Shown here in pieces: positions 1 to 38,986 of a stretch of 38,986 nt of DNA. Source of the DNA: a virus. The position numbers and the translations under genes were made by a program. Under the pieces are notes generated by a model, which worked only from the letters and a program-made list of their open reading frames with translations, did no database searches and was not told the origin of the DNA. The stretch spans positions 1 through 38,986 of IMG/VR virus record IMGVR_UViG_3300025168_000220; one strand, given 5' to 3'. Numbering within the stretch: position 1 is the stretch's first letter; each line of letters opens with the position of its first letter.

Positions 1-423
1 AAGAAAACCACTAATTATTTCTCCTGTCATTTGTGCAGGATCACTAGCATCTGAAGGTATACCTATAGAATTTAACATTTTATCAAATTTATCCCTACCA
101 AGTTTTTGTTGTAAGAAATCTATTTGAGGTTGTACAGATTGTGCTATAGCTGATATATTTTTTGAACCATAGTTTATTGCTAAATCATTTACAAGTTTAT
201 TTAATTCTAATATATCAGATGGTATAGCAGGTATGCCAACAGCAACACCTAGTGCTGTTTTCTTTGCTACATTAGGTACACCTTCTAAAATCATTTTTTT
301 ACGTATAGCACTTATTTCAGGAGAGTTAGGATCAGGTAAAGGTGCAGGTAAACCCATCTGTGGTATTTTTATTATTGGTTTATCGCCAAATCTATTTTCA
401 GTTTGTTCTGCTAAACTAACCAT
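1..423 (-). CDS. Structural-module protein, C-terminus cut by the window edge
   Basis: An open frame of 141 codons starts with ATG at 423 and runs off the left edge without a stop, so the C-terminus is missing. The start overlaps the end of the upstream gene by 8 bases. The N-terminus is polar and proline-rich (PQMGLPAPLPDP); a more hydrophobic stretch follows (LGVAVGIPAIPSDILEL). The pattern of a glycine/alanine stretch, then PxDILEL, then a glycine-serine region resembles a family of uncharacterised proteins that follow the portal in marine podophages. Being next to portal and terminase suggests a virion or assembly role. I do not recognise a defined function. Confidence 0.75.
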   Translation of the reverse strand, partial: MVSLAEQTENRFGDKPIIKIPQMGLPAPLPDPNSPEISAIRKKMILEGVPNVAKKTALGVAVGIPAIPSDILELNKLVNDLAINYGSKNISAIAQSVQPQIDFLQQKLGRDKFDKMLNSIGIPSDASDPAQMTGEIISGFL

Positions 424-622
424 TAACCTCATCTCTTAACATTTTAAGTCTACGCAAAGATGCAATAGCACCTTGTGATCTATGCATAAGTATATTATTA
501 TCTGTTTGCTCTAATGCCCTGTGTTGTTGTTGAATTAAAGCATCTATATAATTACTGAATGCTTCCCATTGGTTGCTGTTGCTGACCATCGGCTTCAGTT
601 TGCTGAGTATTTGCTTGTCCAC
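416..622 (-). CDS. Small conserved protein downstream of portal
   Basis: A 68-residue protein read from GTG at 622, with a GGAG-like ribosome site about 12 bases before it; an internal ATG at 589 is the alternative start. It overlaps the 3' end of the portal gene in another frame by 71 bases (38 with the later start) and overlaps the next gene by 8, which fits a real, translationally coupled gene. The sequence is helical and charged (NYIDALIQQQHRALEQTDNN, then RRLKMLRDEVNG). No domain is recognised. Its position between portal and a further structural gene suggests a morphogenesis or accessory head role, by inference only. Confidence 0.6.
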   Translation of the reverse strand: MDKQILSKLKPMVSNSNQWEAFSNYIDALIQQQHRALEQTDNNILMHRSQGAIASLRRLKMLRDEVNG

Positions 623-2699
623 TTTGTTGAGGTACTCCTGTAAATCCTTGTTCTCCCGGAGTTGGGGCTACTCCTGTTCCTATTGTTCCACCACCTGCAC
701 CCGTAGGATCATCTGGATTAGTTCCTGCTGGTGCTTTTCCCTGTGGTTGACCTTCTGTTGGTTTTTGAAATTGTTTCATTAACTCTGCCTGTATTGCCGC
801 ATCATTCATATTATTTGTTACTTTATCAGGGTCTAAATCTAATGACTTAGCTATTTCTCTAATAACATATTGAAACTTAGCAAAAGGTGCTAAAGCAGGA
901 TTACTCGCAACCTGTAAAAATTGCATTAATCTTTGACTTCTAACTTCATTAGCCATAAGACTTTCCGTACCTCTAGCCTTAACTTCTAAATCTCCTCGTA
1001 TTTCAGGGTCAAAATCAAACTGCATATTAAATCTAAACAAACCTTCGCCTAATGGCTTGAGTAAATAATCATCAACATTTTTAATAACAGTTTTAATGCT
1101 CCCACTAGCTGCATTCATTAACATTGATATACCTGAAGCTGTTCTGCCTACACCAGATACACCAGTTTGACCATGAGAAAAAGAAGGTAAACCTGTTGAT
1201 TCATCAGCTAATTGTCGAGCTTTATCAAATAACTGTAAATTTTCATTTGATACATTAGGAAACTTTGTTCCAAATATAGCTTGACCCGGTGCACCTCCCT
1301 GTCTTCTAAATATTTTTCCGGGGTAGACTGATAAATCTTGTCCCGGAACTAAATTTGTTTCATCAACTTCTATTAACATATTACCTGACAATACAGCATT
1401 ATCTACAGCCATACGCATAAAACCATTCATTAAAGTTTGTGTATCATCCATGTTTTCAGCTATACCTACACCAAAGAATGAGTAAGGATTAAGTTCATAT
1501 GGTGCAGCTACATAAGGTATCTTAGCAGGTTTAAAGGGATTAAGAACCATTCTTAAAAGTTTACCATTGCAAATCCACGCATTAACTTGTACTTCTTCAA
1601 AATCTGCTAGTTCTTTTGGTATAGATATACCCTGCTTCTCAAGCATATCTATATCACACATACCCCAATATTCAAGAACTTCATATCTTTCAATTCCGTG
1701 TTCAGGAGAATAATCAGCTAAATCATCTTCCCAAGATTCTTTAGTGTAATTTTCGCCTTCTTGTATGGCTTCTTCTATAACTTGTTCTCTAAAATGAGGT
1801 CTTCTTTTTAAACTACGTAATTGACTTCTAGACATTTTATGTCTTTCAATTACATACTGTGCTTCATCCATATTATTTGCATCTGGATCAGGGTAAAAAT
1901 TCCACACAGATACGTGGCTAACTTGAGGTACAGTTTTAAATATAGGAGCATAATTACCTTCATCATCCCAATTAGGATATTCTTTATCTACAGCAAAAGG
2001 ACCTTTCATAACACCCGTACCGAATAAAGCCATTTCAAATGAGGTACTTCTTAAATGTTTATTAGCACCAGATTCTTCTAGTTGGTCGTGGATTTTCTTT
2101 TCCATACTTTTAGCAGCAACCATTGCAGGGCTGAATGTGACAGATGAAGGGGTAGTACCAGCACCTTCTTTAAGACCTTCAATATCCGATAACTTGTTTT
2201 TAAGAGGTCCAAGATTATCTTGTAGAGTTTTTTCAGTTGCTCCAGCAGGTAATTCGTTGCCGTCACCTGCAAAACCATAAGGAGAAGGCTTACTCGTAGA
2301 TTCTCTAATTTCTGGAGGTTCTTTTGGATCAAAATGTACATCTTTTACTACTCCTTCTGGCAATTCTGTTGGATCAACACTTAATGGAAATTTATTACTT
2401 GCAAATAATACATCAACTATTTGACCATATGCTGCTAATGTTTTTGTTTTAGTTACTTTAATAAATACTCTAGACTTTTCAGCTTCAGTAAATTGTACAT
2501 CTGCACTATATAATCCTCTATAATTTCTATATGAACGTAACCATCTTTCTTCATCATTTTCTCTATAGTTGTCTGCACGTTGATACTTATCCATTATAAA
2601 TGGTATAATACCTATAGAGTCTCTATCCGATACAATAGAATCTTCAGAGTCTTCTAAAGCAATTGCTTCATCTTCAATCATAATTTCTTCTTCAGCCAT
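552..2699 (-). CDS. Portal protein (head-tail connector)
   Basis: This 715-residue protein directly follows the large terminase, as portals do. The ring it forms at one capsid vertex is the gate for DNA entry and exit. The N-terminal 30 residues are acidic. A conserved-looking core follows (KSRVFIKVTKTKTLAAYGQ, residues about 75-95, then VDVLFASNKFPLSVDP), with aromatic-rich middle segments (SVWNFYPDPDANN) that recall podovirus portals. Residues beyond about 640 are low-complexity, rich in Pro, Gly and Gln (PTPGEQGF, then a Gln run), a disordered tail overlapped by the next gene. The identification rests on size, position and overall pattern, not on a catalytic motif. Confidence 0.85.
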   Translation of the reverse strand: MAEEEIMIEDEAIALEDSEDSIVSDRDSIGIIPFIMDKYQRADNYRENDEERWLRSYRNYRGLYSADVQFTEAEKSRVFIKVTKTKTLAAYGQIVDVLFASNKFPLSVDPTELPEGVVKDVHFDPKEPPEIRESTSKPSPYGFAGDGNELPAGATEKTLQDNLGPLKNKLSDIEGLKEGAGTTPSSVTFSPAMVAAKSMEKKIHDQLEESGANKHLRSTSFEMALFGTGVMKGPFAVDKEYPNWDDEGNYAPIFKTVPQVSHVSVWNFYPDPDANNMDEAQYVIERHKMSRSQLRSLKRRPHFREQVIEEAIQEGENYTKESWEDDLADYSPEHGIERYEVLEYWGMCDIDMLEKQGISIPKELADFEEVQVNAWICNGKLLRMVLNPFKPAKIPYVAAPYELNPYSFFGVGIAENMDDTQTLMNGFMRMAVDNAVLSGNMLIEVDETNLVPGQDLSVYPGKIFRRQGGAPGQAIFGTKFPNVSNENLQLFDKARQLADESTGLPSFSHGQTGVSGVGRTASGISMLMNAASGSIKTVIKNVDDYLLKPLGEGLFRFNMQFDFDPEIRGDLEVKARGTESLMANEVRSQRLMQFLQVASNPALAPFAKFQYVIREIAKSLDLDPDKVTNNMNDAAIQAELMKQFQKPTEGQPQGKAPAGTNPDDPTGAGGGTIGTGVAPTPGEQGFTGVPQQSGQANTQQTEADGQQQQPMGSIQ

Positions 2700-2709
2700 A
2701 TTTTATCCT

Positions 2710-4269
2710 TTAATATCCAAATGTTGCATCTGCTACTGGCATACTGCTAGATGGTCTGCCATGTGGGTCGTAGTCAAATATACTAAACCTTGGTCTTGAC
2801 ATTATACCATATCTTAAAGCATCATACAAGTGGTCTTCTGCTCTAGTATCTACATCTTCTGGGTTTCTTTTGTCTAAAGGTATTGCAGGTAACTGAGATA
2901 TTATATTTGTACAGTTACTAAAAAATACCATTCTAGGTTCTTCTGTAAATTCATCTACTTGTAGTCTCCTGTGTACTTCATTCTTTCCAGACACACGAGA
3001 ACCTCTACTTCTATCTGAAGGTCTCCAACGACAACCTCGCATAATCATTTGTTCAGCCAAAGATGGACCAGTATCACCACGTTTATGCCAAAGACTAGAA
3101 TCCAAAACACCATATCGAATATTTCCATCACCTGATTCTAATTCTAAAACCATATCGGCTAAATCTGTAGCTAATACTTTGGATACGTAGATTTCCCTGT
3201 AAACAACCAACTGTTCTGAAGGCGAAACAGCAATCCAAACAACTGCCGAGTAAGAGCCGTAACCATAATCACAAGCCCTGAACTTAACCCAATTAGAAGG
3301 TATCTTAAAGGGTTCAACAACATGTATATCCCTATTAAACTCAGTAAATGCAGCCCCTTCTTTAATATCCCAATCACCTTCCAAAAGCTGTCTACGCTGC
3401 TGTTCAGGTAAGGATAAGAGCATTGCTTCATAGTCTCCTGACTCAGCGAGGTATGGATTGTCAGATAATCTTGCAGGAATAAATCTCCTTTTGAATAAAG
3501 ATTTTCCAGCTTTAGAATGTCCTGCTGGGTATTTAAGGACTTCTCCGGTTTCAATATCTGTTGCATCAAATGCCTTTCCATATGGTGATCGGTCAATAAA
3601 CATCTTTTTAACCCATGAATGTCCTATACCACCCGGATTTGTTGTAGCCCTCATAAATATAGGCAAATCGGCTGCAGTAGAACGTAAACGTGAACGCATG
3701 TAGTTCCAAGCAAAAGGAGAACCCCATTGGGTTAACTCATCAAAGCCTATCCAACTAAATGCTAAACCTTGATAACGCATAACGTCTTCATCTCTATCAA
3801 GATAAGACATCCACAATCTTGCACCTGATGGTGCAACCCATTGCATCTTTCTTTCATACCACTTTATACCCTTCCATATTTGAGGATATAATTCCTGAGA
3901 CTTAAATATAAGTTCTCTTAATTCTTCTGTAGTATGTCTTAATAATAATCCACTAAACTGAGGATGACCCATATATCTTAAAGGGTCTGCTAACATAGCA
4001 TATGATTTACCACCACCTGCTGAACCACCATATAAAACTTCACGTTCACCTGCAGCTAAAAAATCAGTCTGAGGACCTTCATTAGGTGCAAAAACTATAT
4101 TTCTTTCTTCTACAGGATTTGTTTCTATTTTATCTACTATAGAACTAACTATTGTAGACTTTTGCTCCTGTACGACTTTCTTCGATTTCTTTCGCTTTGG
4201 AGATCGCCTTTTCTGCATACTCTGCCCACTTGCGTAGGACTCTAGCTTTGTTCTTACGTTGTTGCTCAT
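2710..4269 (-). CDS. terL: Terminase large subunit (packaging ATPase and nuclease)
   Basis: The 519-residue motor cuts concatemeric DNA and pumps it through the portal. Walker A is GGSAGGGKS at residues 81-89 (K88), Walker B is WIGFDE with D177 and E178, and an ATPase coupling motif RATTNPGG follows at about 207-214. The C-terminal RNase H-like nuclease shows RACDYG (D334), GVLDSS (D390) and AEDHLYDALRYG near the end, giving three acidic metal ligands. The start at 4269 makes a 125-base overlap with the preceding gene, and ATG at 4218 before a lysine/arginine-rich stretch is the alternative. Portal lies 10 bases downstream. Function is secure; the exact start is not. Confidence 0.95.
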   Translation of the reverse strand: MSNNVRTKLESYASGQSMQKRRSPKRKKSKKVVQEQKSTIVSSIVDKIETNPVEERNIVFAPNEGPQTDFLAAGEREVLYGGSAGGGKSYAMLADPLRYMGHPQFSGLLLRHTTEELRELIFKSQELYPQIWKGIKWYERKMQWVAPSGARLWMSYLDRDEDVMRYQGLAFSWIGFDELTQWGSPFAWNYMRSRLRSTAADLPIFMRATTNPGGIGHSWVKKMFIDRSPYGKAFDATDIETGEVLKYPAGHSKAGKSLFKRRFIPARLSDNPYLAESGDYEAMLLSLPEQQRRQLLEGDWDIKEGAAFTEFNRDIHVVEPFKIPSNWVKFRACDYGYGSYSAVVWIAVSPSEQLVVYREIYVSKVLATDLADMVLELESGDGNIRYGVLDSSLWHKRGDTGPSLAEQMIMRGCRWRPSDRSRGSRVSGKNEVHRRLQVDEFTEEPRMVFFSNCTNIISQLPAIPLDKRNPEDVDTRAEDHLYDALRYGIMSRPRFSIFDYDPHGRPSSSMPVADATFGY

Positions 4270-4552
4270 CCTTTAATCTTTTCCTTAATCCTACATGAGA
4301 AATATATCTATCTGTCCGTGTAGATAACCAATTAGATACAGCCCTAAAAGAATACTGTTTTATATGTTGTCGAGCTAATTCTAAATTATCTAACTCTATT
4401 TGTATTGGATTAAGTACATCGGGGTCTTTTTCATCTATAACATAACCAAATGGTATTGTTCTTGCTATTTTCGGAATGGAAACCCACTCATTGTCTTCTT
4501 TTATATCAACAGGCTGTGGGAGTTTCCATTGTCCTGCTCCTCTAATCGTCAT
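4145..4552 (-). CDS. Conserved protein between the terminase subunits
   Basis: A 135-residue protein that overlaps the small terminase gene by 11 bases and the large terminase gene by up to 125 bases in different frames. The N-terminal third is rich in aromatic and proline residues (WKLPQP, then IPKIARTIPFGY). The rest is a charged helix with many Arg and Lys (HVGLRKRLKDEQQRKNKAR) that could be a helix-turn-helix or coiled coil. It is not recognised. Its place inside the terminase gene pair suggests help in packaging-site recognition or terminase assembly, but this is inference from context. Confidence 0.75.
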   Translation of the reverse strand: MTIRGAGQWKLPQPVDIKEDNEWVSIPKIARTIPFGYVIDEKDPDVLNPIQIELDNLELARQHIKQYSFRAVSNWLSTRTDRYISHVGLRKRLKDEQQRKNKARVLRKWAEYAEKAISKAKEIEESRTGAKVYNS

Positions 4553-4916
4553 TTACTTCTACTAGTTTAGTGGGCATAAGCATAACACCTCCAGAAGCTT
4601 CAACTTGAATTTTTTCTGTTTTAATTAAACCTGTCCTATCTAGTAATTCTTTAGCTGCAGACATCTTATCACGTATTCCTAGCTGTGTAGGGTCATCTAT
4701 ACCTGTTACCATAGCCACAGCAGCCTTAGGAGCATTACTAGCCATATATAATTGTGTAGCATCTAATATTTCATCTTTCATAGACTTTATTATTTCATTA
4801 TTATTAGAAGAAGGTGAATAACCTGCTATAACTTTAGCATCTTTAATACTACCATTTGCTTCTGCAAACAATGCATCTAAAAACTTTTGTTGACGTTCTG
4901 TTAATTTTCTAGCCAT
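4542..4916 (-). CDS. terS: Probable terminase small subunit
   Basis: The protein has 124 residues from ATG at 4916; an in-frame GTG at 4955 has no ribosome site and would add 13 unlikely residues. The start MARKLTERQQKFLDALF, followed by AEANGSIKDAKVIAGYS, matches the N-terminal helix-turn-helix of Terminase_2-type small subunits, which bind the packaging site and load the large subunit. A later segment (IRDKMSAAKELLDRTGLIKTE) is typical of the oligomerisation region seen in this family in marine phages. It lies two genes before the large terminase in the same operon. Family assignment is by pattern and position. Confidence 0.8.
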   Translation of the reverse strand: MARKLTERQQKFLDALFAEANGSIKDAKVIAGYSPSSNNNEIIKSMKDEILDATQLYMASNAPKAAVAMVTGIDDPTQLGIRDKMSAAKELLDRTGLIKTEKIQVEASGGVMLMPTKLVEVNDD

Positions 4917-4994
4917 GTTTAATAAATTCTTTCTTTTTAATTTTAAAAAACTCACTTATTTTTTTAATGTGAACTTTTCTATGCTGCTGTTTTT

Positions 4995-5450
4995 TTAATT
5001 CAGATTTACTGCTCTCATTCGGGATATAAGTCTGTCTGCTCGATTTGTTACTTGTTTGTGCCATCTTGAATCTTTCATCTGATTTCCTGCTTCTAACCAG
5101 TCACCATCATGTATAGCTTGTATCATTTTTTTAAATTTAGACAATCTAGGTCTGCCCATATTAAACATCATATTTGCTATAATTAATTTTACAGGTTCAG
5201 GTAACTTACTCCAATCATCAAATAATCTTCTACAATCACTTATAGTAACATGTATATCTTGTTCAAAGGCTTCGTTGACTCGACTTTCGTCAACTGGAGT
5301 TCCGACACCCATTTGATGTTCTGGGTCTTTTTCAGTAATGAGATGTCCGATGCCAAACGTAGGTAGTCCAAGGTGGTCCAAGTATACTTCATATTTGCAT
5401 CCTTCATCTATCTTTAATTCCTCTCTAAGTTTATCTGTAAAAAATTCCAT
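4995..5450 (-). CDS. Endolysin, T4-type lysozyme (GH24)
   Basis: This 151-residue muramidase cleaves the N-acetylmuramic acid to N-acetylglucosamine bond of peptidoglycan. The catalytic triad is E16, D25 and T31 in IDEGCKYEVYLDHLGLPTFG, with the same 9 and 6 residue spacing as T4 lysozyme (E11, D20, T26). FGIGH follows the triad, and the C-terminal half holds NMMFNMGRPRLSKFKKM and the WHKQ...RADRLISRM helices of the family. There is no signal peptide, so a holin should be needed; hydrophobic small proteins at 6037-6291 and 7385-7795 are candidates. It sits in the late leftward operon, just before terminase, which fits late expression. Confidence 0.93.
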   Translation of the reverse strand: MEFFTDKLREELKIDEGCKYEVYLDHLGLPTFGIGHLITEKDPEHQMGVGTPVDESRVNEAFEQDIHVTISDCRRLFDDWSKLPEPVKLIIANMMFNMGRPRLSKFKKMIQAIHDGDWLEAGNQMKDSRWHKQVTNRADRLISRMRAVNLN

Positions 5451-5453
5451 ATT

Positions 5454-5612
5454 TTATTTCTTCTTTTTCTTCTTTAATTCTTTTTTATGAAACAAGGGTT
5501 TACTCGACTTTGTGTGAGTTTTACCTGTATGTAGTTTACCATTAGGCATCTTATGGTATGCCCCTTTCCATTCTGTTCCATTTTTAAGATAATGCTTCAT
5601 TGTAGGTGACAT
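5454..5612 (-). CDS. Small lysine-rich protein (MKHY...GAYHKMPNG type)
   Basis: A 52-residue frame from ATG at 5612 ends in a near-continuous lysine tail (six lysines before the stop). The body reads MKHYLKNGTEWKGAYHKM, then PNGKLHTGKTHTKSSK. This short basic pattern, with G-x-x-HKMPNG and a TGKTHT turn, is one I associate with tiny proteins widespread in marine cyanophages and pelagiphages, of unknown function. The strong positive charge suggests binding to DNA or RNA, or packing with DNA in the virion. It lies between the endolysin and a lipoprotein gene in the late operon. Confidence 0.75.
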   Translation of the reverse strand: MSPTMKHYLKNGTEWKGAYHKMPNGKLHTGKTHTKSSKPLFHKKELKKKKKK

Positions 5613-5626
5613 TATTTTTTAATCCT

Positions 5627-5821
5627 TTATTTTTTAATTGGTATTTTACAATTCTTTTCAGAAGCTGTTAGGTTCTCACCTTTTTTATAAATCCAGATGT
5701 AACTCCACGCTTCTTCATTACATTTTTTACCATATGTTGATACAGCCATATTATCTAAAGGTTCAGGTAAATATGAACAGGAAGTTAAAAGTAAAGGTAA
5801 AAGTAAAAATAGTTTTTTCAT
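5627..5821 (-). CDS. Small lipoprotein
   Basis: The 64-residue product starts MKKLFLLLPLLLTSCSY: a lysine pair, a leucine-rich core and a lipobox LTSC with the lipidated cysteine at residue 15. The mature part is about 50 residues with two further cysteines (KKC at about 34, NCK at about 58), possibly one disulfide. Sorting rules predict attachment to the periplasmic side of the inner or outer membrane. Its place 14 bases upstream of a small gene and the endolysin makes an outer-membrane spanin subunit conceivable, but it lacks a proline-rich rod, so I leave it as a lysis-region lipoprotein of unknown role. Confidence 0.75.
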   Translation of the reverse strand: MKKLFLLLPLLLTSCSYLPEPLDNMAVSTYGKKCNEEAWSYIWIYKKGENLTASEKNCKIPIKK

Positions 5822-5836
5822 TATATTCTTTCTGCG

Positions 5837-6037
5837 TTATTCAAATGATAAAGAATTAGCTAATGCATTATTATGTTTTAATCTATCATTCTCTCTTAAT
5901 ACTTTATAATAAGAATCTGTTAATTGTTTTAAATCTTCTTGTAATAGAAACCTTTGTGTTTTTTCAGCTAACATTTCTCTTCTCAACGCTTCTTCAAATG
6001 TTTCTTCATGGTTTTTCCATCTGATACCTTTTAACAT
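5837..6037 (-). CDS. Small coiled-coil protein
   Basis: A 66-residue, highly charged helical protein with an AAGGA ribosome site before ATG at 6037; the start shares bases with the stop of the upstream gene (TAATG). Residues 10-55 (ETFEEALRREMLAEKTQ, then LLQEDLKQLTDSYYKVLREN) carry heptad-like leucine and alanine spacing, so a coiled coil is likely. No signal peptide or membrane segment is visible, which argues against an inner-membrane spanin despite its place beside the lipoprotein and endolysin. Function unknown. Confidence 0.7.
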   Translation of the reverse strand: MLKGIRWKNHEETFEEALRREMLAEKTQRFLLQEDLKQLTDSYYKVLRENDRLKHNNALANSLSFE

Positions 6038-6291
6038 TATTTCCTTCCACTCAAAGCACTAAAACCAAAATAAGCCCCTACTAAGCCACACATACTTATG
6101 TATTGAGTCATAAGAATTGATTCTGCTCCTGCAAGTCTTGTAGGTGCTATTAAAGTAGCTACTGTAGTTACTCCCATTAAAATAATTAATACCCATGCCA
6201 TCCTTCTTTTGTTTACTTGATATGCTACCTTATCTGGTATTAAATCATTTGTACTGCATGAGCAGTTTTTATTTCCACATGCACAAGTCAC
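6037..6291 (-). CDS. Small membrane protein with cysteine-rich N-terminus
   Basis: An 84-residue protein from GTG at 6291, directly after the preceding gene. The N-terminus packs four cysteines into twelve residues (TCACGNKNCSC), a possible metal site. Two membrane helices follow at about residues 32-50 (MAWVLIILMGVTTVATLIA) and 60-80 (MTQYISMCGLVGAYFGFSAL), ending in a basic tail. Small two-helix proteins next to endolysins are often holins, so a holin or antiholin role is possible. The weak start signal and cysteine cluster make the call tentative. Confidence 0.7.
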   Translation of the reverse strand: MTCACGNKNCSCSTNDLIPDKVAYQVNKRRMAWVLIILMGVTTVATLIAPTRLAGAESILMTQYISMCGLVGAYFGFSALSGRK

Positions 6292-6293
6292 TA

Positions 6294-7379
6294 TTAAGTA
6301 GTTCTTTTCATTCTTTTCTTATTTCTTTGTGCCTGTTGTATTGCAGCTTGAAGAAATCCCGGAGGTAACTGAGAAGCCTTCAACTGCTTCCTTTGTTCTG
6401 GTGACATTCTTGCTAATGTTGTCCTCTGTTGTGTTTGCCCAGAGTTAGATTTTCTTTGTTCTACATTAAAACGATCACGCATTTGTTGCATTCTTCTTGC
6501 GAGAAGTTGGTTTTGTCTGTCTGTAGGTTTTAAACCTTGCAGTTTTCTTGCTTCATTTTCAAATTGTGCTTCACGTTGAAACATTTCTTTTTGACTTGCA
6601 CCACTTTGTTGTAGATTAAACATTTCTCTTGATCGTCTTTGTTTTAAATCAAATGCAGCTCTTTGTGATGGGTCACCAAATCTATTAAATCCTTTTCTTT
6701 GAAAACGATTGTCTATGTCAAATAATCTACGTTGTATATCTTTATTTGATCTACCTTGTGACTGCATTCTGTCTCTAATATTTTTAAGCCTTAAATCTCT
6801 TCGTTGAGCTAACCTCATTTGCTGTTGTTGTTGTTTAGTCAAACGTCTAGGTTCTTGTTGTTGTCGTTCTTGTATAGTTTTTATAGCACTTTTAGCATAT
6901 TCAGGAATTTCTTGTTGTCTTGTTCTTGGATCAGCAGTAGGTCTACGTCTTCTTCTAGGTGTATCTTCTTTAGTCACAAGTGTAGGTCTAGGTTCAGCAA
7001 TAGGTCCTCTACGTTTTCTTCTTAGTAACTCAGTAGACATAGGTATAAGTCTAGGATTAACAGTTGTTCTACGTTTCTGTGGTCTATCTATACCTTTAGC
7101 TCTTTCTCTAGGTCTAGGTTCAGCAATAGTAGGTCTAGGATCAGCAGTAGGTCTAGGATCAGCAGTAGGTCTAGGATCAGCAATAGGTCCTCTACGTCTT
7201 CTTTTTGGTGCTTCTTTAGTTTTTACAGGATTTCTTTTAATATCATCACCTTGAGTTACAAGAGGTTTTTTTAAACCTTGAAGTTTTTTCATTGTAGAAT
7301 TTATTGTATTTGTGTCATTGCTTTGCATTGCTTTATCAAGCTTTGCTTCGTAGAATGATCTAGGGGTAGGTCTACTCAT
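6294..7379 (-). CDS. Arg/Gln-rich repeat protein
   Basis: A 361-residue, strongly basic, low-complexity protein with a good AAGGA site before ATG at 7379. Residues about 60-160 contain repeated units of the type RRRRGPIADPRPTADPRP, with at least three exact DPRPTA copies encoded by an 18-base tandem repeat and further degenerate copies later (RRKRRGPIAEPRP, RRRRRPTADPR). Residues 165-361 are predicted long helices rich in Q and R (QQEPRRLTKQQQQQMRLAQR). No enzyme motif is visible. Its charge and position suggest a DNA-associated internal virion protein or scaffold-like filament; this is inference. Confidence 0.75.
   Translation of the reverse strand: MSRPTPRSFYEAKLDKAMQSNDTNTINSTMKKLQGLKKPLVTQGDDIKRNPVKTKEAPKRRRRGPIADPRPTADPRPTADPRPTIAEPRPRERAKGIDRPQKRRTTVNPRLIPMSTELLRRKRRGPIAEPRPTLVTKEDTPRRRRRPTADPRTRQQEIPEYAKSAIKTIQERQQQEPRRLTKQQQQQMRLAQRRDLRLKNIRDRMQSQGRSNKDIQRRLFDIDNRFQRKGFNRFGDPSQRAAFDLKQRRSREMFNLQQSGASQKEMFQREAQFENEARKLQGLKPTDRQNQLLARRMQQMRDRFNVEQRKSNSGQTQQRTTLARMSPEQRKQLKASQLPPGFLQAAIQQAQRNKKRMKRTT
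7131..7184 (-). repeat. 18-bp tandem repeat, three copies
   Basis: Three consecutive 18-base units (plus strand AGGTCTAGGATCAGCAGT; the third ends in AAT) lie inside the Arg-rich protein gene and encode DPRPTA-type hexapeptides. A fourth, diverged unit lies just to the right. The unit length is a multiple of three, so copy number changes keep the frame, the usual sign of slippage-driven length variation. Confidence 0.9.
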
Positions 7380-7384
7380 TTTAT

Positions 7385-7795
7385 TTATCCTTTTTTGTTG
7401 TTATTCATTAACTGCAGACCTGTCTTACCAAACCTGTATCCAAAACTGCTGCCTATACATATATACAAACATGTACTAAACCAATCTGGTGTACTTTCGT
7501 TTAGGAAGGTAAAACCCTCTGCTACATACGGCTGACTCCAAGGTAAGAAACATGCTACAAGAATGCCACCAAAAATAATTGTCCAAAATTCATCTTTCCA
7601 TGACCCTGCCATTTGATTGGTAAGGTTCTGTTCCATAATCATACTAGATGTAGCTTCTGTCTCATAGACTTTAGCTTCTGCTTTAGCACGAGCTACCTTT
7701 ACTTCTGTCTCAGCTTTTTGTTTATCCATCTTGCCCTGTATATATGTTCCTGCTATATTAGCAATAGGGCTGATAAGAGTGCTTAATCCAAACAT
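7385..7795 (-). CDS. Holin-like membrane protein (3TM type)
   Basis: The 136-residue protein begins with a weak amphipathic segment, then a charged coiled-coil (KQKAETEVKVARAKAEAK), and two clear membrane helices in the C-terminal half: WTIIFGGILVACFLPW (about 72-87) and WFSTCLYICIGSSFGYRFG. The motif GSWKDEFWTIIF between helix and coil matches proteins of the three-transmembrane holin family of gene transfer agents and marine phages (Holin_3TMs). Such a protein would open the inner membrane to release the GH24 lysozyme encoded four genes downstream in the operon. ATG directly follows the preceding stop. Confidence 0.7.
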   Translation of the reverse strand: MFGLSTLISPIANIAGTYIQGKMDKQKAETEVKVARAKAEAKVYETEATSSMIMEQNLTNQMAGSWKDEFWTIIFGGILVACFLPWSQPYVAEGFTFLNESTPDWFSTCLYICIGSSFGYRFGKTGLQLMNNNKKG

Positions 7796-8071
7796 CTATT
7801 TCTTTTTTCCTTTTAAATACATAACTTCTTTTATTCTAAACTTTTTTACTTTCTTTGCAATCGAACTCGGTTGTTTCACAAACTGTTTGCCCTGCTTTGT
7901 TCCTTGCCGTTTGGCTTTTGTCGTTGCCGCATACTGGGCAGGTGTTAATGATTTTATTGCCTTCTCTGGTAAGTATCTTTCCCCAGTTTTCGATGAGGGC
8001 TTCCCAGATTTCGTTTGCCACTTTTGTTTTGTCCATGCTTTTAATGACCTTTGTGATTTAGCTAGTGCCAC
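7796..8071 (-). CDS. Lysine-rich conserved protein (DUF5872-like)
   Basis: I place the start at GTG 8071 because GGAGG lies eight bases before it, inside the end of the upstream gene; this gives 91 residues and a 14-base overlap. A GTG at 8086 in the same frame lacks such spacing. The core KAWTKQKWQTKSGKPSSKTG, GERYLPEKAIKSL and YAATTKAKRQGTKQG is the very recurrent pattern of a short basic domain in cyanophages and pelagiphages, which I believe is catalogued as DUF5872. Function unknown; the high lysine content suggests nucleic acid contact. Confidence 0.8.
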   Translation of the reverse strand: MALAKSQRSLKAWTKQKWQTKSGKPSSKTGERYLPEKAIKSLTPAQYAATTKAKRQGTKQGKQFVKQPSSIAKKVKKFRIKEVMYLKGKKK

Positions 8072-8234
8072 TTCGGTATCCTCCACCTTTAGCTTTGTAT
8101 TGCTTTGCTAACTGCTGTGCTTTTCTAGCAGACCATTGACCGGGTTTACCACCCTTGTTTCCAGCTTTTATACTATTAAATAAACTTTTACGCATTGTAG
8201 GTTTTGTATAATTAGCTGCTTTATTGACTGTCAT
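8058..8234 (-). CDS. Small basic protein (GGKPGQWSARKAQ type)
   Basis: A 58-residue frame from ATG at 8234. The sequence KPTMRKSLFNSIKAGNKGG, then KPGQWSARKAQQLAKQYK, ending GGGYRSG, is a pattern repeated in small uncharacterised proteins of marine phages, often next to DUF5872-like genes as here. The GGA-GGA codons of its C-terminal glycines double as the ribosome site of the next gene, so the two should be translated in step. Function unknown. Confidence 0.8.
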   Translation of the reverse strand: MTVNKAANYTKPTMRKSLFNSIKAGNKGGKPGQWSARKAQQLAKQYKAKGGGYRSGTS

Positions 8235-8240
8235 ATATAA

Positions 8241-8507
8241 TTACCACTTTACTTTATCAGCCCAATAGGCTGCTGACATTTTACCTTTTTTAATATTCTT
8301 GCCATGTCTAGCTTTAAATGACTTTCTTTTAGCTTTCATTTTAGCTGACTCACCTGCTTTAGGTTTACCTGCTGTACTAGCTCCCTGCTCACCAAAACGT
8401 ATTATCTTTTCTTTACCACCCTCACATGCTTTTACTATATGAGATTTTTTAGGGTGATCTGGTGTCCTTTTAGGTTTATTACATTGTAGTTTAGCTTTAT
8501 CTATCAC
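8241..8507 (-). CDS. Conserved lysine/glycine-rich phage protein
   Basis: An 88-residue protein from GTG at 8507, which immediately follows the stop of the upstream gene; a GGGAG site lies about 10 bases before it. The central block KKSHIVKACEGGKEKIIRFG, then STAGKPKAGESAKMKAKRKS and KMSAAYWADKVKW is one of the most recurrent small protein patterns in marine myo- and podophage genomes. The two cysteines (C9, C28) may bind metal. No function is established to my knowledge; it is grouped here with other basic mini-proteins of the late operon. Confidence 0.8.
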   Translation of the reverse strand: MIDKAKLQCNKPKRTPDHPKKSHIVKACEGGKEKIIRFGEQGASTAGKPKAGESAKMKAKRKSFKARHGKNIKKGKMSAAYWADKVKW

Positions 8508-8714
8508 TTAAACAGGTTCTCCCTTTTTAGGTACTTCAATACAAATACTATAACCTGATACATAGTCAGCACTTAATGTAACTTGACTTTTAACTCTTTT
8601 TATATATACAGAACAACTTTCTAGGGATTTAAATGGAAAAGTTATCATTGGAAAGTTAATCCATGTTGGTGTTCCATTTAAACTCCATGCTATTATTACT
8701 ACAGGTATCCACAT
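8508..8714 (-). CDS. Small membrane-anchored or secreted protein
   Basis: A 68-residue protein from ATG at 8714, seven bases after the upstream stop; an in-frame GTG at 8741 would overlap that gene and is less likely. A hydrophobic N-terminal helix (IPVVIIAWSL) looks like a signal anchor. The rest holds two cysteines (ESCSVY and YSICIEVPK). The layout (hydrophobic start, FxSxxxC, then YxxCxxxP near the end) repeats that of the gene just upstream, suggesting a diverged tandem pair. Function unknown, probably in the cell envelope. Confidence 0.65.
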   Translation of the reverse strand: MWIPVVIIAWSLNGTPTWINFPMITFPFKSLESCSVYIKRVKSQVTLSADYVSGYSICIEVPKKGEPV

Positions 8715-8721
8715 ATAAGTA

Positions 8722-8904
8722 TTAACTCTTTCTAGGTACACAGTATGCTTTTACAAATATTTTATCTCCAGCTACACGTTGATGATTATTCTGTTTCTGT
8801 ACTTTTTGTGAATACTCTAAGCAGGTATCAAAATTATCAAAAAAAACTTCTTCTTGTATATCTGTTCCTTGCAAAAAAACTACAAGTACCCATAGTAGTT
8901 TCAT
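8722..8904 (-). CDS. Small exported protein, paralogue-like neighbour
   Basis: A 60-residue product with a short N-terminal signal-like helix (MKLLWVLVVFLQG). The mature part contains FDTCLEYSQKVQ and KAYCVPR, two cysteines placed as in the next gene downstream, so both may form a disulfide in the periplasm. No ribosome site is clear before ATG at 8904. The protein is not recognised. Position in the lysis and small-gene part of the late operon suggests an envelope role. Confidence 0.6.
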   Translation of the reverse strand: MKLLWVLVVFLQGTDIQEEVFFDNFDTCLEYSQKVQKQNNHQRVAGDKIFVKAYCVPRKS

Positions 8905-8940
8905 TTTACTATGGTAGCATAGAATGTATCATCTGTCAAG

Positions 8941-9432
8941 TTATATTGTACCATTAGTTTGTAATCCTTTTATAACTAAAACAGCTAAACCAGTTACAGC
9001 CCCAATAAATACAATAGAAGCAAAAATAAGTCCGACTGCACTTGCAATTTTTCTAATACGTTCTTGATGAGCATAGACCATTTCCTGTCGTTGCTTTCGT
9101 ATCTTTACTTGCATTTGTAATAACTCATTCCAAGAGTTAGGACCATGAGTCATATTTATCCAAGTACGTAATTCATCTTCCATATCTTGAGCTTTTTTCT
9201 TAGCTGCGAAAGCATCCATTGCTTCCTTCTCAATAGATGAATTAAAAAATAACTTCTTAAATAAAGGTGGATTCTTACATTGCACCTCTGCTTGTTTTAT
9301 ATCGGAGATAGCTCCCATCCATTTGGATAGGTCTCCTGTCATGGCTTCTATTTCACGACCTGCTGCAAAACCTTTTTTAATTAAATTAAAAGCAGTAGTC
9401 GCAGCTGTCATAGCTGTAAAGGGGTCAATCAT
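8941..9432 (-). CDS. Conserved phage protein with C-terminal membrane helix
   Basis: The 163-residue protein starts MIDPFTAMTAATTAFNLI and has an amphipathic helical domain (GDLSKWMGAISDIKQAE), a segment NPPLFKKLF, and then long charged helices (DAFAAKKKAQDMEDEL, KIRKQRQEMVYAHQE). A single membrane helix near the end (VGLIFASIVFIGAVTGLAVL) is followed by a short tail. I recognise the MIDPFTA... PPLFKKLF... EAMxAFAAKKKA pattern as a recurrent uncharacterised family of marine phages. A tail-anchored coiled-coil protein in a late operon could act in virion membrane interaction or lysis, but the role is not known. Confidence 0.78.
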   Translation of the reverse strand: MIDPFTAMTAATTAFNLIKKGFAAGREIEAMTGDLSKWMGAISDIKQAEVQCKNPPLFKKLFFNSSIEKEAMDAFAAKKKAQDMEDELRTWINMTHGPNSWNELLQMQVKIRKQRQEMVYAHQERIRKIASAVGLIFASIVFIGAVTGLAVLVIKGLQTNGTI

Positions 9433-9457
9433 TAAGGTGGGGTATCCTAAAGTTTAA

Positions 9458-9658
9458 TTAATTTAACCAGTCAAAAAAACTTTTCCCCTTTTCCTTAGAA
9501 GTTACTTTTTCTAACCAATCATAAAATGGTACTAAGGGCTGTGTTATTTCCTCAGTAGCCACATTTATTACTTGTAAATCTCCGTCAGCATCATCATCAT
9601 CATCAAATTCTTTTTGATTTACAGTATTTATTATTTGGTCACTATTTTTATTAACCAT
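9458..9658 (-). CDS. Small acidic protein
   Basis: A 66-residue protein; I choose ATG at 9658, four bases after the upstream stop, over an upstream in-frame start at 9712 that would overlap that gene. It is markedly acidic, with a DDDDDADGD run at about residues 19-27, unlike its basic neighbours, and ends in aromatic motifs (FYDWLEKV and FFDWLN) that repeat an F-x-DWL unit. It could bind one of the basic proteins or mimic DNA; no family is recognised. Confidence 0.7.
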   Translation of the reverse strand: MVNKNSDQIINTVNQKEFDDDDDADGDLQVINVATEEITQPLVPFYDWLEKVTSKEKGKSFFDWLN

Positions 9659-9662
9659 TACA

Positions 9663-9812
9663 TTACTTCTTTCTCGCTGCTCCACCTTTAGACATTTTAG
9701 GTTTGTTAACATTCATTTTACGAGTAGCAGTACCATAACCACCCATGTTCATCATTTTCTTTTTAGCAGGTCTTCCTACTTGTGACCCATATGTTCCTTT
9801 TCCTTGTGGCAT
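9663..9812 (-). CDS. Tiny basic glycine-rich protein (MPQGKGTYG type)
   Basis: A 49-residue protein with a strong AAGGAG site before ATG at 9812. It begins MPQGKGTYGSQVGRPAKKK, is rich in Met, Gly and Lys and ends GGAARKK. The MPxGKGTYG-x-x-GRPxKKK start is one I know from many small open frames in marine phages, with no assigned function. The following acidic gene starts four bases downstream, so the pair is probably co-translated. Confidence 0.75.
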   Translation of the reverse strand: MPQGKGTYGSQVGRPAKKKMMNMGGYGTATRKMNVNKPKMSKGGAARKK

Positions 9813-9830
9813 TTTTATATCTCCTTTTTT

Positions 9831-10088
9831 TTATGCTTTTGATCTAACTTTACTAGCACTTTGTGTACGAGCAAATGATCTATTTCTACGTGCAGATGAT
9901 AAACCTAGATTAGACCATTTATTATCTCTAGGGTTTCCATTTTTATGTGTAACATCTTTACCTACTACATTAACACCTCGTTTCTTCATAGTGTTACGTG
10001 CAGCATTTCGACTGTCTCTTCGTTTTATCTGTTCAGGTCTACTGTGGTAGTTGTCATATTCCTTACGATAATTACGTGTAAATGCCAT
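9831..10088 (-). CDS. HNH-like endonuclease or DNA-binding protein
   Basis: The 85-residue basic protein contains VVGKDVTHKNGNPRDNKWSN (D45, H48, N50, N52, N56, N60), which resembles the D-x-x-H-x-x-G-N-x-x-(N)-x-x-N-L core of small phage HNH proteins. The N-terminal block YHSRPEQIKRRDSRNAARN is a basic helix preceding that core in the same family. Whether it cuts DNA is unclear, because the usual second metal histidine is not obvious. HNH proteins near terminase genes can assist packaging cleavage. The start codon overlaps the upstream stop (TAATG). Confidence 0.65.
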   Translation of the reverse strand: MAFTRNYRKEYDNYHSRPEQIKRRDSRNAARNTMKKRGVNVVGKDVTHKNGNPRDNKWSNLGLSSARRNRSFARTQSASKVRSKA

Positions 10089-11140
10089 TACTTACTTTTT
10101 TTTAGTTGAGCCAACAGTTCTTTTCTGTCAGGTATTCTGCCTAGTTTCTTTTCTAGTTTTTCTTCAATAGCTATTTCAGCGAACCTTTGTTTAGCTGTCC
10201 CTTTACCACCAACTATAAGAGAAAACATAGCACCACTACCATTTTTATCTGTTATTTTCTTTTTATCATTGTATCTTTCTGGTTTTTTTACCGGTGTTGT
10301 AATAGTTATTGATACACTTGATGATTTATCTTTAGAATCTATATTCTTTCCACCTTTACCATTTGTATTAGATTTAGGTATGTTAGGTCCTAATGGCACA
10401 CCTGATTTTACTTTTGTTAGTGTAGCATCTGCAATCTTTGAGGGTCTTAACATTTCAAGTATAGTAGCAATACCAAACCCTACACCTGTACCTACACCTA
10501 CAGCCGTTAAAGGTCTTTTACGTATCTGAGTACGTATGGTATCAAGTATCTTTGACATACTTATATTGGGTGCTTTAGCTTTAACTTTCTTAGCTAAGTC
10601 ACGTATTTTTTTATTAAGTGTCACTTTTTTTTGATTAGCCGTTGTTGTTGTTGTTGATGTTTTATTTTTAACTGGAGCTTTTAATTTCTTTGAATCCACA
10701 TTAGCCTTTGTTGGTCCTGCAGTGGTTGATTTTACATTAATCTTAGTAGTAGTAGTAGTATTACCACCACCTCTATTTTTTGTACCACTTCCTTGATTTA
10801 CTCCTAACCCTTTTGATAAATTAACTTTTTTTATATTCTTTGCTAATTTACTCTGTGCTACAAAATTATTTTTCATTCCGGGATTGTTAGCACCTCCGGG
10901 TAATTTTCCTTCAGTAAAAAATTTAGCAACAGAAGCTTTTACCTGACTAAGAGGAGTTAGTTTAACTTTAGATAGCAAAACTTTATTTTGTGCTGGTGTT
11001 AATTTAGGATTTTTTCCTACAGGATTTTCAATACTAAAATTTTTAATACCTAAACTTTTCATTTTTGCTGTAATTGCAGCTTTTGTTGCTTTTATAAATA
11101 TTGTACTTTTATTAGATATTTGGACTGGATATATAGTCAT
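10088..11140 (-). CDS. Large low-complexity protein with one membrane-like helix
   Basis: A 350-residue, Lys/Thr/Asn-rich protein with a GGGAAG site before ATG at 11140. Residues about 110-170 are disordered with Gly and Thr runs (GGGNTTTTTK, KTSTTTTTANQ). A hydrophobic segment at about 213-230 (TAVGVGTGVGFGIATILEM) could cross a membrane, as seen in phage internal ejection proteins. The C-terminus ends in a helical KLGRIPDRKELLAQL motif. The thirteen or so small late genes around it give no functional clue. It is probably a virion or envelope-associated protein; unrecognised. Confidence 0.7.
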   Translation of the reverse strand: MTIYPVQISNKSTIFIKATKAAITAKMKSLGIKNFSIENPVGKNPKLTPAQNKVLLSKVKLTPLSQVKASVAKFFTEGKLPGGANNPGMKNNFVAQSKLAKNIKKVNLSKGLGVNQGSGTKNRGGGNTTTTTKINVKSTTAGPTKANVDSKKLKAPVKNKTSTTTTTANQKKVTLNKKIRDLAKKVKAKAPNISMSKILDTIRTQIRKRPLTAVGVGTGVGFGIATILEMLRPSKIADATLTKVKSGVPLGPNIPKSNTNGKGGKNIDSKDKSSSVSITITTPVKKPERYNDKKKITDKNGSGAMFSLIVGGKGTAKQRFAEIAIEEKLEKKLGRIPDRKELLAQLKKSK

Positions 11141-11599
11141 TTAACTTCCCCTTTTTATATTAGCATAAGCCTTAGGACTAGCTTTCTTTAAAGCACGTAG
11201 CCCTGCATTATCTTTAACACTACCACCTGCAGAATACATATGTTTCTTACCACCTGACATACCTCCGTATGCCATTTTCTCTATATTCTTTTTAAGTATA
11301 ACTCCACCCTTGTTGTTTTTCGTACCTATGCCCATCTTACCCATGTTATCAACCATATCCTGTTGCATAGGTTTCATATTTTGATATTTGATAATCTTTT
11401 TATCTTCTTTGTCTTCTGCTATTAATTTTTTTCGTAATGTACTAATTTCTGTTTTAGATAAATCTGAGTCTTGAATTACTTCTTGTGCCCTTCTCATGTT
11501 TTTAAAATCTTCTTCTGACACTGGATTTGTTTGTGATATATACAATAAAGCAGTTGGTAATGTAAAATCAATTATATTACTATTATTTGTGTTGCTCAT
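11141..11599 (-). CDS. Conserved small phage protein with Gly/Met/Lys tail
   Basis: The 152-residue protein has a polar N-terminal half (SEEDFKNMRRAQEVIQD, a helix-forming stretch) and a C-terminal half with glycine-methionine repeats: MAYGGMSGGKKHMYSAGG, then SVKDNAGLRALKKASPKAYANI. The MxxGGxxxxxKHMYxxGG and NxGLRALKKASPxAYxxI patterns recur in small proteins of marine podophages, function unknown. One base separates it from the next gene. It is near the promoter-proximal end of the late operon. Confidence 0.75.
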   Translation of the reverse strand: MSNTNNSNIIDFTLPTALLYISQTNPVSEEDFKNMRRAQEVIQDSDLSKTEISTLRKKLIAEDKEDKKIIKYQNMKPMQQDMVDNMGKMGIGTKNNKGGVILKKNIEKMAYGGMSGGKKHMYSAGGSVKDNAGLRALKKASPKAYANIKRGS

Positions 11600-11618
11600 A
11601 ATCTTTGGTTCTCAATCA

Positions 11619-11828
11619 TTATTCATCCTTCTCTTTCCACCCTTCAGCCCTCATTGATTCCTCTACATGCTTTAAAGTAAACTTTCTACCATAATAGGCT
11701 TCAACAGCCTGTCGCACGTAGAAGACATCACTATGAGGAATATGCAATCGGTCTAAGGAATTATTACGTATAGCAGCGTAAAAAGCTTCTAACACGTTAT
11801 CTGTATATAGTTTTACTGATTTTTTCAT
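11619..11828 (-). CDS. First gene of the leftward operon; conserved IPHSDVFYVR protein
   Basis: A 69-residue protein from ATG at 11828; a TTG at 11837 in frame is less likely. No good ribosome site is seen before it. The motif DNVLEAFYAAIRNN, then IPHSDVFYVRQAVEAYYG, FTLKHVEESMRAEGW is one I recognise as a recurrent small protein in marine podophages, generally placed near the start of the structural block. It contains a helix-turn-helix-like spacing but no firm DNA-binding motif. As the promoter-proximal gene after a roughly 200-base leader it could be regulatory; that is inference. Confidence 0.75.
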   Translation of the reverse strand: MKKSVKLYTDNVLEAFYAAIRNNSLDRLHIPHSDVFYVRQAVEAYYGRKFTLKHVEESMRAEGWKEKDE

Positions 11829-11901
11829 ACTTGTCAAGTGTTTATATTAGTTTTGTACGGATGTAATACTATTATAATACTATATACATATATACATATA
11901 T

Positions 11902-12022
11902 AATGTCTCATTTATATTGCTTTTTTTCAAGGGATTAGTATTATACATTTATAATGTATCATTGTATATGTTATTTAACAATTTTATTTAATAAGCATTT
12001 TTAATGTAACATTGTATATGTT
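11902..12022. repeat. Three evenly spaced AATG-N3-CATT dyads (iterons)
   Basis: Dyad copies lie at 11902-11912 (AATGTCTCATT), 11953-11963 (AATGTATCATT) and 12003-12013 (AATGTAACATT), that is 51 and 50 bases apart, about five helical turns. The second and third share 21 bases (TAATGTWWCATTGTATATGTT with one difference). All are in the leader of the leftward transcript, downstream of its promoter. They could be binding sites for a regulator or replication initiator. Confidence 0.65.
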
Positions 12023-12036
12023 CTAGTTATAAGGTA

Positions 12037-12065
12037 ATTATACTCGATTTTATGTAATCTGTCAA
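12037..12065 (-). promoter_or_regulatory. Leftward late-operon promoter, perfect sigma70 consensus
   Basis: Read on the minus strand, TTGACA (12065-12060), 17 bases, then TATAAT (12042-12037). Both hexamers and the spacer are exact consensus, in a region without genes. Transcription would start near 12030 and produce a leader of about 200 bases before the first late gene at 11828. It implies that host RNA polymerase reads the structural genes, since no phage RNA polymerase gene is seen in the window. Confidence 0.75.
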
Positions 12066-12392
12066 TCCCTAAAATGTAATCACCTCAAAATAGTACATAA
12101 AGTGTGTTATTATTGCAACAGTATTAGACTAGATGTGTCACTTTATTGCAACACTTTATCAGTTACCTCTGTGGTTAACACTACAAAAACCCAATCTATT
12201 GCATTCCCCATGTATATAACGTATACCCCGGGGGGTGGCTGTGGCAGGTAGGTGCTAAAAAGATAGTAAATATGGTATATCTGCCCATTTTAATATATAT
12301 TTTACCTGTTTTAGCTATATATAGGCTTATTTTATGCTATTTATGGCAAGTGATAACATAACAGTTGCTGTTTTTATGTGAATCTATAGAAC

Positions 12393-12409
12393 AGTCAATT
12401 CAATTGACA
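12393..12409. repeat. Early-region palindrome, copy 1
   Basis: Palindrome TGTCAATTCAATTGACA with one mismatch (first base A). It lies 80 bases before the -35 box of the first rightward promoter, in the divergent control region, followed by CTTA as in copy 7. Confidence 0.85.
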
Positions 12410-12489
12410 CTTATTAACCATGTAGGAGCATAATATATCCCTATAAATGCTATATATACACCTATATTTAAGTGATGGTCATTATTAAG

Positions 12490-12518
12490 TTGACATTGTT
12501 TTAAAAAAATGTTCTAAT
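12490..12518 (+). promoter_or_regulatory. Early promoter P1
   Basis: TTGACA (12490-12495), 17-base spacer, TCTAAT (12513-12518), five of six bases of the -10 consensus. ATGTTCTAATGTAGT here resembles ATGCTCTAATATAGT of promoter P2. It would transcribe only the 252-residue gene at 12569, which ends in two terminators. Confidence 0.7.
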
Positions 12519-12568
12519 GTAGTTATTGATTCGCACTTATGCTTATCATGTATTAACAAGGATTTGTT

Positions 12569-13327
12569 ATGTTAAATATTATTAAGGGATTTGTAACACC
12601 TACAGTTACTGAGTTAAATACTAACGTCACATTAAATACAAAAGATGTTTCATTAGTTAATTTGAATAGTGATGTATCAACAGTAATTGAAACATTAATA
12701 GACATAAACAATAAATACATGTCTATGTTAGACAATGGTAGTTTTTTAAATGTTGCGTATGCTTGTTTTCTTACAGGTCAAATGTATAAAGATAAAAATC
12801 ATTTTAGAACTATTAAACAAGGTGATGATTTTGTAGAATATACTAGACAAGAACTAATGAACTCGTTGAATCCATTTTTAACAAGTTTTAAAACACCTAA
12901 AGTTGGTAAACAAATGAAATCATTAATGAGTAAGTTATATGATCGTAAAATACCATTAGCTAAAATACTTGAAGATGGTTATGTTATAACAGGTTTACAA
13001 GGTACTATTACTTATATTGATGCTAATTATGAACTTGACGGCAAAAAGAAGCCTAAGAATACATCACAAGACCCAAAGGCAAAAACAACAAAGGCTGAAA
13101 CTGAACCAAAGGCTGAAACTGAAACTGAAACTGTCAATTCAATTGACACTTCAAAAGCTGAAACAGTTGAACAAGCTATTGAATTGCATATTGATATGAT
13201 TAAAAAAGATTATCAATTAAATGATGCTGAATTAGCTAACTTAATTATTAAACATTTAATGAATAAAAATAAAAAGTTAATGACAACTTCAAATAAAACA
13301 ACAATTGCTTTTAAAGTTGCTTCATAA
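12569..13327 (+). CDS. Isolated early protein of unknown function
   Basis: This 252-residue protein is the first rightward gene, has an AAGGA site before ATG at 12569, its own promoter and a double terminator, so it forms a one-gene early unit. Residues 1-150 look globular (FLNVAYACFLTGQMYKDKN, GKQMKSLMSKLYDRK). Residues about 155-200 are a disordered Lys/Glu/Thr linker (KAETEPKAETETE) that includes TVNSIDT at 188-194, encoded by palindrome copy 2. A small helical C-terminal domain follows (EQAIELHIDMIKKDYQLNDA). No family is recognised; as the most strongly promoted early gene it may act on the host or regulate the phage cycle. Confidence 0.85.
   Translation: MLNIIKGFVTPTVTELNTNVTLNTKDVSLVNLNSDVSTVIETLIDINNKYMSMLDNGSFLNVAYACFLTGQMYKDKNHFRTIKQGDDFVEYTRQELMNSLNPFLTSFKTPKVGKQMKSLMSKLYDRKIPLAKILEDGYVITGLQGTITYIDANYELDGKKKPKNTSQDPKAKTTKAETEPKAETETETVNSIDTSKAETVEQAIELHIDMIKKDYQLNDAELANLIIKHLMNKNKKLMTTSNKTTIAFKVAS
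13132..13148. repeat. Palindrome copy 2, inside a coding sequence
   Basis: Perfect TGTCAATTCAATTGACA within the 252-residue gene, encoding T-V-N-S-I-D-T in the Lys/Glu-rich linker. It is preceded by AAAC and followed by CTTC. Confidence 0.95.
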
Positions 13328-13347
13328 ATAAATAAATAAATAATTTA

Positions 13348-13386
13348 AATAACCTAGTGATTAATTTTGCTAGGTTATTTTTTTAT
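13348..13386 (+). terminator. Rho-independent terminator 1
   Basis: A perfect 10-bp stem AATAACCTAG (13348-13357) and CTAGGTTATT (13370-13379) with a 12-base loop runs into a T-rich tract. It starts 20 bases after the stop of the 252-residue gene and should end the P1 transcript. Confidence 0.85.
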
Positions 13387-13400
13387 CTTTTTTTTATTCA

Positions 13401-13446
13401 AAGTGAGAGCATTAAAAATGTTCTTACTTTTTTTTATTTTTTTTTT
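13401..13446 (+). terminator. Rho-independent terminator 2 (tandem)
   Basis: AAGTGAGAGCAT (13401-13412) pairs with ATGTTCTTACTT (13417-13428), two G-U wobbles, a four-base loop, followed by a long T tract broken by single A. Two terminators in a row make readthrough from P1 into the next genes unlikely. Confidence 0.75.
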
Positions 13447-13462
13447 GCAACTACTATCCTAA

Positions 13463-13495
13463 GGGGGGGGGTGAGATGAGTTAGGGAGAAGGGGG
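13463..13495 (+). other. G-run tract
   Basis: Nine consecutive G (13463-13471), then GGG (13484-13486) and GGGGG (13491-13495) on the plus strand in a purine-rich stretch between the tandem terminators and promoter P2. In such AT-rich DNA this is very unusual. The long run could supply two of four G-tracts, so an intramolecular G-quadruplex is possible. No gene is seen here. Confidence 0.7.
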
Positions 13496-13505
13496 AAAGA
13501 CAAAC

Positions 13506-13522
13506 TGTCAACTCAATTGACA
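13506..13522. repeat. Palindrome copy 3
   Basis: TGTCAACTCAATTGACA, one mismatch in the left arm, between the G-run tract and promoter P2; flanked by AAAC and CTTT as in the other copies. Confidence 0.88.
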
Positions 13523-13555
13523 CTTTGGGTGTTCGGCTACAAAAGGTCTGAGGGG

Positions 13556-13584
13556 TTGACAACGGCATAGAAACATGCTCTAAT
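13556..13584 (+). promoter_or_regulatory. Early promoter P2
   Basis: TTGACA (13556-13561), 17 bases, TCTAAT (13579-13584). It shares GACAACGGCATAG and ATGCT with promoter P3, so the two are duplicated or under the same control. The next gene begins at 13612 with its own GAGGAG site. Confidence 0.75.
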
Positions 13585-13611
13585 ATAGTCATAATTAATT
13601 GAGGAGATTTT

Positions 13612-13896
13612 ATGAGTAGAAAACATGGAACGGGTTGGGAGAATGGAAACATTGTACCCATAGGCAAGAACTTGAAATCACATAGTGGCAAGTATTGTGT
13701 TAATGAACAAAAGCGAGATGAAGGGAATAATATTATTGTTAATACTATATATCATAATAAGTTACAGATGCAAGTGTATCTACAGGAGCAAGGTGAAAAA
13801 AGAGATAATGCATTGTGGGCAGATACTATGCGTATGTATGATGAGTTACAGCAAACTGTCAATTCAATTGACACTTTAGATGATGAGGGGGAATGA
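13612..13896 (+). CDS. Early protein of unknown function
   Basis: A 94-residue protein with a TGAGGAGA site before ATG at 13612, 28 bases after the -10 box of P2. The N-terminal part is Gly/Lys/Asn-rich (RKHGTGWENGNIVPIGKN) and the rest helical and polar (LQMQVYLQEQGEKRD). The C-terminus reads QTVNSIDTLDDEGE, of which TVNSIDT (residues 82-88) is encoded by palindrome copy 4, so this end may have been acquired with the palindrome. No family is recognised. Confidence 0.75.
   Translation: MSRKHGTGWENGNIVPIGKNLKSHSGKYCVNEQKRDEGNNIIVNTIYHNKLQMQVYLQEQGEKRDNALWADTMRMYDELQQTVNSIDTLDDEGE
13857..13873. repeat. Palindrome copy 4, at the 3' end of a gene
   Basis: Perfect TGTCAATTCAATTGACA, 21 bases before the stop of the 94-residue gene, read in the same frame as copy 2 (T-V-N-S-I-D-T), flanked by AAAC and CTTT. 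Confidence 0.95.
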
Positions 13897-13898
13897 AT

Positions 13899-14060
13899 AT
13901 GATTAGAGTAATAATAGATTGTATAGTATTAGTATTACTTGTATGTATGATGTTTATAGCATTGGTGTACAAAGAACCTGTATACTTTACACTAGCAATC
14001 TTTGGGGGTTTCTACATGGGGTATGAACTACTAAAAGATTTAAGGAATACGTCACAATAG
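13899..14060 (+). CDS. Small membrane protein
   Basis: A 53-residue frame from ATG at 13899 with GAGGGG eight bases before; ATG at 13893, overlapping the previous stop, is an alternative that adds two residues. Two hydrophobic helices are visible: IDCIVLVLLVCMMFIALVY and YFTLAIFGGFYMGYEL. It follows the 94-residue gene closely, so both should be made from P2. Early two-helix proteins can alter the host membrane or exclude other phages, but nothing specific can be claimed. Confidence 0.65.
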   Translation: MIRVIIDCIVLVLLVCMMFIALVYKEPVYFTLAIFGGFYMGYELLKDLRNTSQ

Positions 14061-14078
14061 TGTGATGTGTAAGAGGGC

Positions 14079-14107
14079 TTGACAACGGCATAGTCTTATG
14101 CTAGTGT
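14079..14107 (+). promoter_or_regulatory. Early promoter P3
   Basis: TTGACA (14079-14084), 17 bases, TAGTGT (14102-14107). The -10 box is weak, but TTGACAACGGCATAG and ATGCT are the same as in P2, and TTTAGTCA after the box matches ATAGTCA there. The likely first gene is at 14156. Confidence 0.65.
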
Positions 14108-14155
14108 TTAGTCACAATCAAAAACCAACGACATTAACCAACAGGAGATTAATCA

Positions 14156-14410
14156 ATGTCAAATTTTCAAATCAAAGCACAATCTAACTTTGTGTACCCA
14201 AATGCTATTCAAACTAAATATGTTACTTATGTTACTGTTAAAGGACAGGTAGCTAAGAATGGTGGTAAAAATGCTCTGAAGGTTTCAAGAGCAAAGACAG
14301 GTGGTGCTGTTAGTTCAATCAATGGTGAATTTTATAAAGGTGGGTGGTATATGCCTAAAGAAGATGTGCGTGAGTTAGACCTATACAAGGTTGCACATAC
14401 TGTACTGTAA
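14156..14410 (+). CDS. Early protein of unknown function
   Basis: An 84-residue protein with a CAGGAGATT site before ATG at 14156. It seems mostly beta-stranded (TKYVTYVTVKGQVAKN), with a Gly-rich turn and a C-terminal part EFYKGGWYMPKEDVRELDL. It is moderately basic, has no cysteine and no signal peptide. Palindrome copy 5 begins two bases after its stop. Unrecognised; probably a small early host-directed or regulatory protein by position only. Confidence 0.72.
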   Translation: MSNFQIKAQSNFVYPNAIQTKYVTYVTVKGQVAKNGGKNALKVSRAKTGGAVSSINGEFYKGGWYMPKEDVRELDLYKVAHTVL

Positions 14411-14412
14411 AC

Positions 14413-14429
14413 TGTCAATTGAATTGACA
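14413..14429. repeat. Palindrome copy 5, just after a stop codon
   Basis: Perfect arms with central G (TGTCAATTGAATTGACA). It starts two bases after TAA of the 84-residue gene and is followed by CTTT, ahead of the next gene's AAAAGGA site. Confidence 0.95.
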
Positions 14430-14484
14430 CTTTGAAGGGTGGCACAATCCTGTGTCACCTATATAAAACTAAAAGGATAAAATT

Positions 14485-14688
14485 ATGTCAGATATAAATA
14501 ATAGTAACTATACTATGCTACATGTAGAAGCACGAGTTGATGAACTTATGAGTGAAGGTAAAAATTCATCTTTAAGAGGTTGGTCTGCATCTAAAATAAG
14601 AGAAGTTATATCATTAGAATTTGATGAAGGTGCGAGTAATTATGCGTGGTCTTACATTAAAGATTTACATGGACATGGAGATAAGTAA
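14485..14688 (+). CDS. Small early protein
   Basis: A 67-residue, acidic protein with an AAAAGGA site before ATG at 14485. It is probably all helical: MLHVEARVDELMSEGKN and SASKIREVISLEFDEG. The middle segment SLRGWSASKIREVI has a helix-turn-helix-like look, but the match is too weak to call DNA binding. The stop overlaps the start of the next gene (TAATG). Unrecognised. Confidence 0.7.
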   Translation: MSDINNSNYTMLHVEARVDELMSEGKNSSLRGWSASKIREVISLEFDEGASNYAWSYIKDLHGHGDK

Positions 14689-14795
14689 TGAATGATGATG
14701 AAGTAGAATTATTAGAAGATGAGTTTGATGAAGGAACTCAACAATCAATTGATGAATTTATTAGTAACGTGAATTTAGGAGAAGACAATGACTAA
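14688..14795 (+). CDS. Very small acidic protein
   Basis: A 35-residue frame whose ATG overlaps the previous stop and whose end overlaps the next gene by 8 bases, a packing that supports translation. More than a third of the residues are Asp or Glu (DDEVELLEDEFDEG). It might be a DNA mimic or a coupling peptide for translation of the next gene. Confidence is limited by size. Confidence 0.5.
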   Translation: MNDDEVELLEDEFDEGTQQSIDEFISNVNLGEDND

Positions 14796-15129
14796 CTTTA
14801 GAAAAGCAATAGTACATCATGCAGAAGATATATCTGCTTGGAGAAACCCAAACGTAGAGAGTCAGATGCATTGGGTAGCAGACTTATTTGTAAACAATAG
14901 CCTACCTACAGTTGAGCATATGCTAGAGGATATATATAAACGAACTAACAACATAGAAGACAGTTGGGTTGACAATGATGGTGTTATTTGCTATAAAACT
15001 CCTATGAATGGCAGAGGTCATAGGTCTACATCAGTAGGAGATACTATACAACTGTGGACAACTGAAGCCTATCATAGTCGTTGGAAGGTATCCTTTGATG
15101 GGTTTGAAAATCTTGACGAGGTAGAATAA
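14788..15129 (+). CDS. Early protein of unknown function
   Basis: A 113-residue protein with TAGGAGAAG before ATG at 14788. It has a helical N-terminal half (WVADLFVNNSLPTVEHMLED, IYKRTNNIEDSW) and a strand-rich C-terminal half with GHRSTSVGDTIQLW and HSRWKVSFDGFENL. It has a single cysteine and no membrane segment. Palindrome copy 6 lies 10 bases after its stop. No family is recognised. Confidence 0.75.
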   Translation: MTNFRKAIVHHAEDISAWRNPNVESQMHWVADLFVNNSLPTVEHMLEDIYKRTNNIEDSWVDNDGVICYKTPMNGRGHRSTSVGDTIQLWTTEAYHSRWKVSFDGFENLDEVE

Positions 15130-15138
15130 AACATTAAC

Positions 15139-15155
15139 TGTCAATTCAATTGACA
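15139..15155. repeat. Palindrome copy 6, between two genes
   Basis: Perfect TGTCAATTCAATTGACA, 10 bases after a stop and 20 before the next start; followed by CTTTAAC and the AAGGAG ribosome site. Confidence 0.95.
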
Positions 15156-15175
15156 CTTTAACAAGGAGATATGTT

Positions 15176-15913
15176 ATGACACATATAATATATGATGGCA
15201 ATTCTTTACTAGATGGCAAACCAATCGTGGTTATTGCCATACCTAAATCTAGTAATAACAAGACAGGTAATATGGTGCAGACGTTCATCATCTGTAAAGA
15301 TACAGACCCTATTACTGCAAGTAGACGAGGTGAAGATTACTCTATCTGTGGCAACTGTATACATAGAGGTATACCTAATCACAAGAAGAATAGTGGTGGT
15401 GCAGATAAACGTAGTTGTTATGTTATGTTACTAGGTGTGCTGTCTGTGTACAAGGCATACAAGAAAGGTAACTATACACTAGCACAAGGACATGATGGCT
15501 TAGCACAGTTAGGTGCAGACAGAGAGGTACGGCTAGGTACTTATGGAGATACAAGTGCTGTTCCGAGTTATGTATGGGATAGCCTACTGTCTAAGTCGAG
15601 TGGTAGGACAGGTTATACACATCAGCACAATGTAGAAGGTGCAGACGTTAGACCTGACTTGTGTATGATTAGTGCAGATACTAAGGAACAAGCAGAGTAT
15701 CATTGGTCACTAGGTCATAGAACATTTAGAGTAGGTAAGTCTATACATGATATGGTCAAAGGTAAAGAGATACTATGTCCTGCATCAGAAGAAGCAGGTA
15801 GACGTACTAACTGTAAGAAGTGTCAGTTGTGTAGTGGCAACACTATTACTGCTAAGAATATATTTATACCTGCTCATGGCACAGGTAAAAACAATTATCA
15901 AACTGTCAATTGA
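15176..15913 (+). CDS. Cysteine-rich conserved phage protein (DUF7227-like)
   Basis: A 245-residue protein with an AAGGAG site before ATG at 15176. It opens MTHIIYDGNSLLDGKPIVVI, and then shows ICGNCIHRG (C58, C61), RSCYV (C81), VRLGTYGDTSAVP, TGYTHQH, LCMIS, EILCPASEEAGRRTNC and CKKCQLCSG near the end. These cysteines suggest two metal or Fe-S clusters. I recognise this order of motifs as a phage family of unknown function that I believe is catalogued as DUF7227. The last codons (T-V-N-stop) come from palindrome copy 7, so the stop itself was supplied by the repeat. Confidence 0.75.
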   Translation: MTHIIYDGNSLLDGKPIVVIAIPKSSNNKTGNMVQTFIICKDTDPITASRRGEDYSICGNCIHRGIPNHKKNSGGADKRSCYVMLLGVLSVYKAYKKGNYTLAQGHDGLAQLGADREVRLGTYGDTSAVPSYVWDSLLSKSSGRTGYTHQHNVEGADVRPDLCMISADTKEQAEYHWSLGHRTFRVGKSIHDMVKGKEILCPASEEAGRRTNCKKCQLCSGNTITAKNIFIPAHGTGKNNYQTVN

Positions 15914-15920
15914 ATTGACA
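15904..15920. repeat. Palindrome copy 7, containing a stop codon
   Basis: Perfect arms with central G (TGTCAATTGAATTGACA). The central TGA at 15911-15913 is the stop of the 245-residue gene, in the same frame as copies 2 and 4. Confidence 0.95.
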
Positions 15921-15958
15921 CTTAACATGACCATATTTTTTATCGAAGGGAGAATGTA

Positions 15959-16114
15959 ATGATTAAACCAATCAATCCCATAGCTAAGGCTATGTTAAAA
16001 GAAAGAAGAAAGAAGCAAGTTGTATCCTCTAAAAAAGTTTACAGTAGAAAGAAGGAGGGAAAATATGCAGATACATTTCGAGAAAATAAAAGTAAAGAAG
16101 AAGCCCAAGAATAA
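15959..16114 (+). CDS. Small basic phage protein (NPIAKAMLKERRKK type)
   Basis: A 51-residue frame with GGGAG before ATG at 15959. The pattern INPIAKAMLKERRKKQVV, then SSKKVYSRK is very recurrent in T7-like and other marine podophages as a tiny uncharacterised protein. It overlaps the next gene by 50 bases in another frame. The cluster of arginine and lysine suggests nucleic acid or RNA polymerase contact. Function unknown. Confidence 0.75.
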   Translation: MIKPINPIAKAMLKERRKKQVVSSKKVYSRKKEGKYADTFRENKSKEEAQE

Positions 16115-16211
16115 GTGGGTTAAACAACAATACGTTAAGGAACGTAAATCAAAAGAAAAATATAAAATACACACAATGAAAAAAACCTTAGGAGGGTTTA
16201 GACAATTATGA
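16065..16211 (+). CDS. Small lysine-rich protein, long overlap
   Basis: A 48-residue frame from ATG at 16065, preceded by an excellent GGAGGG site that lies inside the upstream gene; the region before it is read in two frames. It is extremely basic (KIKVKKKPKNKWVKQQYVK). The end overlaps the next start by 4 bases. The strong ribosome site supports translation, but no family is recognised. Confidence 0.6.
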   Translation: MQIHFEKIKVKKKPKNKWVKQQYVKERKSKEKYKIHTMKKTLGGFRQL

Positions 16212-16783
16212 AAATTAAAAAAATAATTAAACTATTAGAGTGCATTGAAGATGGCAAACTTCCAAGAGATATGCATGAGTTAAGTACATATACACAAGGG
16301 ACAGGGACTTGGATAGACATTAATGAGATGGATTTTGTTCATGTTATGAGGGCTTTTGAAAATATGCAAGACTCTCTTGCTGAAGAAGTAAAGACACCTG
16401 TATCTCAAGACAATCAGATATTTGCTCTAGAAGAAAAAGTATCTCAACTGCTAGAAGAAGCACAGAGGTTAGTCAAATCAAAGATTATGTTAAAGGAACA
16501 AATAAAAGCCTACGAAAAAGAAAGGCAAGGCTTATACAGAAGGCTTGAGGAAAAGTCTTACAACGAAGTATCTACACCACGTTATGTATTCAGCGAAGTA
16601 CCTAACGATAGTGATGGTCAGAGATTTACTGATGACATGAAGACATATCTCAATAAGGCAAGATATACCTTGCGTGTTAGAGGTCAGCATATTAAAGATG
16701 AATACAAAGGTACAGGTGCTACGGCATATGGTCAGAGTATAGAACAATCAACACACCTAAGAGTATACATAGAGGAGAAGTAA
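16208..16783 (+). CDS. Coiled-coil protein of unknown function
   Basis: A 191-residue protein whose ATG overlaps the previous stop (ATGA); GGAGG lies 13 bases before. Residues about 70-120 form a likely coiled coil (FALEEKVSQLLEEAQRLVKS, KEQIKAYEKERQG). The C-terminal part (RFTDDMKTYLNKARYTL, GTGATAYGQSIEQSTH) looks globular. There is no signal peptide or cysteine pattern. It may be an early adaptor that binds another protein; no family is recognised. Confidence 0.75.
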   Translation: MKIKKIIKLLECIEDGKLPRDMHELSTYTQGTGTWIDINEMDFVHVMRAFENMQDSLAEEVKTPVSQDNQIFALEEKVSQLLEEAQRLVKSKIMLKEQIKAYEKERQGLYRRLEEKSYNEVSTPRYVFSEVPNDSDGQRFTDDMKTYLNKARYTLRVRGQHIKDEYKGTGATAYGQSIEQSTHLRVYIEEK

Positions 16784-16981
16784 ATGACTTTCAGATTGCA
16801 AGGTAAAGAACTTGATTTGTTTAAAGAAAAATGTAACAAAGCTGATAAAGTATTTGACAATGGTGGTACATACATATGCCCTGTATGTGATGGTTCAGGT
16901 CAATTATGTGATGTTGATTATCAAGGTTCAGAATGTGAACTCATAGAACGAGAAATGTTAGGAGATAGATACTATGGATAA
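16784..16981 (+). CDS. Small zinc-finger-like protein
   Basis: A 65-residue protein with a GAGGAGAAG site before ATG at 16784. YICPVCDGSGQLCDVDY gives C32-x2-C35-x6-C42 and a further C51, so a zinc site is likely. CPVCDGSGQ follows the CxxCxGxG rule of DnaJ zinc repeats, as in the polymerase insert of this phage. A short acidic C-terminal tail follows. Unrecognised; it could be a small adaptor of the methyltransferase gene just downstream or of DNA metabolism. Confidence 0.7.
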   Translation: MTFRLQGKELDLFKEKCNKADKVFDNGGTYICPVCDGSGQLCDVDYQGSECELIEREMLGDRYYG

Positions 16982-17016
16982 CAAAATTGAAGCTATGAAA
17001 GTGGAGGGTTAAAATA

Positions 17017-18081
17017 ATGAATGTATTAAGTTTATTTGATGGTATGTCATGTGGACAGATAGCACTTAACAGAGCAGGTGTGAAGTACAACAATTACTTT
17101 GCATCTGAGATAGACAAATATGCTATCAAGGTAGCAAAGGCTAACTACCCACACACTATACATGTAGGAGATGTTACACAGATAGGTAGACCATCTTCTG
17201 ATAACATTGACCTGCTCATGGGTGGTTCACCTTGTCAGGGGTTTAGTGTAGCAGGTAAACAGCTAGACTTTAATGACCCACGTAGCAAACTATTCTTTGA
17301 GTTTGTTAGGTTAAAAGATGAGTTAAAACCTAAGTACTTTCTTATGGAGAATGTACCTATGAAACAAGATTCGCAGGACATTATTACAAAGTATCTAGGT
17401 GTCAAGCCTGTCACTATAAACAGTAGCTTGTTCTCAGCACAGAATAGAAAGAGATTGTATTGGACTAACATACCCTTTGACACAATGCCTACGGCAGATA
17501 AGTGCATAGTATTGCAGGACGTACTAGAAGAAGATGGCATTGCCAATGAACTTATGACTAACAAACTAGGTAAGTCACATTGCATTACAGCACGATACAA
17601 TGGTGCAGTATGGTGGAACAGTATACAACGTAAGCAACGTACTATGGTACAAGTAGGTGAAGCTGACAACATCAAAGGCTTTGACAGTATCAAACGTATA
17701 TACTCATCTAGTGGGAAGTCTCCCACACTTACCACAATGCAAGGTGGGCATAGAGAACCGAAGGTAGCAATAGGTAGGATTGTTAATCGTAGATTAGATG
17801 AGCATGGTATTCGTAAGGATACTCAACTTGACCTACCATTTACTAATCAGCTAGAGATAGGTGACTCAGGTAAATCTAATTGCCTGACTACATTTACAAA
17901 AGATAATGTACTTGTAGAGGGTATGCAATGGAGAAAGCTAACACCATTAGAATGTGAGCGATTGCAGACTGTACCTGACAACTACACTAATCACGTGTCC
18001 AATAGCCAACGATATAAAATGTTAGGCAATGGTTGGACAGTTGATGTAATAGCACACATAATGAAAGGTATAAATCAATAA
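17017..18081 (+). CDS. DNA (cytosine-5) methyltransferase
   Basis: A 354-residue Dcm-type enzyme that transfers a methyl group from S-adenosylmethionine to C5 of cytosine. Motif I is LSLFDGMSCG (8-13), motif IV is GGSPCQGFS with nucleophile C73, motif VI is MENV (E111), motif VIII is QNRKRLYW, and the C-terminal motif X is LGNGWTVDVIAHI. The variable part between about 170 and 300 is the target recognition domain. No partner endonuclease is visible nearby, so it probably protects phage DNA from host restriction or marks it, rather than forming its own restriction system. The GC content is slightly above that of the neighbours. Confidence 0.93.
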   Translation: MNVLSLFDGMSCGQIALNRAGVKYNNYFASEIDKYAIKVAKANYPHTIHVGDVTQIGRPSSDNIDLLMGGSPCQGFSVAGKQLDFNDPRSKLFFEFVRLKDELKPKYFLMENVPMKQDSQDIITKYLGVKPVTINSSLFSAQNRKRLYWTNIPFDTMPTADKCIVLQDVLEEDGIANELMTNKLGKSHCITARYNGAVWWNSIQRKQRTMVQVGEADNIKGFDSIKRIYSSSGKSPTLTTMQGGHREPKVAIGRIVNRRLDEHGIRKDTQLDLPFTNQLEIGDSGKSNCLTTFTKDNVLVEGMQWRKLTPLECERLQTVPDNYTNHVSNSQRYKMLGNGWTVDVIAHIMKGINQ

Positions 18082-18097
18082 AAAGGAGAACTAGAAG

Positions 18098-18316
18098 ATG
18101 ACAAATGTAATTACAAAATGGGTAGCTGAACACAATAGTAATGCTACATTAATAAATACTGTAAACATAACAGACAAGATAAGTACTGTTGATAAAGAAT
18201 TGATTAGTGAAATGGTTAAAGATACACTTATAGACATGGGTATACTCATTGAAGGTGGTATGTTTGATTGGAACTTATCAGTAGATTATGATACAGAAGA
18301 TTATACAGGAGAATGA
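18098..18316 (+). CDS. Small acidic protein of unknown function
   Basis: A 72-residue protein with AAGGAG before ATG at 18098, 17 bases after the methyltransferase stop. It looks helical then extended (VTKWVAEH at the start, DKELISEMVKDTLIDMGIL, and a C-terminus DYDTEDYTGE that is strongly acidic). The next gene follows after three bases. No family is recognised. Confidence 0.7.
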   Translation: MTNVITKWVAEHNSNATLINTVNITDKISTVDKELISEMVKDTLIDMGILIEGGMFDWNLSVDYDTEDYTGE

Positions 18317-18319
18317 ATA

Positions 18320-18751
18320 ATGATTGTTGAAGCATTAATGTGCCTAGCACTTAACGTATACCATGAAGCTAAGAATCAAAGTTTCATAGGGCAAGTAGCA
18401 GTAGCACAAGTGACTATGAATAGAGTAAAAGATGAACGATACCCTGACACAGTATGTGAAGTCGTTAAGCAAGGTCCAACCTACTCATGGAAGTCTGACT
18501 ATCCTGTGCGTAACAGATGCCAATTTAGTTGGTACTGTGATGGCAAGAGTGATAAGGCTAAGGATAAAGATGCATGGGAGTATGCTTTGCTAGTGTCACA
18601 TGGTGTATACTATGGTAACCTAGATGACTTTGTAGAAGGTGCTACACACTACCATGCTCATTATGTGACACCATCATGGGCAAGTAGCAAGACTTATATA
18701 ACTAGAATAGAAGACCACATATTTTATAGATGGGATATTAATTATGAATAA
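18320..18751 (+). CDS. Cell wall hydrolase (SleB / Hydrolase_2 type)
   Basis: A 143-residue protein with CLALNVYHEAKNQSFIGQ (catalytic E16 in the YHEA motif), AVAQVTMNRV, QFSWYCDG, then GATHYHAHYVTPSWA, which together are the signature of SleB-like N-acetylmuramyl hydrolases that split peptidoglycan. It lacks a signal peptide, like most endolysins. It sits in the rightward, presumably early-to-middle block, apart from the GH24 lysozyme, so its role may differ (superinfection or entry), or it may be a second endolysin. The stop overlaps the next start by 8 bases. Confidence 0.88.
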   Translation: MIVEALMCLALNVYHEAKNQSFIGQVAVAQVTMNRVKDERYPDTVCEVVKQGPTYSWKSDYPVRNRCQFSWYCDGKSDKAKDKDAWEYALLVSHGVYYGNLDDFVEGATHYHAHYVTPSWASSKTYITRIEDHIFYRWDINYE

Positions 18752-19187
18752 ATATACAGTAGTCTACGTTGCTCATAGTAGATATGATTCAGTTCTAGAT
18801 GAACCAAGAACTAGAGTTGAATATGTGCAAGGTAATACATTAGAAGAAGCCATAGATGCACATATAAAATATATGAAAGGTTGGGCAATACATGATATCA
18901 TAGGAGAGGTAGTTTATCTAGATGGTCATGTAAAACAACATGATATAGGACATGGTATAGGTCATGCTATGGGTCATACACACACAGACGTTATTATAAC
19001 AGGTATAAATAATAGTAAAATTAAATTTGATAAAAATAGAGAAGAAATACTTACTAAACACCTAGAAGAAACACAAGAAGATGACCCACATATAGCTTGT
19101 TTTAGTTATCCAAATTGTGATGAAGCACCTCTTGGATGTATTGCTGTTATGGGTAGTGACGTTGAACCTTATGGAAATAAAGATTAG
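18744..19187 (+). CDS. Histidine-rich protein
   Basis: A 147-residue protein starting at ATG 18744 inside the end of the hydrolase gene. The N-terminal 60 residues (NKYTVVYVAHSRYDS, NTLEEAIDAHIKYM) may form an alpha-beta fold. Residues 62-80 are GHVKQHDIGHGIGHAMGHT-H, seven histidines, a GHxxGHxxGH pattern resembling metal-binding stretches. A polar acidic linker and CFSYPNCDEAPLGC with three cysteines follow. It is likely a metal-binding protein; no family is recognised. Confidence 0.72.
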   Translation: MNKYTVVYVAHSRYDSVLDEPRTRVEYVQGNTLEEAIDAHIKYMKGWAIHDIIGEVVYLDGHVKQHDIGHGIGHAMGHTHTDVIITGINNSKIKFDKNREEILTKHLEETQEDDPHIACFSYPNCDEAPLGCIAVMGSDVEPYGNKD

Positions 19188-19198
19188 GAGATTTAGTT

Positions 19199-19366
19199 AT
19201 GAGTAAAATTAAATGGAGAATAATTAAAAATAATTTAGGCAATGGTACAACAGAGTATCAAGTATCAGATGGTGATGTAGGAGAACGCACAGTATCCTAT
19301 GACTTTGATAATAGGCTAGATGCAGAGAATTGTTTGTACGATATAGAAAGGAAAGAACATGAATAG
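19199..19366 (+). CDS. Small protein of unknown function
   Basis: A 55-residue frame with AGGAGATT before ATG at 19199, overlapping the next gene by 8 bases. It reads MSKIKWRIIKNNLGNGTTE, then YQVSDGDVGERTVSYDF, ending in a charged helix (RLDAENCLYDIERKE). The layout, strand-turn-strand then helix, is plausible for a small fold. Unrecognised. Confidence 0.65.
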   Translation: MSKIKWRIIKNNLGNGTTEYQVSDGDVGERTVSYDFDNRLDAENCLYDIERKEHE

Positions 19367-19862
19367 ATTTATTATAGAAGAGTCACCACAAAAGATTGCA
19401 CAATCTTTATGCGACCAACACATAGTCAAGATGCCATTAGAAGAAGCACAGATGTTATGTACTGCACTGTGGCATGTTGCACCTAAGTATGCAGAAACTT
19501 GTGGTTTGTACAAACCTGTGCATCAGAAACATCCCTGTACTCTATGGGCTATGGAGAGTCACAGGAATTATAAGTTTGCTTTTAGGTTGTATCATCATAT
19601 GCTAGATGAATATACAAGTAGGTATGGTAGAATACATGGAGCAAAGAAACACTACAACTCTCTGATGAATGGTGTATCACTAATACCTGAAGGTCATATA
19701 ACACAACACCCACAATGTTTTAGTGGGCTAGATGAACTCAAGACAGATGAGTTTTACCCTATCCATGCCTATCGTGCATTTTATAATGTTGACAAAGCAA
19801 GATTTGCAAGGTATAAGTATACTGACAGACCAACATGGTTTAAGGAGGTATATTATGGATAA
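19359..19862 (+). CDS. Conserved phage protein (CDQHIVKMPLE family)
   Basis: A 167-residue protein with AGAAAGGAA before ATG at 19359. Motifs are LCDQHIVKMPLEEAQMLCTA (residues 18-37), VHQKHPCTLWAMES (about 54-67), HRNYKFAFRLYHHMLDEYTS, RYGRIHGAKKH and DEFYPIHAYRAFY, ending in RPTWFKEVYYG. I know this order of motifs from a widespread phage family; some database entries have linked similar proteins to DNA repair glycosylases, but I cannot confirm this here. The conserved His, Lys and Glu residues suggest an enzyme on nucleic acid or nucleotides. Confidence 0.72.
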   Translation: MNRFIIEESPQKIAQSLCDQHIVKMPLEEAQMLCTALWHVAPKYAETCGLYKPVHQKHPCTLWAMESHRNYKFAFRLYHHMLDEYTSRYGRIHGAKKHYNSLMNGVSLIPEGHITQHPQCFSGLDELKTDEFYPIHAYRAFYNVDKARFARYKYTDRPTWFKEVYYG

Positions 19863-19986
19863 AGATGACCTACTTGAGGTTAAAAGAGAAAAGAATGTTC
19901 GTAGAATTAAGCAACGAATATTAACAGTAAGAAGAATTAGTCAACAACAACAAAACAAGGAGAAGAATAATGACAAAAATAAATAA
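19855..19986 (+). CDS. Small basic protein
   Basis: A 43-residue frame from ATG at 19855 with a perfect AAGGAGG site seven bases before. It is rich in Arg, Lys and Gln (KNVRRIKQRILTVRRISQQQ), probably one long helix, and overlaps both neighbours (8 and 17 bases). The ribosome site argues that it is translated. Function unknown. Confidence 0.6.
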   Translation: MDKDDLLEVKREKNVRRIKQRILTVRRISQQQQNKEKNNDKNK

Positions 19987-20266
19987 AGCTTTTAAAGTAG
20001 ACTTAGATAATAAGGATATACTCGTAACAGGTGAACAACGTCTAGAATTTTTAAGGCTGCACAATAAATTGAGAGAAATGGTGCAGTATATAGATGAGTG
20101 TAGAGATATAACAGTTAATCATCTAACTACACTTGATGAACTTACTCATTTATTACATAGTTCATTGCATTTTGCCCCACAAAAAGATGAAAGAAATGAT
20201 AGTCCAGCACATTGGAAAGACTATGTATTTAATTCTGATGAACTAGCTTGGAAAAGAATAAATTAG
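19970..20266 (+). CDS. Small protein of unknown function
   Basis: A 98-residue protein with AAGGAGAAG before ATG at 19970. It is mostly helical (EQRLEFLRLHNKLREMVQ, then LTTLDELTHLLHSSLHF) with a polar C-terminus (DSPAHWKDYVFNSDEL). No membrane segment or cysteine cluster. It is the last gene before promoter P4 and the replication block. Unrecognised. Confidence 0.72.
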   Translation: MTKINKAFKVDLDNKDILVTGEQRLEFLRLHNKLREMVQYIDECRDITVNHLTTLDELTHLLHSSLHFAPQKDERNDSPAHWKDYVFNSDELAWKRIN

Positions 20267-20269
20267 ATA

Positions 20270-20298
20270 TTGACAAATCAACTATTATATTATATAAC
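20270..20298 (+). promoter_or_regulatory. Promoter P4 before the replication block
   Basis: TTGACA (20270-20275), 17 bases, TATAAC (20293-20298), 5 of 6 bases of the -10 consensus. It lies in the 63-base gap after the 98-residue gene and 32 bases before ATG at 20330. It could start a transcript for the DUF932-like, integrase and replication genes. Confidence 0.6.
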
Positions 20299-20329
20299 AC
20301 AGTATCAGTTAACAAAAAGGAGAATTAAT

Positions 20330-21184
20330 ATGCCATATGATGTACTACCAAATACTACACCTGTACCAATAGATTTAAACTTTGATGTAAAATTTGAACC
20401 TACTAAGGTACACGATAAAAAATATGTAATCAACAATATCACAGGAGAATACTTAGGTATTGTTGGTAATGGGTTTAGATGTGCTAATCACAAAGATTTC
20501 TTTGAGGGTACACAAAATGTGATGAATGAAAACTTATCACAGGAAGCTATGTCAGACCCTCAAGTTACATGGAAAACTGCAAGAAACAATGCTTGGGCGA
20601 TGATGGATATAACATTACCTAATGTAACAACTACTATCCTAACAGACAAACATGAAACAAAGATAGGTCAACGTCTTATTGCCTTACATGGTATAGATGG
20701 TTCATGTTCTAATCAAGTATTCTTTGGTGCTATAGATTTCTTCTGTACTAATGGGATGATTAGAGGAGATTATGATAAAGTAAGACGTAAGAATACATCT
20801 AACTTTTGTATGGATAGGTTCATACAAGAACTCAATCAAAGTAGTGCTGATTTCTATGAACATACTGAGCAGTTACAACAATGGGCTAGAAAACCTATTA
20901 CCCAAACTCTCAATATGAAGGAATTATTAGAAGCTATCATAAAGTCTGAAAGGAAAGCACAGAAAATGTTTCCTCTAGTACAACGAGAGATTAGTAAACG
21001 AGGTAAAAATGTATTTGCTTTATATAGTGCTTTTACTAACTATGCATCTTATGCAGATGAACGTAATGGATTTAATTTACGCAACACAGGCAATGATACT
21101 GTTTCACAATCAATGTGGGCAAGAGAGCAGGAAGTTTCTAAATGGATTTCCACACCACAATTTAAACAATTAGTTGCAGCATAA
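20330..21184 (+). CDS. DUF932-like protein
   Basis: The protein has 284 residues from ATG at 20330, which has an AAGGAGAA site; an in-frame TTG at 20270 coincides with promoter P4 and is not used in my view. Motifs ITGEYLGIVGNGFRCANHKD and FFEGTQNVMNENLS, then QRLIALHGIDGSCSNQVFFG and CTNGMIRGDY match the family of phage and plasmid proteins called DUF932. Its function is unknown; members often sit beside recombination genes, as here before an integrase. It has no membrane or signal segment, so it should be cytoplasmic. Confidence 0.8.
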   Translation: MPYDVLPNTTPVPIDLNFDVKFEPTKVHDKKYVINNITGEYLGIVGNGFRCANHKDFFEGTQNVMNENLSQEAMSDPQVTWKTARNNAWAMMDITLPNVTTTILTDKHETKIGQRLIALHGIDGSCSNQVFFGAIDFFCTNGMIRGDYDKVRRKNTSNFCMDRFIQELNQSSADFYEHTEQLQQWARKPITQTLNMKELLEAIIKSERKAQKMFPLVQREISKRGKNVFALYSAFTNYASYADERNGFNLRNTGNDTVSQSMWAREQEVSKWISTPQFKQLVAA

Positions 21185-21186
21185 TT

Positions 21187-22092
21187 GTGGCAACTATTAC
21201 TCTTAAAAATTTAGTTAAAGAGTATTATTTATGCTTTGAGTTCAAGGGTTTACGTGATGAAACTAAACAACAATATCAATACTTTCTTAACGTACTCTTG
21301 GACACAAAGTTGCCTGATTTTGATAAAAGATTAGGTGACAAACCCATAGATAATTTAACAACTTTAATGGCTAAAAATGCTTATAATGATTGGTGTGGTC
21401 GTGGAATACATCTTGCTAATCATGTCATGTCTGTATCTAGAGTAGTATTTAACTATGCAATAGGAATGGAAAAGATAAATAAAAATCCTTTTTTTAGTGT
21501 AAAAAAGCGTATACCTGAAAGGCGTAAAACTATTTGGACAAAACAAAATATAAAAGACTTTTTAAATTTATCTTATGCTAATTTTAAAACACGCAACATT
21601 GGTCTTATAGCACACATGGCATATGATTGGTGTCAAAGGTTAGGTGATATGCGTTTGCTAAAGTGGGATAATCTAGACTTAGATAATCAGAGAATGCACG
21701 TAGAGCAGTCTAAACGTAGGGCAGAGGTTTTTTTACCTATAGGAGATCAGTTAGGAGAAATGCTTATGCAACAGAAAGAAGATTTTGGGTTTCAAGAATA
21801 TGTAGCACCTCATATAAAACCAAAGAAGGGTATTTATCAACCTTATTCTCTCTATAGGCTTCCTAAGGTGGCTAAAAAGATTATGAGGGAAGCTAACCTG
21901 CCTGATGATCTACGTTTATCAGACCTAAGACGTACAGGAACTGTTGAGATGGTGGATGCTGGTGTATCTATGGGTAATATTATGTCTGTAACAGGACATT
22001 CTAACCCTCAAAGTGTAAAACCTTATATGAAAAACACATATAAAAGTGCTAATTTAGCATTAAATCAAAGAAAACAGTTGACAGAAGATTAA
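21187..22092 (+). CDS. int: Tyrosine recombinase (integrase)
   Basis: The 301-residue protein starts with GTG at 21187, two bases after the DUF932-like stop, with no clear ribosome site. Residues 1-115 form the core-binding domain; the catalytic domain shows R151 (CQRLGDMRLLKW), K176 (EQSKRRAEVFLP), SDLRRT (S245, R248), TGHS (H271) and probably nucleophile Y280. The first histidine of the usual H-x-L-R box is serine here. Integrases join phage and host chromosomes at attachment sites; its location inside the replication block, not at a lysogeny module, is like other marine podophages. No repressor gene is recognised. Confidence 0.9.
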   Translation: MATITLKNLVKEYYLCFEFKGLRDETKQQYQYFLNVLLDTKLPDFDKRLGDKPIDNLTTLMAKNAYNDWCGRGIHLANHVMSVSRVVFNYAIGMEKINKNPFFSVKKRIPERRKTIWTKQNIKDFLNLSYANFKTRNIGLIAHMAYDWCQRLGDMRLLKWDNLDLDNQRMHVEQSKRRAEVFLPIGDQLGEMLMQQKEDFGFQEYVAPHIKPKKGIYQPYSLYRLPKVAKKIMREANLPDDLRLSDLRRTGTVEMVDAGVSMGNIMSVTGHSNPQSVKPYMKNTYKSANLALNQRKQLTED

Positions 22093-22124
22093 ATACGTGA
22101 TAAAAGAACATTGTCATTGCCCAA

Positions 22125-22172
22125 ACATATATAATATATATATTAACATATATAATGAAAGACATATATAAT
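22125..22172 (+). repeat. Three direct repeats ACATATATAAT before primase
   Basis: Eleven-base copies at 22125-22135, 22146-22156 and 22162-22172; the last contains the first two bases of the primase start codon. The gap after the integrase has 78 bases in all and no ribosome site. The motif also occurs once at 11894-11904 in the divergent region. It could be a binding site or a leftover of an attachment region. Confidence 0.7.
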
Positions 22173-22941
22173 GCTAGACTATTTATATAATTTAGAAATA
22201 CCTATTGGAGAAACACGTAGAATGAATTGCCCTAATTGTAATGGCTATAAAACTTTTACTGTAACAAATAATATGGGTGCTTTATTGTGGAATTGTTATA
22301 AGGTTTCTTGTAATATTAGTGGTAAGAAACGTGTATATTTATCTATAGATGATATTAAGCAAACATTTAATAATAATCCTTTATGTGAGGAAATTGAAAC
22401 ATTTGTATTGCCTGAGTATGTTGTGGACAGAAAGAATACACCTGACGTTGTTAGGTGGTGTGATGAGTGGTTATTAAACCCTAAAGATACTGACATACAT
22501 TATGATGTGAAGGAGCATCGTGTTGTATTTCCTATCTATAATAAAGGTATCATAGTTGATGCTATAGGTAGGACACTCAGAAATAAATTACCTAAATGGA
22601 AGAAATATGGAAATTCAGGGTTGCCTTTTTCATTTGGGTGTGGTAAGGTGGCTGTAGTTGTTGAGGATTGTGTGAGTGCTGCAATTATAGGTAGTGATGT
22701 ATATGTCGGGGTGGCTGTGTTGGGTACATCTCTTACCGAGATACATAAGAAGTATATATCACAATTCTCAACAGCCATCATTGCATTAGACCCCGATGCA
22801 TTACCTAAGACACTTTCTTTTGCTAAAGAACTTAGAGGGTGTGTACAAGATGTTAGAGTACTTAGATTGGAGGATGATATAAAATATAAAAATGAACAGG
22901 ATATAATAAATTTAAACAACCTAACCCCGAAGGAGATATAA
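22171..22941 (+). CDS. DNA primase (zinc and TOPRIM domains)
   Basis: A 256-residue primase that makes RNA primers on the lagging strand. The N-terminal zinc ribbon has C20, C23, C42 and C47 (MNCPNCNGYKTFT, WNCYKVSC). The TOPRIM catalytic core shows VVVEDCVSAA with E165 and IIALDPDA with D207 and D209, the metal-binding acidic residues. It equals the N-terminal part of T7 gene 4 protein; the helicase part is a separate gene three bases downstream. The start ATG at 22171 lacks a ribosome site, so start choice is less sure; the zinc ribbon near the N-terminus supports it. Confidence 0.9.
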   Translation: MLDYLYNLEIPIGETRRMNCPNCNGYKTFTVTNNMGALLWNCYKVSCNISGKKRVYLSIDDIKQTFNNNPLCEEIETFVLPEYVVDRKNTPDVVRWCDEWLLNPKDTDIHYDVKEHRVVFPIYNKGIIVDAIGRTLRNKLPKWKKYGNSGLPFSFGCGKVAVVVEDCVSAAIIGSDVYVGVAVLGTSLTEIHKKYISQFSTAIIALDPDALPKTLSFAKELRGCVQDVRVLRLEDDIKYKNEQDIINLNNLTPKEI

Positions 22942-22943
22942 AC

Positions 22944-24170
22944 ATGGAACTTTCATTAGTACGTAGTTTGATGGACAAGGAGTTTTACGAAGAGCATCGT
23001 GGAGCAAGATGTCCTGATAAGCTATTTAGTAAAGACACTAGAAAAGTAAAACAAGCTATAGACAAAGCTATGGATAGATATGAACGTACTGTTACACCTG
23101 ATGAGATTGAAGCACTATTTATGTCTGACAATCCATCTTTAACTACAGCACAGAAACAAGCCTATTCACATTTATTTAAGCAGATAAAGAATGAATCCCC
23201 TCTAGGAGGAGATATAGCACAAGAGGTATTATCTAAATTATTTCAACAGGTAGTAGGAGAGGATGTAGCTAATATAGGATTTGATTTTGTAAATGGTACA
23301 CAGACAAGTCTTGAGCCTTTAAGATTATTACTAGAACAGCACAATGATGATTTTACACCTGATTTAAATGTGGAGTGGGATGATATGGATATAGAAACAC
23401 TACTTGCTAAGAATGCTTTAGAAGCAAGGTGGCATTTTAATATACCTGCATTGACAAGGCAGATTAGTGGTGTAAATGAAGGACATCTTATTGAGATAGG
23501 TGCTAGACCTAATACAGGTAAAACATCTTTTCATGCTAGTATGATTGCTGCTCCTGATGGTTTAGCACATCAAGGTGCTGATTGTATTGTGTTATGTAAT
23601 GAAGAGGGAAGCCATAGAGTAGGTGCTAGATATTTAACTGCTGCTACAGGTATGACTATGCGTGAAATAAAAAATAATCCCTCTAAGGCTCGTGACTTAT
23701 ATCAACCTGTAAAAGAGAGAATTAAAATTAAAGATGCCACAGGAAGAGATATGGCTTGGGTTGAATCCGTATGTAAATCTTATAAGCCTGATGTAGTTTT
23801 ATTAGATATGGGAGATAAGTTTGCACGTACAGGAGGTTTTGCTAGACCTGACGAAGCATTGAAAGCAAATGCTATATATGCTAGACAGATAGCAAAACAA
23901 CACAAGTGTGCTATGTTTTATATGTCACAGTTATCTGCTGATGCAGAAGGCAAGATTTTATTAAATCAAAGTATGATGGAAGGTAGTCGTACAGGTAAAG
24001 CCGCTGAAGCAGACTTAATGATACTTATAGCTAAGAACCCTCCTAAACAAGATGATGATGGAGAGGAAGATATTGAGAGACATTTAAATGTAGTTAAGAA
24101 TAAATTGTCTGGGTGGCATGGCTTAGTTCATTGTCAATTAAATTATCAAATAGGGAGATATGAAGCGTGA
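22944..24170 (+). CDS. Replicative DNA helicase (DnaB / T7 gp4-like)
   Basis: A 408-residue ring helicase with a GAAGGAGAT site before ATG at 22944. Walker A is GARPNTGKTS (186-195, K193), with CNEEGSHRVGARYL after it, Walker B is VVLLDMGD, and MSQLSADAEG plus EGSRTGKAAEADLMI resemble RecA-core motifs H3 and H4 of DnaB. The N-terminal 150 residues replace the primase of T7 gene 4 and may be an interaction domain. It should unwind DNA ahead of the polymerase at 24591 and contact the primase gene product. The stop overlaps the next GTG start by 4 bases. Confidence 0.92.
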   Translation: MELSLVRSLMDKEFYEEHRGARCPDKLFSKDTRKVKQAIDKAMDRYERTVTPDEIEALFMSDNPSLTTAQKQAYSHLFKQIKNESPLGGDIAQEVLSKLFQQVVGEDVANIGFDFVNGTQTSLEPLRLLLEQHNDDFTPDLNVEWDDMDIETLLAKNALEARWHFNIPALTRQISGVNEGHLIEIGARPNTGKTSFHASMIAAPDGLAHQGADCIVLCNEEGSHRVGARYLTAATGMTMREIKNNPSKARDLYQPVKERIKIKDATGRDMAWVESVCKSYKPDVVLLDMGDKFARTGGFARPDEALKANAIYARQIAKQHKCAMFYMSQLSADAEGKILLNQSMMEGSRTGKAAEADLMILIAKNPPKQDDDGEEDIERHLNVVKNKLSGWHGLVHCQLNYQIGRYEA

Positions 24171-24607
24171 CCCAAAAAGAACTGTTTGACATTGAACTAC
24201 TACATATTGATGGTGAAACAAAAACATGTAGTAAGTGTAATCAAAGATTGCCCCTATCTGCATTTAGTGTTTCATCAGGTGCAAACTTTCTTAGACCAGA
24301 ATGTAAAAAATGTAACAACGAACTAACAAAAGTTAGAAATATGTTACGAGAAAAACATGGAATGCCTGACAAAGATTATAACTGCCCTGTATGTAATAGA
24401 GGAGAGACAGAGGTAGCAGGAAAAGGGGGACAGAGAAATGGTGCATGGGTATTAGATCATTGTCACGATACTAGTACTTTTAGAGGTTGGCTTTGCCACA
24501 GTTGTAATAGATCATTGGGTGGTTTTTCAGATAGTGTTGACATTTTAAAAAAAGCTATTATATATTTAGAGAGACATATGGAGAAAATAAATGAAACTAG
24601 TACTTGA
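24167..24607 (+). CDS. Recombination endonuclease VII
   Basis: A 146-residue protein of the T4 endonuclease VII (gp49) type, with GTG start overlapping the helicase stop. It has a first zinc-like site KTCSKC (C21, C24) with ECKKC (C46, C49), a second with YNCPVC (C73, C76) and LCHSC (C110, C113), and the HNH centre WVLDHCHDTSTFRGW (D97, H98) with N114 in SCNRSLGGF. The enzyme cuts branched DNA such as Holliday junctions and mismatches. With the T7-type resolvase at 28429 this phage holds two junction nucleases. Confidence 0.9.
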   Translation: MTQKELFDIELLHIDGETKTCSKCNQRLPLSAFSVSSGANFLRPECKKCNNELTKVRNMLREKHGMPDKDYNCPVCNRGETEVAGKGGQRNGAWVLDHCHDTSTFRGWLCHSCNRSLGGFSDSVDILKKAIIYLERHMEKINETST

Positions 24608-26609
24608 CGTAGAGAATACAGTTACTAAACGTAATGATAAAATGCACTTAGACCCTTTTGAAAAAGATAATAGCCTTATTATGGTTGGTTGTCTTACAGA
24701 GACAGGAGAAGAGTATCTATTTCATCACGAGACAGGTTTTGATGGAGTACAGGAATTATTAGATCAGACTACTATCCTAATAGGACATAATATATCATAT
24801 GATTTAATGTGGTTATGGGAATGTGGTTTTAAATACAATGGTTCTGTCTTTGATACTATGCTTACTGAATATATCTTTCTAAGAGGACAAAAGAAACCTC
24901 TATCACTTGAAGCGTGTGCTGAAAGATATGAGTTAGCTACACAGAAAAAAGATACCCTAAAAGAATATTTTAAAAAGGGTTTGGGAGTAGATGATGTTCC
25001 TAAAGATGAATTATCTAGTTACTTATCTGCTGATTTACATTCAACTAAGGAGTTAGCAGATGAATTATATAGAAAACTTTCCATGGAAGAGCATAGGGGT
25101 CTACTTAATACTGTTGAGCATACCAATCGTGTTTCCCTTACTCTTGCTTATATTTATAGGCGAGGTTTTAATGTTGACCAAGTGTCACTTGATGAAGTTC
25201 AGAAAGAGTTTGAACAAGAAAAACTTTCTATCGAGAAGAGACTTTCTGTTCAAGTCAAAGAACTTATGGGAGAGACACCAATAAATTTAAATAGTCCAGA
25301 ACAGATGTCCTGTGTTATATATAGTAGAAAACCTAGAGATAAAACAACGTGGTTAAATAACTTTACTCCTTATATGAATAAGAAGGATTTATTTGATAAG
25401 ATAAGAGAGAATAGTGATATTATTTATAAGACAATAGCTGTTAGATGTAATACATGTTATGGTTCAGGGATAATAAGAAAAGTTAAAAAGGATGGAAAGC
25501 CCTATAAGAACCACCCAAAGTGTAATGTCTGTATAGGTTCTGGTTACATATTTAAACCAACTAAGATGTTAGCAGGTCTTAAATTTAATATACCTTCTGC
25601 AAAGTGGGTTAGTGCTAATGGTTTTAGTGTTAACAAAAATATGTTGAGTGTTTTACAGCACGTATCTAAGAGGAGTGATTCAGTTCCAGCCTATCAGTTT
25701 TTAACTGATCTTCAAAGGTTATCAGCTTTAGATACATACCTTTCATCTTTTGTAGATGGCATAAGTTCTTTTATTAAAACTGATGGTAAATTACACGTTA
25801 GATTATTACAACATAGAACATCTACAGGTAGGTTTAGTGGGGCTGACCCTAATATGCAGAATATGCCTAGAGGTGGTACATTTCCTGTTAAGAAAGTGTT
25901 TATATCTAGGTGGAATAGGGGTAAGATATTAGAAGCAGACTTTGCTCAATTAGAGTTTAGGACTGCTGCATATCTTGCTCAAGATAAAATAGCAATGAAG
26001 GAGATTGAAAATGGTTTTGACGTACATAGCTATACTGCAAAAGTTATATCGGAGAATGGTCAAAAGATTACTAGGCAGGTGGCAAAAGGGCATACCTTTG
26101 CACCCCTCTTTGGGGCAACGGGATTTGGGAGATCAACTGCTGAAGCGGCATATTATAAACAGTTCACGGAAAAGTACAAAGGGATCGCATTATGGCATTC
26201 CCGATTGGCTAAAGAAGCTTTAAATACTTTTAAAATAAAAACACCATCAGGAAGAGAGTTTGCTTTCCCTGATGTGATTAGGAAAATGAATGGTGGAGTG
26301 TCACATTTTACACAAATTAAAAATTACCCTGTACAATCTTTTGCTACAGCCGACATAGTTCCTTTAATACTTATGGACATAGATAATAGGCTTAATATAT
26401 TAGAATCATGTGTTGTTAATACTGTACACGATTCTATTGTAATTGATGTACACCCTAACGAAATAGATGCTGTTATGAAAATTATAGAAGATACCAATAA
26501 AGATATGACAGATACTATAAATAAACACTTTAATATAGACTTGAATGTTCCTTTATTATTAGAAGCAAAAATAGGTAATAATTGGCTTGACATGAAAGAA
26601 GTAGTGTGA
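24591..26609 (+). CDS. DNA polymerase I (family A) with DnaJ-like zinc insert
   Basis: A 672-residue replicative polymerase with 3'-5' exonuclease. Exo I is VLDVENT (D6, E8), exo II IGHNISYD (N67, D71), exo III YLSAD (Y144, D148). Between exo and polymerase lies CNTCYGSG (C286, C289) and CNVCIGSG (C311, C314), a zinc finger like the central DnaJ domain, the known HMO-2011 hallmark. Motif A is LEADFAQLEFR (D450), motif B RQVAKGHTFAPLFG (R495, K499, F503, F507), motif C VHDSIVI (H613, D614, S615). F503 equals position 762 of E. coli Pol I. S615 replaces the usual Glu after the catalytic Asp. GGAG precedes ATG at 24591. Confidence 0.97.
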   Translation: MKLVLDVENTVTKRNDKMHLDPFEKDNSLIMVGCLTETGEEYLFHHETGFDGVQELLDQTTILIGHNISYDLMWLWECGFKYNGSVFDTMLTEYIFLRGQKKPLSLEACAERYELATQKKDTLKEYFKKGLGVDDVPKDELSSYLSADLHSTKELADELYRKLSMEEHRGLLNTVEHTNRVSLTLAYIYRRGFNVDQVSLDEVQKEFEQEKLSIEKRLSVQVKELMGETPINLNSPEQMSCVIYSRKPRDKTTWLNNFTPYMNKKDLFDKIRENSDIIYKTIAVRCNTCYGSGIIRKVKKDGKPYKNHPKCNVCIGSGYIFKPTKMLAGLKFNIPSAKWVSANGFSVNKNMLSVLQHVSKRSDSVPAYQFLTDLQRLSALDTYLSSFVDGISSFIKTDGKLHVRLLQHRTSTGRFSGADPNMQNMPRGGTFPVKKVFISRWNRGKILEADFAQLEFRTAAYLAQDKIAMKEIENGFDVHSYTAKVISENGQKITRQVAKGHTFAPLFGATGFGRSTAEAAYYKQFTEKYKGIALWHSRLAKEALNTFKIKTPSGREFAFPDVIRKMNGGVSHFTQIKNYPVQSFATADIVPLILMDIDNRLNILESCVVNTVHDSIVIDVHPNEIDAVMKIIEDTNKDMTDTINKHFNIDLNVPLLLEAKIGNNWLDMKEVV

Positions 26610-26644
26610 TATAACTTTAAATTCAACAGAAAGAAGGAGAAATT

Positions 26645-27577
26645 ATGAATGAAGTAATAACAATAAGCACAGACAACTATGCTCAAATGGCTAAAGCTAT
26701 GGGTTTAGAAGCTGCTAATACAAATACAATAAGGAAAGCTAATAATCTCAATAGACTAAGAATATGGCATTCACCTATTATGGGTCAAGCTGAAATAAAT
26801 GGTAAGACTAAAAATGTTGAGATTATAGAAGGGGGTTCATATAGATTAGAAGTATTAGATGAAGAAAAATCAACGTACTACTATGCTAAAACTGCTGAAG
26901 TAAGACCCTTCATGCAAAGATATATGTACAGAAGATATTTAGCTAATCCTAATGCAAAAGCAGGAGAGCCTAAGGGTAGTTTTCATAGAACTATTATGTC
27001 CGATACTCTTAATAATGACTTGAAGGATAATACAGGTAGATTTAATTGTGGTAAACCAGCAGGTTTTATTGAAGATTTCAAAGCCTTACCTACTGACATG
27101 CAGGATTTAATTAGACAGATAAAAAGAGTACGTGTCGTATTTGGAACAATTAAATTAGATAAACCTGTAGATGAAAAGGGTAAAGAAGTTACTGTTGAGA
27201 AAGTTCCTTTTATATGGGAGATTGATAACAGGGATGCATATAAAACTATTGGAGATCAATTTAATATATTCTTAAAGAAAGAGAGATTACCTCTACAGCA
27301 TAATATGTTATTGAAGGAGACCAAAGAGAATCCCTTACCAAATGGTTCTAGTTTTTATACACCTTTAGCACAAGTTAATTTATCTAAATTACTTGATATA
27401 GATGCTAGAGATCATAAAACATTTGGAGATTTTGTTGATTGGGTTAAAAACTACAATGACTATATATATAAAGAATGGGATGAAAAATCTCAAGCTAGAC
27501 AGAGTACTATATCAGAGGAGGATTCTAATACAGTAGACCAGTTTATAGATGTAGATTTAGAAGGAGATAAAAAGTAA
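26645..27577 (+). CDS. Candidate single-stranded DNA-binding protein
   Basis: A 310-residue protein with GAAGGAGAA before ATG at 26645. It lies between polymerase and exonuclease, the position where T7-like phages have replication or recombination accessory proteins. The middle is strand-rich (IEGGSYRLEVLDEEKSTY, RVRVVFGTIKL, PFIWEIDNRD), and the C-terminus is acidic and ends VDQFIDVDLEGDKK, as in single-stranded DNA-binding proteins, where such a tail contacts partners. The stop overlaps the next start (TAATG). The call is an inference from tail, strand content and position. Confidence 0.5.
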   Translation: MNEVITISTDNYAQMAKAMGLEAANTNTIRKANNLNRLRIWHSPIMGQAEINGKTKNVEIIEGGSYRLEVLDEEKSTYYYAKTAEVRPFMQRYMYRRYLANPNAKAGEPKGSFHRTIMSDTLNNDLKDNTGRFNCGKPAGFIEDFKALPTDMQDLIRQIKRVRVVFGTIKLDKPVDEKGKEVTVEKVPFIWEIDNRDAYKTIGDQFNIFLKKERLPLQHNMLLKETKENPLPNGSSFYTPLAQVNLSKLLDIDARDHKTFGDFVDWVKNYNDYIYKEWDEKSQARQSTISEEDSNTVDQFIDVDLEGDKK

Positions 27578-28428
27578 TGACACACTTAGCAGAACTATCT
27601 CTTCATCAATATATGACTGATGCTGTAAATGGAAAAACAACTATGTCAAAAGATGTGATTGACCAAGTTGGCAACGATGTTAAGGAAGCTTTAAAGAGAC
27701 AGTTTGATAGTGGTAAGAGTAGAGGAGATTTTACTTTACGAATGTCTAATATTGGTAGACCTACGTGTCAGCTATGGTTTGAAAAGAATAAACCCGAATT
27801 GGCTGAACCCAAGTCTACCAATTTTTTAATGAACATGATGTTAGGTGACATTGTTGAAGCTGTATTTAAAGGTTTACTAAAAGCTGCAAAAGTTAAATAT
27901 ACAGATTCAGAGAAAGTCACACTTAAAACTAAGGAAGAAGACATAAATGGTAGCTATGACCTTATTATTGATGGGGCAGTTGACGATGTTAAGTCTGCTT
28001 CTGATTGGTCTTATAGAAATAAGTTTGAGTCTTTTGAGGTATTAAGTAGTGGTGATGCATTTGGCTATGTAGCCCAACTTGCAGGTTATGCTAAAGCTAC
28101 AAATACTAGAGCAGGTGGTTGGTGGGTAGTAAATAAAGCCAATGGTAAATTTAAATATGTATCTGCTGAAAACTTGGATATGAAAAAAGAATTGTCTAAG
28201 ATTGATAAAACTATTAAAACTGTAAATGAAAATATATTTTATAGATGTTTTGAACCTGAAGAAGAATTATTCAGAGGAAAACCCACAGGTAATAAAGTTT
28301 TAAATAGGAGTTGCACTTTTTGTGATTTTAGAAAAGCATGTTGGGAAAATTTAATAGAAGCCCCTGCTGTAAAATCTAAAGCAAAATTTCCTAAGACAAT
28401 ATCATATATAGAATTAAATGAGAAGTAG
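27577..28428 (+). CDS. PD-(D/E)XK exonuclease with Fe-S cysteines
   Basis: A 283-residue RecB/Cas4-type nuclease. The catalytic set is E94 (GDIVEAVF), D128 (GSYDLII), D137-V-K139 (VDDVKSAS), and QLAGYA after it, the Q-x-x-x-Y motif. Four cysteines C64, C246, C249 and C255 (PTCQLW; CTFCDFRKACW) fit the 4Fe-4S cluster seen in AddB and Cas4 nucleases. It probably trims DNA ends for host DNA breakdown and phage recombination, like T7 gp6 in role. ATG overlaps the previous stop; the next gene follows immediately. Confidence 0.85.
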   Translation: MTHLAELSLHQYMTDAVNGKTTMSKDVIDQVGNDVKEALKRQFDSGKSRGDFTLRMSNIGRPTCQLWFEKNKPELAEPKSTNFLMNMMLGDIVEAVFKGLLKAAKVKYTDSEKVTLKTKEEDINGSYDLIIDGAVDDVKSASDWSYRNKFESFEVLSSGDAFGYVAQLAGYAKATNTRAGGWWVVNKANGKFKYVSAENLDMKKELSKIDKTIKTVNENIFYRCFEPEEELFRGKPTGNKVLNRSCTFCDFRKACWENLIEAPAVKSKAKFPKTISYIELNEK

Positions 28429-28881
28429 ATGACATCTTATAGTGTGACCCAAGTAGCACGTAGAAATGGGTATAGGAGTGGTTTAGAAGATAGTGTTGCC
28501 ACATTTTTAAAAGAAAACAAGATAGAATTTCTTTATGAAAAAATTAAAATTGAGTGGGAAGATTTAGCATATCGCACCTATACCCCCGATTTTGTATTGA
28601 ATAATGGAATAGTAATTGAAACAAAAGGTTTTTTTACTATAATGGATAGACGTAAACATCTTTGTATAAAAAAACAACACCCTAAGTTAGACATAAGATT
28701 TGTGTTTACTAATAGTAGAAATAAGTTAAGAAAAGGAGCTAAGTCTTCATACGCTGATTGGTGTGATAAATATGATTTTAAATATTATAATAGAATCATA
28801 CCCGAAGTTTGGTTAAAAGAAAAAGGCAAAAACAAACATCCTGAGTTTATTAAATTCTTAGGAACAAAATTAAGGAGATAA
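28429..28881 (+). CDS. Holliday junction resolvase, T7 endonuclease I type
   Basis: A 150-residue homologue of T7 gp3. RSGLE gives E20, YTPDFVL D54, IVIETKG E64 and K66; T7 endonuclease I has E20, D55, E65 and K67, almost the same numbers. The enzyme cuts branched DNA and contributes to host DNA breakdown and to debranching before packaging. ATG follows the upstream stop directly. The C-terminal part SYADWCDKYDFKY also matches the family. Confidence 0.93.
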   Translation: MTSYSVTQVARRNGYRSGLEDSVATFLKENKIEFLYEKIKIEWEDLAYRTYTPDFVLNNGIVIETKGFFTIMDRRKHLCIKKQHPKLDIRFVFTNSRNKLRKGAKSSYADWCDKYDFKYYNRIIPEVWLKEKGKNKHPEFIKFLGTKLRR

Positions 28882-28883
28882 CT

Positions 28884-29231
28884 ATGATAGATTTTTCAAA
28901 CAAAAACCCTGCATCATGTTTTATAGAACTTGATCCCGATGTCGATGAGTTAGGTTTTTGGACAGGAGGTTTACGAATTAATATATTAACATCTAAAAAT
29001 AACCCCATGCCCGAATCAAGTAAAGAGAGTTTGTTGCATTTAGCACAGCTTATATCAAGCACAGTAGCTTTAATGGAAAGAGATCAAGAATTAACAAATA
29101 GATTAGAGGAATTTGTGGCAGAGCCTGAAGAACCTAACTTTCAGTTTGTAGATGATGGTTTAGAGGTAGTCTCTAAAAAGGATAATATAATAAGTATAAA
29201 CTTCAAAACAAAAACAAAGGGAGAAGCTTAA
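28884..29231 (+). CDS. Conserved protein of unknown function
   Basis: A 115-residue protein with AAGGAGATA before ATG at 28884. The N-terminal core FIELDPDVDELGFWTGGLRI, followed by LLHLAQLISSTVALMERDQE, is a pattern that occurs in small proteins of T7-like marine phages next to recombination genes. The C-terminal third is polar and acidic. Function unknown; probably part of the nucleic acid or nucleotide block by position. Confidence 0.72.
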   Translation: MIDFSNKNPASCFIELDPDVDELGFWTGGLRINILTSKNNPMPESSKESLLHLAQLISSTVALMERDQELTNRLEEFVAEPEEPNFQFVDDGLEVVSKKDNIISINFKTKTKGEA

Positions 29232-29599
29232 TGAGTTATAAAAAAGCAATTTCAAAACATGTAGAAATAGAGGATAAAGAATCTAACGAAAAAGGAGTAA
29301 AAAAAGATATGACTGATGGGCTATTTACAAAATTTACAGGTAAGGGGGATTTCTTTACTGATAATAATAATAATAAAAAAGAAGATATGATAAACAATCC
29401 TGAACATTATAATCAGTATGAAATTGAGTGTATAGATGCCATAAAAGCAGCTACAGGTGTTGGCTTTGAGCCTTATCTACAAGGTAATATATTAAAGTAT
29501 TTATGGAGATATAATTATAAAAATGGTATTGAGGACTTGAAAAAAGCACGATGGTACTTAAATAAATTAATAGAAGTTAAAAATGACAATAAGAGTTAG
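29231..29599 (+). CDS. DUF3310 (SaV-like) protein
   Basis: A 122-residue protein whose C-terminal 65 residues (PEHYNQYEIECIDAIKA, YLQGNILKYLWRYNYKNG, IEDLKKARWYLNKLIE) are the DUF3310 domain, found in many phages next to nucleotide genes; it is probably a small nucleotide-binding helical fold. The N-terminal half is a charged, disordered region with an asparagine run. The ATG overlaps the previous stop (TAATG). Its role is not known. Confidence 0.9.
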   Translation: MSYKKAISKHVEIEDKESNEKGVKKDMTDGLFTKFTGKGDFFTDNNNNKKEDMINNPEHYNQYEIECIDAIKAATGVGFEPYLQGNILKYLWRYNYKNGIEDLKKARWYLNKLIEVKNDNKS

Positions 29600-29753
29600 A
29601 CTGTTAATAACTCTAGATGTAGATACAGAAGAGTATATTGTACCTGCTGATGGAAGAGTAGATGAGGAGATTGCAGACTATATACAAGAAACATTTTATG
29701 ACCTAGAGGGTACAAAAATAAAACATATTAAAATAACAAGTGAGGAGATATAA
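29583..29753 (+). CDS. Small acidic protein before the reductase
   Basis: A 56-residue frame from ATG at 29583, overlapping the end of the DUF3310 gene by 17 bases and ending two bases before the reductase start. It is strand-rich at the start (TIRVRLLITLDVDTEEYIV) then helical (EEIADYIQETFYDLEG). The end of the gene supplies the GAGGAGAT ribosome site for the reductase, so the two should be coupled. Unrecognised. Confidence 0.65.
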   Translation: MTIRVRLLITLDVDTEEYIVPADGRVDEEIADYIQETFYDLEGTKIKHIKITSEEI

Positions 29754-29755
29754 AT

Positions 29756-31687
29756 ATGAACAATAAAATACTGTCATCAGATTATCAAACTTTTATAGCA
29801 TTGTCTAGATATGCTCGTTGGTTATCCGTTGAAAATAGAAGAGAGGAATGGACTGAAACTGTAAATAGATACTTAAAATATATGGTAAATCACCTAAAAG
29901 AAAAACATAATTTTACTATACCTGATAAAATGCATTCAGACTTGTTTGACCACATAACTAACTTAGACATTATGCCTAGTATGAGGGCTTTGATGACATC
30001 AGGAAATGCTCTAGATAAGTGTCATGTAGCAGGTTATAATTGTTCTTATTTACCTGTAGATAGTCCTCGTTCTTTTGATGAAACTATGTATATACTTATG
30101 TGTGGAACAGGTGTAGGGTTCTCTGTTGAACGTGAAAATATAGATAAGTTACCTATTATAAATGAACATTTTGAAGATAGTGAAACAATAATTAAGGTAG
30201 GAGACTCAAGACAAGGTTGGGCTAAAGCTTTACGTGAGTTAATTGCCGTGCTTTATGCAGGACAGATACCTAAATGGGATGTATCAGATGTTAGACCAGC
30301 AGGTGCTAGATTAAAAACATTCGGTGGTAGAGCATCTGGTCCTGCACCACTAGAAGAATTATTTGAGTTTTGTATTGCGATGTTTAAAAATGCTGCAGGA
30401 AGAAGATTATATGCAGTTGAATGTCACGATATAATGTGTAAGATTGGTGAGGTAGTAGTCGTGGGTGGGGTAAGGCGATCAGCCCTCATCAGTCTTTCAA
30501 ACTTAGGTGATGACCAAATGAGATATGCTAAAGCAGGTCAATGGTCAGAAACTGAAGGTCAAAGAGCATTAGCTAATAATAGTGTAGCCTACAAAGGTAA
30601 AGTACAAATGGAAACATTTATGCGTGAGTGGTTATCTTTAGTAGAAAGTAAATCAGGAGAACGAGGTATATTTAATCGTAAGTCTGCTATACGTCAAGCT
30701 GAAAGAAATGGAAGACGTAAAACTGATTACGCTTTTGGTTGTAATCCATGTAGTGAAATAATATTAAGACCCTATCAGTTCTGTAATCTTTCTGAAGTAG
30801 TTGTAAGAGAACATGACACAGTAGAATCCTTAATAAAAAAAGTAGAGATAGCTACTATCCTAGGTACATTTCAATCCACACTTACTGATTTTAAATATCT
30901 TAGGTCTGTTTGGAAAAACAATACAGAAGAAGAAAGATTATTAGGTGTGTCCTTAACAGGTATTATGGATAATAAATTATTAAATGGTGACTACGCAACA
31001 TTACCTGCTATATTAAAACAATTAAAGGAGAAAGCAATTGATATTAACAAAACATTTGCAGAACAGCTTGGTATACCACAGTCTACTGCGATTACATGTG
31101 TTAAGCCTAGTGGAACTGTTTCTCAACTTGTGGATAGTGCGAGTGGTATACATGCTAGACATAGCGAATATTATATTCGTACTGTACGTGGTGATAACAA
31201 AGACCCTCTTACACAGTTTATGATGGATAGTGGAATACCTAATGAGCCTGATGTTTCAAAACCTGAAAGCACTACTGTTTTTAGTTTTCCTATGAAGTCA
31301 CCCGAAGGTGCTATTACTAGGAATGATATGTCAGCAATACAGCAGTTAGAGTTGTGGTTAGTATACCAAAGAAATTGGTGCGAACATAAACCATCAGTAA
31401 CAATAACAGTACGTGAAGAAGAGTGGATGGAAGTAGGAGCATGGGTGTATAAACATTTTGATGAAGTATCAGGTATTAGTTTCCTACCACATAGTGACCA
31501 TACTTATGCACAAGCTCCATATCAAGAAATTACTAAAAAAGAATATATACAGCTTGACAAAACCATGCCTGATGTGATAGACTGGTCTTTACTTCAAAAT
31601 TATGAAAAAGAAGACAATACTATAGGCAATAAAGAGTTGGCTTGTGTAGCAGGAGTTTGTGAAGTTGTGGATATACCAGCTTCATAA
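29756..31687 (+). CDS. nrdJ: Class II (B12-dependent) ribonucleoside-triphosphate reductase
   Basis: A 643-residue monomeric reductase that makes dNTPs with adenosylcobalamin. NPCSE at 330-334 has N330, C332 (thiyl position) and E334; C343 follows at the same 11-residue distance as C408 and C419 of the Lactobacillus enzyme, and C96 (YNCSY) equals C119. The C-terminal pair C630 and C635 (ACVAGVCE) matches the shuttle cysteines C731 and C736. Such enzymes need no oxygen or iron but do need B12, so the host must supply cobalamin. It probably feeds phage replication along with MazG at 32242. Confidence 0.95.
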   Translation: MNNKILSSDYQTFIALSRYARWLSVENRREEWTETVNRYLKYMVNHLKEKHNFTIPDKMHSDLFDHITNLDIMPSMRALMTSGNALDKCHVAGYNCSYLPVDSPRSFDETMYILMCGTGVGFSVERENIDKLPIINEHFEDSETIIKVGDSRQGWAKALRELIAVLYAGQIPKWDVSDVRPAGARLKTFGGRASGPAPLEELFEFCIAMFKNAAGRRLYAVECHDIMCKIGEVVVVGGVRRSALISLSNLGDDQMRYAKAGQWSETEGQRALANNSVAYKGKVQMETFMREWLSLVESKSGERGIFNRKSAIRQAERNGRRKTDYAFGCNPCSEIILRPYQFCNLSEVVVREHDTVESLIKKVEIATILGTFQSTLTDFKYLRSVWKNNTEEERLLGVSLTGIMDNKLLNGDYATLPAILKQLKEKAIDINKTFAEQLGIPQSTAITCVKPSGTVSQLVDSASGIHARHSEYYIRTVRGDNKDPLTQFMMDSGIPNEPDVSKPESTTVFSFPMKSPEGAITRNDMSAIQQLELWLVYQRNWCEHKPSVTITVREEEWMEVGAWVYKHFDEVSGISFLPHSDHTYAQAPYQEITKKEYIQLDKTMPDVIDWSLLQNYEKEDNTIGNKELACVAGVCEVVDIPAS

Positions 31688-31731
31688 TCAGGTATAACCA
31701 CACACAAGGGTGTCGTTTCACCCATCTGAGG

Positions 31732-31754
31732 GTCTTTACATGAAGACATTTTTT
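31732..31754 (+). terminator. Possible attenuator or terminator after the reductase
   Basis: In the 84-base gap after the reductase, GTCTT (31732-31736) pairs with AAGAC (31743-31747), followed by ATTTTTT. Upstream are competing stems GGGTG/CACCC (31708-31723) and ACCC/GGGT (31720-31733). The stem is short, so termination would be partial at best. Confidence 0.4.
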
Positions 31755-31771
31755 AAAAAAAGGAGAATATT

Positions 31772-32035
31772 ATGAGAGAATTACTAATTGGAGCATCTAG
31801 AACCTATTATGTGGGGATGATTAATAGACACATAGCAAATGTAGAAATATTATTAACTAATCCTGTGGGAATTGGAGAAGCAGAGCATCAAGATATACAA
31901 GCAGTTATTGAAGTTGAACTAGGAAGGATTGCAGACTACCATGATAAACTAGACATGCTTATAAAATATTTTACTAAGCCAAAAGAAACAGAAGAAAAAC
32001 CATCGGAGATAAAAGATGAAAAATCTAAGAAGTAG
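31772..32035 (+). CDS. Small helical protein of unknown function
   Basis: An 87-residue protein with AAAGGAGAA before ATG at 31772. It is likely all helical: TYYVGMINRHIANVEILLTN, then QAVIEVELGRIADYHDKLDM and a lysine/glutamate-rich disordered tail (EEKPSEIKDEKSKK). The next gene overlaps by 20 bases. A similar small helical protein is often seen after the reductase in marine podophages. Function unknown. Confidence 0.7.
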   Translation: MRELLIGASRTYYVGMINRHIANVEILLTNPVGIGEAEHQDIQAVIEVELGRIADYHDKLDMLIKYFTKPKETEEKPSEIKDEKSKK

Positions 32036-32234
32036 ACAAGAAAGAGGTCTAGGTAAATATGATGCTCCCCTACATATACAATATACTAGGGGAGTAACGG
32101 ACTTTAAAAGAAATAGACCTACACCATTTAATATAAATACTATGGTTTATAGGGAATGGTTACGTGGGTGGAATGATGCTTATGCATTACAGTTAAAGAA
32201 AGTTAAACAATATGAAAATAGAAGAAGAGGTTAG
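32016..32234 (+). CDS. Small basic conserved protein
   Basis: A 72-residue protein with CGGAGAT before ATG at 32016, overlapping the upstream gene by 20 bases. It reads RGLGKYDAPLHIQYTRGVTD, then MVYREWLRGWNDAYALQLKK; the WLRGWNDAY segment recalls ribosome modulation factor-like or small phage proteins with an (R/K)G-W-x-x-G/A motif, but the match is not firm. Ends in a basic tail. Function unknown. Confidence 0.68.
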   Translation: MKNLRSRQERGLGKYDAPLHIQYTRGVTDFKRNRPTPFNINTMVYREWLRGWNDAYALQLKKVKQYENRRRG

Positions 32235-32241
32235 AAAATTT

Positions 32242-32598
32242 ATGGAAAATAAATATAGTATGATGAAAGCTAGTAATTACCAAATACAAGCAAAAGAAAC
32301 TGCCATCTTCCCTTCAGACAAAGCCCTAGAGTATTTATCTCTAGGGTTAGTAGGGGAAGCAGGTGAAGTTGCTAACAAAATTAAAAAACTTATTCGTGAT
32401 GGGAGAGTAGACCATGATTGGAAGAATACTATTATGGCTGAAGATATAGCAAGTGAGGTGGGGGATGTCCTATGGTACTGTGCTATGTTAACTGACCATA
32501 TAGGAATTGATTTAGGTAAGGTTATGGAAAAGAATTTAGATAAATTAAAGTCTAGAAAGAGTAGGGGTGTGTTAGGTGGTAGTGGTGATAATAGGTAA
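32242..32598 (+). CDS. mazG: MazG-like nucleotide pyrophosphohydrolase
   Basis: A 118-residue protein from ATG at 32242; ATG at 32212 in frame overlaps the preceding gene by 23 bases and is the alternative. GLVGEAGEVANKIKK and ASEVGDVLWY hold the acidic E-x-x-E and E-x-x-D metal ligands of MazG enzymes, which hydrolyse NTPs or alarmones to monophosphates. In marine phages MazG has been proposed to lower (p)ppGpp or to recycle host nucleotides. It is the last rightward gene and ends only one base from the convergent late gene. Confidence 0.9.
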   Translation: MENKYSMMKASNYQIQAKETAIFPSDKALEYLSLGLVGEAGEVANKIKKLIRDGRVDHDWKNTIMAEDIASEVGDVLWYCAMLTDHIGIDLGKVMEKNLDKLKSRKSRGVLGGSGDNR

Positions 32599-32599
32599 A

Positions 32600-35500
32600 T
32601 TAAGGTAAATATTTACTTCTAAATTCTTTTCCAAATACACGTTCAGAGTCATCTTTTACTTTAACTAAATCTTCATCTGTGTCACCATAGAATCTTTCGT
32701 ACTGAAGTATAGCTTTTTCATAAGCACCCATAGTACCATCGGGAAATTTTATATTATAAAGGGAAGTACCATTACCTAATTTAGGGTCTTCTTTAAACTG
32801 CCATTCTATATTTCCCTTTTTATTCCTTGGTAAACTGTTCCAAATATTTTTAAATTTTTGATGTCTTTCTGCAATTGTATCTGTATCTAATAAAGCTAAA
32901 GTTTTAGCTCGTGCTTGATTTCTTTTTGCATTTATTAATTCTTTTAAAAAATATTTTTTTAATCCATCGCTAGGTATATTTTTGTAATCATCACCTAATA
33001 TATATCCTGTAATTTGTGTATCTGAAAATAAACCCATCCATCCTTTTGAAATATTTGATGCTGGTGCATCTCCTTTTATTTTTCTAGGAACAATTTCTCT
33101 ATAGTCAAATCTCAATCTATCTAGTTCAAACTTTACAGGATTTTTATCCCCTTCTTCTACAAAACCTGTAACCATTTTTAAAAAAGGATTTATTTTATGT
33201 ATAGGTTTTTCATTTGTTGTAGGGTTAAAAACTGGCACATCACCTTCTTCAGGTTCATATTTATCAGGAAATGACCTAGTAGCTTGTTTAAACCAATATT
33301 CCATAAAATCAGTTGAAGTATTATCTTTAAGAACTCTATAATTAGGGTCTAATACAGTTCCAGCTATATCTTTTAACATTCCCGTAGGTACAGTAGCCCT
33401 ATTAAATAAATTTCCTAGATACTTAGCTAAACCTTCTTCAAAGTCAGGATTATTCATTAATCCACGTTCAGAAGCATTAAGTGAAAAATCAACTAGTGCA
33501 TCTGTAATATATAAACCAGTTCCAGCTCTTCCTTGTCCACCTGTAAGTGCTTTTACAAAATCTCTTGTGGGAGTTGGTACATCTACTGCAATCTTATCAT
33601 TATTGTGAAGCTGTGGCATCCATTTTCTTTTTCTATTAGGTCCAGTCATTCTATAAAGAACATCTGCAGCAAAAGCAAATGCCATATATGGACCTAGTGC
33701 AGCAGTAAGATTTAATCTACCTGTTCCAAAAGGATTATTAATTTCATAAGGACCTGAACTTTCATCTCCAAAATGATGTCTTATACCAAAAAAAGCTCCT
33801 AAAGTAGCTAGACCTGATACTTGTGACCCAAATGTTTTAGCATCTAGTGCTAATCTAATTTCAGGTAATACAGGTATTCCTCTTGCTCCCTTTGCACCTG
33901 CTTCTTTATTTAGAATACCACCCATATTGACAATGCCAAATATTGGCATATGCTCATATAAAAATATAAGTTGATTGACTAGGTATCTAGGAAAAGGTGC
34001 TGCTGCTGTACCAACGAAAGGTGTCATCTGTACCAATTTTATAAATGCATCTGCACCAACATTAAAAGCACCTGCTCTTCCTTTAAAATTACCTGTTTGA
34101 TATGTTTGCTCCAAAGCAACTTTCATTGCTTCACCGATAGCTTTATCATCTATTATACTAAACATTCCTGTTCTACTTGAAGCGTTAATTGGGTCAAGGT
34201 ATTGGTCTTCAAAAAAACCTTTTAAACCCCCTCTTTGACCTGATGCAAAAAGATACTTATCAATTTCTTTAGAAAACGTAGCACGTTTAAACATGTTATC
34301 ACTTAGTGTATTAAGATAATTTGCTTTTCTAGCTATCCAAAGAAGACCACCTTCTTCTCCAGTTAATTCTCCTATGTCACCCATTTCCCTAAAAAGTTGT
34401 TTAGCTAATTCAGATTTTTTAAATCTTTTATCTCTAAACAGTAATTCAAGAGCTTCTGTTTCCCAAGACTTTGTACCCAACCACAAATCTTTACCTAAAA
34501 GAGAAAAAGCACCTGTTCTCATTTGAGCCTTTCCCATTCCAACAGCACGAGTTGCTTCATCAGATATTTGTTTATTTGTTATACCGACTAAACCTGCACC
34601 TTTATAAGCTCCACCTTTTAATAATGTGGCAAAACCTTCACCTAAGTTATCAAGAGCATATGAAATATTACGCATATAACCATTTGTTGTATTACGTGCT
34701 GTAGTTGCAGTTTGTATTGTCATTAAACCAATACTAGCTTTATCTATTGCTTTTAAACCACCCCATGCTCTCATAACAGCTGCGACTTTAGCACCTTGTC
34801 CTAAAACACCACTCTCTTTAATAATCTGTTTTGCAGGTGTAATAACATCAGATAGCGATATTAGTTTTTGGTCTAAGTCTGTTAATTCTGCTAGTATTGT
34901 GTTTTTCTCTTTTCGTGCAATTCTTCCTGCTTGACCAAGTAATGCACCAGCTTGGCTATATTCTTCAACCAAAAGACCTGCAAGTTGTTTCATGGAAAGG
35001 TCATGCTCTTTTAAAATTTTAAAAAGTTGTACATCATTAATATCTCCATTAATTAAACCACGAGATAAACGAGAAGCAATTCTTTCCTCAACAACTTTTG
35101 TTTCCATCTTACCTGTTTTTTTATTCAATACTTCTCTTGTTGTTTTTATGGGCTTTATTTTATGAATAATTAAAGCTGCGGCTGAAGCTATATTCTCATG
35201 TAGTTTTTGATCTAAAGAATGACCATACCCTATCTGACCAAATTCAACATCTCCAGATATACCTGCATCTTTTAATTCTTTACCAGTTTTTTTAAGTTCA
35301 GGTACTGACTCTTCAAGTGACATTTTTAAAGTCTTAGCAACTTTTTTGGCTGTACCTGCAGTCTTAGCATTTTTAAATGTGTTAGAAGTAATACCTTTAT
35401 GTACTGCTTCTATACTTCCAGTTTCTTTAGCTATTGCAACATTCCTTATTTGTTCAGCTATATTAGCACTTAGTGTTTTACTTGTTCCTATAATAGCTCC

Positions 35501-36232
35501 CACAGAACCACTTGCAACAGCACTTAACGCTGTAGTCATTCCTACATTTGCTAAACTAATATCCTCTGTTAATCCTAGCTGTTTTCTAGTTCTTTCTTGT
35601 TGAAATACTGTGTAACCTGCAGCTGCTGAATCAACCAAGGCTGACCTATAAGCAGTCTTGTAACCACCTGTCATAAATCCCTGTTTATATTGAAGGGCTT
35701 TTTGTCCAAGAGTAGGTGCTTTTTTCACTTGTTCTTTAGCTATATTTTTTGCTGTAAGAGCCATTCCTTTGTCTTTTAATCTTTCTCTTGCAGCCTTTTT
35801 TAATATTTCTCTTATACCTAATTTAATACCTTGATTGGCTGCAACTGCCCCAGCTTTTGCCGCCCCACCAGTAAGTATACCAGCATAAGTAGATGGAGCA
35901 AGAGCTACACCCTCTAAATAATCACCTGCGGCTCTCCAACCAAAATCACTATCCATACGATCATACACACCCATAAGATTTGAAAAGCGTTCTCTACCTT
36001 CATCAGTTGTGTTTTGAGCATGAAATAAATCTTTTGTGGCTGTATATTCGTTTACGTTTTGCCTTCTAAAATGCTCCATAAACTGATTATAAATAGCTTC
36101 TTGGTCTGTTTTAGTATCAAAATCGTAGTCAGCTCTTTCTTTTAAAAAAGTAGATGCTTCACTTAAAAAGTCCTCATCTTCAATGAGAACTTCTTTATTT
36201 AAATCTTCTGTTCTGTAATTGTTATAAGTCAT
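32600..36232 (-). CDS. Giant virion protein, probably internal/ejection type
   Basis: At 1210 residues this is the largest product of the window, ATG at 36232. It is helical and Ala/Lys-rich with several hydrophobic glycine-alanine segments (YAGILTGGAAKAGAVAA near 115-135, TTALSAVASGSVGAIIG near 230-245, FIKLVQMTPFVGTAAAP). Such large proteins with membrane-active segments in podophages enter the host envelope during ejection (T7 gp16-like role). No transglycosylase motif could be found at either end. It is the last gene of the leftward structural operon in this map, converging with MazG. Function inferred from size and context. Confidence 0.7.
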   Translation of the reverse strand: MTYNNYRTEDLNKEVLIEDEDFLSEASTFLKERADYDFDTKTDQEAIYNQFMEHFRRQNVNEYTATKDLFHAQNTTDEGRERFSNLMGVYDRMDSDFGWRAAGDYLEGVALAPSTYAGILTGGAAKAGAVAANQGIKLGIREILKKAARERLKDKGMALTAKNIAKEQVKKAPTLGQKALQYKQGFMTGGYKTAYRSALVDSAAAGYTVFQQERTRKQLGLTEDISLANVGMTTALSAVASGSVGAIIGTSKTLSANIAEQIRNVAIAKETGSIEAVHKGITSNTFKNAKTAGTAKKVAKTLKMSLEESVPELKKTGKELKDAGISGDVEFGQIGYGHSLDQKLHENIASAAALIIHKIKPIKTTREVLNKKTGKMETKVVEERIASRLSRGLINGDINDVQLFKILKEHDLSMKQLAGLLVEEYSQAGALLGQAGRIARKEKNTILAELTDLDQKLISLSDVITPAKQIIKESGVLGQGAKVAAVMRAWGGLKAIDKASIGLMTIQTATTARNTTNGYMRNISYALDNLGEGFATLLKGGAYKGAGLVGITNKQISDEATRAVGMGKAQMRTGAFSLLGKDLWLGTKSWETEALELLFRDKRFKKSELAKQLFREMGDIGELTGEEGGLLWIARKANYLNTLSDNMFKRATFSKEIDKYLFASGQRGGLKGFFEDQYLDPINASSRTGMFSIIDDKAIGEAMKVALEQTYQTGNFKGRAGAFNVGADAFIKLVQMTPFVGTAAAPFPRYLVNQLIFLYEHMPIFGIVNMGGILNKEAGAKGARGIPVLPEIRLALDAKTFGSQVSGLATLGAFFGIRHHFGDESSGPYEINNPFGTGRLNLTAALGPYMAFAFAADVLYRMTGPNRKRKWMPQLHNNDKIAVDVPTPTRDFVKALTGGQGRAGTGLYITDALVDFSLNASERGLMNNPDFEEGLAKYLGNLFNRATVPTGMLKDIAGTVLDPNYRVLKDNTSTDFMEYWFKQATRSFPDKYEPEEGDVPVFNPTTNEKPIHKINPFLKMVTGFVEEGDKNPVKFELDRLRFDYREIVPRKIKGDAPASNISKGWMGLFSDTQITGYILGDDYKNIPSDGLKKYFLKELINAKRNQARAKTLALLDTDTIAERHQKFKNIWNSLPRNKKGNIEWQFKEDPKLGNGTSLYNIKFPDGTMGAYEKAILQYERFYGDTDEDLVKVKDDSERVFGKEFRSKYLP

Positions 36233-36236
36233 TTTA

Positions 36237-37739
36237 TTATAATTGATCTATACTAATACCACCCCAATCAGAAGGATTATACGGATAACCAACTTGGTTT
36301 TGCCATTCCTCTTCTAGGTCAGTTTTATTTATTTGGGGATTATTCTTTTTAAGTCCATCTATTAACGATCTAGCATTAGATGTTTTTACTTTAGAGTTTA
36401 AACTTTTATCGTTTATCTTAGCAACGATCTTATTAGCATTAGGAAATACTGGAGGGCTTGTATCTAAATTATTATTATTACCACCTCCACCACCACCACC
36501 ACTACCTGCAGGATCATTAGCTATCCAATTCATAGGAGAACCCCAAGTAACGTAGGCTTCTTTAGGGTCGTTAGGATGTAAATTATCGTCACTATCAGCA
36601 GGTACAATCTTTAAACTCATTCCTGCTTGAGCTGCCCAAGACATCATTTCAGATACACTATATTCTGTATTTGGTTGTAGATTAAAACGAGATGCTATTT
36701 CTGATGGTATTACACTAGACCATCCTTTAATTACACCCTGTCCATCTTTTCTAAACATTTTTTTACTTTGTGCTAAAATACCAACAAGAGCAGTAGATAA
36801 AGCTGCAGCTTGATTATATCTATCTTGTCCTGCTTCTACACTAATCCACCTTTGGTTAAGGTTATCCCATAGACCGAGTACATTATTACCTTCAGCAATC
36901 TCTTTTAGTACAGCAGCTTTTGCTGATTTTATTTGTGCAGGTGACAACTCTGAAGCATTTATATTCTGTTTATGCGTTTTTAATAGATTCACCATACTAT
37001 ATAGTTTAATTTTATCTTCTTGCTTAGGGGCATTAAGTGCTGCCGTAGTTAGAATTTGGATTCTATTATCTATGCTACCTACCAAACTTAATTGAAGTCT
37101 ATCTACTGTAACATCTCCTGCAGCAACATCACTAAGTTCTTTTTTACCAAAGTCTTCAGGAAATCCTGCAAGAGCCATTTGTTGTTTACCTGACTTTTCA
37201 GCATATCTTTCTACTGAACCTTCACCTGCTATTAAATTTAAAATACCACTACCTGTTCCTTGTAAAGCATTTTCCATGTTTATATCAGATATTGTTATAG
37301 GTGTTGTAATAATATCAGCTAATTCTTTTGCTGTAATACTCTTTTGACCATCTTTTTTAGGTGTGAATTGTAAAAATTGATTTACAGGTATGTTATCTTG
37401 TGAAGTTTTAGTAACAATTGCTGGAACAAGTGCTTTAGCTCCTGAATAACCATTATCTGTAATTAGACCATGTAAAATATCAGTTCCATTAGGACCTAAA
37501 GAAGCTGACATCGCTTTAATTTGTTCATAGTTATCTTTATATTCTAAATTATATTTAGATTCTTCTTTTGCTAGTCTATTTTGTCTAAGCTCTGTTAAAC
37601 GACTTATATTGGCATCTAATCTATCATCTTCGTCTTTTATTATTTGTGTAGCACTTTCGGCTGAACCTTGTATTAATCCATAGCCTACATGTTTATCTCC
37701 ACCACCTAATATTTTTGCTATGTTTTCAAATAGACTCAT
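36237..37739 (-). CDS. Virion-associated protein, probably internal
   Basis: A 500-residue protein, GGAGAG before ATG at 37739 overlapping the upstream stop (ATGA). The N-terminal 90 residues form a charged coiled coil (DEDDRLDANISRLTELRQNR). The middle has polar repeats, and a linker with SGGGGGGGNNNN lies at about 425-436, before a small C-terminal domain (VKTSNARSLIDGLKKNN). It sits between two structural genes and just upstream of the giant protein, the usual place for the T7 gp14-gp15-like internal proteins. Function inferred from context. Confidence 0.65.
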   Translation of the reverse strand: MSLFENIAKILGGGDKHVGYGLIQGSAESATQIIKDEDDRLDANISRLTELRQNRLAKEESKYNLEYKDNYEQIKAMSASLGPNGTDILHGLITDNGYSGAKALVPAIVTKTSQDNIPVNQFLQFTPKKDGQKSITAKELADIITTPITISDINMENALQGTGSGILNLIAGEGSVERYAEKSGKQQMALAGFPEDFGKKELSDVAAGDVTVDRLQLSLVGSIDNRIQILTTAALNAPKQEDKIKLYSMVNLLKTHKQNINASELSPAQIKSAKAAVLKEIAEGNNVLGLWDNLNQRWISVEAGQDRYNQAAALSTALVGILAQSKKMFRKDGQGVIKGWSSVIPSEIASRFNLQPNTEYSVSEMMSWAAQAGMSLKIVPADSDDNLHPNDPKEAYVTWGSPMNWIANDPAGSGGGGGGGNNNNLDTSPPVFPNANKIVAKINDKSLNSKVKTSNARSLIDGLKKNNPQINKTDLEEEWQNQVGYPYNPSDWGGISIDQL

Positions 37740-38281
37740 TCTGCTCTCCTAGACATTAATCCCATTGGTTTCTCTTCTTTTGCATTAGCTACCATTTCAT
37801 CCACTTGGGGTTTTGAACTCAAGGATACTCCTTGTACTTCTTCAAGATTAGGTAAACTTTTGTCTTCCTGACTCCTTAATTTTCTTAAACTTTTATGGGC
37901 TAGACTATCTCTTTCAGACATTAATTTTGCATCATCTTCTAAACCACTGTCATATTTAATACCTAAAGCATCGCCTATAACCATCATCTGTTCTATTAAG
38001 ACAGGCATAACTAATATACCTGCATCAATAGTATGTTTTCCTTGCATAACCCCTGACATTTGAATGGAGTTTGCTAATGTCGTTAAAGGAATACCCATAT
38101 CCATTACGTCTGCGAGTTGCATAGAAAATTCTTCAGTATTCATACGAGTCATATAATAATTAACAACTTCATTTATATCAGAATATTGAGAAGGTTTTTG
38201 CCAAGGTCTACCCCCCAATTCCGTTGTTAAAGATTCGCCCGGAATTGGTGCATTAAATTTATGTTGTGCTGTTTCTTGCAT
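37736..38281 (-). CDS. Conserved structural-region protein
   Basis: A 181-residue protein with the motif APIPGESLTTELGGRPWQKP near the N-terminus, then MNTEEFSMQLADVMDMGIP and LANSIQMSGVMQGKHTIDAG. This order, in which a PxPGESLT...PWE-like start is followed by a helical region, is one I associate with structural proteins in marine myo- and podophages, often placed near internal or tail genes. The C-terminal 60 residues are polar and disordered. It overlaps both neighbours (23 and 4 bases). Confidence 0.72.
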   Translation of the reverse strand: MQETAQHKFNAPIPGESLTTELGGRPWQKPSQYSDINEVVNYYMTRMNTEEFSMQLADVMDMGIPLTTLANSIQMSGVMQGKHTIDAGILVMPVLIEQMMVIGDALGIKYDSGLEDDAKLMSERDSLAHKSLRKLRSQEDKSLPNLEEVQGVSLSSKPQVDEMVANAKEEKPMGLMSRRAE

Positions 38282-38480
38282 GTAAAAATTCCATTCGTTT
38301 TTTCTTAATTGTATTTTTATATCGTGCTATTTTAAAAATAGGTTGATTTTTTGTATCACTACTAATTTTAGAATATTGTGAATTTTTTGTTAATAGACCA
38401 TTAGAAGGTTTCTTTTTTTTATCTAAAACATTAAAACTGTCAAAAACCAAAAACATATCTCTAGCATAATTTGTTTGCAT
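38259..38480 (-). CDS. Small basic protein of the structural block
   Basis: A 73-residue protein with AGGGGATT before ATG at 38480. The sequence ARDMFLVFDSFNVLDKKKK, then SNGLLTKNSQYSK and KIARYKNTIKKKRMEFLH is polar and lysine-rich. It overlaps the next gene by 23 bases in another frame. No family is recognised. Placement between two virion genes suggests an assembly role. Confidence 0.62.
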   Translation of the reverse strand: MQTNYARDMFLVFDSFNVLDKKKKPSNGLLTKNSQYSKISSDTKNQPIFKIARYKNTIKKKRMEFLHARNSTT

Positions 38481-38496
38481 TATTTAATCCCCTATT

Positions 38497-38986
38497 TTAT
38501 CCAACTAAAGCAGCTTCTCCACCTAAACTATACTTCAGATAAGTACCACCTAATGTAGTAATTAAATTACCAATTGATTTACCTGCTGCAGATTTACCTG
38601 TGGCATCAGAAGCATATTGTCTTGCTTCAGCATCTAATTGTGCTTCAGCCATTGTTACTATTCTATCTAATTCACTTTCAGCACTTTTCCAAGCCATTTC
38701 CATAGTGTCAGAGTATGCAGTCCACAAATTATCGTAAGACTGTTTTGATATACCTAGAACAGCACTAGCATTTAACTCATTAGCCCTGTTAACTGCTACA
38801 GTATCAGCCGTAGCTACTTGTCTTCTCCATTGAGCATTATGCTGTGCTATTACAGTTTCATTGTTAGCATTAAACTGGTCACGCTGATTATTAACTTCAG
38901 CATTAAATCTTTCAATAGTATTTGTTTGACCTGCATTAAACTGTGCCTGTGCATTAGCTTGTGTGGCATTGTATTGTGTTGCTTGT
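38497..38986 (-). CDS. Virion protein with NA-rich coiled coil, N-terminus cut by the window edge
   Basis: The frame is open from 38985 to its stop at 38497 (162 residues visible) and its start lies beyond the right edge. It contains repeated F-N-A and N-A units (QFNAGQTNT, RFNAEVNNQRDQFNANN, VIAQHNAQWRRQ), typical of a long coiled-coil segment of phage internal proteins, followed by EMAWKSAESELDRIVTMAEA and a C-terminal Gly/Ala-rich part (GKSAAGKSIGNLITTLGG). An internal core or ejection protein is likely because of the neighbours, though not shown. Confidence 0.7.
   Translation of the reverse strand, partial: QATQYNATQANAQAQFNAGQTNTIERFNAEVNNQRDQFNANNETVIAQHNAQWRRQVATADTVAVNRANELNASAVLGISKQSYDNLWTAYSDTMEMAWKSAESELDRIVTMAEAQLDAEARQYASDATGKSAAGKSIGNLITTLGGTYLKYSLGGEAALVG

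Follow-up and report, generated by a model that had tools for sequence, protein, structure and literature searches.

Positions 24591-26609 of the window (the whole stretch of DNA analysed, 38,986 bases, as against roughly 55 kb for an HMO-2011-type genome) hold an intact forward-strand open reading frame of 672 amino acids that begins with ATG; on the reverse complement, the matching frame is stop-rich throughout. The predicted protein matches the Pfam families PF00476 (DNA_pol_A; E=3.5e-49, 168.2 bits against a cut-off of 34.3) and PF01612 (3′-5′ exonuclease; E=7.2e-7), and it carries polymerase motifs A, B and C with equivalents of Escherichia coli D705, R754, K758 and D882 (D450, R495, K499 and D614). 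Its full-length AlphaFold model (mean pLDDT 90.1) finds the Pol I structures of Bst, Taq and Klenow as the closest solved folds, with Z up to 34.8. The exonuclease motifs D6/E8, N67/D71 and Y144/D148 (24606-25034, forward strand), the catalytic motifs of such exonucleases, are intact and occupy near-invariant columns of a 53-row alignment. When 50,697 phage records were searched, the best full-length matches were HMO-2011-type phages, the HMO-2011 polymerase itself being 61.4% identical over 100% of the length. In addition, the window's TerL (2710-4269, minus strand) and portal proteins are 81.3% and 79.6% identical to those of HMO-2011, and its genes run as in HMO-2011, from a tyrosine integrase (PF00589, E=4e-16) through primase and DnaB-like helicase to the polymerase, which has one additional gene ahead of it. 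A TerL homologue is among the criteria that PMC9038755 gives for phages of this type. Based on the TerL and portal kinship, the gene order and the polymerase match, the window is the record of an HMO-2011-type phage, and the gene, judged from its sequence, encodes the family A polymerase that replicates and proofreads the DNA of that phage, which bears out the group assignment of the first-pass annotation.

The extra gene (24167-24607) encodes an endonuclease VII-like HNH protein (PF02945, E=4.4e-15) and lies between the helicase and polymerase genes, sharing 17 bases with the start of the polymerase gene. Of the 242 loci that show both flanking genes, 35 had a homologue, and the HMO-2011 record shows no gene at this place. 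On the other side of the polymerase, a forward-strand gene at 26645-27577 encodes an unnamed protein with an acidic C-terminal tail that is conserved in HMO-type loci. Farther away, the early region contains a C-5 cytosine DNA methylase gene (17017-18081; PF00145, E=1.3e-51) and, upstream of the integrase gene, a near-palindrome (AAACTGTCAATTSAATTGACACTT in most copies) that occurs seven times between 12389 and 15937, always with the same flank orientation and at spacings of 351-765 bases. Counted on both strands with up to 3 mismatches allowed, the near-palindrome has 13 matches where 0.25 would be expected; none of the 316 loci compared contains its exact core, and a single site is present in each of 13 other viral contigs. 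The near-palindrome resembles an operator or promoter repeat peculiar to the phage of the window.

The polymerases used for comparison came from five scans of viral contigs and from fetched phage records. Among 284 open reading frames found, 264 were at least 600 amino acids long, and these, with the window protein and T7 gp5, gave 233 distinct sequences, 228 of them HMO-type. The scans favour close relatives first, so the 228 are an uneven sample. Omitted were 20 reading frames shorter than 600 amino acids, including the split ICP2 polymerase, and loci L205-L209, which had no match. The non-HMO set comprised 21 phage polymerases: 15 chosen by hand and not at random, together with L089, L090, L290, L091, L092 and T7. 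In L089 (Vibrio phage ICP2_2013_A_Haiti) and in L313 (VP41s3) the family A match spans two neighbouring genes, so that these phages seem to make the exonuclease and the polymerase as two proteins.

Active-site residues were assigned from MAFFT alignments, made in two modes, of the protein to E. coli PolA (NC_000913) and T7 gp5. Motif A (25938-25955) runs from D450 to E455, the equivalents of D705 and E710; motif B, or the O helix (RQVAKGHTFAPLFG; 26073-26114), contains R495 (R754), K499 (K758), F503 (F762; Y526 in T7) and F507 (Y766; Y530 in T7); and motif C (26427-26435) is H613-D614-S615, corresponding to H881-D882-E883, all three on the forward strand. Translation and alignment thus agree with the residues that had been named at the outset: C286, C289, C311, C314, F503, F507 and S615. 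The possibility that F503 falls outside the O helix was checked specifically; both MAFFT modes place it opposite F762, and DSSP assigns helix to residues 495-502 and 504-507 of the model, which puts F503 within the O-helix region.

Two of these residues had been singled out as telling, and neither distinguishes this phage. F503 had been brought into connection with life style, in keeping with a report that ties Phe762 and Tyr762 to virulent phages (PMC6302109). Within the HMO lineage, position 762 has no such discriminating power: it is Phe in 228 of 228 polymerases, among them that of CRP-3, which has been demonstrated to integrate (PMC6918029), and it is equally Phe in members of subgroups IV-X, e.g. 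HTVC033P, which PMC9038755 reports to be without lysogeny genes. F762 was therefore rejected as a life-style marker inside the lineage, since it is invariant in temperate and apparently lytic members alike. Outside the lineage, the 21 polymerases have Phe in 19 cases, Tyr in one (T7) and Leu in one (LP-110); F503 is, by these counts, an ordinary residue for phage polymerases. For the T7 enzyme, PMC13228545 describes a Y526F change that cut both specific activity and burst size by half and for which no difference in fidelity was seen. Likewise, the motif C Ser had been called uncommon, which the counts contradict. Position 883 is Ser in all 222 HMO-type sequences that have a letter there (6 have gaps), and the alignment of the 21 non-HMO polymerases reads Ser in 8, Ala in 5, Cys in 4 and Glu in 4, so that 17 of the 21 lack Glu. 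Ser is also found at 883 in insert-free relatives. With Ser the rule inside the lineage and present in 8 of 21 sampled polymerases outside it, a claim of rarity is not supported, and S615 too is ordinary for a phage polymerase as far as aligned residues can tell.

F507, which had also been considered uncommon, is a different matter. Position 766 is Tyr in 174 and Phe in 54 of the 228 HMO-type polymerases, and it is Tyr in 20 of the 21 others. The single Phe there belongs to Alcaligenes phage vB_Af_QDWS535 (L316), whose polymerase is annotated as two adjacent genes and has an odd O helix, with Arg in place of the next Gly. On a tree of 65 representatives, built by a quick method with the position-766 column left out and long branches flagged, the fewest changes that explain the distribution are four (in the group of the window, L001 and L002, in CRP-2, in the CRP-738 clade and in L285), or three if L285 is misplaced. 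The uncommonness thus stands as a sub-clade trait. The accompanying suggestion of altered fidelity fares less well: Y766 and E710 are said to be conserved throughout family A and to form a hydrogen-bonded pair in the closed state, and because simulations in the same paper find that Y766F stays near wild type (PMC4882331), a large effect on fidelity is not expected. The loss of fidelity cited in PMC3121766 concerns Y766S, a far larger change. F507 is probably a conservative, repeatedly evolved substitution of mild effect. Read from alignment and tree, Y766F is a rare letter that arose in at least three to four independent changes within the lineage, an observation that is new to the extent of our literature searches.

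What sets the lineage apart is an insert at residues 249-344 (25335-25622, forward strand), which includes a presumed zinc site (25446-25532, forward strand) made of two CxxCxGxG motifs, C286/C289 and C311/C314, with a basic loop between them. Each of the 228 distinct HMO-type polymerases of 600 amino acids or more keeps the four Cys, although identity to the window falls to 36%, and none of that length without the insert was seen among the 228; chance is excluded for the pattern because of this conservation. The proposal that the zinc insert marks the lineage is accordingly upheld, and the contrary case, its absence from HMO-2011 relatives, was not encountered. The finer claim of GSG after each Cys pair needs rewording: the window protein reads C-x-G-S-G, and across the 228 sequences G291, G293 and G318 are invariant, whereas the Ser varies and position 316 holds Gly in only 166. 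Polymerases of this group have already been reported to contain part of a DnaJ domain, with two CXXCXGXG motifs (PMC6918029, PMC9038755, PMC8528129); PMC9038755 found the insert in 7 newly isolated phages and in 207 genomes from metagenomes, and the GenBank record of HMO-2011 (GU557055) itself notes PF00684. Used as a query against phage records, the insert returned 34 matches up to E=10, of which 12 are HMO-type at E<=4e-6 and the other 22 lie at E>=1. Against genome contigs it returned 10 loci, nine of them from metagenome bins and the tenth from a single-cell assembly, which are at most candidate prophages.

Published descriptions set the insert between the exonuclease and polymerase domains (PMC6918029, PMC9038755). 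Our alignments point to a different position. By phmmer and profile alignments, window residues 231-247 correspond to the PolA helix NLSSTKQLQTILFEKQ, which starts at 578; MAFFT places residues 248-344 opposite the stretch of PolA between 593 and 607, and from 345 the protein corresponds to PolA 607 onward. Some 96 residues of the insert region thereby take the place of a 13-residue PolA loop, 594-606, which we assume to be the tip of the thumb; the insert is put at 75-90 residues. An E. coli mutant without about residues 590-613, made by Minnick and colleagues in 1996, reportedly has lower DNA binding and processivity. Stenotrophomonas phage StenR_269, the nearest insert-free relative, and contig L290 share with the window 30% full-length identity, F762, the HDS of motif C and a similar O helix; they differ from it in having Y766 and in lacking the zinc insert, with a short loop at the same point and an alignment that resumes near there. 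The insert thus appears to sit at the thumb tip, inside the polymerase domain, a placement that is new to the extent of the literature searches, in which no paper joining HMO-2011 with the thumb was found and whose coverage leaves out most subscription papers. Long insertions near this thumb site also occur in Caulobacter phage Quill_5.2 (L091) and phage MedPE-SWcel-C56 (L092); these are other, unrelated sequences, so that phage family A polymerases may have a hot spot for insertion here.

The name DnaJ-like suits the zinc motif and little else. PF00684, the DnaJ cysteine-rich domain, matches residues 284-322 of the whole protein at E=8.4e-4 and the insert alone at E=3.6e-5, both under the Pfam cut-off; with matches up to E=0.1 considered, every one of the 53 members searched hits PF00684, and 30 hit anti-TRAP. 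Insert profiles match E. coli DnaJ repeats 2-3 (1exk, E=0.021) and the lambda-type antiterminator Q (E=0.17-0.26). Modelled alone (98 residues; pLDDT 87.2, pTM 0.54), the insert shows short helices and two long strands, which we read as a hairpin, and its fold matches are weak, with a best Foldseek E of 0.19 and Z scores of 4.2 for DnaJA2, 3.5 for UvrA, 3.5 for anti-TRAP and 3.3 for Q-lambda with DNA; BSD2 was also returned. The DnaJ domain, anti-TRAP, UvrA and lambda Q have a CxxCxGxG-type zinc hairpin such as is predicted, at weak scores, for the insert, but DnaJ has two motif pairs (four repeats, two zinc sites) and the insert has a single pair, carried inside a polymerase thumb. Since only two of the four repeats are present and no Pfam match to a J domain was found in the polymerase up to E=1, membership among the DnaJ (Hsp40) co-chaperones was rejected. 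From these models the insert is predicted to be not a chaperone domain but a one-zinc hairpin, part of a loose group with DnaJ repeats 2-3, anti-TRAP, UvrA and lambda Q.

The loop between the inner Cys residues is strongly basic, with a net charge of +6 in the window and +4 to +11 (mean +6.6) in the 228; on average only 0.9% of the other segments of that length in a protein are as basic, although these ranks come from related sequences and are not independent draws. Inserts in the thumb have a part in the processivity of T7 and human polymerases (PMC7699545), and basic residues of the T7 thumb insert contact DNA (PMC5984650). Because the loop is basic in all 228 sequences and other family A polymerases use inserts in the thumb for processivity, a DNA-grip module is the most likely reading of the insert. 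It would fold as two short helices and a β hairpin, the end of which is clamped by one zinc through the four Cys; taking the place of the 13-residue PolA loop, it would lengthen the thumb at its tip; and its conserved basic loop might touch the primer-template duplex behind the active site and so hold the enzyme on DNA, in a manner comparable to that of the T7 thumb insert, though without thioredoxin. Zinc binding, DNA contact and processivity are all part of this proposal, to which we give just short of an even chance. The hairpins of DnaJ, UvrA and anti-TRAP often make protein contacts, and for this reason DNA contact is not the default reading of such a fold. T7 gp5 is likewise a family A phage replicase with a thumb insert bearing DNA-contacting basic residues, but it has Tyr at 762 and Glu at 883, and its insert is not evidently related to that of the window: hhalign and MAFFT did not resolve the thumb region or reveal clear similarity between the two inserts, and whereas the T7 insert presumably lies before the thumb helix, that of the window lies after it. 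No thioredoxin was found among the window proteins scanned.

A protein partner for the same basic loop is the main alternative, a rather unlikely one with a concrete candidate. Another replisome protein might dock on the hairpin, one possibility being the product of the downstream gene (26645-27577) with its acidic tail, much as the T7 ssDNA-binding protein docks by its C-terminal tail on the T7 thumb insert (PMC7699545). The tail is acidic in 227 of the 228 homologues of this neighbour, with a mean net charge of -6.0 as compared with -0.2 for 729 other open reading frames, and it is at -4 or below in 83% of the homologues against 10% of those reading frames. Based on position and tail only, the product is perhaps a candidate ssDNA-binding protein or polymerase partner; no family match was found for it, and its want of an assigned function counts against the docking scheme. 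So does the relation between the two charges, which do not compensate: over 175 loci, uncorrected for relatedness, r=+0.40, the most basic loops occurring with less acidic tails.

It is improbable that the insert is simply a structural spacer or relic, with a zinc site that stabilises the thumb and no specific partner. Its columns are somewhat less conserved than those of the whole protein (48% against 54% on average) and its loop varies in length (21, 33 or 34 residues across the lineage), as a spacer would allow, but the Cys, three Gly and basic positions are kept in essentially all 228 sequences, none of which has dispensed with the insert. We consider a retained chaperone-like role, in recruiting host DnaK or in folding or remodelling replication proteins, very improbable in spite of the match to DnaJ repeats 2-3 and the link to DnaJ in lambda replication discussed in PMC9038755, in view of the unmatched J domain, the missing repeats, the occurrence of the same half-module in anti-TRAP, UvrA and Q, and an inter-motif segment that is basic, unlike that of DnaJ.

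Phages of the HMO-2011 type abound in the oceans, and the gene for their polymerase serves as a marker. Puniceispirillum phage HMO-2011 itself shares with the window the order of exonuclease, insert and polymerase, both CxxCxGxG motifs, F762 and HDS, together with the gene order and the TerL and portal kinship, and differs in having Tyr at 766 and no endonuclease VII gene between helicase and polymerase. The polymerase and its zinc insert were already known for the group; to the extent of our searches, the placement at the thumb tip, the demotion of F762 and the motif C Ser, and the repeated Y766F change are new. The insert has so far been treated as an inter-domain element or a tag (PMC6918029, PMC9038755, PMC8528129), and its placement in the thumb turns it into the subject of a testable processivity hypothesis. 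The residue counts caution against inferring life style from F762, or altered fidelity from the motif C Ser, within the HMO lineage, and the repeated Y766F change offers natural material for testing a residue called universally conserved in family A (PMC4882331). We propose, tentatively and with somewhat more doubt than assurance, that HMO-2011-type phages evolved a processivity or docking module of their own, a basic, zinc-pinned hairpin at the thumb tip that would work without thioredoxin, in polymerases that changed Tyr766 to Phe several times.
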